A stretch of 64,000 nt of DNA from Sulfurisphaera javensis. Its GTDB lineage: Archaea > Thermoproteota > Thermoprotei_A > Sulfolobales > Sulfolobaceae. The position numbers and the translations under genes are program-made. Shown piece after piece: positions 1-64,000 of the stretch (position 1 is the first letter of the stretch; each line of letters opens with the position of its first letter). The notes below the pieces were generated by a model. It saw only the letters and a program-made list of their open reading frames with translations. It did not search any database and was not told the DNA's origin. Location of the stretch: contig NZ_AP031322.1 of assembly GCF_041154675.1 (NCBI RefSeq), positions 806,001-870,000 on the forward strand, written 5' to 3'.

Positions 1-121
1 ATTTATACCTTCATGACGATATCAGAATCGTTTCTTCTTTTTTCCGGTTCTAATACATTTCTCGTTATATATGCCACCACATAGATAATAGCTCAATAAC
101 TTTCCTAGTTAACTTCCAAAA

Positions 122-520
122 TCATTTTACATTATTTTTTGTTCCTTTCTCAAATTCAACTAGTAATTTATCAGCTTTATAAACATTCTTTAGCACTTTT
201 CTTTCTCCATTATTTAACGTGATTATTACGTTTGAAAACTTTAGTCCTTGATCAATCTTAATCTCTTTGATTTCTTTCCACAAAATTTTCTCTTTCCCAT
301 GAATTATTATCTTATCCTTCTTCGTAAATATAGTAGGTCTTATAACTAAGTAAATGTCATAGAAACCTAGTCCTATAGTGATTAAAAACAATAATGTAAA
401 AACACTTATATTAAAAGGAGCAATAGCTAAAGATACTATAAATGTAATAAGAGGAGAAAATAAAAGTATTAGACTTCTTCTATCGAATAATCTCATTTCA
501 AATAATTTTTCAATATCCAA
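122..520 (-). CDS. Membrane protein with bacterial-PH-like domain
   Basis: A 132-residue protein with two hydrophobic segments (about residues 15-32 and 38-60) followed by a soluble domain of about 65 residues. The soluble part has short beta strands alternating with basic turns (KKDKIIIHGKEKILWKEI, then VIITLNNGERKVL), the pattern of bacterial PH-like domains. It is the last gene of a minus-strand operon and its start overlaps the end of the CARF-PIN gene by 28 bases, so translation is probably coupled. The domain assignment rests on strand pattern only. In that context a role as membrane anchor or membrane-acting effector is possible but is inference. I do not recognise a specific family. 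Confidence 0.7.
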   Translation of the reverse strand: MDIEKLFEMRLFDRRSLILLFSPLITFIVSLAIAPFNISVFTLLFLITIGLGFYDIYLVIRPTIFTKKDKIIIHGKEKILWKEIKEIKIDQGLKFSNVIITLNNGERKVLKNVYKADKLLVEFEKGTKNNVK

Positions 521-1707
521 GATAAAAGGATTAGTGAGAAGGAGAGCTCATTAAAATCTCTTTTTTTCTCACACTTTAATTCTCCTATTTCTGCATTAGA
601 AATTACATTTTTCCAATGAGTTATTGTAGCCTTATCTGAGGACAAAATCAGACTATCCTTAATTAAGAGGGGATCAATCATAGGGATTATTGCATCACAG
701 AAGAATATTGGAGTTGGGATCATTGTAGATCTACTTATTAGCTCTTGTAAGTATATCCATGCTAATTCATGAGAAATAATTTCAGCCTTATTTCTTTTGG
801 GCTTAGATCTATTATTAGCTATTTCAATATATGCACAATAGGGCAAAAGGGTTTGAATATCAGGATAGAATACAATACCTCTATATATTAAATTAGTATC
901 AATTAATATACCCCTATACTTTCTCATTAGCTCTCTTAGTTCGTATTCCCTGTCAAGAACTACTTTTATCGAATAAAATCCTAACTCCTTATCCAGTGTA
1001 CCACTATTATCATTGAATAATTTTTTAACTAATTCTTCAGGTTCAACTTCTTTTCCATTAAAAGTTATTTTTCCCTTATCTAAAACTAGGAGACAATCTT
1101 CCTCTTCATTCTTTATTCTTATCTCATATTTTCTATCTATACAGAGAGTAATATCTTCTCCAACTCTATAATTATCCTTTTCTTTTACATTAAAGTCAAG
1201 TGAAAGCGAGGCAATTATTTTACTTAGCTCTCTGTTCTTTAGTAATGAATTTATTGAATCTTTTGCATAATCATAATTTATAATATCGTTAACATCTTCT
1301 TTTCCTTTAAACATTGGTACTAGAAATCTAGGTACATAAGGGTAAAATAGACCATACCACGGACCAAAGGGAAACATTACGTGATCTATAGGAATACTAT
1401 TTTTTACTGCCTCGGTGGTAAGTTTTATTACATACACTACTGAAGTTGCTGATGGCACTATTAAATCAGAATCTTTAACCTCTTCTTCTAATGGCATTCT
1501 ATAATTTATTTCCTTAATTTCAATCTTTGGTTGGGTTTTAAGAATTCGGAGAAAACTTATGATATCTTTTAAATAAGAAGTAGCAAACGGTGGATATAAT
1601 AAAACTAACTTATCAACGTCGTAAGATTCTAACGTCCTCAGTATTGTAGTAACTGCTGTCTCAAATACCTTTATTGGTGCTCCTATTGGAATTACTGCCT
1701 TCATCAA
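493..1707 (-). CDS. CARF-like domain fused to a PIN nuclease domain
   Basis: 404 residues. The N-terminal 130 or so residues look like a CARF/Rossmann sensor: strand MKAVIPIGAP, a helix, then strand KLVLLYPP, with a second sheet around residues 75-110. CARF domains bind cyclic oligonucleotides or related nucleotides and control effector nucleases. A linker of mostly beta character follows. The C-terminal part is PIN-like: ILIDTN with D270 and N272, E314 in SHELAW, D338 in FFCDA, and SSDK with D358. These acidic residues are in the order expected for a PIN metal site. The start overlaps the end of the upstream HEPN-like gene by 47 bases and the stop overlaps the downstream membrane gene. It could act as a ligand-triggered RNase. 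The CARF call is by pattern and moderately sure; the PIN call is firmer. Confidence 0.65.
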   Translation of the reverse strand: MMKAVIPIGAPIKVFETAVTTILRTLESYDVDKLVLLYPPFATSYLKDIISFLRILKTQPKIEIKEINYRMPLEEEVKDSDLIVPSATSVVYVIKLTTEAVKNSIPIDHVMFPFGPWYGLFYPYVPRFLVPMFKGKEDVNDIINYDYAKDSINSLLKNRELSKIIASLSLDFNVKEKDNYRVGEDITLCIDRKYEIRIKNEEEDCLLVLDKGKITFNGKEVEPEELVKKLFNDNSGTLDKELGFYSIKVVLDREYELRELMRKYRGILIDTNLIYRGIVFYPDIQTLLPYCAYIEIANNRSKPKRNKAEIISHELAWIYLQELISRSTMIPTPIFFCDAIIPMIDPLLIKDSLILSSDKATITHWKNVISNAEIGELKCEKKRDFNELSFSLILLSWILKNYLK

Positions 1708-2827
1708 TGCTATTACTTAGTCTCTCTAAATAATTATTTAAATCATTTATAAAGCTTGGAAAAACAGAAAGAACTGTCAGCATAGTTCTGTAATCTACTT
1801 CGTCATGAGCTCCTTTATTTCCAATAACCCTAAAGGCATTAAACACTGAGGAATAGTTTGCTAATTTACCATAAAATTTCATTTTTTCTTCTATTTTCTC
1901 TAGTATATCTACGAAGTTATAAAGAACTCTTAACCCTTTTCCCTCACATAATTCACTATTACTTACGTCATTCCACCCCTTTTTACTTGCGATAGAGCAT
2001 AAAATATCTCTATATTTTTCTGTTATCAAATCTTCTAATATCCTTCTAATAACGACGGCAGAAGAAGTATAATATCCCATTAAATATAAAGATACTGCTT
2101 GAGAATAAGTGAAAATAAAATTGTTAAGTGTTAATGTAGTGTTAATTTCATAATTTATTGCTTCTTCAGACGAGTGACTTAAATTCTTATAAATTAAACT
2201 CAGAAGAATTAGAATATTTCTAGAAGAAAATGTAATAAAAGGTCTAATGATATGTCCCTTACCTATAATTATTGAATAGGATGTTGTAAATTTTCCCTTG
2301 TCATTAGCTTGGCAAATATTATAGGGAACTACATTAGAACCCAAAGGAATTCCATCACCCTTCTCTGGAATTATTCCTAAAAGATCAGAAAATTTTGTAT
2401 CCTCACAAGTTGATCCAGTTTCGCTTTCAAACTTCTTTTCTATCTCTAAAAAATATCCCTTTTGCTTATCGTAACCAATATAAACCCGTGAAATACCTAG
2501 AGAAGAAAAGAAATAATTTCCTTCAAGAACTTCTTTCCTTAACATTTTCACAGTATCTAAATTAGAGTAAATAATTTTGAAAGGACTTCCTATCCAAATA
2601 AGAGTTTCTCCATTATCTAATTTATTGTAAAGTTTTTCAAATTCCTCCAAAGATGAAACATGTATCTCATTTCCTATTATCACAAGAACTTTTTCCCAGT
2701 CTAAAAGAGAAGAAGGATATACATTAAATTTGCTATGCAAATTACTTAGATCTGAAAGAATCCTTGTCCAATTACTCAAAGGTTCTTCCTCCATAGAATA
2801 ATAAGCTAACCTTATTCTACTTTCCAT
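1661..2827 (-). CDS. Rossmann/GATase-like domain plus DUF4145-type HEPN domain
   Basis: 388 residues. The first 100 or so have alternating strand and helix with KVLVIIGNEIHVSSLEEFEK and GETLIWIGSPFK, which resembles the glutamine-amidotransferase-like fold of DUF4350-type proteins; no catalytic triad is evident. The C-terminal half is helical. It carries R333 and H341 in FRVIGNKGAHDEV, the signature seen in DUF4145 HEPN-like domains, where a conserved Arg and His pair often gives RNase activity. The gene lies 7 bases downstream of the zinc-protein gene and overlaps the CARF-PIN gene by 47 bases, so the products are likely made together. The HEPN assignment is fairly good; whether it is a nuclease, a toxin or a scaffold is not visible. 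Confidence 0.65.
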   Translation of the reverse strand: MESRIRLAYYSMEEEPLSNWTRILSDLSNLHSKFNVYPSSLLDWEKVLVIIGNEIHVSSLEEFEKLYNKLDNGETLIWIGSPFKIIYSNLDTVKMLRKEVLEGNYFFSSLGISRVYIGYDKQKGYFLEIEKKFESETGSTCEDTKFSDLLGIIPEKGDGIPLGSNVVPYNICQANDKGKFTTSYSIIIGKGHIIRPFITFSSRNILILLSLIYKNLSHSSEEAINYEINTTLTLNNFIFTYSQAVSLYLMGYYTSSAVVIRRILEDLITEKYRDILCSIASKKGWNDVSNSELCEGKGLRVLYNFVDILEKIEEKMKFYGKLANYSSVFNAFRVIGNKGAHDEVDYRTMLTVLSVFPSFINDLNNYLERLSNSIDEGSNSNRSTNKGI

Positions 2828-2834
2828 AAATTAT

Positions 2835-3110
2835 CTATAAATAGCTGGAATTATAACTTTTCTTATTTAGCGAAACTCTTCTCTTGAATTTTCCATGATT
2901 TCCGAAAATAGTAGCTAAAGTTCTTAACAATTCTTTATGTGAATCATCATAACATTTCTCTAGGTGTTTCAGTAGATCCCCGTAATTCCCAGACTTAATT
3001 TTAGCACCACAAATAGGGCAAGAATCAATTTTAGTCTTCGAAATATGAATGACTAAATCTTTCTTTCTATTATATTCTTTTTCTTCATTCTTATGAAGAG
3101 GGCACCTCAT
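2835..3110 (-). CDS. Small zinc-binding protein, first gene of operon
   Basis: 91 residues. A CPIC pair at C31 and C34, with H49 and C53 in LLKHLEKC, forms a C2HC or C2H2-like zinc site; C3 and H6 near the start may add a second ligand set. The basic C-terminus (KFKRRVSLNKK) suits nucleic-acid binding. It is the promoter-proximal gene of the operon with the HEPN-like, CARF-PIN and PH-like membrane genes, 7 bases before the next start. A 9-bp perfect inverted repeat spans its start codon (separate entry), so it may regulate its own operon. I do not recognise a named family. Confidence 0.65.
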   Translation of the reverse strand: MRCPLHKNEEKEYNRKKDLVIHISKTKIDSCPICGAKIKSGNYGDLLKHLEKCYDDSHKELLRTLATIFGNHGKFKRRVSLNKKSYNSSYL

Positions 3111-3128
3111 TGCTCTTTTTGAGGTGCC
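3101..3128 (-). promoter_or_regulatory. Inverted repeat over the start codon of the zinc-protein gene
   Basis: GGCACCTCA (3101-3109) and TGAGGTGCC (3120-3128) are perfect 9-base inverted arms separated by 10 bases. In the minus-strand mRNA the start codon (3110-3108) falls at the loop and 3' arm junction, so the hairpin would hide it. As DNA it is a symmetric site that a regulator could bind. The arm GAGGTG also resembles a Shine-Dalgarno sequence but lies inside the coding frame. Confidence 0.55.
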
Positions 3129-3250
3129 TTAAGATTAATCATACTAAGACTTTAATAAAGATTACTATGCAAATAACTTTTCTGACCTCTTTCCAGCCTG
3201 AAAGTGATCAAAAACTTCCATTTATTCATTATAGAAAATAAAAAAGAAAG

Positions 3251-4117
3251 TTAACTTACATCAACGGTTATAGTTAATGGGCCATAGTAACTTTCATTAG
3301 GAAAATAGATAGTTATTGTCAAATAGTATGTATCCCCTGGATTAATTACAACTCCTTTGTAATTTGTATCCACTGTATACTTAAACTGTGGAGAAAGCGA
3401 TATACCTTCTATAGTTACTGGAGTAGAGAAATGACCATTCTGTATCTCAAGAGTTATGTTAAACGCTTGTCCATTAAATCCTTCAATGTTTGCTAATGGA
3501 GAGCTTGAAGATACTAAGACTAAACTATCTGTAGATTGACAACTTACGGTAGTAATATAAGATATATAACTATTTGGCTTAGGTAAAGAGATATTAAAAT
3601 ATGTTTGTCCAAGTAATGAAGTATAAACTAATCTCTGTGGCACAGCACTGCTAGGAACTAAAAATGCAATGCCACCAACTATATAATTACCATGCTGAAG
3701 AGTTACTCCATTCTCTAAATACCCACTAATTCCCGGTGGTTCAAACTCACATGAAGAATAAATTCCTTCTGTTGTATATAGATCGAAATTGCTTGTATGT
3801 AAAGTAATAGTTCCGCTTCCTAGATATGTTATATTTAGATAAACAACAAGATAAGCCTTAGTTTGATAGCCATCTTCTTCAGCCACAGCTTGTGCATTAG
3901 TTACATTAATAACTTTAACTAAGAAGGGACTTGATGGCGTTACAGAAGTAGTTGTTAAAGGCTGAGTAGTTGAAGTAACTGAAGATTGAGTAGTTGAAGA
4001 GACGGGTGACGTAGTTGATACTGGAGCTGTGGAAGGCTTTGAGACTGACATTCCGGCTATTATTAATATAACTACTATTACTACTGCTACAATCCCGATT
4101 ATTAGTTTAGTATTCAT
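3251..4117 (-). CDS. Membrane-anchored extracellular beta-sandwich protein (DUF4352-like)
   Basis: 288 residues. An N-terminal hydrophobic segment (about residues 5-24) is followed by a Ser/Thr/Pro-rich linker to about residue 65, typical of glycosylated Sulfolobales surface proteins. The rest is beta-rich and exposed to the outside. Residues 68-165 have the strand layout and NVTNAQAV...YLVVYLNITY pattern of DUF4352-type Ig-like domains. Two cysteines (in SSCEFE and VSCQST) may form a disulphide. No catalytic motif is visible. It stands alone on the minus strand; function unknown, likely cell-surface structural or binding. Confidence 0.65.
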   Translation of the reverse strand: MNTKLIIGIVAVVIVVILIIAGMSVSKPSTAPVSTTSPVSSTTQSSVTSTTQPLTTTSVTPSSPFLVKVINVTNAQAVAEEDGYQTKAYLVVYLNITYLGSGTITLHTSNFDLYTTEGIYSSCEFEPPGISGYLENGVTLQHGNYIVGGIAFLVPSSAVPQRLVYTSLLGQTYFNISLPKPNSYISYITTVSCQSTDSLVLVSSSSPLANIEGFNGQAFNITLEIQNGHFSTPVTIEGISLSPQFKYTVDTNYKGVVINPGDTYYLTITIYFPNESYYGPLTITVDVS

Positions 4118-4229
4118 ATTCTCAAGACTTTAAAAGAAAAAGGATTTTTATAAAGATTATTCTATTTTATTTTCTATTAGACCTGAAAATTCTTAAAAAG
4201 AGAAAAAGGAAAAAATAGATATATCTTTT

Positions 4230-4601
4230 TCACTCCTTAGCAGTAATAGCTCCAACTCCTCCAGCTATTGCAAAGATTATTCCTATAATTAACCCACCAA
4301 ATGTATTTATGGCTCCTAAAAGTGCCAATATAATAACTAAAGCTCCCCCAATTTTCCTCATTTTACTATTACTAGATCTCAGAAATAGAATAGAAAATAA
4401 TATGATTAGAATTCCTATTACAAAACCAAAAACAATAAGAAATGTCGCATCACTAGTCCCTTGTTGCTCTATCGATTTACTATTTGCTAATCCTGCAGTA
4501 AAACTATATAGTGATCCTATCAGTAAACCAGTAGCTATTCCTCCTATTATGTACATAGCTCCTCCTATTGAAGCTAATATTGAAGCAGTCGAACGTTTCA
4601 T
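4230..4601 (-). CDS. Small multi-pass membrane protein (DUF4064-like)
   Basis: 123 residues with about four hydrophobic segments: residues 8-35, 52-73, 84-100 and 103-118. It has glycine-rich helices (IGGAMYIIGGIATGLLIG; AIAGGVGAITAKE) and a soluble loop around SIEQQGTSD. This layout matches the DUF4064 group of small archaeal and bacterial membrane proteins of unknown role. It is separated by about 110 bases from the divergent Csa3-like gene. An open frame on the opposite strand over the same bases lacks protein-like composition and was discarded. Confidence 0.65.
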   Translation of the reverse strand: MKRSTASILASIGGAMYIIGGIATGLLIGSLYSFTAGLANSKSIEQQGTSDATFLIVFGFVIGILIILFSILFLRSSNSKMRKIGGALVIILALLGAINTFGGLIIGIIFAIAGGVGAITAKE

Positions 4602-4714
4602 AAAAATGTAGAAATCATTGTAAGTATATAAAAATAAGATGAAAAAATTCTAAAGCTCTTTCAGTTAAACGTGAAAAAGTAATCCTTTTAAAAATCCCTC
4701 TTTAAAACTATTTT

Positions 4715-5275
4715 ATGATACTCTTAACAGAAATAACAAGCGATGAGACAAGACTTTTCAGAAATCTTAAAATAGATAAAATTAACGAAATTATACTTCT
4801 CTCTAGTGATAAGATTTCAGAGCAATCTTCTCGCTTTGTTTTAGAAATGTTAAACATTCCTTACGTTTTGTTAAGCCTCAAAGGATTTGAAGAGGGAGTA
4901 GTTGAAATAGCTAAAATACTAATGACGAAAAAAGAGGAGATTGGCTTAGCTCTTTCAAAGAGAGATTTAGGGATACTACAAATCATTTATGCCTTAGCTT
5001 TAGTTAAACCAACTGCTAGGCTCTTCATAGAGGGAGAAGAGATGGGGAGAATAAAAGACCTTCAAAAATTAGATATTACACAAGATGATATTACTCTTTT
5101 ACAGTATATTGGAAGTGGGATAGAGAATATTTCCAAGTTGTCTAAGATAATTAACTCTTCAATGACCACAACATGGAGAAAAGTTAAGGAATTAGAGGAA
5201 AAAGGATTAGTGGAAAAAGGGAATAAACTCCAACTTACTAGAAAGGGAAAAATTGCAATTATGCTGAATAAATAA
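4715..5275 (+). CDS. Csa3-like CARF plus winged-helix regulator
   Basis: 186 residues. The N-terminal half (about residues 1-95) alternates strands and helices (NEIILLSSD; IPYVLLSLKGF; LGILQIIYALALVKPTARLFIEGEE) as in CARF domains. The C-terminal 70 residues are a MarR/ArsR-type winged helix: ITLLQYIGSGIENISKLSKII, recognition helix SSMTTTWRKVKELEEKG, then a wing ending LTRKGKIAIML. Csa3 regulators have this order and control CRISPR genes in Sulfolobales in response to cyclic oligoadenylate. This copy is somewhat short for Csa3 (usually above 200 residues), and no CRISPR array or cas gene is in the window. It may instead control the CARF-PIN operon nearby. TATA-like bases lie about 30 upstream. 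Confidence 0.6.
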   Translation: MILLTEITSDETRLFRNLKIDKINEIILLSSDKISEQSSRFVLEMLNIPYVLLSLKGFEEGVVEIAKILMTKKEEIGLALSKRDLGILQIIYALALVKPTARLFIEGEEMGRIKDLQKLDITQDDITLLQYIGSGIENISKLSKIINSSMTTTWRKVKELEEKGLVEKGNKLQLTRKGKIAIMLNK

Positions 5276-5932
5276 GTTCTTCTAAATCTTAATCCTATTC
5301 ACATTCTTAGTTTATACGATGAAGAAAAACAAGAATACAAGTCTTGGGAATGGAAAATTTACGTAATTCTATCTCGTGAGAAGTTATAGTACTTTGACAG
5401 GCTATTTCGAGTTTAACTTTTGTTCATAATAATCGTCTGGTCCATTAAATCATCTAGAATATAAAAATATAATTCTCACATTGGAAAACAATAAGATGGG
5501 GAAAAAGTTACCTATGATGAGCTTTTCTCTAATGATCTTTTTCATAATTTTCATTATTTATGAAATATTTTAAATCTCTTTGCTTACATAATTCTCTATT
5601 TTAGTAGAGTAAGTTCATAATATTACTTCATTGTTTTAAACTATTAAAACTCTACAAGAGTAAGAAATTTAATACTATTCACTTAGCCTATCTTTAAATC
5701 CCACCCTAGATGTAGATAGAGAATTTCCGGATAAGAGAAAGTTAAGATGTATGAATTCACCTTATCATCAAGTAGAGATTTTCCTGTAAAGAGGATAGAA
5801 ATATTATATTATTTATTTCAGAAAATCTTATAACTGCATAGGACTTTTAAAATCTTTAAAATGACTAGAAACATTCCTAGTTAATAGTATATCATCTTCT
5901 ATCAATTTTTTAAATTATGAAAAAGATACTTT
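5276..5932 (+). other. 657-bp stretch without a recognisable gene
   Basis: Very AT-rich, with no frame longer than a few codons that has protein-like composition. I saw no tRNA, CRISPR repeat or IS end here. It separates the Csa3-like regulator from the AAA ATPase and may be decayed coding sequence. Confidence 0.5.
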
Positions 5933-6970
<1,038 letters not shown>

Positions 6971-7228
6971 TTTATAGTCTTTTTCATTGAAACGGAAACG
7001 TTAAACACGATTTCATAAATTACAATTACTATGAAAATCACCATATTAAATTCATTCTAGTGTAAAATCCTTGAATTTTCTAGCTCTGGAGATCTTTATA
7101 TAAAGAGTGAAACCTAATGCTTACTGGTAGAGAGCATTTAATGGAAATACGGATAAGGAGGAGAGATTTCTATCAAATTCTTTTTGTAAAAGAAAAGTGT
7201 ACTTTTTACTTGGCAATAGAAAATTGTT

Positions 7229-7789
7229 TTAAGAACTCCACCTTTCAATAATATCCTTGTTATCAAGAACTAACATTAATCTTTGAAGATTTTGCAACGA
7301 CCTTTCATGAGCTGATTTATCTGATGAAGATACTGCTTCCTTAGCAATTACTGGTAAGAAACCTAAGGCTTGAGCATGTCTAGCAGAAGTTTCTACTCCA
7401 ATATCAGTAGCGATTCCAGTAAAGACAATTGTAGTAATTCCAACGTTTCTTAACATTAATTCAAAGTTTGTTCCAACAAAAATACTTGGTGTGTTCTTAT
7501 TAAGTACAACATCTCCAGGCTGAGGATATACTTCTTTGACTATATCTCCGGGATTAAAAGATCTTCTAAAAGCTGGGTTTTGAAATCTATCTGGGTAAGG
7601 TGTAATTTTCGTATAAACTATCGGTACATTATATTTTCTAGCTGCCGAGATTAATTCACTTAGCTTTTGTAAAAATTCCTCCCTGTTAAAGATACTATTT
7701 ACAAGAGCCTCTTGTACATCCCATACTACCAAAACCGAATTATCTTTTCTAATTAGCTTTTTCAACTCCTCAAAATTATACCAAGACAT
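7229..7789 (-). CDS. Isochorismatase-fold hydrolase lacking the catalytic cysteine
   Basis: 186 residues, the normal length for the isochorismatase-like family. The catalytic Asp is in [10 protein letters not shown] and the conserved Lys in IVYTKITPY. At the nucleophile position ([17 protein letters not shown]) the usual Cys of nicotinamidase-type enzymes is Gly. Cysteine-less members include true isochorismatases such as EntB and PhzD, which do not need it, so amide hydrolysis is unlikely and an isochorismatase-like or unknown ether or ester cleavage is more plausible. The gene stands alone on the minus strand next to IS110 debris. Family certain, substrate unknown. Confidence 0.8.
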
Positions 7790-7823
7790 GAGGTTAAATT
7801 GGAAATTGAAGTAAAAAGTTTAA

Positions 7824-8224
7824 CTATTCGACGTCGAACATTTCGTGTTTTCGTTGTGTTTTTCTTTCTTCTAGTTCTCTTTTGGTATGTATGATGTTTT
7901 TATTGCTCCTATTGCTAGTCTTTTTGAGTCCATTTCATCTGTTTTCTTTCCTATCGCTTCTCTAAGTTGTAGTGGGTTTACTAATCCTTTTTATGTGAGT
8001 GTATTGTATAGGTAGTAAAAGTATACCCCAATTGCTTCCATTATTCTTTCCTTATAGTCCCCTAGGAAGTTTATTAGTTCTTGCATTCCTTCGTTGTCGT
8101 ACTTGAATTCTCTTGTTTCTATTTCTTTTTGAACTAGTTTTTCTCCTTTTTGTTCTAGTCTTATTTTCGTTACTACTATTTTTGATTCTCCGACGTTAAT
8201 CCCAAAGACTTTTACTTCTTGCAC
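7824..8224 (-). pseudogene. IS110-family transposase remnant (frameshifted)
   Basis: The 5' part (8224-7991) reads MQEVKVFGINVGESKIVVTK, the opening strand of the RuvC-like DEDD domain of IS110 transposases. After a stop the frame resumes around 7980-7880 with LREAIGKKTDEMDSKRLAIG, the conserved segment of the same family. A second frameshift then leads to a short basic tail (KRELEERKTQRKHEMFDVE) ending at 7824. The C-terminal serine-containing domain is missing, so the element is dead. Confidence 0.7.
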
Positions 8225-8783
8225 GAGTTATACTTTTTTCATTATTGTATTAGCTTTTCTATAATAATACTTATAGAAAATAATGCATTATCTTAACTTG
8301 TTCTCCTAGTTATGACTACTTTTTACCCCTCGGAAAAAACATGATATTCTACTACTCGGGGTTTTTACTCCCATTTGTTAGATTATTGAGGAGAGTTATT
8401 AGCCAACCTTGTTTATAGGGTGTTTAACCCCAGAGGCACAAACGGCTTGAGGTTTTTTGGGTTGAGTGTTTATTTAATTTTCGCTTGTAATACTCAAGGT
8501 ATTAATGTGAGCCTAACCTGAGCAGAAAATTCGTAGGAGTGAAACTTATTACGGATTTAAAGATTCTGTCCCAATATTTAGAAAACTTATATTAGCATAT
8601 CATGAGTACGCTAGAAAGAGTTATCTAATAGAGTTTCTTTTAGAATAAATTCTTTTCTAGTAACTTGCTCATATCTAACAAGATCTTTGAGATTAAAGTT
8701 TTCGAAAGAATCTAAAATATATTTACTCAAATCTCGATTACTTATTCCCTACTCTCACCTAGATTTGGAACTAGGAAATTATT
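8225..8783. other. Mobile-element debris without an intact gene
   Basis: This stretch holds short GC-richer inverted pieces (ACCCC near 8328 with GGGGT near 8360; AACCCC near 8430 with TGGGTT near 8460) unlike the surrounding AT-rich DNA, which suggests IS ends. A short plus-strand peptide frame (GFKDSVPIFRKLILAYHEYA, about 8553-8646) looks like the tail of a lost gene. No complete ORF is visible. Confidence 0.4.
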
Positions 8784-8909
8784 ATGCCAGTATGGATAAA
8801 GCTAGGAAACACAGACATAATTTTCCCCAATGAGGAATTGATGTTAAAGACATTAAAAGAGGCTGGAATACCATTAGAGAAAGTAATAATTGTCAATAAA
8901 AAAGACTAA
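8784..8909 (+). CDS. Possible 41-residue small protein
   Basis: An ATG frame encodes 41 residues beginning MPVWIKLGNTDIIFPNEEL and ending IPLEKVIIVNKKD. Its composition is protein-like, with amphipathic strands and a helix. It converges on and overlaps the last four bases of the McrC-like gene. It could be a genuine small gene or the last exon-like fragment of a decayed gene in this mobile region. No function can be assigned. Confidence 0.3.
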   Translation: MPVWIKLGNTDIIFPNEELMLKTLKEAGIPLEKVIIVNKKD

Positions 8910-10177
8910 ACCTGCATATTTAAACTACTTAAGATATTTTCAATTTTTTTAATATTTTTATTATCATCATCTAATGGATTTATTTTTAGCATAAAAAGCT
9001 TTTTACCATTTTTAAACCTTATATCAACATATCCTCTCTCGTTCACTATTTCATTAAGTTTTAGTGTACTCATCTCTTCTAAATCCATAGCTTCATTCTC
9101 GATTAAACCGGGATAAACTAAAATTACAGTTAATGGGTCATACTCATAAGCATACGCCATAATTTTAAACCTACTTGCAGTAATATAACTAACTCTAGAC
9201 GAGTATTTACATTCAAATATTATGAGATTGGAGTTATCCAAAGAGAAATCTGGTCTTCCCATGTATTGAGTTACGTCAGATAGATCGTCTATTCCATCAA
9301 GTTTTGACTTACTTTCAATTGAAGAGTTAAAGAGTAATCTTAACTTCTTTCCACCTTTATAAGCTAAAAATTCTCCCTTATCAAAAACAATTGTGTACCC
9401 TTTACTTTCAAGAAGTTTAGCTACTAAGAAGAATGTATAAATCTCATATAATCTCCATCTTAATAGTAATAATATTTGCTTTTTGTATTCTATCTTTAAC
9501 TTTTCACTGCCTATTCCTATTTCAATTTCACTTATCCTCTTTATTTTTAAATATTCTTCATAAGCACTTATGAGCCAATCTGGGTCTCTGTGAGTTATAG
9601 GTCTAAAGAATTCATTTTTAACCTGAATTCTTAATTTGCGAATTATATTTTCTAATTTCTTAATTTTATTAACTGTTTTTTCAAATTTATTCCTGAAGTA
9701 TCTTATATCTATTTTTTGTATCTCTTTGCCTAACTTTGATTCTGTGAAACTTATAATATTGTAGGCTTTATCTAATAAGTAAAGTAATATTGCATATTCT
9801 GGTGCGTTTGTTCCTTCTTCAAATGAATAATATGCATAAGCAGATTTTCCTCTAAGTAAAATAGTTCTTGGTATATCTATCGGACCATAAGGAACTGAAT
9901 CAATTTTTACCGCAAATTGTCTGTGTTTTAATTTCTCTTTCTCTGCCTCCTCGTATAATTTAAGTAACTTGCTAATACTTTCTTTAAATAAAGACAATAA
10001 GAGGAAGGCCTTAGTAATTTCATCTATAGGTAATTCAGATTGATAACCGGTTTTTAATAACTTATCAACGTTTGGCACTTTATTTTTATATTCAATGTAA
10101 TACTTACCTACCTTTTTGACTAACTTTGTACTCATTTTTATGTTACTTAATGACATCTCTTTCACTTTGACATACAC
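8906..10177 (-). CDS. McrC-like PD-(D/E)XK nuclease subunit
   Basis: 423 residues. Residues 310-324 contain D310 and E322-C-K324 in GRPDFSL...NLIIFECKYS, the PD-(D/E)XK nuclease core, followed by a helix with SRFKIMAYAYEYDP. The long N-terminal part is helical with a coiled-coil-like stretch (about residues 150-190) and probably contacts the partner ATPase. It overlaps the upstream McrB-like gene by 16 bases. McrBC systems are modification-dependent type IV restriction enzymes in which McrC cuts and McrB translocates. It is longer and more divergent than E. coli McrC, so it could be a related two-gene defence type rather than strict McrBC. Confidence 0.7.
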   Translation of the reverse strand: MYVKVKEMSLSNIKMSTKLVKKVGKYYIEYKNKVPNVDKLLKTGYQSELPIDEITKAFLLLSLFKESISKLLKLYEEAEKEKLKHRQFAVKIDSVPYGPIDIPRTILLRGKSAYAYYSFEEGTNAPEYAILLYLLDKAYNIISFTESKLGKEIQKIDIRYFRNKFEKTVNKIKKLENIIRKLRIQVKNEFFRPITHRDPDWLISAYEEYLKIKRISEIEIGIGSEKLKIEYKKQILLLLRWRLYEIYTFFLVAKLLESKGYTIVFDKGEFLAYKGGKKLRLLFNSSIESKSKLDGIDDLSDVTQYMGRPDFSLDNSNLIIFECKYSSRVSYITASRFKIMAYAYEYDPLTVILVYPGLIENEAMDLEEMSTLKLNEIVNERGYVDIRFKNGKKLFMLKINPLDDDNKNIKKIENILSSLNMQV

Positions 10178-11754
10178 CCATTTGCTAAGTTGTCAAAATC
10201 TTTGATAATTTCTTGATCTATAGTGCCTAAAGTTGACAAGAGAATTGATTTAAATAAGTTAAGTTTTTCTTGTTGTAAAAGTGAGTTCTTAACTTCACTA
10301 TATATTTCTAGAGCTTTCTTAAGGGACGCCGGAGAAATATCGAAGTTTAATCCTTCACTATCACGCTTATCTTTGAACTTTTTCCTTAAGCAAGAGATAA
10401 AGTTTTTGATCTCGTCCTCAACTGGATAGTTTTGAATGTCTTCAGCCCCCTCAGGGTAATTAAAATCTATTGCAGCAAATCTTCTAACTAACGCATCTCC
10501 CAAATAGAAAAGATTACGAGTATCAATTAAGTTCATAGTAGCTATAATTCTAATTCTCTTTAGTGGTTCATCTTTGTATTTTTTATAATTTTCTAAGAAT
10601 TCTAAAGCGACTTTATCCTTATTTGGATAACTCTTAATTTCATCAATTAAATACTTTGGTATTGACCATTCATCTGGATTAGTTGTAGAAAATATTGTAA
10701 AAAATTCACCAAATGCCTTGTCGATATCAGCTCTGTTTATTTCATCAATTATAACCAAATAATATCCATCTTTTACCTTAACAGCTTCATTATAGGCTCT
10801 AATTAACAAACCGCTCTTCCATATTACGTTATTATTTTCTATGCTTTCTCCTCCTATTAAATCTCTCCTAAACCATAACGAATTTGCAGTTGTAATAGTA
10901 TAACAATTCTCTCCTAATGATCTACCTATTCTTAATGTAAGCTCAGTTTTGCCAGTACCTGGAGGACCTACAAAAAGCAAATGCCCATGCTTTAGATAGC
11001 TTAGAATCACCTTTATTAAGTCAATATTAGAAAAAGGATATGAGGTTTTAATAAAGAGATTATCTAGTATTTTTCGTAATGCGTCATCGCTGGAATTAAT
11101 CTTACATATATATTCTGGCTGTGTAATTTGTTCAGATTGCGATAAATTAGAGGTATTTGTTTTGGAATTGATATTTTTCTTTATCTCTCTGTAAAACCAC
11201 AAAGTTTCTACTATTTCTTCTTTTTTAGATATAACATATTCTTTAATCTGTCTAATTATGTAAGGATCTATATAGCACTGATTTCCTCTAATCGTTATAG
11301 TTTTACCCTCTTTGTTTTTTAATTCTAGTTTATCCAAGCTATTAATTAATGTATTCCATGAGATGCCCTTGTAGTTATTTACCCTTAAACTTTTATTCAG
11401 GTATAAAACTTTAATTCTAGTTATAATTTTCCATATACCATTTATTTCTTTCCAATATCTAAAATTGCGAAACAAATCATAGCTAATTTCTACGATTGTT
11501 CCAAACCCTAATACATATATGTCATTTCCCTTTTTCACTCCTAAGATTGCTAAAAGAGGGTAATTCAAATTATTATTTTTAATCTGATCTCTGTATCCTT
11601 CTACTAAACCTTTGAATTCTATACCAGTAATATCATCTTCCCCTTTACTTTCACCTTTATCGCCCCATATCATGTAACCTAATTCCTCTTCAATCGAATA
11701 AAGATAAGAACCCTTCCAATGCTCTATGTCTTCCTCATTTGCTTGAAAACACAT
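10162..11754 (-). CDS. McrB-like AAA+ NTPase of a type IV restriction-like system
   Basis: 530 residues. The Walker A FVGPPGTGKT lies at residues 261-270, the Walker B LVIIDEINRAD is near residue 330, an arginine-finger region RIIATMN is near 405, and ALVRRFAAIDF follows. This is the McrB/MoxR branch of AAA+. The N-terminal 130 residues (GDKGESKGEDDITGIEF..., then ILGVKKGNDIYVLGFG) look like a DNA- or base-recognition domain of EVE-like type, consistent with sensing modified DNA. It is co-directional with and overlaps the McrC-like gene, and follows a small ORF that overlaps its start by 31 bases. IS110 and DDE transposase remnants flank the cassette, which fits horizontal acquisition. Confidence 0.8.
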   Translation of the reverse strand: MCFQANEEDIEHWKGSYLYSIEEELGYMIWGDKGESKGEDDITGIEFKGLVEGYRDQIKNNNLNYPLLAILGVKKGNDIYVLGFGTIVEISYDLFRNFRYWKEINGIWKIITRIKVLYLNKSLRVNNYKGISWNTLINSLDKLELKNKEGKTITIRGNQCYIDPYIIRQIKEYVISKKEEIVETLWFYREIKKNINSKTNTSNLSQSEQITQPEYICKINSSDDALRKILDNLFIKTSYPFSNIDLIKVILSYLKHGHLLFVGPPGTGKTELTLRIGRSLGENCYTITTANSLWFRRDLIGGESIENNNVIWKSGLLIRAYNEAVKVKDGYYLVIIDEINRADIDKAFGEFFTIFSTTNPDEWSIPKYLIDEIKSYPNKDKVALEFLENYKKYKDEPLKRIRIIATMNLIDTRNLFYLGDALVRRFAAIDFNYPEGAEDIQNYPVEDEIKNFISCLRKKFKDKRDSEGLNFDISPASLKKALEIYSEVKNSLLQQEKLNLFKSILLSTLGTIDQEIIKDFDNLANGCMSK

Positions 11755-11900
11755 ACTCTTTTATAATCTTTACTCTCAAGAAGTGGCAAAATTTTCATCT
11801 TAATTTCTTCTTTAGCCTTATTATCATCAGCTTCATCTAAATACTTATTAAGAAAATCTAGGTTGTTCCTATATTGGAACCAGTCATTATACACAAACAT
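11724..11900 (-). CDS. Small acidic/helical protein leading the McrBC-like operon
   Basis: 58 residues from ATG at 11900, starting MFVYNDWFQYRNNLDFLNKY and continuing with a charged helix (DEADDNKAKEEIKMKILPLL). It ends inside the first codons of the McrB-like gene with a 31-base overlap. A TATA-like stretch (AGTATAAATTTTATT on the minus strand, 11911-11925) places the transcription start close to this ATG, so this frame, not the McrB start, is the 5' end of the message. It may be a real small subunit or a leader; function unknown. Confidence 0.45.
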   Translation of the reverse strand: MFVYNDWFQYRNNLDFLNKYLDEADDNKAKEEIKMKILPLLESKDYKRVCVFKQMRKT

Positions 11901-11910
11901 TAAGTAACAG

Positions 11911-11925
11911 AATAAAATTTATACT
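11911..11925 (-). promoter_or_regulatory. Predicted TATA box of the McrBC-like operon
   Basis: The minus strand reads AGTATAAATTTTATT about 20-25 bases before the ATG at 11900, the spacing expected for a leaderless Sulfolobales transcript. Confidence 0.4.
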
Positions 11926-11948
11926 TTACTTTAGCGAAAAAGAATGTG

Positions 11949-12370
11949 TCAAATAATTTCTTTCACTATGTTGTATATTAAGAAGAACATGCTAAACCAC
12001 GATGTTAAACTTTGCTTTCTTGAATTCCATGGGAGGTTGTAATCCATTGTTGATAGTCTATGTTTTATACTTCTGAATACTTGTTCAACAATATTTTTCT
12101 TGCCAAATCTCACGTGTTCATGATAGAGAAGTAATTATATGCTGATAGTCCATCATGTATATAATAATCATCAAGTTCCTTGTTAAGGATCTTCACTCCT
12201 CCTCAGTACTACTACATCAAGTCCTTGATTCAATTAGCATAAAGAATGGGAAAACCGTTTATATCCCTAACAACCCAGGCTATAGTGCTTTTCATAGTAA
12301 ATGCAACGCCAGAGTGATAGGTCATATAATTGAAATTAATTCGTTGCATTTTCATTGAAAAAGACTATTT
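11949..12370 (-). pseudogene. Degenerate DDE transposase remnant
   Basis: On the minus strand, 12130-11949 encodes an undamaged transposase tail with RFGKKNIVEQVFRSIKHRL and PWNSRKQSLTSWFSMFFLIY, ending at TGA. The conserved Glu of the DDE triad would be the E of NIVEQ. Upstream, AWVVRDINGFPIL and IIHDGLSAYNYF (about 12300-12140) supply the second Asp region, but stops and frameshifts interrupt it. It resembles IS6/IS240-type or related small DDE elements of Sulfolobales; the exact family is uncertain. Confidence 0.65.
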
Positions 12371-12482
12371 ACGCTTCAATAGAAAACTGTTCTTAACGAC
12401 TTTCTTCATAGGTTTCTTATTGTCGAGCTAAACACTGAAGCTACTATAAAAATTAATATTTCTTGAAGTCAAACTATTCGTC

Positions 12483-12908
12483 ATGGAAAGAGATTTAATT
12501 AAGCTAGATGAGAGTTACATTTACGCTAGGTTGATTAAGGCATTGGATGATTCCTTATTAGCTATTAAGCTTTTTGAGAGAGGTTTTATAAGAAACTCAG
12601 CTGGAAAAGTATTTACTGCTGTTAAAGCTTTACTTTCAGCATTAATAATAAAGTATGAAGATAAATTATGAGGAAAAAGGAAATCCCTTGTGTTCATCTA
12701 TTGCTGATTGTGACTTACTTACTGCTGTAGAAGCACCGAAGAAAGTTGTTACTGAATACGTGGAATTTAAAATCTAAGCTTTTACCCAGAAGTAGGAGAG
12801 TTAGAGAGGCTAGAACTACTGGAGCTTTGCCAGTTGTATTTATTGCAGTTGAAAAAGCTGTAAAAAGAAGTTTAACAATACTCCAATATCTTCATGGCTT
12901 ATAATAGA
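12483..12908 (+). pseudogene. PaREP1-family gene remnant (first copy)
   Basis: The frame from 12483 gives 62 residues (LIKALDDSLLAIKLFERGFIRNSAGKVFTAVKALLSAL...), the helical HEPN-like signature of PaREP1/PaREP8 proteins, and then stops. Shifted frames downstream to about 12908 still show family-like helices (VRFREVREARTTGALPVVFI-type and KAVKRSLTILQYLHG). It is therefore a broken PaREP1 gene. These families are lineage-specific, often duplicated, and of unknown role. Confidence 0.55.
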
Positions 12909-13026
12909 TTAAAAGTTTTTTATGCTTCGTCATGTGTAATAACGTCTCAAAGGTTTTTAACGTGAAAAATTCTAATAGGTTATGAACATCTAAGAGAGCA
13001 AAATAAAAAGGGGTTATTAATTATAA

Positions 13027-13498
13027 ATAAATGTTGAAATACCCAAGGAGCTAGAAGTAGTCTTAGAAAATGAAGCTAAGAAAAGGGGTACAGATCCCCT
13101 CCTCTTGCTTTATGACAAGTTATTAAAGGACTTAGATCCATCTCAAAGAGTGCCACTCTATATTTTAGCGTATGAAAAGTTTTCGAGTGAAACTAATGAA
13201 TATAAAGATGATCTCGTTTAAACTTCTGGAAAAAACTTGGGGTGCTTGTGCATCTATTGTTAGAGCTTATGGTGAGAAACACTGTTTAGAACATTATAGG
13301 CATAGGGACCTTGAAGAGATTATGAGCAAACTAGTCTCTAAAACTGGAAAAGAACTTGGTTTATTATGGGGAGCATGTTTAAGGTTACATTCTAATTTCT
13401 ACGAGAATTTTATGGTTAAGGATGACGTTAAGATGATGATAGAAGCTGTAAAGGAGTTTGTAGGAAAAATGAAAACGTTAATAGAAGAGGAAGGATAA
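13027..13498 (+). pseudogene. PaREP1-family gene with a frameshift (second copy)
   Basis: The first part (VEIPKELEVVLENEAKKRG, to LYILAYEKFSSE) is the typical PaREP1 N-terminus but has no start codon and ends after YKDDLV. A one-base shift near 13215 restores the conserved helix KLLEKTWGACASIVRAYGEK, followed by HYRHRDLEEIMSKL and LHSNFYENF, down to a stop at 13498. Lack of a start and the frameshift mark it as a pseudogene. It lies 120 bases after the first broken copy, so the pair probably arose together. Confidence 0.65.
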
Positions 13499-13577
13499 AC
13501 AAATTAAGGAGACCTAATTTAAGCGAGTATGCAATTCAGTTTAAAGTCTAATTAGTCACAAGAAGAGTGAGAAACAT

Positions 13578-14915
13578 TCATCCAAACTCTAACCTCTTTA
13601 TTCCAGAAGGCATATAACCAGATAAGGAAGTAAAGTTATTAACATCTATATCTTTAAGTTTCATAACAACAACTTTCCCTAAAAGTCCGCCTAAATCTAC
13701 AGTCTCCCCAGGATTAGCATCAAGAGGGATAACTCTCACACCTAGAGTTTTATTAAGTATAACTCCCATAGCCAGAACATCAAGTATTAAACCAATTACC
13801 TTATCTTTGCCTTGTCTTTTACTAACACCAACCATATCAATCCCAGTATTGCAAACAGAGGATAAGGCTAGTAAAGTAAAGAAATCTATTGAACCATCAA
13901 TAGCTCTTTCAACCATAACAGAATCTTCGCTAACCGGAATAAATGCACCACTAAGACCACCAACAGAAGAAGTTGCCATTGCACCTCCTTTCTTAACTGC
14001 ATCAATAAGTAAAGCTAATGCCATTAAACTTCCATGACCACCCATTTTAGAGATCCCCATTGCCTCAATTATTCCAGCTACGCTATCACCTATTTTTGGT
14101 GAAGGAGCTAAGGATAAGTCAACAATTCCGAAAGGAATTCCTAATTCTTTTGAAACAGCCTTACCAACTAATTCACCAAGTCTAGTTATTTTAAATGCAG
14201 TTCTCTTTATTAGATCGTGAAGTTCTTGTAGTGTAGTGGGCTTATTTCTTTTTATAACGCTTTCTATTACTCCAGGACCGCTTACGGCGACGTTAATCAT
14301 AGAGTCTGGCATTCCTAAGCCATGATGAGCTGAAGGAACAAAAGGAGAATCTGGAGGAACATTAGCCATTATAGTTGCTCTTGAAGAAGCTTCTGGCTTC
14401 ATTTTAAATAACTCATCAACAAAAAGCTTAACAGCATCAATATTTACTCCGGCCATAGTAGAACCAGCATTAATCATTCCAGCCAATCTTTCTGTTGAAT
14501 TCAGCACTTCTGATAAAGATTTCAAAACAGTTTCACTACTCTTACTTAATCCTCTATCTGCAAAGGCTGAATAACCACTAATATAATCTATACCATTTTC
14601 CTCAGCTAGTTTATCCAACTCTTTGGCTAAACTTAAAGAATAGGAGGGAGATAAGACTTCAAAGATAAATTGGACTGGCGAAATTGCGATCCTCTTTGTT
14701 ACAATCCTTATACCATATTTTTCTGAGACTTTTTCTACTGTCTTCGAAAATTTACTTACAAATGAATAAAGTCCCCGTATTTTCTCCTTTATTTCTTCGA
14801 AGTTTGAGGAAATCAAAAAGTTTGTATTAATACTTAACGTTACTGATCTTATATCCAAATCTTCTTCACTTAACATCCTATGAACTTCAATAATTTCATC
14901 AACACTATATTTCAT
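13578..14915 (-). CDS. PFL-family protein (UPF0210/DUF711)
   Basis: 445 residues, the standard length for the UPF0210 family, whose fold is related to pyruvate formate-lyase. Typical family segments are visible: [66 protein letters not shown], and a C-terminal [16 protein letters not shown]. The gene starts directly at the stop of the ACT-domain gene, an arrangement conserved in bacteria and archaea, so the two act together. The biochemical role is not established. Confidence 0.9.
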
Positions 14916-15188
14916 TCAAATCCTCTCCATGTATTTGAAAACCTCTTCATGATATACACTAACTTCAACGTTAAGTTCCTTTCCTTTCTTTTGTAATTCT
15001 TCTCTTAGTCTTGATAAAGGTTGCTTGCTTTGAGAAATGTCAACTATCATAATCATTGCAAAAACTCCTCTTAAAACAGTTTGAGAAATATCAATAATAT
15101 TAACGTTATTTTGGGCTAAAACTGAAGCAATTCCAGCAACTATTCCGGGTTTATCAGCACCAACAACAATTATAACAGCGTTTTCCAC
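14916..15188 (-). CDS. ACT-domain protein (UPF0237 family)
   Basis: 90 residues forming one ACT domain: strand AVIIVVGADKPGIVAGIASVL, a helix, NVNIIDISQTVLRGVFAMIMIVDIS, then a second helix with SRLREELQKKGKELNVEVSVY. It is the family that almost always precedes a UPF0210 protein, as here, with the ATG of the next gene immediately after its TGA. ACT domains bind small ligands such as amino acids, so it likely serves as regulatory partner of the PFL-family protein. Confidence 0.9.
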   Translation of the reverse strand: MENAVIIVVGADKPGIVAGIASVLAQNNVNIIDISQTVLRGVFAMIMIVDISQSKQPLSRLREELQKKGKELNVEVSVYHEEVFKYMERI

Positions 15189-15443
15189 AGAAAAAAGAAA
15201 GACTAAAGGAGTATAAAAATTGTTAATTAAGTTTTTAATATCTCATGATTGATATTCCAAAAATTAATGAAATCCATTTAAGTTCCTACCTTACGTGATG
15301 GATTACAAATTTACTATATTCTCCATGTCAAACTAAACGTAAATATTTTTAAAATAATAGGTCATAAAAAATTTTTAGTTAAACTCTAAAATTTTCAGTT
15401 ATCTGAAATGACTTTAAATAGAGATTTATCCGAATGAGTAAAT

Positions 15444-18443
15444 ATGAAAGGATATTATCTTTATCCAGATATAAGAGAAAACTACATAGCTTTTACGTCA
15501 GACGACGATATATGGTTATATGACGGAGAAAATGCAAAGCGATTAACTTCTGGCTTAGGAGTAGCAATTAGACCAAAAATAAGTCCAGACAAAAGAAAAA
15601 TTGCATTCACAGTTTTATGGTTACAAAACGGTAAAAGTGGAGGAGACGTTTTCATTAGTGACGGTAATGAAGCAAGAAGAGTAACTTATTTTAATTCACC
15701 TAACTCTAGAGTTGCATTTTGGTTATCTTCTGAAGAAATAATAGTAATAAGCGATTATCATCATCCTTTTTCAACTATAGCTTACAAAGTTAACATAAAC
15801 ACTGGTGAAGCTAAAAGGCTTAACTACGGTTTAGTTTCAAACATTTTCATAAAGGACAATATAGTTGTTTTAGCTAGGGGTTATCAAGATTTACCATTTT
15901 GGAAAGGATATAAAGGAGGTACTAAAGGCGAACTTTGGATTTCCTATGATGGGGGTAAAAAATTCGAAAAATTCGTTTCACTTGATGGAATTGTTAGTTG
16001 GCCTATGATAATAGATGACAGAGTGTATTTCCTCTCTGATCACGAGGGCATAGCAAATTTGTACTCAGTTAACCTTAAAGGAGAAGACTTAACTAAACAT
16101 ACAAATTTTTCTACATATTGTAGGAATGCGAGCTCTGACGGAAAAAGAATAGTATTTCAAAACATGGGTGATATATATCTTTTTAATCCTTCTACCAATG
16201 AGACAAGAAAATTAGATATTGAAATTATTACTGACAGAAAGAAGAGACAACCAAAATTCGTTAACGTGCTTGATTACCTAACAGAAGTAGATTTGAATGA
16301 AAATTATGTTAGCCTAGTCTCAAGAGGTAAAATCTTCGTAATGAAACCATGGGAAGGACCAGCTATTCAGCTAGGAGAAAAGCAAGGAGTTAAGTATTAT
16401 GCTCATCAGTTATTACCAGATGGAAGTGTAATAGCATCAGATGATGAGGATAATCTTTTACTTCTAACTCTTTCTGGAAAAAAGATTCTCAAACAGAATT
16501 TAGGAAGAATAGAAAGAATTAAAGTTTCACCAGATGGTAAAAAAGTTCTTATCAGTAATAATAGGTTAGAACTTTGGCTTTACGACATAGAGAAAGACAT
16601 AGTTAAGCTAATTGACAAAAGCGACTATGGAAGAATAACTGATTTTGATTGGCATCCTAATAGTGAATGGTTTGCCTACTCGTTCCCAGAAGGTCCATCA
16701 ACAAGTTCAATAAAGATTGGAAATATTAACGGTAATATAGTTAGAATAACAAGTCCTTATGGTTATGATTTTTCGCCATCTTTTGACCCTGATGGAAGAC
16801 ATTTATATTTCTTATCTGCAAGGCATTTAGAACCATCGAGCGATAAAAGGATTTTCAACATGTCATTTCAAAAAGTCGTTAAACCTTATCTCGTTGTACT
16901 TTCTAACACTTATTCTCCATTTAATCCTCCATTTGGAAAAGTTGAGGATAAAAAGGGTGTGGAGATTCAAGGAATTCAAGACAGAGTAGTTCCTTTTCCC
17001 GTAGATGAGGACAATTACGTCAAAATTGAAGGGAGTAAAAACAATAAGGTCTTTCTCTTCTCTTATCCAATAAAGGGAGCATTATCATTTATGCAAGATC
17101 AGACTGGCAGACTTGAGGTATTTGATTTAGAAACAAAGACAAAAGAACTTTATTTAGATAATGTTAGAGATTTCATTGTTTATCAGTCTAAAATTCTTGT
17201 TGCTTTGAAGGACTCTTTAAGGATATTCGATGTTTCCTCTAAGCCTGATTTGTCAGCATCTGGTATAAAAGGAGGAGTTGTTGACATTTCAAGAGTAAAA
17301 GTTTACGTAGAACCAGAAAAGGAATGGAGGCAAATGCTCAATGAAACTTGGAAACTAATGAAACAGAATTATTGGAATGAGAAAGAATTAAAAGGATGGG
17401 ATGAAGTTCTTAAAAAGTATGAACCATTATTAGACAGAGTTTCTACGAGGTATGAATTAGGCGATATAATCCTTGAAATGCAAGGTGAAACAAGAACTTC
17501 TCATTCATACCATACACCTTATACTTATGAAACTCAAGAACCTTTACCAATTAAAGGTTTAGGAGCAGAATTTGAGTACGATGAAAGTAACAATTGTTTC
17601 AGAGTAGTTAAAATATATTCCGGCGATCCAGTTAATGAAAACGAAAAAAGTCCACTAAGAGATCCGGGTATTCAATTAGATATTGGTGATTGTATAATTT
17701 CAATTGACAGAGAACCTATAACGTTTAGGCAAATTAATTACTATCTAATAAATAAGGATCAAGTCACTCTTGAAGTTTTAACAAAAGGAGGAGAAAAGAA
17801 GATTGTATACGTTAAATTGATGGATGATGAAAAGTTCTTGATTTATAGAAGCTGGGTAGAAGAAAACAGAAGACACGTTCATGAAAAGACTAACGGAAGA
17901 GTTGGCTACGTTCACATCCCAGATATGCAATATCAAGGATTTAGTGAGTTCTTTAGATTATTTGTTTCTGAGTTCGATAAAGAAGGATTGATTGTTGATG
18001 CTAGATTTAATAGGGGTGGTTTTATTTCTGGATTAATATTACAAAGACTTTTGTTAAGGAGGGCTGGTTATGTTATTCCTAGAAATGGAAAACCAGTTCC
18101 AGAACCTTATTTATCTTCTCCTAATGTAATGGTTGAAGTTGTAAATGAATATGCTGGTTCTGATGGTGATATATTTACTTATCTATTTAAGAAATTCAAA
18201 TTAGGCTTAGTAATTGGTAAAAGAACTTGGGGAGGAGTAATTGGGATCTCTCCTAGACAAAGGTTAGTTGACAAAACTACTGTAACGCAGCCAGAATTTG
18301 CTGTTCATTTTGATGATATTGGTTTAGGCATAGAAAATAGGGGAGTTGACCCAGATATTGAAGTTGAGATACCCCCCGGAGTTGAAGGAGATCCACAGCT
18401 TGATAAGGCTATTGAAATTATTATGAAAGAATTGAATAAGTAA
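15444..18443 (+). CDS. tri: Tricorn protease
   Basis: 999 residues. The N-terminal half is beta-propeller sequence (repeats such as RPKISPDKRKIAFTV and KVSPDGKKVLIS). After about residue 610 comes the C1 domain, then a PDZ-like domain (residues 700-780, IQLDIGDCIISIDREP), then the protease domain. The catalytic tetrad is visible as S686-H687, S906 and E964, with D907 next to the nucleophile. The spacings (219 and 58) equal those of the Thermoplasma enzyme (H746, S965, E1023). Tricorn is a large cytosolic serine protease that degrades peptides released by the proteasome, with tricorn-interacting factors finishing the job. A TATA-like CTTTAAATA lies about 30 bases upstream. The gene is followed by wrbA. 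Confidence 0.95.
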   Translation: MKGYYLYPDIRENYIAFTSDDDIWLYDGENAKRLTSGLGVAIRPKISPDKRKIAFTVLWLQNGKSGGDVFISDGNEARRVTYFNSPNSRVAFWLSSEEIIVISDYHHPFSTIAYKVNINTGEAKRLNYGLVSNIFIKDNIVVLARGYQDLPFWKGYKGGTKGELWISYDGGKKFEKFVSLDGIVSWPMIIDDRVYFLSDHEGIANLYSVNLKGEDLTKHTNFSTYCRNASSDGKRIVFQNMGDIYLFNPSTNETRKLDIEIITDRKKRQPKFVNVLDYLTEVDLNENYVSLVSRGKIFVMKPWEGPAIQLGEKQGVKYYAHQLLPDGSVIASDDEDNLLLLTLSGKKILKQNLGRIERIKVSPDGKKVLISNNRLELWLYDIEKDIVKLIDKSDYGRITDFDWHPNSEWFAYSFPEGPSTSSIKIGNINGNIVRITSPYGYDFSPSFDPDGRHLYFLSARHLEPSSDKRIFNMSFQKVVKPYLVVLSNTYSPFNPPFGKVEDKKGVEIQGIQDRVVPFPVDEDNYVKIEGSKNNKVFLFSYPIKGALSFMQDQTGRLEVFDLETKTKELYLDNVRDFIVYQSKILVALKDSLRIFDVSSKPDLSASGIKGGVVDISRVKVYVEPEKEWRQMLNETWKLMKQNYWNEKELKGWDEVLKKYEPLLDRVSTRYELGDIILEMQGETRTSHSYHTPYTYETQEPLPIKGLGAEFEYDESNNCFRVVKIYSGDPVNENEKSPLRDPGIQLDIGDCIISIDREPITFRQINYYLINKDQVTLEVLTKGGEKKIVYVKLMDDEKFLIYRSWVEENRRHVHEKTNGRVGYVHIPDMQYQGFSEFFRLFVSEFDKEGLIVDARFNRGGFISGLILQRLLLRRAGYVIPRNGKPVPEPYLSSPNVMVEVVNEYAGSDGDIFTYLFKKFKLGLVIGKRTWGGVIGISPRQRLVDKTTVTQPEFAVHFDDIGLGIENRGVDPDIEVEIPPGVEGDPQLDKAIEIIMKELNK

Positions 18444-18489
18444 TTCTTTTTTAAATGTCTAACTAGAGATAATTTAAGTAACAAAATAA

Positions 18490-19053
18490 CATTTTTACGG
18501 ATATGGGGCAATAGTGGAATTAGCTAAAGAGATAGCTAAAGGAGCAGAAGAGGAAGGAGCAGAAGTAAGAATAAAAAGAGTTAGAGAAACTCTACCTCAA
18601 GAATTACAATCAAGAATTCCATTAGACAAAGTCGAAGACATACCAGAAGTTACTCTTGAAGATATGAAATGGGCTGACGGTTTTGCTATTGGCTCACCAA
18701 CAAGATATGGCAATATTGCAGGAGCACTTAAGACTTTTCTTGACACTACAGCAGTTTTATGGAAAGATAACCTGTTGTATGGTAAACCCGTAACTTTCTT
18801 CACAGAAGCATCAACAATACATGGAGGTCATGAGACAACAATATTGACAATGAGTACTTATGCTTATCATTTCGGAATGGTAATAGTTCCAGTAGGATAT
18901 GGAATTCCAGAACTTTTCCAAACTACTACTGGTGGTGGTCCATATGGAGCAACACACTTAGGTTCGAAAGAGGAACTTGATGAAATGGAAAGAAAAATAG
19001 CCAGATTTCAAGGAAAGAGAATAGCGGAGGTAGCTAAAAAGCTAAAGAGTTAA
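18490..19053 (+). pseudogene. wrbA: WrbA-like flavodoxin oxidoreductase missing its N-terminus
   Basis: The body is a normal WrbA-type NAD(P)H:quinone oxidoreductase, an FMN protein: ADGFAIGSPTRYGNIAGALKTFLD, TEASTIHGGHETTILTM and QTTTGGGPYGATHLGSKEELD. At the 5' end an in-frame TAA (18487-18489) is followed by HFYGYGAIVELA. The initiator, the first beta strand and part of the FMN phosphate loop are therefore absent. Only a GTG at 18514 could start translation, giving 179 residues that would lack the phosphate-binding loop. A small deletion or frameshift near 18470-18495 is the likely cause; a sequencing error there is the alternative. The gene sits 70 bases after tricorn, and a second, shorter copy lies at 20475. 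Confidence 0.7.
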
Positions 19054-19444
19054 CATAATAAACTAACATTCTATTTTGAATCTGTTTTTCTGTAACTGAA
19101 AATGTAATTCTACTATGAAAAATTTTATAAGAAGTAATTTCATGCGAGAAATTTCTAGTCATGTAAAGATTAATTGATAAGAATATAAAGATATCTTTAA
19201 CTATGTCTCTAAATTTATTTATCTTAATCTTTTTCTTCCTTCTAGTAAGAATATAAATTGACGAAAGAAGTTGATATAATAAATATTTTATTAAGAGAGA
19301 AGTGCAGAATTCATATACTTTTTTCCTTATAAGAGCGTTAGACTATTACAGCACTAACGCTTTATCTAATAATTTCCTCTCCTTAATTTTCTTCAGTGAA
19401 TGGCATATGAATAAAGCTATCTTCAGTAAGTTCATGACGACGAA
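19054..19444. other. Intergenic region with a hairpin
   Basis: There is no gene in this 390-bp AT-rich stretch. It holds a perfect 8-bp inverted repeat AGCGTTAG (19334-19341) / CTAACGCT (19354-19361) with a 12-base gap. It lies just past the 3' end of vapC and could be an old IS end or a terminator-like structure. Confidence 0.45.
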
Positions 19445-19846
19445 TTAACTCATAACTTCAGCGTTTTTGAAAGCTTTTGGAATAGCGGAATCAGTAGTTA
19501 TTATCTTTGCTTTCTCCCTTTCAGCTAAAGCAATTAAATATGCATCAACAATAGAAAGAAAATCATAAGTTAATTTTATCTCGCCAGCTCTTATACTAAG
19601 GTCTTCGTCTATATTAACAAATTTTATTGGAGATTTTCTTATTAATGATATTGCAGTCATTGAGGACTCTTTACCTATTAATCTTCCTAAAACATAATAG
19701 AGTTCTGTTAAATTAAGAAATAAACTAATTCCTTCTTTTTCCCCAGTAAATATTTCTTGTAATATTTTACGATACCTCTCATCCTTTTTGAGAAAATAAT
19801 TTATGTATATTCCAGTATCAATAATTACCTTTTCTTTCTTTTTCAA
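19445..19846 (-). CDS. vapC: VapC-type PIN toxin
   Basis: 133 residues forming a PIN domain. The acidic residues are in the expected places: D9 in VIIDTG, the E of NLTELYYVL, the D of FLSIVDAYLIALA, and TTD near the end (IITTDSAIPKAF). VapC toxins are Mg-dependent RNases. The start overlaps the vapB stop by 29 bases, so synthesis is coupled to the antitoxin. Length and motifs indicate an intact toxin. Confidence 0.9.
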   Translation of the reverse strand: MKKKEKVIIDTGIYINYFLKKDERYRKILQEIFTGEKEGISLFLNLTELYYVLGRLIGKESSMTAISLIRKSPIKFVNIDEDLSIRAGEIKLTYDFLSIVDAYLIALAEREKAKIITTDSAIPKAFKNAEVMS

Positions 19847-20066
19847 CCTCTCTTCTCCTCTCCTCTTCTAAGATATTTAATGCTTCTTTTACATCAGCTT
19901 TACCTTCAAAAATGCCCCAAGCATCAATTAGGCTCAATTCTTTCTTTAAGATTATTGTATCATCTTTAATTTCTATTTTCAAAACGCTTCCCTCTTTAAT
20001 ATTTAGTTTTTTTCTTACTTCTGATGGCAAAACTATAATCCCCTTTTTGTGTACTTTTACTTCCAT
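19818..20066 (-). CDS. vapB: VapB antitoxin, AbrB/SpoVT family
   Basis: 82 residues. The N-terminal swapped-hairpin AbrB domain reads MEVKVHKKGIIVLPSEVRKKLNIKEGSVLKIEI, which binds operator DNA as a dimer. A helical C-terminus (ALNILEEERRREVEKERKG) would wrap the toxin. It is the first gene of the vapBC pair, with an AT-rich TATA-like upstream region around 20095. Confidence 0.9.
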   Translation of the reverse strand: MEVKVHKKGIIVLPSEVRKKLNIKEGSVLKIEIKDDTIILKKELSLIDAWGIFEGKADVKEALNILEEERRREVEKERKGNY

Positions 20067-20177
20067 AAATTATTTTTGTTTAACAATGATAAAAGTTTAA
20101 CTCAATTAAAGTTTAGCTTAAAACACTTTGAACACGAATCTGAAATTTATCCCGTAAGTTGCATTATTGAGGTATAT

Positions 20178-20405
20178 TTACATGCGTAGCCATCTTCCTT
20201 TTTTCTTGTTTTTATTGTAATATTTGGTTATGTAAATTGATCTCCATTGTTGTTTTGCTCCATATGTTTCTGCTAGTTCTAGGGCTTGTTTTTGGCTGTA
20301 AATGTTTATTTTTACTGAGGTGTTTGTTATACAAGTTTTTAGCTTAACCTTTCTTTCCGTGAAATAAGGTTTTATTTGTGATTTCCTTATATAATAAGTT
20401 AGCAA
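20178..20405 (-). CDS. Hypothetical 75-residue ORF, possibly a remnant
   Basis: A basic frame with segment QALELAETYGAKQQWRSIYITKYYNKNKK. I do not recognise it. It lies between a VapBC module and a WrbA pseudogene fragment, so it may be part of a decayed mobile gene. There is no visible promoter or ribosome-binding site to support expression. Confidence 0.25.
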   Translation of the reverse strand: MLTYYIRKSQIKPYFTERKVKLKTCITNTSVKINIYSQKQALELAETYGAKQQWRSIYITKYYNKNKKKGRWLRM

Positions 20406-20474
20406 GATCTTTAGATGATAACGGTATTATTTTAAATCTTACTTACCTTAAATTCTGCATTTCCTAACTCCATC

Positions 20475-20612
20475 AAATTTACTACTGGAGCTCCTTATGG
20501 AGCAACGCATTTGGGTTTAAAAGAGGAACTTGATGAGATGGAAAGAAAAATAGCTAGATTTCAAGGTAAAAGAATAGCGGAAGTAACTAAAAAGCTAAAA
20601 TCACAAAACTAA
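20475..20612 (+). pseudogene. C-terminal fragment of a second wrbA copy
   Basis: An open frame of 45 codons without a start reads TTGAPYGATHLGLKEELDEM and continues to AKKLK-type residues, almost identical to the last 43 residues of the WrbA gene at 18490-19053. The DNA is closely similar as well, with one small in-frame deletion (TGGGPYG to TGAPYG). The rest of the copy is missing. The VapBC pair lies between the two copies, so recombination or insertion there is likely. Confidence 0.8.
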
Positions 20613-20739
20613 TAAAATTGACATTAAAAAAGCATTTTCAGTAAAATATATTTATTTTATTGATTATTTAATTATTCTTCTTTTTTAATTATATAATCAA
20701 AAAAGTTTCATTTAATAGAAACTCAGAAATCTAAAAATT

Positions 20740-22089
20740 TTATATAATATAAGTGTTATTTCCAAGTTCTTCAATGTAAACTGTTTGTAAAGATGAAGAG
20801 GCTGATTGTGGCCAATACCACAGTATTGCATTTACTGTTAAAGGAGGATTTGAAATAGAATAAGCGAAATCCCAGTATATTGCTGAGTACAAGTTTTTCT
20901 GTGAATTACTAATAATCCAATATATGTTCTCAGTGTTATTATAATAAAATCCGTTTAAGTACACATTATTAGATATGTTGTAAAATTCTTGTGCGTGTAC
21001 TCCTTGTTGATTTTGTAGTGATACAAAGTATGCTTGTGAAATACCAACAGCAAAATATGCAGATCCAAAAGATACAGAAATATTGTAACCGTTTAATTCT
21101 GATGGGGAACTAAATTTTTGAGATGCAATCATCTTCCCTTGTGAATATACTGAAATATTGAAATTTTGAGAAAGTCCTAATTGAGATCCAGTTGTTATAT
21201 TTACAAAGTACATTTGCCCATTATTTAGTTGAGTCAGCTTTTGAATAGTATTACTCACGTTAGCATATAAGTAACCGTCATCTTCATATAATATTATGGT
21301 CACATCTTTGTTGTTACTGCTTGTTGTGTAGTACTTCAAATTAAGGATTGTAGCATAAGTTTGATTATTAAATACCTCAAACCATAACCCAAAAGAATCA
21401 CCAGTCTGAGTAGTTACATAATGAGGAGCTTGAGCACCTTGTAATTGTTTACTACTCTGAATATAGTTTCCAGTCTTACTTACTATATAAACACCTACAC
21501 CTAGAGTAGTAGGAGAGATATAAGTAAAATCTAACCTATACCATTTTCCCTCATAATTGTACAAGATCCAAATTACTATGACGTTATTAGGTTTAATTAT
21601 TGATGAAATTATGTAAGTTGAGTTTGAACTCACGTTATAAGCTTCTAATCCATTTACATTGCCCAATAACTGGAAATTTTGAGGAATATAAATATTTCCG
21701 GAGAGGGAAAATGATTTAACTGGTTTATATCCATTAAGTGTAGAATAAAATACTCCAGATTTTGATGGAGAAGGCAAAGTATAAAATAGGCTTGACAAGG
21801 GTTTTTCTGCAGTATTAAATATAACTATAGTAACAGTTTTAGTTGGTGAACTTATCCATATTAAAAAACTCACATTAAAATAATTATAAGAGGGAGCAAT
21901 TCCTTTAAAAGCTAGTGTTGAAGTTTCTATCTGTATGCTTTTACTTAAGCCAATAAGATAAGATTGAGACATTACAGATGCGTTAACGTTATTGAAGTAA
22001 AACGAATAAAGAACAAAAACTCCAAGCATTGCTATTAATGTTGTAATAGTAAGAATAAGTGCAATAATTGCAGTAGAGACTCCTTTCAT
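20740..22089 (-). CDS. Large pilin-like surface protein
   Basis: 449 residues. The start MKGVSTAIIALILTITTLIA fits an archaeal class III (PibD) signal, with cleavage after Lys-Gly, followed by a hydrophobic helix (about residues 4-30). The rest is a Ser/Thr/Asn/Tyr-rich beta domain with a possible LamG/jelly-roll-like part (YYTTSSNNKDVTIILYEDDG) and many NxS/T glycosylation sites. It is divergent from the four-gene pilin-like operon at 22308-26402. It probably belongs to the same surface structure or is a minor pilin or adhesin. No enzymatic motif seen. Confidence 0.65.
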   Translation of the reverse strand: MKGVSTAIIALILTITTLIAMLGVFVLYSFYFNNVNASVMSQSYLIGLSKSIQIETSTLAFKGIAPSYNYFNVSFLIWISSPTKTVTIVIFNTAEKPLSSLFYTLPSPSKSGVFYSTLNGYKPVKSFSLSGNIYIPQNFQLLGNVNGLEAYNVSSNSTYIISSIIKPNNVIVIWILYNYEGKWYRLDFTYISPTTLGVGVYIVSKTGNYIQSSKQLQGAQAPHYVTTQTGDSFGLWFEVFNNQTYATILNLKYYTTSSNNKDVTIILYEDDGYLYANVSNTIQKLTQLNNGQMYFVNITTGSQLGLSQNFNISVYSQGKMIASQKFSSPSELNGYNISVSFGSAYFAVGISQAYFVSLQNQQGVHAQEFYNISNNVYLNGFYYNNTENIYWIISNSQKNLYSAIYWDFAYSISNPPLTVNAILWYWPQSASSSLQTVYIEELGNNTYII

Positions 22090-22260
22090 ATAGTTTTTGT
22101 CTTCAACATTCTATTTAAAGTTTACGAGAATATTGTCACTTACAAAGGGAAAAATTTACAATCTTTCTAATATATAAACGTTTAATATCAGAAGTAATTG
22201 GCATTTACAAAGAATTTAAAGCTTAAATCGTTACATTCAAAGTATAATCATGAGAAAGAA

Positions 22261-22300
22261 ATTTATAATAGAAAAACATATATAGTAATTTGAAGGAGGG
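22261..22300 (+). promoter_or_regulatory. Promoter and Shine-Dalgarno of the pilin-like operon
   Basis: ATTTATAATA (22261-22270) is a TATA-like box. GGAGGG (22295-22300) is a strong Shine-Dalgarno sequence 7 bases before ATG 22308. This supports ATG 22308 as the start rather than the in-frame TTG at 22290, because the TTG would place the Shine-Dalgarno inside the coding region. Confidence 0.6.
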
Positions 22301-22307
22301 AAAATCA

Positions 22308-22871
22308 ATGCCTTCAGAAGTAGTTAGTGAGATGATGCTTATAGTCTTAGTAATTATTGTAGGAACAGTTATTCTTGGTTTTAGCTTTGCCTATCTCCTT
22401 CCTCAGATAGCCTTTTCAAATGCACAAAATCAAGCGTCTAATTTAGCTTCCTCTTCTTCAGTTTCTGTAGGACCATTATTATTATCTTCTTCTGGAAATA
22501 GTGGTAGCTTAGTTGTTGAGCTTTTTAATCCAGCTTATAATGGAACTCTTTATGTTTATGCATTTGTTACTCCTTCTTATGAGGAATCCTCAGCTGGTAT
22601 AATAACACCTACATCACCCTCTTCATTTTCTGTTTATTTTCCCAATGGAAGTACCGCACCTAGTTACAGTGTATCAACTATTTATGAAACTAACGGAAAA
22701 ATTTTGTATGGTTCTGGTTTAACTGTCTATAAAGTTACATTTAATACTCCGATTACTATAGTTGTAAATAATGTGAACAAAAACGATATAGTAATTATAT
22801 GGTTCATAGTAAATGAAGGGGGTTATTATTTTAGAATAGGTTATACTTATACGGGGGTGCCCACAACATGA
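22308..22871 (+). CDS. Type IV pilin-like protein, first gene of surface operon
   Basis: 187 residues from ATG 22308. The N-terminus PSEVVSEMMLIVLVIIVGTV is the archaeal pilin type (short polar leader, S-E-x-V-x-E, long hydrophobic helix), followed by QNQASNLASSSS and a beta-rich C-terminal domain of about 130 residues. Such proteins are processed by PibD and assembled into pili or remain as membrane-anchored subunits. Its stop overlaps the next start (ATGA), so all four genes are coupled. No assembly ATPase or core membrane protein is encoded nearby, so it may use a shared machinery. Confidence 0.65.
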   Translation: MPSEVVSEMMLIVLVIIVGTVILGFSFAYLLPQIAFSNAQNQASNLASSSSVSVGPLLLSSSGNSGSLVVELFNPAYNGTLYVYAFVTPSYEESSAGIITPTSPSSFSVYFPNGSTAPSYSVSTIYETNGKILYGSGLTVYKVTFNTPITIVVNNVNKNDIVIIWFIVNEGGYYFRIGYTYTGVPTT

Positions 22872-24499
22872 AAGGACTTTCTATACCTGTAGCTTTACTC
22901 ATAATGTTAATCTTATTCCTAGCAATATTAATTCCAGCATTTATCATATTTAACCAGTTAAATGCATATTCTGCACAAGGGAATATTCAAGGAAGTATTT
23001 ATCAAAATCAACAAGAATATCAGAATGAACAAGTCTTCAAAGGTGATCCGAATATTTATTATAATGCATCCCCATCTCAACCAAGCCTTGTTTTTACTTA
23101 TAATTCAATCCCTACGCCGTTTAATCTCTCAAAAATATACTACTTTGATGGTACACAATGGGTTCCAGTACAAACTGAAAGTATAACAATAGATGGTTAT
23201 ATTAAATATCCTTTACCTACTCAAGTTGCAGGATATCCAATAATAATTGTAACCTCTCTAGGTAACGTTTATTTCCTTAATCCGAATACTTCTGTGGTTA
23301 CAGTTACTATAAGTCAAGGGCAAGGAAAAATACCAATATATATATCAGCTTATGTTAAAAATGGATCTAAGTTAATCCCTGTTTCCATCTTAGTAACTTT
23401 ACAATCCTCATCTGGTGGTCAAATAATATCTGGTTTAACTCCACAAATTTTTACCGTTACACCCGGCTCATATTTACTTGATGACGTGAACGGATCCATA
23501 ATTTACTTATCTAGCTATGGATTGACTGCAAAATTCCTAAATTGGAGTTTAATAGGATATGGATCTCTAACTTATCCAGATAAATTAGATACTCAATTTG
23601 ACGTATATGGTCCATTAGTAATCACAGCAGTATATAATGCATCATTAGAGAAATTTAAAGTAACAATAATGCCTAATAATTTGCCTTTGGGCGAAAATAT
23701 TACGTCTCAATATAATGGCGAGACATTGGTTCTTTCTGCAGTAAACAAGACAATTCCAGTCACAATAGACAATAAAGTTTATTACATTAATTCTTCTGGG
23801 CTAACGTTGACATTGACTTATGGTTACCACATTATTGAATTTCCCTCATATTATAACATTACTTTTAATTACACTTTGAAACAAGGTTCTGCTAATAGTA
23901 ATAAAATTCTGTTTAACGTTTCTTACGGCCAAATTAATTGTTACGAGTTTACGGGATTAAGTTCTAGCACCTCTAAAATTTCAGTAATAAGTGGTAATAC
24001 AATATTTGTTAATGGAAGCGGTACAGTATATGGTAATTATCAACAATATCAGACCTATTATCTAGTGATCGTGAAAAATGATTTCATATTACCTCCGGGT
24101 TGTACCTTAGATTCTAATACTTCTCCAGTCCTTGGTGATATAGCTGGTGAACAATTACAAATAAATGGTGTATATACTTGGGGGCCAATTAAGAACTTTG
24201 TTCCACAAGAGTTTTATGTAAAGGCTGGAACTACGTATGAAGTAACTTATGACTATTTACATCCAGCACCTTACGGTAAATACGTAGTAAGTGGAACTTG
24301 TTATGTTTCATTACTTTCATATCCTTGGTTTATTACAATTTATAGTTCAACTTATTATTATGGTCAAACATATTATCTTGAGGGGAATACTCAACCAGGG
24401 ATAAGTTTCACAGCTAATTCTCCTCTTATAATTATAAATGGTGAGGAATGGTTATATGGAGGTACTCAATCTCCTAATCAATGGGGTGGAGGTTTTTGA
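22868..24499 (+). CDS. Large pilin-like surface protein (paralogue A)
   Basis: 543 residues. MKGLSIPVALLIMLILFLAI fits a Lys-Gly PibD cleavage site with a following hydrophobic helix. The ectodomain begins with GDPNIYYNASPSQPSLVF and contains YPIIIVTSLGNVYFLNP; both motifs recur in the next gene (HPSIYYNGS; KPIIIVTSLGNIFFLTP), so the two are paralogues. Late cysteines (in INCYEFTG, PPGCTLD and SGTCYV) may form disulphides. The start overlaps the previous stop and the stop overlaps the next start. A structural or adhesive role outside the cell is likely; no enzyme motif. Confidence 0.65.
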   Translation: MKGLSIPVALLIMLILFLAILIPAFIIFNQLNAYSAQGNIQGSIYQNQQEYQNEQVFKGDPNIYYNASPSQPSLVFTYNSIPTPFNLSKIYYFDGTQWVPVQTESITIDGYIKYPLPTQVAGYPIIIVTSLGNVYFLNPNTSVVTVTISQGQGKIPIYISAYVKNGSKLIPVSILVTLQSSSGGQIISGLTPQIFTVTPGSYLLDDVNGSIIYLSSYGLTAKFLNWSLIGYGSLTYPDKLDTQFDVYGPLVITAVYNASLEKFKVTIMPNNLPLGENITSQYNGETLVLSAVNKTIPVTIDNKVYYINSSGLTLTLTYGYHIIEFPSYYNITFNYTLKQGSANSNKILFNVSYGQINCYEFTGLSSSTSKISVISGNTIFVNGSGTVYGNYQQYQTYYLVIVKNDFILPPGCTLDSNTSPVLGDIAGEQLQINGVYTWGPIKNFVPQEFYVKAGTTYEVTYDYLHPAPYGKYVVSGTCYVSLLSYPWFITIYSSTYYYGQTYYLEGNTQPGISFTANSPLIIINGEEWLYGGTQSPNQWGGGF

Positions 24500-25890
24500 A
24501 GAAAATTTATAAGAAAGGTTTAACTAATGTTGTTGCATTAATAATAGTCTTATTCATCTTGCTAGCTCTTTTAGTACCATTTATATTCTACTTTATGTCA
24601 TCTCTTAGCTATAAGCAAGTGTCTTCAGCAGTTTTTAATAATTACGTCTATCTTAAGAATTTACAAATTAGACAAGTTACTAATGGACATCCTTCAATAT
24701 ATTATAATGGTAGCATTATCATTTTAGCTTATAGTAACGGAAGCTTTACTCCTCCAGCAAACTTAACTATAACTGAAATACTTTATTTAACCTCTAACAA
24801 TGTATGGGAAGAGGTTCCTCTTCAATATCCACTAACTATCTATACTGGAAAGTCCTTGCAATTACCAAGTTATGTGTTAGGAAAGCCAATAATAATAGTA
24901 ACATCATTAGGGAATATATTCTTCTTAACGCCGGGATCATCAATTGGTCCGTTTTCATTAGCTGGCAAAGCTGGAGTAGAGATTATTACGCAAATATCAA
25001 ATTCTTCCTTTACGATAGGTACATCTGCAAACATAACGACTAACATTTATGGCAAATGGGAGAATTTCACAACGCCAATAGCTTTTCCAAATGAGAGTGG
25101 TACATTCGAAGTAAAAGTACCAGAATATGTGTTCTATGAGAATTCTAAAGGACAAATAATTACTGGGGTATTTCATAATTGGGCTATTTTAGGTCAAGCA
25201 TCTCTTAATAGCACTAGTTCACTAGGCATTAGGGTAACTTTAGAGGATGCTCCGGCTGTTCTAATAGCTAATTATACTCCATTATTAGCTAAAGCCACGT
25301 TATGTATAGAGACTAACTATCCACAGTCTACAACTATTTCGATCGATGGTAGAACGTACACTATAACAAATGGTGAAAAAATACAGATTCCAGCTGGTTT
25401 TGCTAACGTTACAGTATTTACTCTTCAAGGAACAATACAAGTAAGTAGTGAGGTTAAACAACATTATGTTTATGATTATATGCAATATCAAAGTACTATT
25501 TCTCATGCAACTTCTATGATAATATTTATACCACCAGATACGACTCAGACGTTAAAAGTAGAGTATGACAATAATTATAACTGTTATCTTGTTACCTTAG
25601 AAGCACAAAATAATGATGGTTATCCTGTCTCTATTGGAAATAATCTATATAATTACGGTCAATCATATTGGTTTATAGGAGGTAACTATTCTTTCGTTCC
25701 TATTGGGTTCTTTTGTACTTATGCTAACCCGCCATATACGTACGGCGCTGTTACAGTATACTTCAACTATAGTAACGGTACAACATTTACATATAACTTC
25801 CCTAACATACCGGGATATGTTATAATAAATCAGCCGATGACAATATGTGTGATTTACGGGGTGGAGTTGTATTGGCAACCATTAACATAA
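24496..25890 (+). CDS. Large pilin-like surface protein (paralogue B)
   Basis: 464 residues from TTG 24496. I chose this start because GGTGGAGG (24486-24492) is a good Shine-Dalgarno just before it and TTGA overlaps the previous stop; the in-frame ATG at 24481 would put that site inside the gene. The N-terminus KKIYKKG followed by LTNVVALIIVLFILLALLV fits PibD cleavage after Lys-Gly. The ectodomain shares IYYNGS and PIIIVTSLGN blocks with the preceding gene. A domain near residues 255-300 (CIETNYPQSTTISIDGRTYTI) looks Ig-like. Its end overlaps the fourth gene by 19 bases. Confidence 0.65.
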   Translation: MKKIYKKGLTNVVALIIVLFILLALLVPFIFYFMSSLSYKQVSSAVFNNYVYLKNLQIRQVTNGHPSIYYNGSIIILAYSNGSFTPPANLTITEILYLTSNNVWEEVPLQYPLTIYTGKSLQLPSYVLGKPIIIVTSLGNIFFLTPGSSIGPFSLAGKAGVEIITQISNSSFTIGTSANITTNIYGKWENFTTPIAFPNESGTFEVKVPEYVFYENSKGQIITGVFHNWAILGQASLNSTSSLGIRVTLEDAPAVLIANYTPLLAKATLCIETNYPQSTTISIDGRTYTITNGEKIQIPAGFANVTVFTLQGTIQVSSEVKQHYVYDYMQYQSTISHATSMIIFIPPDTTQTLKVEYDNNYNCYLVTLEAQNNDGYPVSIGNNLYNYGQSYWFIGGNYSFVPIGFFCTYANPPYTYGAVTVYFNYSNGTTFTYNFPNIPGYVIINQPMTICVIYGVELYWQPLT

Positions 25891-26402
25891 AGGGACAATC
25901 AACGCTAATTGCTTTTCTGTTAGCTCTTTTATTAATAGCGTTAATTCTAATTCCGACATATTACCTTCTATTAAGTTATTCTAAACCATCAGTGAAGGTG
26001 AGTAATTTCGCATTAATTGCTAAAAACCAAATTAATGGTGGAAGTGTCAGTATTTTCTATTATGATGCTCCAGGGAAAGATAAGGGTAATATTACATTAC
26101 TCCTCTTCAGTGGCAATGGCAACTTCACATTGACATCTGTTTACACCATATATAATGGATCAATTATTAATATAACAAAAGAAGTTGAAGCAATAATAAT
26201 AAAACCAACTGGTAATGTCCCTATAGGGACATTACCACAACCTTTAATATATAATTTTACTACCGAATCTACTATATCTACTACTATTAATAATAGAAAT
26301 GTGCTAATTTCAGTATGGCAATCAATATTAATCTTGCAAATTGAAGCATATAATCAAACAATTTTTGTTACTCTGTATCCTAATGAAACCGCCTTAAGTT
26401 AA
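25872..26402 (+). CDS. Small pilin-like surface protein (fourth gene)
   Basis: 176 residues from TTG 25872, preceded by GGGGTGGAG (25858-25866) as ribosome-binding site; the longer ATG frame at 25845 would run through that site. The N-terminus TINIKG followed by QSTLIAFLLALLLIALILI fits a Lys-Gly PibD signal. The ectodomain (GGSVSIFYYDAPG, LPQPLIYNFTTEST) is a shortened version of the ectodomains of the two preceding proteins. It closes the coupled operon. Confidence 0.6.
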   Translation: MATINIKGQSTLIAFLLALLLIALILIPTYYLLLSYSKPSVKVSNFALIAKNQINGGSVSIFYYDAPGKDKGNITLLLFSGNGNFTLTSVYTIYNGSIINITKEVEAIIIKPTGNVPIGTLPQPLIYNFTTESTISTTINNRNVLISVWQSILILQIEAYNQTIFVTLYPNETALS

Positions 26403-26713
26403 CTTTTTTATTTAGTGAGACTTAACGCAAATGGCAAGTTACTCTTCATTTTTGTGAAATATTCAAAAGATTGTACATTAGCTTTTAGCTTAATATTTCA
26501 ATTATTTGGTTGGTAAGTATGGGCAGTCTTTAGACTAATATTCATGAAAAAGTTACTAGTATAAACTAATAACATACGAGGTCTTTGTGGAAACAGTAAT
26601 GAAGATATACTTTAAACTACAGTTTTACACATGCTACTAACTCAAATACCGTATTATATGATATCTCATTTAGTCTTGTGAGCTAGAAAACGATAGTAAT
26701 AAATTAGTGGGTT

Positions 26714-26884
26714 TGTCCGATAATTTTATTATTAAAATAAAATTAAAATAAAAAGTTTAAAAAGTTTTCTTCATAGAACTTAGAAGAAGAAAAATTATAA
26801 TTATAAAATAGAAAAATCAAGCTATAATAGTTCATCTTACTCCTATTTATTTAATAAATTTTGTAAAAACAAAATTATTGGACA
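26714..26884. mobile_element. MITE-like element with 17-bp terminal inverted repeats
   Basis: The left end TGTCCGATAATTTTATT (26714-26730) and the right end AACAAAATTATTGGACA (26868-26884) are inverted repeats matching at 15 of 17 positions. The 171-bp element has no coding capacity and its interior is A-rich. No clear target duplication is visible. Size and structure resemble the SM-type MITEs known in Sulfolobales, but I cannot tie it to a named family. Confidence 0.5.
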
Positions 26885-26997
26885 CGCTCATAGTGTCATC
26901 ATGAAGTTATAAATGATTTCTATATCTTTCCAATACATAATTATTGTTTAGCAACATATACATCTTGTCTCTTCATAGAGATTAGTAATGCCTTGAA

Positions 26998-27017
26998 TTT
27001 ATACCTTTGTGACGATG
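26998..27017 (+). repeat. Dispersed 20-base motif, copy 2
   Basis: ATTTATACCTTTGTGACGAT matches window positions 1-20 (ATTTATACCTTCATGACGAT) at 18 of 20 bases; a third copy at 37704-37723 matches at 18 of 20. All three copies are intergenic. Confidence 0.4.
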
Positions 27018-27258
27018 CTATGGTCGTACTCAAATCAGCTAAGCTAAATCTTATCAAGAGAATATGACAGTTGTGCGTTTCTTTCCTATATTATTTTATC
27101 GTTTCAAGTAAGATATTTTTCTTTCTAATAAGAAGAGACAAATAAAATAGAGCATGATAAACATAGAAAACTAACAAAGTTAAGTTAAAATGGCTCTCTT
27201 TCTTTTTCTAATTCTCTTTAACAGAGTTTAAAATAATACTAATTGGACTATTCTTTCA

Positions 27259-27270
27259 TATTTATTTAAA
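27259..27270 (+). promoter_or_regulatory. Predicted TATA box of the peptide/radical SAM operon
   Basis: ATTTATTTAAA about 25 bases before ATG 27292 predicts a transcript beginning at or next to the peptide start codon, so the tiny ORF is the first gene of the message. Confidence 0.5.
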
Positions 27271-27291
27271 CTAGAATTGAAACTTGCACTT

Positions 27292-27366
27292 ATGAAAGCC
27301 GTAAAAGTAGTAAAAATAGAAAGAAAAATGGGTAGATGTAACTACTCCCCATCTTGGGGGCAGTAA
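27292..27366 (+). CDS. Candidate RiPP precursor peptide (24 residues)
   Basis: ATG 27292 to TAA 27366 encodes 24 residues: a basic leader [14 protein letters not shown] and a short C-terminal part [10 protein letters not shown] with one Cys, one Tyr and one Trp. The stop is one base before the start of a radical SAM/SPASM enzyme, so translation is coupled. This is the standard layout of a ribosomally made, post-translationally modified peptide: tiny precursor, then its maturase. Cys, Tyr, Trp, Ser and Pro in the last ten residues are plausible modification sites. The reading is from gene order and composition; I do not recognise the peptide family. Confidence 0.6.
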
Positions 27367-27367
27367 A

Positions 27368-28576
27368 ATGCAAAAAGTCAAGTTATCTAAATTCAATGTT
27401 TTTCTTTACGATTATGGAATTATTTTTAATACATTAACAGGTTATGCAATAAAAGTTGATAAGGGGACTATGGAAAAAATTCAAAAAGGTGAAATACCGG
27501 AAGATTTAAAGGAAATTATTGAAGAAGGTTTTGCTGATCAAGATTTCGATCCAGATAGACTTATTGCAAATAAGAAGTATCTTGAACCTACTTTAGTATT
27601 AACATATGATTGTAATTTTGATTGCGTTTATTGTTTTCAAAAGGCATTTAGAAATAAAAGCAGGGTAAGTGAAACTGTAGTTAAAGGATTTGTTAATTAT
27701 ATTTTGAGGAAAAGAAAACCGACTAGAGTGACTTACTTTGGAGGTGAACCATTACTCGAGTTAAGAAGGATTGAAGAAATCTCTAATATTCTAAGAAAAG
27801 AGATAGATTATTCATTTAGCGTTGTAACAAATGGTTCTTTATTAACTCCTTATGTTCTTGATAAGCTAAATTCAGTGGGTTTAACACATGTTCAAATAAC
27901 TTTAGATGGTCCTAGAGAAATTCATGATAAAAGAAGGTATTTTGTGAATGGTAAAGGCTCTTTTGATATTATATTGAAAAATCTAAAGTATGCACAAGAT
28001 CATACTAAGGTTGTTCTAAGAATAAATATTGATGTAAAGAATATGGAAGAAATTGAAAGACTATTGAAGACTCTTAAGGATGAGGGAATAACAAATGTTA
28101 GATTAGATCCTCATTTAGTTCATGAGAATGTGTTTAGGCATGAGTATTGGCATAATACTTTATCTAAAGATAGTGAGGGTGAAATATTAGTTAAATTCTG
28201 GGAAATTGCTAAAGATTATGGATTTGAGATTCCACAAGAGGTATTCAGATTAGGAATATGTGTTGCTCACATAGATGAAGATATTGTTGTAGATCCCTTT
28301 GGAAATATTTATCCATGTTGGGCATTTACTGGTAATCCTCTTTATATAAAAGGAAAATTAAAAGAAGATGGGAGTATAGAATGGGTAAGAAAGGAATTAT
28401 TAGGAGAAAGAGCTAAATATGTGTGGAAAGGTAAGTGTGATAATTGTCCATTTTTGCCAATGTGTGTTGGTGGTTGTAGATTCTTTGCAGTTCTTGATAA
28501 AGGAAAATTTGATGAAATAGATTGTCAAAAGAGGAATTATGAGGAAATTGTAAAGTTAATAAAATATTTTATATAA
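27368..28576 (+). CDS. Radical SAM/SPASM peptide maturase
   Basis: 402 residues. The N-terminal 70 or so ([22 protein letters not shown]) look like the peptide-recognition region found in such maturases. The radical SAM cluster motif is C82-x3-C86-x2-C89 ([11 protein letters not shown]), followed by YFGGEPLLE and VVTNGSLL. The C-terminus is a SPASM domain binding extra iron-sulphur clusters: [21 protein letters not shown], then [14 protein letters not shown] and a final [13 protein letters not shown] enzymes of this form modify short peptides, for example by thioether or carbon-carbon crosslinks. The gene follows the 24-residue peptide gene by one base. No transporter or protease is next to it. 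Confidence 0.9.
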
Positions 28577-28597
28577 AGAAATTTTCCTTAAATTATG

Positions 28598-28603
28598 TTT
28601 TTT
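28598..28603 (+). terminator. Possible T-run terminator after the maturase gene
   Basis: A run of six T residues 22 bases after the radical SAM stop codon, of the kind used by archaeal RNA polymerase for termination. Other T-rich stretches follow, so the exact site is uncertain. Confidence 0.3.
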
Positions 28604-28717
28604 AAGATTTTACTTAGCAAGGTAAACAATTGTTGCTTATTTTTCTTTTTATAATTTAATTGCTTAAAGAGAATACGGTTTTTAACTTTAATTGTTGTAC
28701 ACACTTAAGGAGTAAGG

Positions 28718-28726
28718 CTTATATAT
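28718..28726 (+). promoter_or_regulatory. Predicted TATA box before the tandem hairpins
   Basis: CTTATATAT at 28718-28726 predicts a transcription start near 28748-28752, right at the first hairpin. The RNA would begin with the repeats and then run into the DUF3800 gene. Confidence 0.5.
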
Positions 28727-28751
28727 GAAATTGTGAGAATAAAAAATGACA

Positions 28752-28824
28752 AAACAGGACTGTCCGGGGAAACGGACAGGATGATCGGATAAACCGGACT
28801 GTCCGGGGAAACGGACAGGATGAT
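28752..28824 (+). ncRNA. Two tandem GC-rich hairpins upstream of a DUF3800 gene
   Basis: Two copies of a 34-base unit (28752-28785 and 28791-28824) differ at one position and repeat with a 39-base period. Each contains the stem CTGTCCG / CGGACAG (7 bp) closing a short GGGAAA loop, followed by GATGAT. The GC content stands out sharply in this AT-rich region. A TATA box lies just before and the DUF3800 start is 45 bases after. Structured RNAs next to DUF3800 genes are known from published comparative RNA searches (the DUF3800 motifs), so a functional RNA is likely. Alternatives are a DNA operator pair or an attenuator. Confidence 0.6.
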
Positions 28825-28868
28825 GGGGGTTGTAAAATTTTAAAAAGTTATCACTATATCTATTTTCT

Positions 28869-29516
28869 GTGTTAGTTAGTGTTGATGAGTCTGGAAATCA
28901 GTCTACAAAGGATCCTTACCCTTTTGTAATAGGAATTGTAATCATTAGGGACGAGGAGAGGTATAAAAAGGACTATCATAATTTCTTTGGTGATAGAATT
29001 TTCAAGTATTCGGAAGATAAGCCGAAAATAAGTAACGTAGAGGGAAACGTTAAAGGAGAATTCATTTCCTTTCTATCTGCACGTATATTCTCTATAGCGA
29101 TAATCGTGGAAAAATTTGAAGATATAAAAAGTTTAGCAGTTGATATTTATGGCAAGCTTGTAGCTTTTCATTTGAGGAAAATTGATTTGAAAGGGAAAGT
29201 GAAGGTATTGTATGATAGAAATCCTCTTTTAAAGAAAGACGAGAAACTATATATTCAAAATAACTTTCATTATTGGTTAAAATACATAAAAGGTATATGG
29301 ATCAGTGTTAGCTTTGAGGGTAAAGATAAAGATATAACGATCTTTCCTGCTGATTATGTAGCTGGACTAACTAGAGATTACGAATTATGCATGGAAAGAG
29401 AGATTAAAAATGAAAAATATTGCGGACTTATTAGGGAATGGATAGACTTACTCTCTCCTTGTATATATTTTTACACAACTAGTGAAATAAGAGAGATTGT
29501 TAGAGAGCTGAATTAA
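28869..29516 (+). CDS. DUF3800 family protein, RNase H-like fold
   Basis: 215 residues. The N-terminal VSVDESGN holds the conserved Asp of DUF3800; KVLYDRN and the C-terminal PADYVAGL (FPADYVAGLTRDYE) give the further acidic residues of the putative RNase H-like active site. The start is GTG 28869, immediately ahead of the conserved strand, so little can be missing. Tandem hairpins on the same transcript precede the gene. DUF3800 proteins are widespread in defence islands and near mobile elements; their activity is not firmly established. Function here is probably tied to the hairpin RNA. Confidence 0.8.
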   Translation: MLVSVDESGNQSTKDPYPFVIGIVIIRDEERYKKDYHNFFGDRIFKYSEDKPKISNVEGNVKGEFISFLSARIFSIAIIVEKFEDIKSLAVDIYGKLVAFHLRKIDLKGKVKVLYDRNPLLKKDEKLYIQNNFHYWLKYIKGIWISVSFEGKDKDITIFPADYVAGLTRDYELCMEREIKNEKYCGLIREWIDLLSPCIYFYTTSEIREIVRELN

Positions 29517-29924
29517 CTACGTAATTTGTTCGAATCTTCATGTAATATTCTGGTTACGTTAGTTTATCTGATGCATTTCTTAGTTCAACTAAATGTGATT
29601 AGGAATTTCTATCTAATTGCACATCAATATTCATATTTAATCATATGTGATGATCCAAATGAGAATTATATGAAGATATTGAGAATCTTACAATTAAATA
29701 TTAAATTTGAATTCTTAATCACATTTTGTTTGAATTATGAAATGTCATAAATTTATTTTATCGCTATTCTTAAAGCTTCAATAACATACGTTAAAACAGT
29801 ATTTCAAAGGTTCTCACATAATAAATAATTTCTAGTCAACCTACTCCACCGTTTTGGCAAAAAAGATAAAAATCATAAGTGACGTATATAAAAATAGTTT
29901 AAATACAAGTTAAATGAGAAAAAA
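29517..29924. other. Region without a supported gene
   Basis: A 74-codon frame starting with TTG at 29526 is present but has no ribosome-binding site and irregular hydrophobic composition, so I regard it as chance or decayed sequence. Nothing else stands out. Confidence 0.4.
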
Positions 29925-32132
29925 TTAAATTATTTGACTTATAGGAATTGCTATTACATATCCCCATATTGAATCATCAATTAGAGTATTACCCACAATT
30001 ACGGGCTGATCTTTTCCAAGATCAGTTCCAGTATAATAATTTGCTACTATCTGTCCATTTTCAGCGTTTAATACTGTTATGTTAACGAAGTTAGGGACAA
30101 TAATGTAACCATCATAATATACTGGTTGATCAGCTAATGAGGCCTTAGGTAATTTAGGTGATACCCATATTAACTTGCCAGTAGTTAAGTTAAATGCAGC
30201 TACTGTTCTGTTAATATGTGAAGGTACATAAATTACTCCATTGTATACTAAGGGACTAAATCCATTATTATCATCTCCAGGGTGACCATAACCTGTAATG
30301 TTCTCGATATAGATTATATTCCCGTCAGTTACATTTACAACCATTAATACTTGTCTAACATAGATTTGATTTAAGTAAACTCCTTTATATATTGGATATC
30401 CCATGAAACTATCGACTAAATATTCTCCATATATTGCTGGAACTGCATCACCTACTGATGAACCGTATGCGAAGGGAACTTTTAATAACCAAGCTAATGA
30501 ACCATTATTTGCATATAAAGCAACTATTGCTGACATATTTACTGGATAACCCGGAGAGAATGCTGCAATAACTAATGCGTAGTTCTTACCTTGATATAAA
30601 TCTAAACTTGCCATATTTGCACTTCCATCATAAGAATAATTCCAAACTTTTTGTCCAGTTGTTGCATTTAATGCATAAATGTTTCCATCTCCGTCATCAA
30701 AGATAACTAAACCATTATAAATTACTGGAGTCGGCATTGCTTCAGATTTAGTTAAGTATAGCCATAATGGGACTCCATCAGTAGCGTTTATAGCCAATAA
30801 ACCATTTAATCCAGTATATAAACCTCTATGTCCTCCACCATAGGCATTTAATTTCCCTTGAGTATATGTAAATGTAGCCCCTCCTAATCCAACGTAAACT
30901 ATTCCATTATATACAACTGGCTCAACCATGATTACAGCTGCAGGTGTTGTTAATTCCCATATTAGTTTACCGGTTTGAGAATTTATCGCATAAAGTTGAC
31001 CCATGTCCGAAGCAACGTACACTACTCCATTAGCATATGAAGGACCTACTGCATCTCCAGCTGCTTGTTCATAACCTGCACCATATTCTGAGCCTAATTC
31101 TTTCATATCATTTTCCCATGCAGTAATATTACCAAATTGAAATGCATTTTGTTGTTGAAAAATCCAATTAGCATTTAATGATCCAGAAAATACTGGGTTT
31201 CTATTTGGAGAATTTGCGTACATTAACCAATTTGAAGGACCAGTAATCAAAACGGATAAGTTTCCGGGGTAATAATATGTAGTAAATCCAAAACCATGTA
31301 GATAAGTAGTAAACACTTCTTCAGAAGGAGTAGAAGAAAAAGAGGATGTAGAACTTGGGACCCCCATAGACATGTTTAATACTTTCCAGAACTGGTTAAT
31401 TGCTTGCATTAGTTGTGGATTGCTTTGTGTAATGAGCTCTTCCATTACTTGTTCTGGTGTTAGTTTAGCAATTGCTGATGGTGAATACGACGGACCAATT
31501 AAGATCCACGTTCCATTAGGCCCAGTTACTATCATCATTGTTACTGGATGTGGTGGCACCTTATATTGGCCTATTAAAGGAACATTATACATCACTGCTA
31601 TATTATAAACCCATTGTGGAGCATATTCCTTTAATTCTTGTAATCCGGCATATAATGCAATAGTTGGGCTTAAAGAGTAGTTTAGTGGTTTTGGTGTTGG
31701 CAAGACTGTTTCGTTTAGATATTCGTTATAAAGATATATGTAATCAAATATGACTGGAGAGTTCTTTGGTATTGACACTCCTTCAAATAATAATCCAGGG
31801 ACATTGGGTGGTGTTCTAAACGGATCAGATGTATGGTAAACATAGGTAAAGTTTATTCCGTAATGCGATAATACATAGTATATTAACCATGAGTCCATTG
31901 CTGCTACATGGCATCCAATCCAACCAGAAAGGAATACTTCAGTTTTGTTTGGCGGTGCAAAGTCCATATTTGTTACTTTAGTCCATACTCCAACCTTAAC
32001 ATCAGATAGTGGCACCCATCTTGAATTATTTGCTGGTTGTTGACTATTAGAAGGAGAATATGTTAAATACGTTGTTGATGTAGCTATACTGATAGCTATT
32101 ATTACTAGAAGGGGTATGAGAAATTTTTTCAT
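29925..32132 (-). CDS. Secreted PQQ-type beta-propeller protein
   Basis: 735 residues. An N-terminal signal or anchor (KKFLIPLLVIIAISIATS) is followed by a domain of about 300 residues typical of Sulfolobales (VGVWTKVTNMDFAPPNKTEVFLSGWIGCHVAAMDSW...). From about residue 345 the sequence is an eight-bladed-type propeller with repeats such as GVVYVASDMGQLYAINSQTGKLIWEL, GLNGLLAINATDG and NIYALNATTGQKVWNYSYDG. These are PQQ-enzyme-like repeats. I see no clear set of PQQ/Ca ligands, so it may be a non-enzymatic binding protein or an electron-transfer protein of the pseudoperiplasm. Many N-glycosylation sequons fit extracellular location. It stands alone. Confidence 0.75.
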   Translation of the reverse strand: MKKFLIPLLVIIAISIATSTTYLTYSPSNSQQPANNSRWVPLSDVKVGVWTKVTNMDFAPPNKTEVFLSGWIGCHVAAMDSWLIYYVLSHYGINFTYVYHTSDPFRTPPNVPGLLFEGVSIPKNSPVIFDYIYLYNEYLNETVLPTPKPLNYSLSPTIALYAGLQELKEYAPQWVYNIAVMYNVPLIGQYKVPPHPVTMMIVTGPNGTWILIGPSYSPSAIAKLTPEQVMEELITQSNPQLMQAINQFWKVLNMSMGVPSSTSSFSSTPSEEVFTTYLHGFGFTTYYYPGNLSVLITGPSNWLMYANSPNRNPVFSGSLNANWIFQQQNAFQFGNITAWENDMKELGSEYGAGYEQAAGDAVGPSYANGVVYVASDMGQLYAINSQTGKLIWELTTPAAVIMVEPVVYNGIVYVGLGGATFTYTQGKLNAYGGGHRGLYTGLNGLLAINATDGVPLWLYLTKSEAMPTPVIYNGLVIFDDGDGNIYALNATTGQKVWNYSYDGSANMASLDLYQGKNYALVIAAFSPGYPVNMSAIVALYANNGSLAWLLKVPFAYGSSVGDAVPAIYGEYLVDSFMGYPIYKGVYLNQIYVRQVLMVVNVTDGNIIYIENITGYGHPGDDNNGFSPLVYNGVIYVPSHINRTVAAFNLTTGKLIWVSPKLPKASLADQPVYYDGYIIVPNFVNITVLNAENGQIVANYYTGTDLGKDQPVIVGNTLIDDSIWGYVIAIPISQII

Positions 32133-32444
32133 TCGGGGTCATCATTTATGCTGATTTTTAGACTATAAATTCTTTTCAAATGAAAACTTATGAAAAACTT
32201 TTTTTACTTAAAATTTTAATATCAGTATATAGAGAATTAATTTAATTGTTTTTAATAATAAATTTTAATTAGTGAAATCCAAAGTATTATTTATCTTTCA
32301 AAAATTCGGAAGATCAAAGTTTAGCAAATTTAAATTTTACTTGCGAAGTTAGTTAAAACTTAGATGAATTTAAAATAGCTAGGTTTGTTTTTAAAACCAT
32401 ATCCATAATTTAAATTTTTAAGAGGAGTATCAAAAGTCATTTGT
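32133..32444. other. Divergent promoter region
   Basis: 312 bases between divergent genes, with no ORF or repeat of note. A TATA-like TTTAAATTTTTAAG near 32410-32423 lies about 25 bases before the permease start. Confidence 0.4.
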
Positions 32445-34133
32445 ATGGAACTAAATAGCGATGAAAAATTGAAAAAAGTTCTTTCTAAGTGGGAGTTAAC
32501 TTATCTTTCATTAGGTGGAATAATAGGTTCTGGTTGGTTATTTGCTCCTTTAGGAGCAGCTGCTTATGCTGGAGTTTATTCAATTTTTTCTTGGATAATT
32601 AGTGGATTTATGATGATTATAATAGCACTAACCTATGCTGAAATAGCTTCTATGCTACCAAGATCTGGCGGGATCATTAGATATCCTCATTATACTCACG
32701 GTAAAATAGTAGGATTTTTTATGTTCTGGGAATATTTAATTTCAGCAGTATCAACAGTATCAGTTGAAGCTGTAGGAGCTGTAACATATCTTTCTCATTT
32801 CCTACCTTCTTTGTACTCTAATGGACAGTTAAGCCTTAAAGGCATCTTACTAACCTATTTACTGATTATAATTTTCTTTTTTGCAAATTACTATGGAGTT
32901 AAGATTTTAGGAAGAATTTCTCATGGAATGGGTTGGTGGAAGCTAATAATTCCTACAATAACTACAATAATTTTATTCTTTTTTATAAATTCAACAAACT
33001 TTACCTTACCAAGTAATTTTGAAGGTATGTTTTATGCAATCCCTGCATCTGGTATTGTCTTTTCTTATTTAGGTTTTAGACAAGCCATAGAATATGGAGG
33101 AGAAGGAAAAAATCCACAGAAAGATATTCCTTTTGCTTTATTATCTTCCCTTTCAATAGCAATGGTATTATTTACGTTATTGCAGATTGGTTTTATTGGT
33201 GCTTTAAATATTTCTTCTGCAAACTGGAAGAGTTTGCTAAGTTCTCCAATAAGTAATTCACCTATATTTTCAGTACTACAGATACATTCAATTGCAAGTA
33301 TAGAGTTACCTTTAGATTTTTGGTTAACTATATTAATATTTGATAGTATTGTATCTCCGATAGGTACAGGTATTATATATACTGGCACATCTGCTAGGAC
33401 TATTTATGCTTCTGCAACTAATGGATATTTACCTAAATTATTTGCAAAAGTTAATGAAAAAGGAATTCCAGAGATTTCTTTATATGTCTCAATAATCTCT
33501 GCAGGGCTATTCTTATTGCCCTTGCCTTCTTGGTTTGCTATAGTTAACATATCTTCTACGGCAACAGTTACAACATATATAATGGGAGGAATTGAGTTAG
33601 AGTCTTTTAGAAAGTTATATCCGCATATAAAGAGGCCATTTTCTTTACCTTATTGGAGAATGATATCACCACTATCAACAATATTTGCAAGTTTACTGGT
33701 TTATTGGTCTGGATTTAGCACTTTGTTTTACATTATTGTTATAGGTCTTTTAGGTCTTTCATTCTATTTATTACTATCTTCGGAAAAGAAGATTATTAAT
33801 TTAATCTCCATTATAAATATTACAGTCATCTCGATACTATTCTATAGATTTACTAATAACTTGAATAATGCTAATAATTTATTTTTCTTTATCTTTCTAG
33901 TTATAGTGTCTTTATCTATAATTTCTCAATTGATATTATATAAAGATAAAAGAGAAGTAAGGGCATCATATTGGTTAATAATATTCTTAGTTATGATTAT
34001 AACACTGTCATATTTTAGCTCATTTGGTTTATATACTGTGATAGAATTTCCATATGATACATTAATTCTCGGAGTCCTAATGTTAATAATCCATTATCTT
34101 GCTGTCAATACTTCTATTCCAATCCAAACTTAG
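32445..34133 (+). CDS. APC-superfamily amino-acid permease
   Basis: 562 residues and about 12-14 transmembrane segments. The first helix contains the APC substrate-binding motif GGIIGSGWLFAPLGAAAYAG. Helix 6 (GIVFSYLGFRQAIEYGGEGKNPQKDIP) carries the typical cytoplasmic EYGGEGKNPQKDIP loop of amino-acid permeases. Two extra hydrophobic segments at the C-terminus are common in archaeal members. It imports an amino acid or similar amine by proton coupling; the substrate is not predictable. It converges with the TauE/SafE gene two bases away. Confidence 0.9.
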   Translation: MELNSDEKLKKVLSKWELTYLSLGGIIGSGWLFAPLGAAAYAGVYSIFSWIISGFMMIIIALTYAEIASMLPRSGGIIRYPHYTHGKIVGFFMFWEYLISAVSTVSVEAVGAVTYLSHFLPSLYSNGQLSLKGILLTYLLIIIFFFANYYGVKILGRISHGMGWWKLIIPTITTIILFFFINSTNFTLPSNFEGMFYAIPASGIVFSYLGFRQAIEYGGEGKNPQKDIPFALLSSLSIAMVLFTLLQIGFIGALNISSANWKSLLSSPISNSPIFSVLQIHSIASIELPLDFWLTILIFDSIVSPIGTGIIYTGTSARTIYASATNGYLPKLFAKVNEKGIPEISLYVSIISAGLFLLPLPSWFAIVNISSTATVTTYIMGGIELESFRKLYPHIKRPFSLPYWRMISPLSTIFASLLVYWSGFSTLFYIIVIGLLGLSFYLLLSSEKKIINLISIINITVISILFYRFTNNLNNANNLFFFIFLVIVSLSIISQLILYKDKREVRASYWLIIFLVMIITLSYFSSFGLYTVIEFPYDTLILGVLMLIIHYLAVNTSIPIQT

Positions 34134-34135
34134 AA

Positions 34136-34891
34136 TCATAAAACTTTAAATAACTCACTAATTGAAGTCAAAACGAAGACACTTCCTAGAAACATGTAAA
34201 TGTAGGAGGCTTTCATTTTGTTTGCTAATTTTGCAAAATAATAACCAGATATTAACGCTGTTATCCCGATCACTACACCTGCAATTAAGTCAATTCTTCC
34301 AGCCGATAAGTAAGCTAAACTCCCACTAGTTGCGGAAAATAACATGGCTAAAGTTGCAGTACCTATCATCCTTTTTATTTCGATATTGAAGAGTAACATC
34401 ATAACTGCAATAAACATTATCCCTCCGCTTGCACCTAAAGTTCCAGTAACAATTCCTATAATCATTGCTAAAAATATTGCAATAATGAATTTTAATTTTC
34501 CAATTTCAACTCTTTTGATGTTCAGTTTTGGATTTCTTGATCTTCTAAAAGATACATAAGCCATGTATGAAGTGAAGAGTACAAAGGCTCCTTCTAATCC
34601 TTTTTCTGGCACAGCAAATGCTATTCTAGATCCGATCTGAGCTCCAATAATAGCTCCTAAACCTAACAATAAGGAAATTTTATAATCAACATTACCATGT
34701 TTAAAATAAACAAAAATAACTGATATTGTAGTAATTACATCAACTAAAAGACTTGATCCTATTGAATCATAATAAGATAAACCTAAATAAGAAAGGGCTG
34801 GGACTACAATAAGTACTCCACTAGATCCAGTTATTCCAGTTAAAATACCTACTGCAATACCTATAAGGATAAGGATGTAAATGGGGATCAT
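34136..34891 (-). CDS. TauE/SafE (DUF81) family anion exporter
   Basis: 251 residues with about eight transmembrane segments. Two halves carry the family motif: GILTGITGSSGVLIVVPALSYLG and IGIVTGTLGASGGIMFIAVMM. The family exports sulphite, sulphoacetate or related organosulphur anions. In a sulphur-metabolising archaeon sulphite export is plausible but unproved. It lies 23 bases downstream of the phosphorylase gene on the same strand, probably in one transcript. Confidence 0.85.
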   Translation of the reverse strand: MIPIYILILIGIAVGILTGITGSSGVLIVVPALSYLGLSYYDSIGSSLLVDVITTISVIFVYFKHGNVDYKISLLLGLGAIIGAQIGSRIAFAVPEKGLEGAFVLFTSYMAYVSFRRSRNPKLNIKRVEIGKLKFIIAIFLAMIIGIVTGTLGASGGIMFIAVMMLLFNIEIKRMIGTATLAMLFSATSGSLAYLSAGRIDLIAGVVIGITALISGYYFAKLANKMKASYIYMFLGSVFVLTSISELFKVL

Positions 34892-34914
34892 AAGAATACC
34901 AGAGAAAAAAGAGT

Positions 34915-35616
34915 TTAAAGACTTTCTAATATAGCTTGAGCAATTATTTTCTCTTCTTCGTTTATCTTATCTTGCGTCAGTGAGTCTCCAGTTAACCCAT
35001 TTCTGTATATTAAATGTACTGATAAGGCCTTAAAGTTAAGCAAATTACCTAAGAAGTATAATCCTGCGCCTTCTAATTCTATTGCTATATGATTTCTTGC
35101 TGACACTTTTTCTAAGAATTCTTTACTGTGAGTCATTAATGCATCACTAGTATATACTATTCCAACTCTGACACTTAGATTCTTTTTCTTTAAGTTTTCT
35201 ACCACTTTATTGAGTAATTCATAGTCTGGTGTTAATGCGTAACTAAAGTATTCACCTAAATATTGGTAAAATGTGCCACCTATGTTATAGGAATAACCAA
35301 TAGGTACTACTACTTCTCCTGCTTTTACATCTTTTAATCCTGTTGCTGATCCAAATCTTACAATTTTCCTTACTCCTAAATTATATAGATCATGAGTAAC
35401 TAAAGTTAATGAAGGAATTCCTATTCCGTGAAATACTACGCTTACTTTTTCTCCTTTATATGTTCCTACATAGGTAGTATAGCCTGCAAATTCACTAACT
35501 AATTTAGGATTCTCTAAAAGTTGAACTACTGTTTTCATTCTTTGTATATTTCCAACAATTATTGCCTTATCTCCAAGTTCCCCTTCTTTTGCTGTTATTA
35601 GAGCCATTGCATTCAT
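34915..35616 (-). CDS. Nucleoside phosphorylase (PNP/UDP family)
   Basis: 233 residues, the normal length for the trimeric/hexameric PNP-UDP family. Family motifs are visible: VVFHGIGIPSLTLVTHDLYNLGV, RFGSATGL, and ELEGAGLYFLGN with the conserved acidic pair near the nucleoside site. It splits purine nucleosides or uridine with phosphate to base and (deoxy)ribose-1-phosphate. Sulfolobales also have a methylthioadenosine phosphorylase; this sequence looks more like the uridine/purine paralogue. It is followed by the TauE/SafE gene. Confidence 0.85.
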   Translation of the reverse strand: MNAMALITAKEGELGDKAIIVGNIQRMKTVVQLLENPKLVSEFAGYTTYVGTYKGEKVSVVFHGIGIPSLTLVTHDLYNLGVRKIVRFGSATGLKDVKAGEVVVPIGYSYNIGGTFYQYLGEYFSYALTPDYELLNKVVENLKKKNLSVRVGIVYTSDALMTHSKEFLEKVSARNHIAIELEGAGLYFLGNLLNFKALSVHLIYRNGLTGDSLTQDKINEEEKIIAQAILESL

Positions 35617-35882
35617 TGTAAGGTACTGAATAATTTATATTTCTAACTGTTCAGTTTTAACGGGGCTAAACTTATATTTTAATATTGAAAAGCAGTTTTA
35701 AAATAGTTTCAAAAGTTTAAAATCACTTTCGCTAGAAAGCCCTAAATTGTTGAAAAAATAAACTGAGATTAATAAAAATATTTGATTGTAACTAATATTT
35801 TATATATATAGAAATTAACATAAAAACTTTATAAGCGAAATAAACATTAATTTTAAATAAAAGCTTCTTTTAGCTATACCAT

Positions 35883-36905
35883 ATGAGAATAACCGCTGAA
35901 TGGTTTCCGACAATTTTAGGAACAATGGTTTTATCTTTAGTCTCATGGATAAATTCTATTCTTTGGAACAACAATATTTTTCTTAATATAGGAAAAGTAA
36001 TATATTTTATTGGATTAATCTTGTTTTTCTCCTTCTTATTTTTCTGGGGTTATGGATATCTTAAATCTCCAAAGTTAATAAAGGAGGACTTCAATAACAT
36101 AACAAGAGTAGCTTTTTCAGCATTTATTGGAGTTTTACTTTACATTTTTGGATTCTTTACTACCGTATATGTGAATGCTTCACCATTAACAATTAATTTC
36201 TTGTATTATATTTTCTTATTTGCTTATTTTTTAGTTCTTACTGTAAATATTATTATTGGTTATAAACTCTATACTCAGAATATTGAGCAAAGGGAAGTAA
36301 GTTATGCATTATTAGTACCTTCAATAGGAATTTCCGCCAATGTAATTCTCTCAGCACCTATATTACCACCTTATTATCCTTATATTAGTAAAGAGGAGAC
36401 AGAGATAGCTTATTTTTTAATGTTAATAGCCGTAGGAATAACATTCTTTCAATTTTTATTTATAGGCACTGCAGCATTTTTATCTCATATATACATAAAA
36501 GCTTATCAAACTAGCCCTGCAGTTATGATTCCCTTAGGTGCAGCTAGTATCCTTTCAATAAATATCTTAACCTTTCCTTCATATAACGATCTAGGATTAT
36601 TTTATTTCCCTCAAAAATATGCAATAACTTTAGCTATAATACTTTGGGGCTTTGAGATATGGAATTTTATAGTAGCATTATTAATTGCAATAAAAAATAT
36701 AAAAAAGAAAATGCCTTTAACTGTTTGGGCGTACGTATTTCCTCTAGGTATTATGACGTTTGACAACTTCATGATTTATCAAATAACAAGTTTATCAGTA
36801 TTTTTCATTAGCATAGAAATATTTAGCATAATTGCAATAGCTTTTTACATTTATGCATTATACAATACAATATTATTTTTAAAAGAGAAAAAAAGCTTAT
36901 TCTAG
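35883..36905 (+). CDS. TDT-like (tellurite-resistance/dicarboxylate) transporter
   Basis: 340 residues with about ten transmembrane helices. The start AEWFPTILGTMVLSLVSW resembles the first helix of the TehA/Mae1/SLAC1 family (WF.. MGTG). LVPSIGISANVILSA and TVWAYVFPLGIMTFDNF fit later conserved helices. Such proteins are channels or transporters for organic or inorganic anions. The resemblance is distant, so the family call is tentative, but a multi-pass membrane protein is certain. It converges with the next gene and overlaps it by 9 bases. Confidence 0.55.
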   Translation: MRITAEWFPTILGTMVLSLVSWINSILWNNNIFLNIGKVIYFIGLILFFSFLFFWGYGYLKSPKLIKEDFNNITRVAFSAFIGVLLYIFGFFTTVYVNASPLTINFLYYIFLFAYFLVLTVNIIIGYKLYTQNIEQREVSYALLVPSIGISANVILSAPILPPYYPYISKEETEIAYFLMLIAVGITFFQFLFIGTAAFLSHIYIKAYQTSPAVMIPLGAASILSINILTFPSYNDLGLFYFPQKYAITLAIILWGFEIWNFIVALLIAIKNIKKKMPLTVWAYVFPLGIMTFDNFMIYQITSLSVFFISIEIFSIIAIAFYIYALYNTILFLKEKKSLF

Positions 36906-37229
36906 ATCTGAAATTTCATCCGATATATCTTCATTGTCATCACTTTTTGTACTTCTCTTTTCATAGTTTTTTCTAGCTTCTTCTTCTAACGCTATATATT
37001 CCTTTGAAGTTTCGTTTAATGCATAACCAAGTCTATGATATAATAATGCTGCTTCTGCTTGAGAAAGTTGAAATCCTATCCTATTATTCCCATCATCTAT
37101 TACTAAAAGGAACTTTGCTTCCTCTGGGAATCCTCTTTCATTCATTTTTGCCTCATCAATAAGCAACTCTAAAACTTTTGGTTTATTATTGTTTTGCTGA
37201 AATCTAGGAATCCTTAATATCCTTTTCAT
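36897..37229 (-). CDS. Conserved-looking 110-residue protein of unknown function
   Basis: A soluble protein with a strand-rich middle (KFLLVIDDGNNRIGFQLSQAEAALLYHRLG) and an acidic, probably disordered tail (TKSDDNEDISDEISDLE). Acidic tails of this kind are common in single-strand-binding or RNA-polymerase-associated small proteins, but no motif identifies it. A single gene with its own upstream region. Confidence 0.6.
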   Translation of the reverse strand: MKRILRIPRFQQNNNKPKVLELLIDEAKMNERGFPEEAKFLLVIDDGNNRIGFQLSQAEAALLYHRLGYALNETSKEYIALEEEARKNYEKRSTKSDDNEDISDEISDLE

Positions 37230-37810
37230 ATTATTTCTATTCTCTGTTAAAGTATAAAAATTATTTTGCTTCTTCTATAGGGTAAGATAATAAATTAAAT
37301 TAATTGTTAAAAATAATTAAAGATATACAAGAAAATGACCTCGATGACAAAATCACTTTTCCACATAAAGTCTCTTAAGCGGATAATTGATTTGTTATTA
37401 GGTTGTAACTCCTTTTTATTCTCGTCAGTTAGGTTTTAGTTTCTCTAGTTCTGAGTATCCTTATGGCTTCAAATACTTTTTAGCACTTTCTCTAAGCTCA
37501 ATTATAAAGAGTGAAGATTAATAGTTACAAAACTGTATTAATAGTATTATGAAATAAAAATTCTTGAAGTTTTTATCATTAAAGGAAGAGTAATTTAGTA
37601 ATTTTAAAGTCTTTAAAAAGAACTAGATTAAAATTTAAGGTATTTATGTAAAGATAGAAACAGTAAATTTTATATCAATAAAGAGTAGAAAGTCATAGAA
37701 ATAATTTATACCTTCATGATTATACTATAACATTATAATAGCTTTCTTTATTTAGAGAATTTTATTTCTTTTCCTTAACTTTAATAATAGTTGTTATTAC
37801 ATTATATTAT
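37230..37810. other. 580-bp intergenic region with dispersed motif copy 3
   Basis: No gene visible. ATTTATACCTTCATGATTAT (37704-37723) matches window positions 1-20 at 18 of 20 bases. The last 30 bases are a TATA-rich promoter (ACATTATATTATATG) for the MBL hydrolase gene. Confidence 0.4.
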
Positions 37811-38449
37811 ATGAAAGTTTATGAAATTCCTTTAAGGTTTGTAAAGTCTTTCTTGATAGAAAATGACCAAGGTTTAATACTTGTAGATTCTGGTACTCCA
37901 GGGAGTGGAAATAAGATAATTTCAACATTAAACTCTCTTGGTAAAAGTTTAACTCAAATAAAATATGTTATTTTTACGCATTCTCATGTCGATCATATAG
38001 GTGGTGCTTATGAGATTAAAAAGGTTTTAACTGATGCGAAGTTTGGCATCGATAATAACGGAATTGACTATCTGAAATACGGAAAAATAAGAGTGCCAGT
38101 TCTTCATTCTTCTCTTTTAAAGATTCTATTTTCATTAGGTAAACCTTTCTTTTTTAGGAAATTTAATGGAGTTAACGTAGATTTTATTCTTAATGAAGGC
38201 GAACTAATTAAGGGTGTTGAAATCATAAAAACACCTGGTCATACAGATGACTCAATTTCAATTTATCTCCCAGAAATTAACTCAATAATAGTAGGAGATA
38301 CTTTGCAGGGTACTAAAAATGGATTAAAATATCCAAATATTTACGAGAATTTTGAAGAGCTAAAGAAGAGTATAGAAAAAATAAAATCATTTAACCCTTC
38401 AATGATTTACGTTTCTCATGGAATAAGCTCTTTAAAATTCCTAGATTAA
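37811..38449 (+). CDS. Metallo-beta-lactamase fold hydrolase (glyoxalase II-like)
   Basis: 212 residues. The metal motif THSHVDH places H57, H59, D61 and H62. TPGHTDDS supplies the next His, VVGDTLQG the bridging Asp, and YVSHG the final His. The layout is that of single-domain glyoxalase II-like or related hydrolases. The substrate cannot be told from sequence. A TATA-rich promoter immediately precedes the ATG, suggesting leaderless transcription. Unlike the long MBL protein of the defence operon, it has no beta-CASP insert. Confidence 0.85.
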
Positions 38450-38566
38450 ATGTTTTTAAAGACTAATTGTATAATCATGCAATATCTATGAAGAGACCAA
38501 AAGATAAGACTTATATTAAAAGTGATGAAATATGAAAATAATTTAACTTTTTATTAATACACTATG

Positions 38567-39715
38567 TCAAGATTTAATTAAATTTGTATCTCTTCTATGT
38601 AATTCCTTAATTCTTAAATATAGGAAAGAGGTTATAATTCTTAAAATTCCTATACTTAACAGCATTAGATTTATTGCCGTTACAATTCCGACGGTTGCAG
38701 ATATAAAAGAAAATATAATACTACTTATTGAAGAACCGGTTAGGGCAGAAATTCCATTAATTAAATTATATAGAGCTATACTTGATTTCTTCTCTTCTTT
38801 TGTCGAATTATCAAATATAAATGCTGTATAAGATATTGATGCTGAATTGGTAAACCCAGATATAATATACGCTAAATAAATGTAGTTTACACTTGGTGAT
38901 AGAGCATAAGCTAGTGGAAATGTAGCTAAAGCCATTCTTCCGAAAAACATAATTCTAGTTCTAAACTTATCAACTAGCCTACCTATTAAGTGCGATAAAG
39001 ATAAAGTTGAGACCCCACCTATAACATCAATTATCGCAATTTGTAGCTCATTCATATGGAACTTATAAACTTGGGCTAATGGAAATAAGGGCCACGCTGT
39101 TGACCAGACGAATGTAAATAAGAAGGAAATTATGAAAAACTTTTTAATTTCATCATTTAGGCGAATTTTGCTTCCAGGATATTCAACATCAATATCAGAC
39201 TTAGATATTATATACGAATTAACTATATAAATTATGCCGGAAGTGATAAAGAAATATCTCATTAAGGAAAGAGAATCTTTAACTATAAACCCTGTAATGA
39301 ATGTTGCTATTAAACCACCAATAGTAGAATAGAAATTAAAAGAAGCCAGAATTCTTCCTCTACTAGTTTCACTTATTTTATCTAAAATTAAAAGCCAACC
39401 GAAATTGATTATTCCAATAGCTATATTAACACCTATGTAAAGTAAAACCATAAAAGAATTGTATATTTGTAATAATCCTAAGGTTAGCCATAATATGCCT
39501 ACAGTAAGTGTACCTAAAATAATAGATTTCTTTGCTTTTATCCAAAGGTTTGTTAAGAGGAATTGGACAATTCCAGGAAATGCTATGCTTGCTGACGTTG
39601 TCATTGCTAATAAAACTCCAGAAATTCCATAAGAGGCAGTGAAAAATGAAATAAATGGGTTTACTAAACTCGATGCAAGATTGTTTAATAACGTGTAAGT
39701 TCTTAACGGCTTCAA
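38567..39715 (-). CDS. Major facilitator superfamily transporter
   Basis: 382 residues with about twelve hydrophobic helices in two halves. The MFS cytoplasmic-loop motif appears as GRILASFNFYSTIGG and SLSHLIGRLVDKFRTRIMFFGR. Helices 1-6 and 7-12 are separated by a charged loop (KSDIDVEYPGSKIRLNDEIKK). No substrate-defining motif. It converges on the MBL hydrolase gene. Confidence 0.85.
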   Translation of the reverse strand: MKPLRTYTLLNNLASSLVNPFISFFTASYGISGVLLAMTTSASIAFPGIVQFLLTNLWIKAKKSIILGTLTVGILWLTLGLLQIYNSFMVLLYIGVNIAIGIINFGWLLILDKISETSRGRILASFNFYSTIGGLIATFITGFIVKDSLSLMRYFFITSGIIYIVNSYIISKSDIDVEYPGSKIRLNDEIKKFFIISFLFTFVWSTAWPLFPLAQVYKFHMNELQIAIIDVIGGVSTLSLSHLIGRLVDKFRTRIMFFGRMALATFPLAYALSPSVNYIYLAYIISGFTNSASISYTAFIFDNSTKEEKKSSIALYNLINGISALTGSSISSIIFSFISATVGIVTAINLMLLSIGILRIITSFLYLRIKELHRRDTNLIKS

Positions 39716-40096
39716 TTAGGTCTAATACATTTTTATTATCTTTGTATTTTAAAAATTTACTATCAAGTAATAGTTAGACTTAAGGGAAATCTTCTCAAAA
39801 ATTGAAATATTTATACTTAGCGATGATAAAATGGTTAGAGTTTTTCCCTTACTTTCAAGTAGTATAATTTAAAAATAAGTATATAATAATTATTAAATAT
39901 AAAAATAAAATGATAAAAAACAGATTAGGAAAGAGCAAAATAGCAAAGCAATTATTTCAAGAACGATCGCGAAATATTAAGATTAATAAATAAGGTTATG
40001 TGATACATATATATATAAATTCTAATTAATTTATAAAGGATCAACAATATTATGTCGTATTAATAGATTTAAAGCCATATTACCATAATAAATTTA
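39716..40096. other. 381-bp divergent intergenic region
   Basis: A very AT-rich promoter region between the divergent MFS and DUF998 genes. No ORF, hairpin or repeat of note was seen. Confidence 0.4.
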
Positions 40097-40669
40097 ATGA
40101 ACAAGATATTATTAGTAGGTCTTATAGGTATTCTTTCTGCATGGGTCACTATACTTATTTCTGCTTTGTTAAATCCTTGGTTTAGTATAACACATAATGC
40201 TTTAAGTGATTTAGGTGGAGGAGGTCCACAGTATGAACATCCATATCCTACAGATCCATTAGTATATAACGGAGGTCTTATAATTACAGCTATAATAATT
40301 TTCATATTTTCCATTTTAGTAGTAAAATATTCTAGGAATAAAGTAGAAGTAGTTGGAGGATCATTTTTTATGATCTCTGCATTGTTTTTAGCATTAATAG
40401 GAATATATCACGAAGGAACGTATCCACATGATTTTGTGTCATTATGGTTCTTTATCTTAGCCTCAATATCTTATTTGACAATATCAATATCTTTAATTCT
40501 TACAAAGAAATTTTGGAAAAGAGGAATTCTGTTAATCTCGATTATATTTATTTCATGGATACTTTTTACTGTAATACCGTGGCAGTCTGTTGCTGAAAGT
40601 GAGATATTTGGAATAAGTATTATTGATATATGTGTGATTTTGCATGGTTTATCATTTAACCAGTTATAA
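40097..40669 (+). CDS. DUF998 family membrane protein
   Basis: 190 residues with about six transmembrane segments. The first helix and loop (WVTILISALLNPWFSITHNALSDLGGGG) contain the N-x-LSDLG signature of DUF998. ALIGIYHEGTYPHDFVSLWFF carries the conserved His residues of helix 4. Sulfolobales have several copies. The biochemical role is unknown; haem or metal binding has been suggested for related His-containing membrane proteins but is not shown here. Confidence 0.85.
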   Translation: MNKILLVGLIGILSAWVTILISALLNPWFSITHNALSDLGGGGPQYEHPYPTDPLVYNGGLIITAIIIFIFSILVVKYSRNKVEVVGGSFFMISALFLALIGIYHEGTYPHDFVSLWFFILASISYLTISISLILTKKFWKRGILLISIIFISWILFTVIPWQSVAESEIFGISIIDICVILHGLSFNQL

Positions 40670-40961
40670 GCATTAAACTTCAGATAGAAGGTAACTTGCC
40701 GAACACTAAATACTAAGTTTTTATCATTCTATATCCTTATTGCCCTTCTAAAGATTAAAGTAGTTTTCGCCTTTTAGTAACTCTCATCATTTGCTTAAAG
40801 TTTCTCTCTTTATCTTAAATAGAAAGTATAAGAAACATTTTCTCTTTCTAATTTTAAATTTATTTTCTTTAAATAATATCTTATCTTCTTACTCAATTCT
40901 TGATATGTGCCCTCTATCATTTCTTATTATAGAAATAAAAAAGGAATAACAAACAAAAAGC
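40670..40961. other. Intergenic region
   Basis: About 290 AT-rich bases between convergent genes. No coding or structural feature seen. Confidence 0.35.
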
Positions 40962-41438
40962 TTATCTATATTCTGGAGGGAAGAATAATTTTTGTCTTTC
41001 TATTATTACTTGTTTTAAATTGTCTAAAAGCTTAAGAATTACGTCAATATTCTCGGGTATGCTTGAAAGTTGATAAATTTCATTTGCTATACTTACCATT
41101 TGCGAATCATGTTGAACAATTTCGTCTAATTGCTCAGTCTGAATTTTCCATCTAGCATATACATCAGCACCACCACCTTGTTGACTTAAAACAGTACCTA
41201 TCAAAGTCCTAATTTGAGATATTACAAACTCAATTCTTTTTAAGAGTGGTGAAAAAGGATTTTGGGAGGCTAATTGACTCTCTGCCAAAGAAAGGTTAGA
41301 GATAGTACTTTCTAGTTTTTGAATTACTGATTGTCTAATAAGGAAATCGTCTTGCCTAATTAAATCCTTTACCTTATAACCTCTATACCCTGGAACCATT
41401 AATTGAAGCTTCTCTAAAGGGGTAAGTTCTCTTGGCAT
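40962..41438 (-). CDS. Helical protein divergent from the SPFH gene
   Basis: 158 residues, almost entirely helical with heptad-like segments (IRQSVIQKLESTISNLSLAESQL; IEFVISQIRTLIGTVL; ILKLLDNLKQVIIERQKLF). No transmembrane segment. It is divergently placed 130 bases from the SPFH-domain gene with a shared promoter region, so it may be a partner that coats or regulates the SPFH assembly. I do not recognise a family. Confidence 0.6.
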   Translation of the reverse strand: MPRELTPLEKLQLMVPGYRGYKVKDLIRQDDFLIRQSVIQKLESTISNLSLAESQLASQNPFSPLLKRIEFVISQIRTLIGTVLSQQGGGADVYARWKIQTEQLDEIVQHDSQMVSIANEIYQLSSIPENIDVILKLLDNLKQVIIERQKLFFPPEYR

Positions 41439-41568
41439 ATATTATAATTTGAAAACTAGCTAAAAACTTTTCATATCTAAATTTTACCTTCTTTGGCATA
41501 TAGGGAAAAATTGAATTAGAGGGTAGAAAAGTTTATATCGTAGATCTACTAAAATATTAGCGATAATT

Positions 41569-42513
41569 ATGTCAATTGCGTTAAGAGGACAAGTTATATC
41601 AACAGAATTAGAAAATGGAGCTTCAACAATGGCTACTGATGTTATAGTATTTAGATATCCTAAAGAGAATATTACCTCCAAATCTATTATCATAGTTCAG
41701 CCTACAGAAAGAGCAATAGTTGTTATTCAAGGCCAAATTGCAGCAGATTTACCTCCTGGAACTCATAATATTCAATCACCATCGAACGCCTTATCACAAT
41801 TCTTATCTAAATTTAGATATAATCAACTTCCTTATGATACTATAGTCTTTTACGTTTCCATGACAAGGCATGAAGTTAGAGTTTCTGGAGTAAGTCAAAC
41901 TGATGATCTAGTACCGTTAGAATACGAGGTTGCTGTTTACTTTAGAGTGCAAAATCCTGGGCTATTAGTAACTAACATACAATTCTCCTCTCAATTCTTT
42001 AGAGATGCAGACTTAGCAGCTTATATTAATCCTATAGTGGATCAAGAGGTAAGTCAGATATTAAATCACGTAAAATTAATGGAGGTATTCAAAAAGTTTG
42101 GTGACATTTCAACAGCAGTTACTGCAGTATTAAAGAGTTTCTTAGCTGAAATAGGAATAGAACTTATCTCAGTAAGAATTACTAAACTTTATCCACAAGA
42201 CCCAGAGTTAAGAAGAATATTACAATTGAGAGATTTAGGAATTCCAACAGAAGAGGCAGTAAGATTAGGTTTAGCAAGATTATTAGCTGAAAGAAGTGAC
42301 CCTTCGAGCGTTAACATGGCTCTAGGAGTACCTTATTATCCAAACTTATCATCAATAACAATTGGTTATCCATTCTTCTTCCCAACTGGAGGAAGAGGAA
42401 GTACAACATCAACCGCAACAGGAGGTTCAATAAGCTTGCCAAGTATTTTAGCTCAAGTGCTAGGGCCAAGTAGGCAAGAGGGTGAAGAGAAATCTCAGAA
42501 TCAAGAGAGTTAG
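41569..42513 (+). CDS. SPFH/band-7-like domain protein
   Basis: 314 residues. Residues 40-200 fit the SPFH fold: SIIIVQPTERAIVVIQGQIAADLPPGTHNI, then DTIVFYVSMTRHEVRVSG, YEVAVYFRVQNPGLLV, and a helix ending FLAEIGIELISVRITKLYPQDPELR. No membrane anchor is seen at the N-terminus, as in virion-core-protein-like SPFH members. The C-terminus is low-complexity (Gly/Ser/Thr, then EGEEKSQNQES). Such proteins form large ring or cage assemblies at membranes. A small membrane protein gene follows 50 bases later. Confidence 0.75.
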   Translation: MSIALRGQVISTELENGASTMATDVIVFRYPKENITSKSIIIVQPTERAIVVIQGQIAADLPPGTHNIQSPSNALSQFLSKFRYNQLPYDTIVFYVSMTRHEVRVSGVSQTDDLVPLEYEVAVYFRVQNPGLLVTNIQFSSQFFRDADLAAYINPIVDQEVSQILNHVKLMEVFKKFGDISTAVTAVLKSFLAEIGIELISVRITKLYPQDPELRRILQLRDLGIPTEEAVRLGLARLLAERSDPSSVNMALGVPYYPNLSSITIGYPFFFPTGGRGSTTSTATGGSISLPSILAQVLGPSRQEGEEKSQNQES

Positions 42514-42563
42514 GCTGGAATATATTAGCTGGTATTGGCTATTCCTTTATACTTACAGTAGTT

Positions 42564-42905
42564 ATGGCTATCATTGCTGGATTAGTTTTTCTTTTTTACC
42601 CCTTAACAATTCCATCAATATCTCCTATAATCTCATTAATAATTTCACCAGCTGAAGGAATTATTCAACTAATAGTTTTAGGGGCGTTTATTGCTTTTGT
42701 TTTACCCATAAGAACTAAAGTAGCCGGTATAAATTTGATGCAAGTGAGAAAGTTAGGTATAATAACTGCCATTGGATATTTGGTTTTTTCGTTGCTTCCT
42801 TACGCCTTTATAGTACCATTTCCTCAAACGTATATAGGATTAATAATAGCCTTTAATGTGCTAAATGGTGCCGTAGCTGGTGGCGTAGCCACATTTTTAT
42901 CTTAG
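42564..42905 (+). CDS. Small three-to-four-helix membrane protein
   Basis: 113 residues with hydrophobic segments at about 2-20, 38-55, 64-86 and 88-110. It follows the SPFH gene on the same strand and the frame is open upstream back to 42486 without a better start codon, so a non-standard longer start is possible. It may tether the SPFH protein, which itself lacks an anchor. Unknown family. Confidence 0.6.
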   Translation: MAIIAGLVFLFYPLTIPSISPIISLIISPAEGIIQLIVLGAFIAFVLPIRTKVAGINLMQVRKLGIITAIGYLVFSLLPYAFIVPFPQTYIGLIIAFNVLNGAVAGGVATFLS

Positions 42906-43020
42906 TTCAATACTGTTTCTCATCTAGATTTTTTATATCTTACTAATTACTTTTCTATTTTAAAGAATAAGTAACCAAATAAAATCTTTTCTAAAAAGAA
43001 AAGAAAAAAAGATAACTTAA

Positions 43021-43530
43021 TCAAGAGTTTTCCTCGTTATTATTTTGTCCTTTATACTTTAATAATAGAAGTGGTGCATTAATTACTGATTTTCCTTCAG
43101 GGTTTTGAGAAACAGTATAATTTATTTTCACGTCGACAGTATAGGTCCCTGCTGGTAAATACAGTTTATAGTCATTATTTTCATGTAATTGCAGAGTTAC
43201 AGTATAGTTTGCAATGCTTATAGTTACAGTAAATTGCGAAAATACATCACCAAGAGCATCTTCTTTCAACTCTAATTCATAAGTACCACTAGTTAAGACA
43301 GTAACATTAGTTTTCCCAACTAAACTTCCACTTTGACCAGCCGTTAGATTACCTAAATTAAAATTAATTGGTATTACTTGTATTTGCTGATTATTGTTAC
43401 TGCTAGATATATTATATGATATAGTTGCTAAAGTTCCATATATTGCCTCGCCAGCTATCACTAGTCCAGTTAGTAGTATAGCAGATATGGCTAATCCAAG
43501 TAGTAGTGGTTTGTTCATGGCTAAGATCAT
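43021..43530 (-). CDS. Membrane-anchored extracellular protein of unknown function
   Basis: 169 residues. The N-terminal hydrophobic segment (KPLLLGLAISAILLTGLVIAGEAIYG) could be a signal or anchor and is partly pilin-like. The remaining 120 residues are beta-rich with sequons (NISSSNNNQQ, KTNVTVLTSG, INYTVSQ). The strand order (GTYELELKED..., LPAGTYTVDVKINYTV) suggests an Ig-like or TasA-like sandwich. Single gene. Confidence 0.6.
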   Translation of the reverse strand: MILAMNKPLLLGLAISAILLTGLVIAGEAIYGTLATISYNISSSNNNQQIQVIPINFNLGNLTAGQSGSLVGKTNVTVLTSGTYELELKEDALGDVFSQFTVTISIANYTVTLQLHENNDYKLYLPAGTYTVDVKINYTVSQNPEGKSVINAPLLLLKYKGQNNNEENS

Positions 43531-43689
43531 TTACGCGTTTCATCTTTATAAGAGTCGATTTCGGTTCGTTGAAATTCTATATTGTTTCAGGTTTCCAATA
43601 ATTCATGAAACTTTCTCGCCCCTACGAAACTTAAATTTTAGAATATTTTTAAAACGTGTATCTTAAGAGGAAAAATAAACTAGTGAGAG

Positions 43690-43857
43690 ATGAGAAAAAT
43701 GAAATTGAAAGAAGAACATGAGGAAGAAAAGGAGGATATTACTGAATACTGGATAGATACGAAATTAATAACAATAAGCTTAGTAATAATGGTAAGTGTG
43801 GAAGTTCTAATAGACTTAGTGATTATAGCTACCAGCGGACATAAGTTATTTCCCTAA
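43690..43857 (+). CDS. 55-residue single-span membrane protein
   Basis: A frame too short for usual gene calling. The charged N-terminus MRKMKLKEEHEEEKEDITEY is followed by a hydrophobic helix (LITISLVIMVSVEVLIDLVII) and a short tail. The stop overlaps the end of the convergent membrane HTH gene by 4 bases. A TATA-like sequence lies in the preceding AT-rich stretch. The composition is that of a real small membrane protein; function unknown. Confidence 0.5.
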   Translation: MRKMKLKEEHEEEKEDITEYWIDTKLITISLVIMVSVEVLIDLVIIATSGHKLFP

Positions 43858-44636
43858 TCTTTTTTCTTTAAAGCATATTTTACTTTTCCTCCTTCTCTAA
43901 TTTCCTCTACATATCCTAACTTAACTAATTTTTTTACTCTTCTATAGGCAGTAGCTTTTGGTAGACCAGTCTTCCTTATTATTTCAGCTAATGTGATTGA
44001 ACCGTCTTTTATAGCCTCTAAAACTATCTTATCTCTCTCATCTAAAACTTCAGTAACTACCTCTGCCTCTTCGTCTTTTGCTAAGGTTTCTTTCTGCTTT
44101 CTTCCCTTAATTAAGTATACTATTCCAGAAATTAATATCACATCAAGAATGATCAAGGCTATAACCAAATAGAATTCTGTGTCTTCATTAGACTTAACTT
44201 GAGGAATTAATTCTGCGTAAAGAATAGTAATCTTATTAGTATTTGTGAAAGTTATGTTATAGAATCCATTAACAGCCGTAAAACTATAAGGTTGTGGAGA
44301 AATATAAGTTATTGATGCATTTGTTGGCAAGAAAACATTAACGGTGAAATTTTGGTTCTCTTGCATCTGAATAACTCCTTTAGGCAAATTTGCTCTGTAA
44401 AAAACGTAAATAGTACCGTTTCCTCTTAAGAAAAGATGATTACCAGATAGATTATATTCCGCCCCAACTACTCTTAAATCCCCAGCATATTCGCCTATAA
44501 GAGTAAATTCGCTGACGTTATGTAGCTCAGCAACTATAGTTCCATTATAATAAATGTTAATTGTACCACTATCTCCTTTTGATATTAATGGCATTAGTAA
44601 TAATATGAAAAGCATTAGTGTCAGAATTTTTCGCAC
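43854..44636 (-). CDS. Membrane-anchored winged-helix regulator
   Basis: 260 residues. A signal sequence (KILTLMLFILLLMPLIS) leads into an extracellular beta domain of about 130 residues. A transmembrane helix (LVIALIILDVILISGIVYLI) is followed by a basic cytoplasmic stretch. The C-terminal 65 residues are a MarR/IclR-type winged helix (KIVLEAIKDGSITLAEIIRKTGLPKATAYRRVKKLVKLGYVEE). The protein can sense an outside condition and bind DNA inside, an architecture recurrent in archaea. Targets might include the adjacent surface-protein genes. Confidence 0.8.
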   Translation of the reverse strand: MRKILTLMLFILLLMPLISKGDSGTINIYYNGTIVAELHNVSEFTLIGEYAGDLRVVGAEYNLSGNHLFLRGNGTIYVFYRANLPKGVIQMQENQNFTVNVFLPTNASITYISPQPYSFTAVNGFYNITFTNTNKITILYAELIPQVKSNEDTEFYLVIALIILDVILISGIVYLIKGRKQKETLAKDEEAEVVTEVLDERDKIVLEAIKDGSITLAEIIRKTGLPKATAYRRVKKLVKLGYVEEIREGGKVKYALKKKD

Positions 44637-44739
44637 ATGAAAAACTCTATAATTTAAGTTTATTAACTTAGTGTTTCACTTTGTTTCACTCTTTTGTGGA
44701 ACTAATGTTTAAATGAGATAAATATAATAGAGTATACAC

Positions 44740-45345
44740 ATGGAAAGGCAATCGTTATTGGTAAGTTTACTTGTAGTCACACTAATTGTAAATGTAGTGC
44801 TAGGAATAGAACTTTATTATACCTTGCATAAACCCTCTCAGCCTTCTGGCTCTGTTCCATTAAATATTTCACAACTTCAAATACTAACTAACACCACAAC
44901 TACAATTACTCAAACAGCAACTAAAACAGTAACAGTTACTAGTAACTCGTCCCAAACTACGTCACAGAGCAAATTGTACTCGTTCTCTTTTAAGGTAAAG
45001 TTCAAAATTCATGTGAATGAGAAAGGGGTTTACATAATTGGAATTAAACCAAATATAACTTTTAACTCCTTATATGTATTGTTGTATTTCGAAGATGGGA
45101 AAAGTGTATCCTTAAGTCTTAACAACACATATTCTAATATAACTTTAAAAGACAACGAAGTTGAAGTTACAGCTTATATTTTCGGTTCTACTTATGAGAA
45201 TTTAACTCCTTCACAGATATTTGAGGATTTAGGCTTATATTTGCATTTTGTATCTCCATTATCATCGGAGAGCGATGATTTGATTTTACTTGCGAACTAT
45301 TATAGAATTAATCCTTTATGTGAAGATTTTATGTGCTATGCATAA
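44740..45345 (+). CDS. Secreted/anchored surface protein with Thr-rich linker
   Basis: 201 residues. An N-terminal hydrophobic helix (LLVSLLVVTLIVNVVLGIEL) is followed by a Ser/Thr-rich linker (TNTTTTITQTATKTVTVTSN) and a beta-rich ectodomain of about 110 residues with sequons. Two cysteines at the extreme C-terminus (PLCEDFMCYA) may form a disulphide. It is divergent from the membrane HTH regulator, sharing a 103-base promoter region with it, and is therefore a likely target of that regulator. Confidence 0.6.
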   Translation: MERQSLLVSLLVVTLIVNVVLGIELYYTLHKPSQPSGSVPLNISQLQILTNTTTTITQTATKTVTVTSNSSQTTSQSKLYSFSFKVKFKIHVNEKGVYIIGIKPNITFNSLYVLLYFEDGKSVSLSLNNTYSNITLKDNEVEVTAYIFGSTYENLTPSQIFEDLGLYLHFVSPLSSESDDLILLANYYRINPLCEDFMCYA

Positions 45346-45660
45346 TTTATGTTTACATGATTAATTGGTAAAGATAGTCAGTAATTTATTAAAAATTTAC
45401 ACTATATCGTTATCTTCCTTAACATTTCTCGCACAACTGGAAAATTAATTATTCTATTAAAATCTTTTTGTTGAATAATATTTTTTATAAATTGTAATGA
45501 AAAATAACTGAAATAAAAGTATGTCCGGAATTTAGCTGTATTAAAAGGTAGTGTAATATCTTAACATTTATATCAAATCTTTCTCTTAAAAGTAAAACGT
45601 AGTCTATATCGATCTTTATAAAATATCACTTATTTTTTACATTTCAATATACTGGAATAA
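45346..45660. other. Intergenic region
   Basis: 315 AT-rich bases without a gene. A single TGTCCGGAATTT near 45522 resembles the end of the MITE at 26714, but no matching partner end was found. Confidence 0.3.
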
Positions 45661-46081
45661 TTAATAAATTCTAATTAATCCCGTTTGGTCAAATCCTCTA
45701 TCAAAAGATGCTATATATTTTTCATTTAAATTGCGTAAAATTGTAAAAGAAATATAATCAGTAAAACTGAAATTTTGATTTTCGTATCTAACAAAGCAAT
45801 TCCAGGCTTCATTAAAAGTTTTTTCATCTACTTTTATAAGAGCTAAGTATCCATTATCCACGTTTTCAAGAAGGGTTTTCCTACTTTTATTGCATAGTCT
45901 TTTCCTTTTCTTATCATTACCAAAGAAAGAATCTCGTCAAAGATATAATCCGTAATAAAAGGCTGACCATATTTTCCTTCATCAATATCGTTCATAATAT
46001 TTAAAGCTCTTTCATGATTTACATCGGTCAAACTCAGAGATAAAAAAAGAAAGAAGTATCAAGAAGAATCGCGCTTTTCAC
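45661..46081 (-). pseudogene. VapC-type PIN toxin with two frameshifts
   Basis: GTG 46081 starts VKSAILLDTSFF, the PIN N-terminus, which stops after a T7 run (46042-46048). The frame shifts to LSLTDVNHERALNIMNDIDEG...DYIFDEILSLVMIRKG. A second shift near 45870-45880 is needed to reach the C-terminal half (VDNGYLALIKVDEKTFNEAW...FTDYISFTILRNL...IASFDRGFD). All PIN acidic residues are present across the three frames, so the gene was intact until recently. Both breaks are at short homopolymers, so sequencing error should be excluded. Confidence 0.7.
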
Positions 46082-46256
46082 CATACATTATCTTACCAAT
46101 ATCTTCTGGCTTAACACTACCCATGTCAGTTATTAGACGAGACAAAGACCTACTCAACCCATGAAAAGTGATAGAATTATTTAAGCTGGTTCTATCACTT
46201 TTTTCAGCTTGTAATTTCTTAGCTATTGATTCTTCTTTTGTATTGTCTTCAGGCAC
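46059..46256 (-). CDS. Antitoxin-like partner of the broken VapC
   Basis: 65 residues. A charged helical N-terminus (TKEESIAKKLQAEKSDRTS) leads to FHGLSRSLSRLITDMGSVKPEDIGKIMYG. The final codons overlap the GTG start of the PIN frame, the usual antitoxin-toxin order. I do not recognise the antitoxin family. If the toxin is dead, this gene is either a solitary antitoxin or also on its way to loss. Confidence 0.5.
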   Translation of the reverse strand: MPEDNTKEESIAKKLQAEKSDRTSLNNSITFHGLSRSLSRLITDMGSVKPEDIGKIMYGEKRDSS

Positions 46257-46676
46257 AAGTATAGCTAGTATTATGAGTATAAAAGTTTCTTCCTCAGATG
46301 GGTAGAGAATAATTCTGAAATAACAAGATCGTAATAGGCAGAATTATAACATGAAACGTTATGAGTGAGATATAATTATCATCACTACTAAGAACTTGAC
46401 ATTACTTTTCCATGGTATTTTTAAGGCTTATATTCTTATAATTTCTTTAAAACTACATTTTAATCTCTATATCTTATTAGTTACACCTAATGATAGTAAG
46501 AAATCCTAATGATTATGTAAGTTCTTATCTGAGCTGTCTAAAAATATTATAGAGAATAGACTTAAATTTCTATTTTATATAAAAGAAATTATCTATAATA
46601 ATTTTTATTATATTTCGCGTTTTGTTCGAATTTACCCATTAATTCTTTATATTCTTTATACACTATATTTAATTCA
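46257..46676. other. 420-bp intergenic region
   Basis: No gene found. A TATA-like CTTTATACAC near 46647-46656 is positioned to start transcription near 46677, ahead of the next gene. Confidence 0.35.
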
Positions 46677-47384
46677 GTGGTATGGATTATGATATCATCA
46701 GAATTGTTGCAGTCATTTTCTGATTATATGAATTGGAAAAATGAGAAAGTCTCACATAATTTTCCAAGAGAATTAATTAGAAAGATGGAAGAGTATTTGG
46801 TAAATAAGTATGGTGAAGATCTCATTGAAATAGGAGAATTTATACTTACAGCCTTAACTAATCCCTCTAATGAGAATGCAATAAAAATAATTTCAGAGAA
46901 ATACAAGAAAATAAAGGAAGAGATAGAGCTTTACAATTCTATTGTGGAGCATAATACTGTCATTGGAGAATATAAGGAAATGGCAGAAAAGAAGTTGGCA
47001 AAATTGATAGACACCTTAATGAAAAATCAAGAGGGATTTGAGAAAGAGGCATCTAAGGATTATTCTGGTATATTTTTAATTTCTTATTATATGATTTATC
47101 TGGATTTCATAACTAAATTGTATTTGATGCTAGCAGATTTAAAGCTAGCCAAACCAAATGTGAGAACTATAGATTTGCCCTATGAAAGAAAAATTATCAA
47201 CTTAATAAATACTGCAGTATTTCTTTTCGCAATACCCATTATCATATACTTAGAAAAAGGTAAAATTATGGGAGAACTCACGTACCTTCAAGGCATTATG
47301 TTATACTTCATAACTAAAGATAGAACATTTGTGAATCCGAATTCTCTAGGTTATAAGTTATTCTTGGCTGTTTTTAATGACTAA
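46677..47384 (+). CDS. Helical protein preceding a PIN gene
   Basis: 235 residues (start GTG 46677, or ATG 46689 for 231). Long helices dominate (FPRELIRKMEEYLVNKYGEDLIEIGEFIL; IKIISEKYKKIKEEIELYNSIVEHN), with one hydrophobic stretch (INTAVFLFAIPIIIYL). The stop overlaps the start of the PIN gene by 8 bases, so the two form a pair. It could be an antitoxin or scaffold for the PIN protein, but it is larger than normal antitoxins. Family unknown. Confidence 0.6.
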   Translation: MVWIMISSELLQSFSDYMNWKNEKVSHNFPRELIRKMEEYLVNKYGEDLIEIGEFILTALTNPSNENAIKIISEKYKKIKEEIELYNSIVEHNTVIGEYKEMAEKKLAKLIDTLMKNQEGFEKEASKDYSGIFLISYYMIYLDFITKLYLMLADLKLAKPNVRTIDLPYERKIINLINTAVFLFAIPIIIYLEKGKIMGELTYLQGIMLYFITKDRTFVNPNSLGYKLFLAVFND

Positions 47385-48238
47385 AGCAGTTTTCGTAGAC
47401 ACAAATATCTTAATTTTTTGGTTATTTGAACTAGATAATATAAGTTATAAACAAGTAAATAACTTAATAGAGTGCGTAAATAAAAAAGGTGAAAAGCCTA
47501 AAATTTTAGAGAAAACAGTTACAGAACTAAATATGATTATATCAGATGCTTTTCTAATGACTAGTAAAATTTTAATAAATAACTTAAGAGTTGACTGGGA
47601 TTCTCTAACAATTTCAGAAAGGAAAAAGTTATTAGATGAAATAGAAAGAGATTATGATAAAAAGTATGATGATGCATACAATAAATTAAATGTTGAATTG
47701 AAAAATTTTATACCGCGAGGAGGAGTAAGAGTTTTAGTAAGCAAAAAGCTTTTCAAAGCTATTTATAAAGAGATTATCAATAAGACATACAAGGAAATAC
47801 AAGAATATCTTAACCCGAAAGAATTAAATAATTTGCTTACAGCTATTCAAGTTTTTAGAATAAGACCTTTTTTTGAAATAATTGAGCTTTCTAAAACTTT
47901 TTTGTCTAATATTTCGGTTGATGAAATAACAATTATATATGAAGGAATTTTTAAAGCGATGAGAAACGTAAAAAAAAACTCCTAGTTTAATCGATAAAAT
48001 GACATTTGTTTCCTTATATATACTTTTACGGGAAAAGACATATAATAAGATTATATTCGTAAGTAACGATATTGATTTCAAAAGAATATACACTTATGTA
48101 TACGATTATACAAAAGACATCATTAGTGGAAAAAGAGATCCCAGAAGGTATTTGGTAAGTGATACTGAGAAGGTTTTAGAAACATTAAATAATTTGAAGA
48201 TTACTGATCTGAGCAGTTTTAGCTGTAACGAATTATGA
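47377..48238 (+). CDS. PIN-domain protein split by an A9 frameshift
   Basis: The first frame (202 codons) opens with AVFVDTNILIFWLFEL, a PIN N-terminus, has a long helical insert (residues 60-190), and ends VKKNS right after an A9 run (47970-47978). The second frame continues TPSLIDKMTFVSLYILLREK and then KIIFVSNDIDFKR, the PIN C-terminal strand with its Asp. Removing one A joins them into one protein of about 286 residues. The gap contains no unrelated bases, so the gene is whole except for this one base. Options are mutation, sequencing error, transcriptional slippage or +1 recoding. It overlaps its upstream partner by 8 bases. Confidence 0.65.
47970..47978 (+). promoter_or_regulatory. A9 slippery run in the PIN gene
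   Basis: Nine consecutive A residues directly before the premature stop. Loss of one A (or +1 slippage by RNA polymerase or ribosome) restores the reading frame of the PIN domain. Confidence 0.5.
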
Positions 48239-48489
48239 TAAAGAAGTTGCTTGTTAGTGCTTATAAATTAAAAATAAGCTTTCACCAAGATTAATAATAT
48301 TTTATGGTTGGTTTTGAAGTGGGTCTATAATATCGTTTCTAAGTCATAAGTTGTTGTAATAGCTTTTTCGAATATTTTTAAACTTGTTAGTATATAAACC
48401 TCATCTTTCAATCTTTATGTAAAGATCTAAATCCTCAGTTTTTCCTTATCATTGTGATATCTTTTGATAACAAAATTAATAAATAGGTA
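48239..48489. other. Promoter region of the sedolisin gene
   Basis: 250 AT-rich bases. A TATA-like sequence is present near 48455-48465, before ATG 48490. No gene. Confidence 0.35.
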
Positions 48490-50304
48490 ATGGAAAGTTT
48501 AATTATGCAAAAAGTTTCGATATTGTTTATTTTAATTCTACTAATAATCTCGGGAATTGTAAGTATAGCTGGACAACAACAATACTATTATATACAAACT
48601 ACATCACCTCAATATTCCATCTTACCCGGTTCAGTGTTCGTTCAACCATTAAATCAATCAGAAGAGCTTTACATTGCCGTTTTGTTGAACTTTACAAACA
48701 TTTCTTCTCTCGAAAACTATCTTAATCAAATTTACTTATTACCTTCTAATTTTCATCATTGGCTAACTCCCTCACAGTTTAGAGAGTATTATTATCCTTC
48801 ACAGAGTTATGTCAATTCCCTAATAAACTATCTTGAGTCTTATGGACTACAATTTAAAGGCCAATATGGTTTAGCATTAGTATTTAAAGGAACAGTAGGC
48901 GAAATAGAGAAAGCATTTAGCACTTACATTAACGTTTACTATTACCCCTTCAAAGACTTATATTGGTTTGGACAAGTAGGAATTGTTGATATAGGCCCAT
49001 TTTACTATTATAGTAATAATGTTACAGCATCTTTGCCTTATAATATTGGTAAGTATGTTTTAGGGATTGTAGGTATTGATAGTGTTGATCCAAAGGTTAT
49101 AAGCGTATTAAAAGATAGTGCTTGGCATTTAAATATAACTAGAGCAGAACAAAATGGGTTAATATCTAAAATAGTAATTTCTCCAATAACTATTCAAGAG
49201 TACTTTAACTTTACTAAAGCTTATGGAGTAGGTTGGACTGGTAAAGGTAGTGATATTGCAATAGAAGGAGTACCAGAATGTTATGTTAATGTATCCGACA
49301 TATACTATTTCTGGAAGCTTTATAATATTCCAAGGACTGGAAGTCTTTCTGTGATAACTTTTGGTAATGACACATCTGGAGGACAGTCTGCTGAAAATGA
49401 GTTAGATGCTGAATGGAGTGGTGCTTTTGCACCCGGTGCTAATATTACAATAGTCTTTAGTGATGGTTACGTTGGTGGGCCAGCATTAGTTGGTAATTTG
49501 CTCAATTATTGGTATGAGTACTATTACATGGTTAACTATTTAGATCCTAACGTAATTTCTGTCTCAGTAACGGTCCCAGAATCTTTCTTAGCCGCCTACT
49601 ATCCAGCTATGCTTTATTTGATTCATAATATGATGTTACAGGCTGCTGCAGAAGGTATCTCAGTTTTAGCAGCATCTGGTGATTGGGGATATGAGAGTGA
49701 TCATCCGCCACCAAACTTCCATATTGGAATATACAATACTATTTGGTATCCAGAAAGTGATCCTTATGTTACATCAGTAGGTGGAATATTCCTAAACGCT
49801 TCATCAAATGGAAGTATTGTAAGTTTCTCTGGATGGGATTACAGTACTGGTGGAGTTAGTGTAGTGTTTCCGGCACAATATTATGAGTTAACCTCTCTTA
49901 TTCCAGACACTCCAACATTTGCAAGGACTTATCCAGATATTGCATTTGTCTCTGCTGGTGGTTATAATATTCCAGAGTTCGGTTTTGGTTTACCATTAAT
50001 ATTTCAAGGTAAACTGTACTTATGGTATGGTACTAGTGGGGCTGCACCAATAACTGCTGCTATGATTTCATTACCTGGTGTAAGATTTGGTGCTTTAAAC
50101 TTTGCATTGTATCACATTTCCTATAGTGGTATTATAATATCACCTTTAGGCAAATTCCAAGGATTATCAGCATGGATTCCAATAACATCTGGTGCAAACC
50201 CATTGCCAGCACACTACGGTTGGAACTTTGTTACTGGTCCAGGGACGTATAATGCATATGCAATGGTATATGACTTGCTACTATATTCTGGCTTAACTTC
50301 GTAA
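48490..50304 (+). CDS. Secreted sedolisin-type (S53) acid protease
   Basis: 604 residues. A signal sequence (VSILFILILLIISGIVSIAG) is followed by a pro-domain of about 160 residues (EELYIAVLLNFTNISSLENYL...LTPSQFREYYYPS...), the S53 activation domain. The catalytic domain shows E302 and D306 (SAENELDAEWS), the oxyanion D398 (ASGDWGYES) and the nucleophile S516 (GTSGAAPITAA). These are the Ser-Glu-Asp sedolisin residues with the usual E-x3-D spacing. The calcium site is probably in the Asp/Gly-rich end. It digests proteins at low pH outside the cell, suiting an acidophile. Starts at ATG 48490 or ATG 48505 are both possible. Confidence 0.9.
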   Translation: MESLIMQKVSILFILILLIISGIVSIAGQQQYYYIQTTSPQYSILPGSVFVQPLNQSEELYIAVLLNFTNISSLENYLNQIYLLPSNFHHWLTPSQFREYYYPSQSYVNSLINYLESYGLQFKGQYGLALVFKGTVGEIEKAFSTYINVYYYPFKDLYWFGQVGIVDIGPFYYYSNNVTASLPYNIGKYVLGIVGIDSVDPKVISVLKDSAWHLNITRAEQNGLISKIVISPITIQEYFNFTKAYGVGWTGKGSDIAIEGVPECYVNVSDIYYFWKLYNIPRTGSLSVITFGNDTSGGQSAENELDAEWSGAFAPGANITIVFSDGYVGGPALVGNLLNYWYEYYYMVNYLDPNVISVSVTVPESFLAAYYPAMLYLIHNMMLQAAAEGISVLAASGDWGYESDHPPPNFHIGIYNTIWYPESDPYVTSVGGIFLNASSNGSIVSFSGWDYSTGGVSVVFPAQYYELTSLIPDTPTFARTYPDIAFVSAGGYNIPEFGFGLPLIFQGKLYLWYGTSGAAPITAAMISLPGVRFGALNFALYHISYSGIIISPLGKFQGLSAWIPITSGANPLPAHYGWNFVTGPGTYNAYAMVYDLLLYSGLTS

Positions 50305-50460
50305 AATAAATGATATCACATAGATGCCCAGTATTAGCTCAAGAATTGAAAGATAAAGCAATACTGGTTTTACCTTAGGTCTAGCAAAATATGCTATTAG
50401 TCCGGTAAGTGATGCAATAGTTAGACCTATAGCTACTCCTCTAAAATAAAGAAGATCCAT
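50293..50460 (-). CDS. 55-residue two-helix membrane protein
   Basis: ATG 50460 to the stop at 50293 encodes MDLLYFRGVAIGLTIASLTG, a short basic turn (ARPKVKPV), and a second hydrophobic helix (LLYLSILELILGIYVISFIL). It overlaps the end of the convergent sedolisin gene by 12 bases. A TATA-like stretch lies about 30 bases upstream on the minus strand. Clean two-span topology supports a real gene; function unknown. Confidence 0.55.
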   Translation of the reverse strand: MDLLYFRGVAIGLTIASLTGLIAYFARPKVKPVLLYLSILELILGIYVISFILRS

Positions 50461-50574
50461 TATAAATTTTTTAATCTTTCAATATTTAAGTTTTTCCTTT
50501 TCATAGAAGTATTTTTATTTTCTTCTTTCAATAATCACGTAAAAGATTTATTTCACTATATCATAAATTAATTT

Positions 50575-50982
50575 ATGATAAATAGAAGAGGAATAATTAT
50601 AATGACAATCTTTTCGATTTTTTATGCCATGCTTGAGTTAGGAATGGTTTGGGACCCTTCTCAGATTTCTACTTCCCCTAAATGGATGAAGGATATTTTT
50701 ACTCCATTTGTTTCTTTATACTTCTATAGGATTATCTATATTGTATTATTTGGATTTCCTTCATATTTGGCATCGGGAAAATTACTATCTTTAGAAACTA
50801 TATGGTATATTATTTATGGTTCTACGATGGAAGATATAATTTATTGGATTTTTGATCTTCATATTCCTTATTCATGGGCATGGTTTTACCCAGTATACTT
50901 AGGCATTCCAATAGATGACGTTATAAGTGTAATTATTCTTATATTATTAGGTAAAAAAATAAAAATTGAATTAAAAAGATAA
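50575..50982 (+). CDS. Small membrane protein of unknown function
   Basis: 135 residues with about four hydrophobic segments (IIIMTIFSIFYAMLELGMVW; FVSLYFYRIIYIVLFGFPSYLA; LETIWYIIYGSTMEDIIYWIF; IPIDDVISVIILILLG). The conserved-looking polar motif STMEDIIYWIFDLHIPYSWAWFYP faces the membrane. Family not recognised. A TATA-like run precedes the ATG closely, indicating leaderless transcription. Confidence 0.6.
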   Translation: MINRRGIIIMTIFSIFYAMLELGMVWDPSQISTSPKWMKDIFTPFVSLYFYRIIYIVLFGFPSYLASGKLLSLETIWYIIYGSTMEDIIYWIFDLHIPYSWAWFYPVYLGIPIDDVISVIILILLGKKIKIELKR

Positions 50983-51559
50983 GAATATTTTTAGATCTCT
51001 TCTTATGAGACTATAGATACTCTTACTTCTCTAATGGTTTCATTAAAGTGTTCATTGATTTATGATCTATTAATCACTTTGTTACCAGTGCACAAAGACA
51101 TCCTATTTATCAAGAAATAAATCACGACTTTATTAAGTTCGATAAGTTTTTAAACTGCTCTCTATATCTTTAAAACATAAGATAGTCTAAAACTTTCCGG
51201 AAAATACCAACGAGTCTTTACATACCATAGGATATATATCGTCCTTTATATGGACATACTTTTACAGATTCGTTATGCGAGTAATTAATTTTTATAGGAA
51301 AAACAGATGGATCCTTCTATGAAGTTTCATTTGTTAGATTGTCTAAACGTACTAGCTAACCGATATTTATATAGTAAGTCCGGTAAGTTTTTAAACCCTT
51401 CTTACATTACCAATGACCTAAAATAGCTCAAAACTTCCTGGAATGATTAACGTTATGAAAGATACTGTTTATAACTATGATCAGAGTTTCCGTAGCCATT
51501 AACGACTAAATAACTATAGAAAGTCTAAAAATAATTTATATCCTTACAAAAAGTGTGGG
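50983..51559. other. Gene-less stretch with degenerate repeats
   Basis: Around 51147 and 51394 the sequence AAGTTTTTAAAC is followed at some distance by CTAAAACTTTCCGG and CTCAAAACTTCCTGG respectively. This suggests two old copies of an element of 60-80 bases. No coding frame was found. Confidence 0.3.
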
Positions 51560-51625
51560 AAGAAAGCCTTTGGGTGGGGATGAATACACGTAATATTTAA
51601 ATAATACTGCTAGATAAGAGCCATC

Positions 51626-52189
51626 ATGGTTAGGGCTTCAGAGCGAGCTATCCGCGAGGACATTTCCATCGAGGAGGAAATCGTGACTGTAAGAATGAAG
51701 ATTTCCTCCTCTGCTCTAAAGCCCCTAGCCGAAAAATACATGAAGCCAAAAAAATTCGTGCTAGGTTGGTTATATGAGAATAAAACAACTTCTATTAAAG
51801 AAGTACATCACGGAGTATATAAAGTGCTAAGAGAGGAATATGGCCTACCATCCAAGTTAACACAAGATTGTTATCGTGATGCAATAGCAACATACAAAGG
51901 ATGGTTAAAGAATCCTAGAAGGGGAAGATTCCCAATACTGAAAAACATCTCCTTATGGTTAACACCAAGACTTAGCTATATTGATTTTGAAAACAAGAAG
52001 GTGAAAATTCTAGGAGAGTGTTCTAAGTGTGGTTCGAGAATGGTTGAATCTGGTTATCGTATGCTTAAGTGTTAAAAGTGTGGTTTTGAGGATCATCGTG
52101 ATTATATAGCCGTAATGAACTTGTATGGGAGGGGGTCTCTGACCCTCTCAACTGCCTCCCAAATGAGAGATGTAATCCCGAATCGATGA
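51626..52189 (+). pseudogene. tnpB: TnpB with internal deletion of the RuvC core
   Basis: The first 130 or so codons are the N-terminal region of TnpB ([61 protein letters not shown]). After VKILGE the sequence jumps to the zinc finger [18 protein letters not shown]. The RuvC-I and RuvC-II parts, some 200 residues, are missing. A TAA then interrupts the zinc finger, after which [21 protein letters not shown] and the C-terminal tail continue to about 52189. The nuclease cannot be active. The 3' end, which in active elements overlaps the guide RNA, is well kept. Confidence 0.75.
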
Positions 52190-52220
52190 GGGGAACCTCC
52201 GCCTTAGGCGGAGGAAGTCA
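52080..52220 (+). ncRNA. Possible omega-RNA scaffold retained at the element's right end
   Basis: In IS605-type elements the guide RNA is made from the 3' end of tnpB and the right end. Here two hairpins remain: GAGGGGGTC / GACCCTCTC near 52128-52150, and CCTCCGCC (52196-52203) / GGCGGAGG (52207-52214) with a TTA loop. The sequence is undamaged while the protein gene is deleted. Whether it is transcribed is unknown. Confidence 0.4.
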
Positions 52221-52282
52221 GTAGCAACACCAACTCCCCAAGCCTCCTCATTTGGATCATAAATGACTATTGAATACGTCAT
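52221..52282 (-). pseudogene. N-terminal fragment of a DUF1028 gene
   Basis: ATG 52282 reads MTYSIVIYDPNEEAWGVGVA, the characteristic start of DUF1028 Ntn-hydrolase-like proteins, and is cut at the TnpB element's right end after about 20 codons. The rest was not found on the other side of the element. Confidence 0.6.
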
Positions 52283-52363
52283 ATTATATCCTCATAAGTT
52301 CTGATATAAAAAGGTATAATAGATATATCTAAAATTTATTAGGATATAATTGTAACTAATATT

Positions 52364-52540
52364 ATGTATGACTGGTTTAAGGAGATGAGAAAAGAAAGCC
52401 CAGTTTACTATGATGGTAAAGCTTGGAATTTATTTAAGTATAGTGATTGCAAAATAGTTCTTAATGATCACAAAAGATTTTCCTCTAATTTAACTGGCTA
52501 TAATGATAAGGTTGAGCAAGCTAAAACTTATCGTACTTAG
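52364..52540 (+). pseudogene. N-terminal remnant of a CYP119-type cytochrome P450
   Basis: ATG 52364 encodes MYDWFKEMRKESPVYYDGKA and continues through KIVLNDHKRFSSNLTGYND before a stop at 52540. This matches, from memory, the first 55 or so residues of the thermostable Sulfolobales P450 CYP119, especially the S. tokodaii form. The rest of the roughly 365-residue enzyme, including the haem-binding Cys, is gone. It sits between the TnpB scar and the defence island, so the island or the IS probably replaced it. Confidence 0.8.
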
Positions 52541-52628
52541 TAGTCTGTTAGGGAATTGCTTAAAGTAGTGTGAATATATAAAACGAAAGTGTTACCTTTT
52601 TCTCTCATAATAACGTATTACCCACTCC

Positions 52629-52636
52629 CTTATAAT
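52629..52636 (+). promoter_or_regulatory. Predicted TATA box of the DUF1156-like gene
   Basis: CTTATAAT ends 16 bases before ATG 52652, predicting a transcript that starts at or very near the start codon, typical for leaderless genes here. Confidence 0.4.
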
Positions 52637-52651
52637 TGACAATTTATTCGT

Positions 52652-54220
52652 ATGAGAAATCTTAATCGAGTGAAATTTATAGGTAGTGTAACATATTGGA
52701 ATAAGAAAAGGAAAGAAAAGGGTTACGATCCTTTTGCTTTAACCAGTAAGACTTATTGCGGTTTCAATGATCCTGCTCCATTATTCAAAAAGCTTCTTTC
52801 ATTCTATCGTGGAAGTCATAGCAGAAATAACATTAACAAAATCTCTTTCAAATTAAATTCCTTTCTAATTACTTGCCCATATTGTGGTGAGAGATTTGAA
52901 GTTGAAGATAGCAGAGTCATACGTTGTCCTAAATGTGGAAATGTAATCAAAAAGGTGGACTTTAAAACTTGGAATAACAATCTTGATCTTTTCCTTAAAG
53001 GAGAAATTACTTTAAAACAACTCTTAGACTCTCCAGTAGTAATGAAAGATTTTCCACAAGAGATTCAACAGTACTATTTAACACCAGACTTTCCAGATGA
53101 AGAACTTAATTTCAGAGTTTCTAAATACGGTTTTGATAAAGTTTACAAGTACTTTTCTCCAAACCAGTTACTTACAATAATTAAATTGACAGAGCGCATA
53201 AGGAGAAGTAAGCTAGAGGAAAGAATAACCTTATCTCTTGCTTTAATAGATTTCCTAACCTTTAACACTATATTTTCTAAATTTCAAGGTAACAGTGTTT
53301 TAGGCATTTTTAATGAAGGTGAGCCAAAAGTAGTGTGGAAATGGGCTGAACTAGACGCGGATGCAATTTATTACTTTGTGAGAAAGATAAGGAAGAGGGA
53401 AGAATGCAACTCTGACAGACTAGTATCTTATCCCTTCACTTTAGATTTAGATCTTTATGAGAAAATGGTTAATTTCTACTTTCCATTTTTGAAGAGAGCT
53501 TTAAGTGACGTTGACTCTTTCTATTTAATTCCAAATCTCTTCAAAGAAGAATTCTTTGAATGCTTAGATTCTGACTGTAATTCATATGTAGAGAAGAAAT
53601 CTTATCAAGTAGAGAAAGATATTGAAAAGATAATTAACAAACCCGGAATACTCTATCTTAGAACTTTTGAAGATGTCGAAATAGCAGTGGCTCACTTTCA
53701 TGTAAAAAGAGTAAGCAAAGTAGGAAGTTTTTATGCTACTGAAATTGAAGCCAGAGATAATAATAAGTTTCTTATTCCAACTCAAATAATTTGTGAAAGT
53801 GAAATAAAAGGAGATGATGTAAGTTTTCTTCTAAACGCACTATCCTCATGTGCAGATAGATTTACGTCTGCAAGGATTATTGGAATTAAAGGTGAGAAAG
53901 AATTGTTAAGAAAAATATATAACGAAACGTTTAAGCTAATTGACAAGTATGTTGGAACAATATCACTTTCAAACAAAGTTGAGAAAGTCTACGTTATTGG
54001 AAGAAAATATGGGAAATCAAAAGAGTTCTTCAAACTCCTTTATAGGATAACTGGAGGTGTAATAGTTAAATATGATAATAAATCACCAATAGCTTACGCT
54101 TTAAAGTATTTGCAAGGTGAGATAGAGGAGGAGGAATTAGATTATGAAAGTAAGCAAATAGCCCTATTACTTAAAGGCACTGATAACCAAACCTCTTCAC
54201 AAATTCGCAAACTGTCCTAG
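52652..54220 (+). CDS. DUF1156-related protein without methylase motif, zinc ribbon
   Basis: 522 residues. A zinc ribbon at C75, C78, C92 and C95 (CPYCG...CPKCG) is followed by [23 protein letters not shown] (residues 106-128), YFSPNQLL (167-174) and [17 protein letters not shown] (228-244). The same blocks, in the same order, occur in the DUF1156 methylase encoded at 61782-64000 (WNKNLERFLNGEISLEEL, YNPRQLL, TWNWAEISPLAD). The methylase then has DPPY; this protein has none. It is thus a probable non-catalytic relative of the methylase, able perhaps to bind the same DNA or partners. It converges on the MBL gene with a 50-base overlap and has its own promoter. The C-terminal 250 residues are unrecognised. 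Confidence 0.7.
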
Positions 54221-55439
54221 AAGCTTCTGTGTGCACTGGAATCACGTATTTTGGCTTTATCGTATCCAGTATATCCCTTAATTCATAAGGATAATAATGA
54301 CCAGAAATCCTTAGCCTATAAACTATAAAACCTAAAGTCTTAAACCATACATCCTCAACACTTTCATCCTCTCCACTTTCGCTTTTAGTTTCAGTTGACA
54401 ATGATATTACGACAGTTCCCTCAAGGTTCTTAAGTTTTCTAGCTAATTCTATTGGCTCATCTTTCGCTGTTAAAATCACATATTCGGATTGAGATTTAGT
54501 TAGTTCTTCTTCATCAACTACCTCAAAGACTTGTTCAAAGTTTTCATCAAGTAATTGGTAAATTTCCTTATTCCATCCAAATCTTCTTGTCCAATAATCA
54601 ATCATCTTTAGTAATCTTCTATTTGTAATTACTGGTTTCCTACCATAGTAATTAACATAATGCAAAATTGTAAATATTGCCTCAACATCTAGAGGGTCTA
54701 ACAAAACCATGATAAGGGAGTTTTTATGTATGTTAAAAATCTCAAAAACAATGTTATTGAAAGTATATTCGTTAGTGGGAGTTGAAGGTGATGAAAAGTT
54801 AGTTCCTTCAATTATTAAAACGTCTGTGGAATAACCTTTTGCAGTTATTTCCTTTAAAAGTAACTTATTGTGAATCTTTGAATGTAATTCCGAATCAATA
54901 CTATCAATTGGAGAGGTAAGCCTAAAGTCTCCAGTGTAAAGTATTCTCACGTTTGGATTGTTCAAATAGTAAGCAACTGCTGGATAAGCACTATGTTCTA
55001 CGTAAAAAGGAATTACATTATCTTGATTTGAAATTGCATTATTAATATTTATAGCGACAGAAGGTGGTACGTAAGTTGTCCAGCCTGGGGAGTTCTTATA
55101 AGGTTCAAGAAATTTTTCCAATATCTCAGTATCTGGCACATAAACTTCAGCATCTGGGGGTAGATGAAATAAAAGACCCAAATGGTCCAAATGATAATGG
55201 GATATGAAGATCTTTTTGTATTCATCTGATGGCGGAATTATTCCTAATTCCTTCATTTCTTGAGGACTAAGTGGTTGTATCCTTGTATTGTAAAACTTGC
55301 GAAATCTTGAGAACCGTATCCCTTGATCAAAGACTATCTCAGAATCCTTATCCTTTATTACAATACAATTTCCTCCTATTTCATTATAACCTTGAAGTAT
55401 TTTTATCTCAACTCCGTTTACAGTCTTAGTTACAGTCAT
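54171..55439 (-). CDS. RNase J-like beta-CASP metallo-beta-lactamase nuclease
   Basis: 422 residues. The MBL metal motif HYHLDHLG gives H81, H83, D85 and H86; H149 (VEHSAYP) and D171 (YTGDFR) complete it. The beta-CASP region follows ([36 protein letters not shown]) and the C-terminal His is H403 in VIPVHTE. The order is that of RNase J/CPSF-type nucleases acting on RNA or DNA. N-terminal [24 protein letters not shown] is RNase J-like. It is the last gene of the defence operon, overlapping the helicase gene by 4 bases, which suggests it is the cutting component. Confidence 0.85.
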
Positions 55440-58144
55440 ACTCTCACCAGAGAACCATTAACATAAGAGCAAGCTCCCTTGCTGTTTAATAATTCTGCGG
55501 GGGGTACAATTTTAAGATAATCAACACTTCCTTTTCCTTCAATTCTTAACTGGTTATCCACAATACTTACCTTGTAACCTAATTTTTCAAGTGAAGAAAT
55601 TACTTGATTTCTGTCAACAGAGTTAATTCCTTTAACTCCAATTATTCCACCTATAGGCCCTTCAAGTTCAATCTTGTAATCGTCAACTGTTTGTGGTAAC
55701 CAATTATCTTTTCCTCTTTTCTTTCTATAATTTATGTAAGGATAAGAAAGAGATCTTAATTTTTCAAATAAGTCTGCCCTAACTTTACTTTCATAACTTT
55801 CTTTATTTACTATTTCAATATTACATTCAGTACTTGTTCCTTTAATTACCTTTGGAAGAATTTCTCCTAAAACTTGCGATACTGAGATAATTTTACCGTC
55901 ATTTTTAATAAACAAAGGAATACTCAATACAGTTTCATTCCCTAATTTTACATCAGCAATAAGCACGTATAGTGAATAATCAATTGCATCAGATATTATA
56001 AATTGGACTTTTTTACTACCATATGTGAGATTTCTTATACTCCTAAGTATATTTCCTATTAAACCAGCGTCAACTTCTTGTGGTGGTAATTTTTCCCCTT
56101 GAATTATAATTTTCCCGTTACTCTCTGATACTTTTCCTCCATATGCTTCTACGATAGAGGATAATAAGTTTGTTAAAGAATTTGACATATCTTGTCTATT
56201 CTCAAATCCGGCAAGACTTCTTATGTAGTTTTTTATATCAAGTTCCATATTCTTAGAAACTTTAAGACCGTAAGTATTAATTGCCTTTTTGAATTTAGAT
56301 ACTCTATCAATTATGCTTCTAACTACTTCATCTAAAGGTGTTCCTTCACCTCCCGCTTGTTTCAATGCAGAAAAGAATATATCTTGAGAAGTCACTTTTT
56401 CATTCTTATCTTGATCATAATAACCAACATTTAACATAACATCTTCATTTTCGGACGAGAGATCGTAAACAATCTTTTTCTCTGTGTTACTTATTATAAC
56501 TGAATCAGTAGTATTTACATCTGATTGAGTAGAATAAGCTATACTGAGAAGCTTTGAAAAATACTTTTCAACTAAATTCTCTTCTAATGGAGTTTTCAAA
56601 GCTATGTAATAAATGTAAACCGGTTTCCTTTGCTTTAACCTATAAACTCTTCCATTCCTTTGCTCAAACTTTACAATACTTAAAGGCAATTCATAATGAA
56701 TTAACACATTTGCATCTTGTAAATTAAGTCCTTCAGAAGCAACATCAGTTGATATAAGTACTTTTCCCTCTTTTCTTAACCATTCCTTAATGTTCTCTAT
56801 CCCAACTGTATTTATGTTTTCACTGTGTAAGACTCTAATATCCTTATCCTCCTTAAGGCTTAATTCATTTTTAAGCTTTTCAAAAATATATTCGGCAGTA
56901 TCTTTATAATCAGTAAAAATGATCACTTTATCTCCTTTCTCTAAATGTTCTTTCACTAGAGATATCACAGCCTTAACTCTACTATCATTATTAATAACAA
57001 GTTTAGCCAATTCAGCTAATTCCTTCAACTTTTCCTTGTATTTACTTAAAAGATCGGAATTTTTACTAACGAAATTATTTATCAAATCGTCAACGTCTTT
57101 ATTTTCGCTTACAGTCTCTTCATCAGCATAATCTTCGAGTTCATCTTCTTCCTCATCCTTTTCATTCAAAACGGGCGATCTTTTTTCTATTATATGATCT
57201 AAAGTAATTAAACCAGCTTTAGGACTAGATAAAGCTCTTCTACCTATTAAGAACCCTAATAATTGGATTCCCCTAGCTTCCTTATTCTGCTTTGCAGCAG
57301 CTTCTTTAACAATACTTAAACCTAAATCAACCAGTAACTTGTAGTATTTTTTCTCGTCATCTGAAATATCTTGAATGAACATTGAAAAGTAAGCCTTTGG
57401 AAATATTGGTGAATTCTCATAAATTTCATTTACTGATTTCTTAGTACGTCTAAGGATTGTGGATTTTACAGTATCTCTAACAAGATCTTCCTTTTCTCTA
57501 AAATATGGATCTATAAGGGTGAGCCTTTCTAAATAATCTTTACTATCCCCTTTATGAGGGGTAGCAGACATTCCAATAAGATGTAAGTTTGGTTTAGATG
57601 CAAGTTTCATTACTGCCTCAAATCTTTGAGTTCTCTTATTTCCCTGCATTCCTATTTTATGAATCTCATCAATTATAACTAAATCCCAATTAACATTCAA
57701 GAACTTATCCAAGTGTTCCTTTTTCTTAAATGTGTCAACACTAACAACGTATATTCCATCTTTATCAAGATCAAGAATAGTAGTATCTTTATTCCTATAC
57801 TTATATGTCCAGATCGGTAACTTCCACTCAGCCTTAAATTTATTTAAATTTTCTTCAACCCACTGAAAAATAATGTTCCTTGGTAAAATAACGAGAATCT
57901 TTTTCGCATTTCTCTTTTTAATTAATTGATCCATTATCATCATTGCTTCAATAGTCTTTCCTAAACCAACGTCATCAGCTATTAGAAATCTTATAGGATG
58001 CCTAATTAAAAGCCTATAAAAAATTTCAGCTTGATGAATATATGGTTCAAAAGTGTAGTTTGTTAAATAAGTATAACGAAATAGTGGGTGATATTCTTTC
58101 AGCAAGTCCAAAACAAACGCAGAAAAATCAATAGCCTTTGACAT
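55436..58144 (-). CDS. SNF2/superfamily 2 helicase of the defence operon
   Basis: 902 residues. Motif I is [13 protein letters not shown] (residues 57-69), motif [11 protein letters not shown] (about 155-163), motif [12 protein letters not shown], and motifs [26 protein letters not shown] with [12 protein letters not shown]. An acidic insert ([14 protein letters not shown]) lies between the two RecA domains. About 350 further residues form a C-terminal domain with no recognised motif. The start overlaps the 135-residue gene by 17 bases and the stop overlaps the MBL gene by 4. In helicase-methylase-ATPase defence systems this type of protein is taken to move along DNA. It belongs to the SNF2/RapA-like group. 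Confidence 0.9.
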
Positions 58145-58535
58145 ATAGGTCCCTTAATGCTCTCCCAACTCTATATGTAGAAACCATACTATTAGTTTTC
58201 ATATAGCGTGAAGTAAATTCACTATACCAAAAGTGAAGAGTAAAATTATCAAATGAAGATACAACGTTTACTAACACAGTGTATAACACTTTTTTCCTAA
58301 CATTTTGCAAACTACCAACATAAACAACCATCATCTTGAATAGCGTTTCATCGTCAGTATAAACGCTCTTTTTAGTTACCTTATGAGGGAAATTCACTTT
58401 TTCTAGGAACAACTTAAGGTCTGAAAGGCCTAATCTTGCTGAAAATACTTTAACATAACTTGATCCAGTTTGACTATAAAAATGTAATTTTGGCTTCTTT
58501 TCACTAATAGTTTCTCTAACATAAAATTGACTCAT
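58128..58535 (-). CDS. Unknown 135-residue component of the defence operon
   Basis: 135 residues with strands (KLHFYSQTGSSYVKVFSARLGLSDLKLFL) and a helix pair (DDETLFKMMVVYVGSLQNVRKKVLYTVLVNVVSS), ending [30 protein letters not shown]. No metal, nuclease or membrane motif. The gene overlaps both neighbours (ATGA with DUF499; 17 bases with the helicase), so it is surely made with them. Bacterial DUF499/DUF1156 operons often carry a small DUF3780 protein at a similar place; this one does not look like DUF3780 but may play an equivalent role. Confidence 0.6.
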   Translation of the reverse strand: MSQFYVRETISEKKPKLHFYSQTGSSYVKVFSARLGLSDLKLFLEKVNFPHKVTKKSVYTDDETLFKMMVVYVGSLQNVRKKVLYTVLVNVVSSFDNFTLHFWYSEFTSRYMKTNSMVSTYRVGRALRDLYVKGY

Positions 58536-61500
58536 TCATTAATCACCCTTATGCTTACCTTAGCTTTCCCTTTACTTACTAATTGACGAATTATTTCTTT
58601 CTCATTAGAATCTAAAATTTTATCTGTAATTATGCTAACTTCTAAGTTCCCATTAATTTTCGCATTAGTTCTACCAATTATTGTTATTTCATTATGCACT
58701 AGTTTGCTTAATGTATCCATGTCTATATCTTTAATACTAATAGTTACTGCAACATTCTTTCCATCCAATGTTATATTTCCATTTATCTTCTTCTCACCAA
58801 TAATATTTCTTAATCCCCTTGTAAGATCATCAACATCTTGCTCAGAAGTGATCAAGTAATTAATTTTCTCAATCTTTCCTTTATTCGGGATATCTCCAGG
58901 AGGAACTTCAATTATGTCTGGTGTAATCTTTACTAGGACTGGGATTGTTTTTGTCTTCTCTTTTCCATTGTATCTTACTATACACGTTAGCTCATCATTA
59001 TCATTAACTGTATAACTAAATTGAATTTGAGAATCAAGTTTTAAATCTGATTTATAGTACAATATGTTTCCATTTTTATTAATAATGGTTAATTCCACGT
59101 TACCTTCAAAAGACCCTATTTTCTTTAACGAGATATTGATTGTTACAGTCTTTCCTTTATATTCAGAAATTGATAAAGGATAAATTTCAATATCAACGCC
59201 TCTTTCTACTTTTTCTTCTCTTAGCTCTAATGTAGCCGTTTGATATTTATAAAACCAGTCTGGTTGAGTTATTAAGTTGTCAAGATTTAAATCTTCTTTG
59301 TCCAGCTTAAGCACGTAGTATTTTTTGATTACCGTATCTCCTTCTTCCGTATAGGTTGTTCTTTTTATAAGCTCCTCAATCTGTAATTTAGCGGCTTCTA
59401 AAGGTGGTAAAATTATTGAATCATCTTTTATTATTCCCACTGAGAAATCTTGGTTAGGTAATTTCTTAAAGTAAACTTCTTTTCCATTCCAAATTCCAAT
59501 CTTTAAGTTCTCTAAACCTTCTAATAATGCCTCTTTCAAAGCATCTTTGCTTATCCATGGTAATTTAGGATTAGAATAAAACTTTTCCATAATATCACTG
59601 AATTTCCACCTCTGAGATGTTATGTCAACAGATACCTCGTTAAGGTAGTATGTCAATAAATCAAAGTTCAGATCACTTTTGTCTAATAGTTTATTTGCGC
59701 TCTTAAGTGTTTCTTCAGCTCGTTCTAATATGGTTTTGTCTTCTCTAGCAAGAGGTTCTATTCTTATTTGATTTACATCTACTGGGAATGCTAAATTACT
59801 AAAGTAAGAAATAAGATTTACATTTATGTGCTTTTCCAATTCGTTTATATAATTCTTCATTAAGCTACTAGCCACTTTCCTCATAATTTCATCACTATAG
59901 TAATTGTTTACATCTACTTTTCTACAACCCAAATACTCCTTAATTCTGCTCGTTAGTTCACTTCTTATATTAGAGTCCGTTGAGTAAACTAAGGCTATTG
60001 TATTAGCATAATTTCTTGGTGTCTTTAGTTCTTTCTTAAAAATAAACATTTTCAGTTTATCTTCAAGATCATCTTTTGATATAGGATCTCTAATAATTAC
60101 AGCTTCATACTTTGGTTCATCATCACTAATTAAATTATCAATAGATGGAACAATTCTAAGTGAGGAATTACTCAATACTATATAATTTCCTCTCCTGTTA
60201 TAGGACAAATCACTTATGAATTTCTCAAAATTAGTTAGAACTTCAATATCACTAATGTTTCTTGCTTCACTTATACATAAAGTCCTTGGATCAGTTAGGA
60301 ATGTAAACCAATACTTACCCTCATAAGAAACCAAGTAAGGAATCATTGAAACCCCTTGAGTTATCTCATTCAATTGCTTAACTACATCACTAGGGGTAAA
60401 GTTTAGTTTTAAGAGATAAGATAGGTCAAAAACACTTGTGACAATCTCTTTATTATCCGGTAAGTTAGCTTTGTACGGATCTGGCTTTAGACCTAACCTA
60501 AAAACAAATGTGGAAAGGAATATATAGTTAGCTATTAAGTAGTTGATTTCTAAACCCTTTGTCTTGTTCTTTATTTCTGTTACAACATTTTTGAATTCTT
60601 CATACTTTCTTAACAGTAGATTTTCTATTTCAGAATCCTTTATGTCAATATCTGAAGGTAAAACAAGATCTCTTGTTGGTTTTTGGTTGTATAACTGTCT
60701 CACAGTTATTCTAGTTATTCTTAATGCGTCTCTGGTTTTTTCTAGTCCGTTATGTAATTCTAAGAGTCTTTGCAGTACTTTTATATATAAGGGGTGGAAT
60801 GGGTAAGTTTTATCCAGTTCGTCAATGATAGAAACGTCAACAAGATCTTTGAAATCTTGTGCCTTCTTCTTATACTCTTGTAATAGATTTAGTGGTATTT
60901 TTACGTCTCCAAAGATTCTCTTTTTAAGCATTTGTGCCAAATCAATTTCAGTCGATATTGGTGATTGGGAAGGTTTACCTATTCTTTCAACCCTTTTCCA
61001 TAAAGCTTCTATTACAGCTTCATCGTAACCAATTTCGCCTTTTATTCCTTGGTTTGTTAAGTTTGCTGGTAGTGTAATAACTAATACCAGGGGTACATTT
61101 TGTGTTACTCCGGCTAATGCTTCAAAGAAGAGCAAACATTGATTGTAATAGGTTCCGTAAACAGATTTTGATATCCTTTCTAAATACCAAGCTATCTCGT
61201 CAACTAGGATAAGAACTTTCTCGCCCAAGAATAACTTCTCTAGTTCATCCTTAGTGGGTGTTATCATGTCTTCGTCTCTTTTTTTCATCATATCGTATTT
61301 TCCTATTTTGTGTGCTATGTAACCCCAAAGTGTTTTTATTCCATTTATTGGATTGTCTGGTGATGGTGCTGTATTAGCATCTTTTCCACCAATTACAATT
61401 ACCTTAACATCTGAAGGAATATTAAAACCATACTTCTTAGCTATATCTGGTGAATTAAAAGCGTGATACAAAGCAATAAGGGAGTGTGTTTTTCCACCAC

Positions 61501-61735
61501 CGAACAATGAAGTTATTATAATTGTATCTCCCTTGTTTTGACTTAGTGTGCCCGCAACTTCTTCAATTAGTCTTTCCATGGATGGTGAGAAGTATGTTGC
61601 TGAGAAGAATTGGTTTGGGTCGTTATAGATTGGGTGTGCTTTGCCTAATGCTACGTCTGAGAGTTCTGGTGCTAGGTTTGCGTCTAGTTTTTTATCCCAT
61701 ACATCATTTCTTATTTGCAAGTCATAAAGTGTCAT
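58532..61735 (-). CDS. DUF499 family ATPase
   Basis: 1067 residues. The Walker A ITSLFGGGKTHSL is at residues 74-86 with K82, and the Walker B VLILVDEIAWYL is near 174-185. An R-finger-like RVERIGKPSQSP and a helical middle follow. The N-terminal signature DVWDKKLDANLAPELSDVALGKAHPIYNDPNQFF is typical of DUF499 (part of this is shown, positions 12-44). The C-terminal 250 residues are beta-rich. DUF499 ATPases are found beside DUF1156 methylases in defence operons. GAGGTGAT (61739-61746) is a strong Shine-Dalgarno just before the ATG. The stop overlaps the next start (ATGA). Confidence 0.9.
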   Translation of the reverse strand: MTLYDLQIRNDVWDKKLDANLAPELSDVALGKAHPIYNDPNQFFSATYFSPSMERLIEEVAGTLSQNKGDTIIITSLFGGGKTHSLIALYHAFNSPDIAKKYGFNIPSDVKVIVIGGKDANTAPSPDNPINGIKTLWGYIAHKIGKYDMMKKRDEDMITPTKDELEKLFLGEKVLILVDEIAWYLERISKSVYGTYYNQCLLFFEALAGVTQNVPLVLVITLPANLTNQGIKGEIGYDEAVIEALWKRVERIGKPSQSPISTEIDLAQMLKKRIFGDVKIPLNLLQEYKKKAQDFKDLVDVSIIDELDKTYPFHPLYIKVLQRLLELHNGLEKTRDALRITRITVRQLYNQKPTRDLVLPSDIDIKDSEIENLLLRKYEEFKNVVTEIKNKTKGLEINYLIANYIFLSTFVFRLGLKPDPYKANLPDNKEIVTSVFDLSYLLKLNFTPSDVVKQLNEITQGVSMIPYLVSYEGKYWFTFLTDPRTLCISEARNISDIEVLTNFEKFISDLSYNRRGNYIVLSNSSLRIVPSIDNLISDDEPKYEAVIIRDPISKDDLEDKLKMFIFKKELKTPRNYANTIALVYSTDSNIRSELTSRIKEYLGCRKVDVNNYYSDEIMRKVASSLMKNYINELEKHINVNLISYFSNLAFPVDVNQIRIEPLAREDKTILERAEETLKSANKLLDKSDLNFDLLTYYLNEVSVDITSQRWKFSDIMEKFYSNPKLPWISKDALKEALLEGLENLKIGIWNGKEVYFKKLPNQDFSVGIIKDDSIILPPLEAAKLQIEELIKRTTYTEEGDTVIKKYYVLKLDKEDLNLDNLITQPDWFYKYQTATLELREEKVERGVDIEIYPLSISEYKGKTVTINISLKKIGSFEGNVELTIINKNGNILYYKSDLKLDSQIQFSYTVNDNDELTCIVRYNGKEKTKTIPVLVKITPDIIEVPPGDIPNKGKIEKINYLITSEQDVDDLTRGLRNIIGEKKINGNITLDGKNVAVTISIKDIDMDTLSKLVHNEITIIGRTNAKINGNLEVSIITDKILDSNEKEIIRQLVSKGKAKVSIRVINE

Positions 61736-61738
61736 ATA

Positions 61739-61746
61739 ATCACCTC
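61739..61746 (-). promoter_or_regulatory. Strong Shine-Dalgarno of the DUF499 gene
   Basis: GAGGTGAT on the minus strand, complementary to the archaeal 16S 3' end, three bases before ATG 61735. It supports this start and internal initiation on a polycistronic message. Confidence 0.7.
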
Positions 61747-61781
61747 GAGAAGTACAAGTCTAATCCTTGTTTTTCTTCATA

Positions 61782-64000
61782 TCATATAAGTTTTTTGCAT
61801 GCTTCTTTTTCTATATCTCCATCCGGGAGTACTTTAACAAATATTTTTGCTATTGTTAATGCCTCATCAACATATGGTGATTTACTCCTAACTTCCTCAA
61901 TCTTTTTCTTAATATTTGTAGGATCTTGAACAGCAAAATACTCTAGGTAATGCAAGGTCTGTATTGGGCTTGAGAATTTTTCCTTCAATATTGCTGTCTC
62001 CATGTCTGGCATGTTCTTCCAAGAGTCTATAGCATTCAAAAGATCTTTCCCATAAGGTTCATTCAATGTTAGAGTTTTGTCTTTCTTTTCATCACTTATT
62101 ATAATTATTCCAGAGTTTTTGAGTTCATTTTCATTTATGTCACCGGTAACATTTAGCATCGTCAATGTAGTGGTGTCTAGTTTTCTTTGTGAGTTTTTCA
62201 CTGGTGGTAATAGGACTTTCAGAAGTACGTATAGTGAGGAGATTTTTGTTAATGCTTTTGTTGTTGTTATTTCTCCTAATGTTTTGACTATTGCTTCTGA
62301 TGTTGTTGGGAATATGTATTTTTCTACTAGTTCTTTTACTCCCTCATAACCTTCTCTTATTCCTATCAATTTCTCATACGACGTGAATTTCTCAAGTACT
62401 TTTCCAAGGCTTGCAAAATATGTGTCTAAGTCAAGTAGTGGTTTCTTGTTAGCCCCTTTCATTCTAGTCGTTAGGTAGTTCTTTAACCAACTTACAGCAT
62501 GGTTTAATGCTTCATTTTTAACTTCATTAACTGGTTTTTGTCCTTTAGCCTCTTTCCTCCATACAATAACCATAGATTTATCTAATGATCTAACTGTATT
62601 TCTAGCAGTTAATCTTGTTTCATCTTCGGTGGTCACGGTGTGTACTACTGATATTCTCAGTTTTGCTTTTTTCCAACCGGCATAAAGTAGTGCTATCCAT
62701 GCTTCTGGTGAAGTATGATTGTAAAAGGTGACTATTACACCATCGTCCTTGACAAGATCCTTCATTTTAATGAATGCTTCACCAAGCCTTTCTCTAAAAT
62801 ACTCTATTGTACCTATTCCGTTTCCGAATTCTTTTTTTCTACCTCTATCTACTCCTAAATCCTTATCAGCTAATGATTCAAATTGAGTTATTCTAGATAG
62901 GTCAAATACTCTGGTGTACCAAATATAGTAATAATCACTTACCTCAGGGTAAGGAACGTCGTTGAAATATGGAGGATCTGTTATAATAGCATCAACTTTT
63001 TCTGTTAAAGAAAGTTTTGTAACATCAGATGTAATTATTTCTATTTTGCTATTCGTGTTACCTAATGCATTTATAAGATACTCTAAACCATCATAAACAT
63101 GCTCTAAGCTCCTCCTTAAACTACCAATAATATCTGCTAAGGGTGATATTTCAGCCCAATTCCATGTTACTCCAAATCGTGTAAATGCACTTGTTTCTCT
63201 TATAAACTTTTCTGTGGAATCTATTGAAGTAAAATAAGAATTATATCTTGTATAATTTAGAAACGCAATAACTAAATAAGTTATTATTGTCTCTGCGTAC
63301 TCTCTATCAGGAATACTATTTTCTATTTCTTTAATTATTTCTATAATTTTTTCATAAATGAGAAGTTGTCTAGGATTGTAAATTTTGAACCATTTAGTAA
63401 AGCCAGATCCAAATATTCCTAAACCAGGTGAGATTTTTTCAGTTGGTAAATCGTTTAATTTTTTCATTTCCTCGAATAATTTCCAAAATCTTTCTTCATC
63501 GTCTTCGGTTATTTCGAAGAAGTCTAAATTCTTTCCTTGGCCTTTAAACTTTACTAGTAAGCTTGGTCTTGCTGGTGAGTTTTTCAACTCTTCAAGGCTT
63601 ATCTCACCGTTCAAAAATCTTTCAAGGTTTTTATTCCATTCTTTTAATGCTTTTTTAACATACCATTCTTCTCCTTTTCCTTTGGGTATTGTGTTTCCAC
63701 TTTGTAAGCAGCGAGCATAATTGCTTTGAGCTTTAATATTCCGTTCTGGTACTTCATATGTTTTTCCTTCAACGATTATTTTATTTCCCTTGACCGTTGC
63801 TTTTATTGAGTTTTTACCTAACTCCTTGTTTAAGTCTCTTGGTATGATTTTTACTTTATTTCCTTCAACCTTATAATCCATGTAAACAAGTCTTTTGAAA
63901 GTGCCGGAAGTTGTTTTTTCTTTTCTCTCCTCTTCATCACTCTTTCCTTCTTCTTTATCATCTGATGAGTTTCCTTTCATTTTCATGAGCCAGAACTGGC
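61782..64000 (-). CDS. DUF1156 DNA methylase, 5' end outside the window
   Basis: At least 739 residues are visible. The frame stays open past the internal ATG at 63986 to the window edge (QFWLMKMKG), so the true start and the DUF1156 N-terminus lie beyond. The catalytic motif IV VDAIITDPPYFNDVPYPEVS is clear (DPPY about residue 337 counted from 63986); DPPY-type enzymes make N6-methyladenine or N4-methylcytosine. Upstream blocks (WNKNLERFLNGEISLEEL, YNPRQLL, TWNWAEI) are shared with the convergent 522-residue protein. An acidic/basic linker (DDKEEGKSDEEERKEK) interrupts the region just before them. It is the first visible gene of the operon, 46 bases before DUF499. It presumably marks self DNA. 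Confidence 0.85.
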   Translation of the reverse strand, partial: QFWLMKMKGNSSDDKEEGKSDEEERKEKTTSGTFKRLVYMDYKVEGNKVKIIPRDLNKELGKNSIKATVKGNKIIVEGKTYEVPERNIKAQSNYARCLQSGNTIPKGKGEEWYVKKALKEWNKNLERFLNGEISLEELKNSPARPSLLVKFKGQGKNLDFFEITEDDEERFWKLFEEMKKLNDLPTEKISPGLGIFGSGFTKWFKIYNPRQLLIYEKIIEIIKEIENSIPDREYAETIITYLVIAFLNYTRYNSYFTSIDSTEKFIRETSAFTRFGVTWNWAEISPLADIIGSLRRSLEHVYDGLEYLINALGNTNSKIEIITSDVTKLSLTEKVDAIITDPPYFNDVPYPEVSDYYYIWYTRVFDLSRITQFESLADKDLGVDRGRKKEFGNGIGTIEYFRERLGEAFIKMKDLVKDDGVIVTFYNHTSPEAWIALLYAGWKKAKLRISVVHTVTTEDETRLTARNTVRSLDKSMVIVWRKEAKGQKPVNEVKNEALNHAVSWLKNYLTTRMKGANKKPLLDLDTYFASLGKVLEKFTSYEKLIGIREGYEGVKELVEKYIFPTTSEAIVKTLGEITTTKALTKISSLYVLLKVLLPPVKNSQRKLDTTTLTMLNVTGDINENELKNSGIIIISDEKKDKTLTLNEPYGKDLLNAIDSWKNMPDMETAILKEKFSSPIQTLHYLEYFAVQDPTNIKKKIEEVRSKSPYVDEALTIAKIFVKVLPDGDIEKEACKKLI

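Follow-up and report, generated by a model that had tools for sequence, protein, structure and literature searches.

Positions 27292–28576 of the window, by which we mean the whole 64,000-nucleotide stretch of Sulfurisphaera javensis DNA that was analysed, hold two forward-strand genes in close succession. The first (27292..27366) is a putative RiPP precursor peptide ORF of 24 codons plus a TAA stop. A single base (27367) separates this stop from the ATG of the second, a 402-aa ORF (27368..28576) assigned as a radical SAM/SPASM peptide maturase from its motifs, HMM matches and an AlphaFold2 model with a CteB-like fold. A TATA-box-like element, TTTATTTAAA, lies at 27261..27270 on the same strand, its centre about 26 nt upstream of the peptide ATG. 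TATA spacing of about this size is expected for leaderless transcription in archaea, Sulfolobales included, and the position of TTTATTTAAA suits a leaderless transcript that would begin at the peptide start codon. Both the 24-codon ORF ending one base before the maturase gene and the TATA box preceding it had been pointed out in a preliminary description of this DNA, and both are present. Defining a peptide-before-gene layout as an ATG ORF of 18–60 codons that ends 0–15 nt before an ATG ORF of at least 150 codons, we found it at 2 of the 37 such longer ORFs in the window, with 27292–27366 as one of the two. As far as could be found, the peptide gene has no existing annotation; with only 24 codons, it is short enough for routine gene calling to miss.

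An orthologue search with the enzyme across 31 Sulfolobaceae genomes recovered orthologues of 58–78% identity in 17 of them, the window's own genome counted. The peptide lies 1–12 nt upstream of the enzyme gene in every one of the 15 loci with an intact enzyme and readable upstream DNA. Outside this set are G208, whose contig begins within the enzyme gene, and G015, whose copy is decayed: one deletion starts at the peptide's GRC and extends into the enzyme as far as roughly residue 293. Among the 31 genomes searched, the peptide was absent from the f1 genomes that lack the enzyme. The preliminary description had staked its reading on the peptide frame being kept where relatives keep the enzyme, and this is the pattern in all 15 intact loci. 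Matches to the peptide pattern in G011, G004 and other families of the order have neither the leader nor an adjacent enzyme, and were set aside as chance.

The 15 loci yield the peptide consensus K/R-V-V-x-I-E-R-K/R-x-G-R-C-[NG]-Y-S-P-S-W-G-[QED]-stop. Position-by-position conservation, together with a leader match to distant relatives, points to a leader of residues 1–13 (27292..27330; motif KVVKIERKM), and residues 14–24 (27331..27363) would form the core, with a single invariant Cys and Q, E or D at the C-terminus. The last ten residues had been proposed as the modified core; this nearly matches, although the block that is almost constant comprises the last 11, GRC[NG]YSPSWG[QED]. Within it, Cys16 is invariant, Asn17 is replaced by Gly in about half of the loci, and Trp22 and Gly23 are retained in all loci, as is the acidic or amide character of residue 24, making D/E/Q24 the sole constant acidic or amide acceptor candidate. 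The shortness of the precursor, earlier called striking, does have precedent, as PqqA is about as short as 24 aa.

Across 19 codons of the peptide frame, pN/pS was 0.215, falling to 0.168 when only the core was counted, while the two shifted frames gave 2.3 and 1.1. Ser21 is preserved even though its codon belongs to the TCN box in some loci and to the AGY box in others. The peptide frame is under codon-level purifying selection, and the joint conservation of peptide and enzyme is far beyond chance. In the enzyme tree, the GY-type loci, which come from g10 and three g5 genomes, fall into one clade with full support (100/100). The remaining g5 genome with the maturase, G202, differs from its genus-mates in both genes: its enzyme and its peptide are of the NY type. 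Peptide subtype tracks enzyme clade, not genus, and the peptide and enzyme behave as a single unit. By eye, a T/A-rich element stands about as far ahead of the peptide ATG in the NY-type relatives; no TATA-like element was seen at comparable spacing in the g10 (Metallosphaera-like) loci. A mobile-element or viral origin was considered and rejected, since viral contigs held no relative and plasmids only distant bacterial maturases (25–31% identity).

Exactly ten Cys are invariant in 14 close orthologues of the enzyme, three in the radical SAM motif and seven in the SPASM domain. The former, C82-C86-C89, make up a CX3CX2C motif for the radical SAM [4Fe-4S] cluster (27611..27634), and the latter, C298, C317, C357, C360, C366, C370 and C386, lie within 28259..28525; the C82-x3-C86-x2-C89 motif and intact SPASM cysteine set of the preliminary description are borne out in full. 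Its sequence motifs are those of an enzyme with one radical SAM cluster plus a pair of auxiliary Fe-S clusters. A confident AlphaFold2 model built on a 54-row alignment (pLDDT 93.6, pTM 0.91; pLDDT 66 from the 14 close sequences alone) comprises, from the N-terminus, an RRE-like domain, the radical SAM barrel and a SPASM domain with 7 Cys. Residues of about 8–68 (27389..27571) are modelled as three strands followed by three helices, with these elements spanning residues 10–67, and the N-terminus is thus predicted to match the strand and helix topology described for RREs (PMC6231123). An extra linker Cys before the SPASM domain, occupying one alignment column, occurs in many relatives (54% of the rows) and is absent from all 14 Sulfolobaceae enzymes. 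In CteB, the substrate Cys occupies the open cluster site (PMC6231123). As the Sulfolobaceae enzymes have no linker Cys, their Aux I cluster may have an open site, which would be compatible with a CteB-like substrate Cys ligand.

The enzyme scores below the cutoff of every curated NCBIfam model. The two best scores, for the geopeptide model TIGR04280 (221.5 bits, cutoff 400) and CefB NF038107 (220.8 bits, cutoff 600), cover nearly the whole protein, yet remain far under those cutoffs. They are followed by TIGR04463 (168 bits) and Clo7bot (146 bits), both below their curated cutoffs, PapB NF047865 (148 bits, cutoff 340), the SCIFF maturase TIGR03974 (95.7 bits, cutoff 425), DynA (93 bits, cutoff 450), YhhB (79 bits, cutoff 445) and the mycofactocin maturase TIGR03962 (70 bits, cutoff 265); PqqE is absent from the best 25 curated models. 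As no curated cutoff was reached, no chemistry can be transferred from any of these families, and the system is filed in no curated subfamily. CteB was the best PDB match both by sequence profile (5wgg, E 1.4e-27) and by Foldseek (5why, E 9.9e-19, TM 0.71), in the latter case followed by anSME, ChlB and SuiB. Membership of a family that acts on a protein or a sugar had been raised as an objection to a peptide substrate; the nearest families, at sub-cutoff scores, are instead the geopeptide, CefB, PapB and CteB peptide maturases. The anti-phage enzyme viperin was also considered, and shares just weak generic radical SAM similarity.

Like the Sulfolobaceae enzyme, CteB (thermocellin) and PapB (freyrasin) combine an RRE-like N-terminus with a radical SAM core and a SPASM domain, although CteB is only about 20% identical to it. 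Known ranthipeptide precursors are usually Cys-rich, and those of CteB and PapB have many Cys, whereas the Sulfolobaceae peptide has one; the SCIFF precursor likewise has six. The Cys-every-fifth pattern associated with CefB is also absent from the single-Cys Sulfolobaceae core.

Beyond the Sulfolobaceae, the orthologue search returned only distant relatives with different peptides: enzymes of about 31–33% identity in 4 of 398 genomes of the phylum, and assorted bacterial relatives at about 25–32%. Just upstream of the distant Thermoproteota enzymes (L172–L175, L193) are Cys-containing peptides of roughly 37–51 aa, such as MEIIPLREGSCTFDDCGVCDCFQSICNYCAPPKEPSTW (GTG start) and MKVIILEKGSKAWYRYTACNTVGCGQNCTPVGCGSFISPY (start inferred). 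The L172–L175 enzymes are about 31–33% identical to the Sulfolobaceae enzyme, and those of L172–L174 differ from it in having the linker Cys. The peptides of all five loci show the shared leader form [KRE]-hydrophobic-hydrophobic-x-[LI], whereas their cores are longer, mostly Cys-rich and without YSPSWG. A profile of the Sulfolobaceae leader outperformed shuffled sequences on these five distant archaeal peptides (Fisher P 2e-5), a statistic that depends on a choice of upstream peptides made partly by eye, and did not match five bacterial upstream peptides (P 0.30). Separately, L175 and L193, both Thermoproteota SPASM enzymes, have upstream peptides with a CGSFISP segment in common within the core, which may mark a further precursor family in archaea. 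Upstream of distant bacterial maturases at L099, L100, L102, L110, L112, L119 and L122, mostly from Spirochaetes and Ignavibacteria, are 31–39-aa peptides of the form MKSLIKKKPEGNKAVAQCCAKTSKVVAGCHD, which look like another uncharacterised family of Cys-peptide precursors.

Further downstream in the window, two tandem RNA hairpins (CTGTCCG-GGGAAA-CGGACAG-GATGAT; 28756–28824, forward strand; fold z -4.5) directly precede an ORF that is weakly DUF3800-like (28869–29516, forward strand). Of 13 Sulfolobaceae loci with the DUF3800-like gene, 12 have one to three such hairpins ahead of it. Their stems differ among three sequence types, one of which sits on the opposite strand, while a GGGAWA-type loop and a GATGAT tail recur. 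With up to 3 mismatches allowed, the first hairpin type occurs nowhere else in the 31 genomes. DUF3800-associated RNA motifs are present in Rfam (PMC11701678), and the hairpins match none of these; together with the DUF3800-like gene, they form a candidate RNA-protein pair. Beyond them, on the reverse strand, lies a 735-aa protein in which DUF929 is fused to a PQQ-like beta-propeller (29925–32132). This protein was considered as a partner of the peptide and maturase and discarded, as it is not conserved near the pair.

Taken together, we conclude that 27292–28576 is probably a two-gene RiPP operon that encodes a 24-aa precursor and its dedicated radical SAM/SPASM maturase. That a short peptide beside a SPASM maturase constitutes a RiPP layout was the central proposal of the preliminary description, and it gains support from the conservation of the arrangement in 15 of 15 loci and from the affinity of the enzyme to peptide maturases. 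Since the core is nearly unchanged and the peptide directly precedes the enzyme in at least 15 archaea, it is very probable that the Sulfolobaceae with the pair produce a small peptide that is chemically modified. In the mechanism that we propose, the leader KVVKIERK would dock as a strand on the RRE-like domain, as CteA does on CteB, and would thereby present the core at the C-terminus to the active site; both of these steps have good support. There, the 5'-deoxyadenosyl radical would abstract a side-chain hydrogen within the core and a ring would close. The ring could be formed by a ranthionine thioether from the sulfur of Cys16 to a non-alpha carbon of Asp/Glu/Gln24, enclosing C-x-Y-S-P-S-W-G-[DEQ], and the substrate Cys may in addition ligate the auxiliary cluster that seems to be without a fourth protein ligand.

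We favour the bond between Cys16 and residue 24 because the nearest maturases are of the thioether type, Cys16 is constant and position 24 is restricted to Asp, Glu and Gln. There is precedent for such acceptors: PapB links S-Cbeta to Asp and S-Cgamma to Glu, and CteB links S-Cgamma to Thr (PMC11002830). Counting against a thioether are the variation of the acceptor among Q, E and D and the single Cys of the peptide. By analogy with these enzymes, a ranthipeptide-like crosslink is a tentative assignment, in which our confidence falls slightly short of even.

The neighbourhood of the pair may bear on what follows modification. An MBL-fold hydrolase (PF00753) is the single recurrent neighbour of the maturase, found in nine genomes in three arrangements. 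In G016, G203 and G204, its gene is translationally coupled to that of the maturase, whose 3' end it overlaps or directly follows; in G202 it is divergent and just upstream; and in five g10 genomes it lies 1.3–2.0 kb upstream on the opposite strand. In the window's own genome, the MBL gene is unlinked to the maturase. The protein is encoded in 17 of 17 genomes with the maturase versus 6 of 14 others (hypergeometric P about 4e-4, with kinship ignored). In genomes without the maturase, the MBL gene is clustered with genes for a U32-like protein and two AhbC/AhbD-like radical SAM enzymes, and its link to the peptide is for this reason suggestive only. The MBL-fold protein may act downstream of the maturase. 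Counting against the RiPP reading, neither a peptidase nor a transporter accompanies the pair consistently. As a separate observation, a cluster comprising a U32 peptidase-like protein, an MBL-fold hydrolase and two AhbC/AhbD-like radical SAM/SPASM enzymes recurs in Sulfolobaceae (L065–L067, L071–L077, L176–L191). A small protein with a Cys motif (MCDY...) and without a Pfam match is often encoded nearby.

These neighbours would fit a cofactor route of the PQQ or mycofactocin kind, in which the Tyr- and Trp-bearing C-terminus would be modified and then excised by the MBL-fold hydrolase, perhaps with the U32-like protein. As it keeps the precursor-maturase layout, this route overlaps with our preferred explanation. 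It would account for the strictly conserved C-terminus and the association with the MBL gene, and PQQ (PqqA/PqqE) and mycofactocin are alike in having a very short precursor, a SPASM enzyme, a conserved C-terminal core and, in some genomes, an MBL-fold protein nearby. However, the core motifs of the PQQ and mycofactocin precursors differ from that of the Sulfolobaceae peptide, the enzyme falls outside both maturase families with a low score against the mycofactocin model, the MBL gene also accompanies the U32 and AhbC/AhbD-like genes where there is no maturase, and the PQQ-like propeller protein is not a conserved neighbour. On this balance, we regard the route as rather unlikely.

The main chemical rival to the thioether is a cyclophane that uses the same acceptor: the RiPP layout would be unchanged, but the crosslink would be a three-residue ring from Trp22 to the side chain of Gln/Glu/Asp24 (i, i+2), with Cys16 serving in recognition or cluster binding. 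The core terminates in W-G-[DEQ], an aromatic-x-polar triplet like those of triceptides, and the known 3-CyFE enzymes form a bond between Trp C6/C7 and the Cbeta of residue i+2, Asn and Asp included (PMC11002830). Nevertheless, the enzyme is not close to triceptide maturases, with scores for DynA and YhhB well below the 146–221 bits obtained for thioether-type and uncharacterised Cys-peptide maturases, and a cyclophane would leave the invariant Cys without a chemical role, so that we consider this chemistry distinctly unlikely. That the short ORF is instead a regulatory leader peptide, acting by nascent-chain arrest or translational coupling on an enzyme with another substrate, would fit its close spacing to the enzyme start in every locus, the SD-like GGTGA after the peptide stop in many loci and the conserved C-termini of arrest peptides, but is highly improbable, as the N-terminal half (KVVxIERK) is also conserved and is the half common to distant relatives, a common leader with a different core being the usual logic of precursor peptides rather than of a stalling peptide, and as the enzyme has a predicted RRE-like domain and relatives with short Cys-containing peptides at the equivalent position.

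Under the preferred reading of a precursor-maturase operon, the system is best described as a new family of precursor and maturase among radical-SAM RiPPs, a class known mainly from bacteria. In a full-text search of open-licence papers, we found no description of the peptide or of any Sulfolobales radical-SAM RiPP, in line with the earlier statement that no described peptide of this sequence was known. A 2025 survey of archaeal RiPPs predicted radical SAM clusters widely, with experiments limited to lanthipeptides (PMC12144867). The system is minimal, with two genes and an 11-residue core, and its hosts are heat- and acid-loving archaea. As these include cultured species, co-expression and gene deletion can address it directly.

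Since the core barely varies, its product is more likely to be a housekeeping compound, resembling a cofactor, chelator or signal, than a fast-evolving bacteriocin from an arms race, and its constancy suggests a physiological role over antibiosis. More specifically, the pair might make one near-invariant, lineage-specific compound of this kind, either a signal or a peptide-derived cofactor (redox or metal), for which the MBL-fold protein would provide the second step; we hold this proposal to be possible but somewhat unlikely. We know of no such lineage-specific housekeeping compound from Sulfolobaceae, and if the proposal is true, this would be the first.
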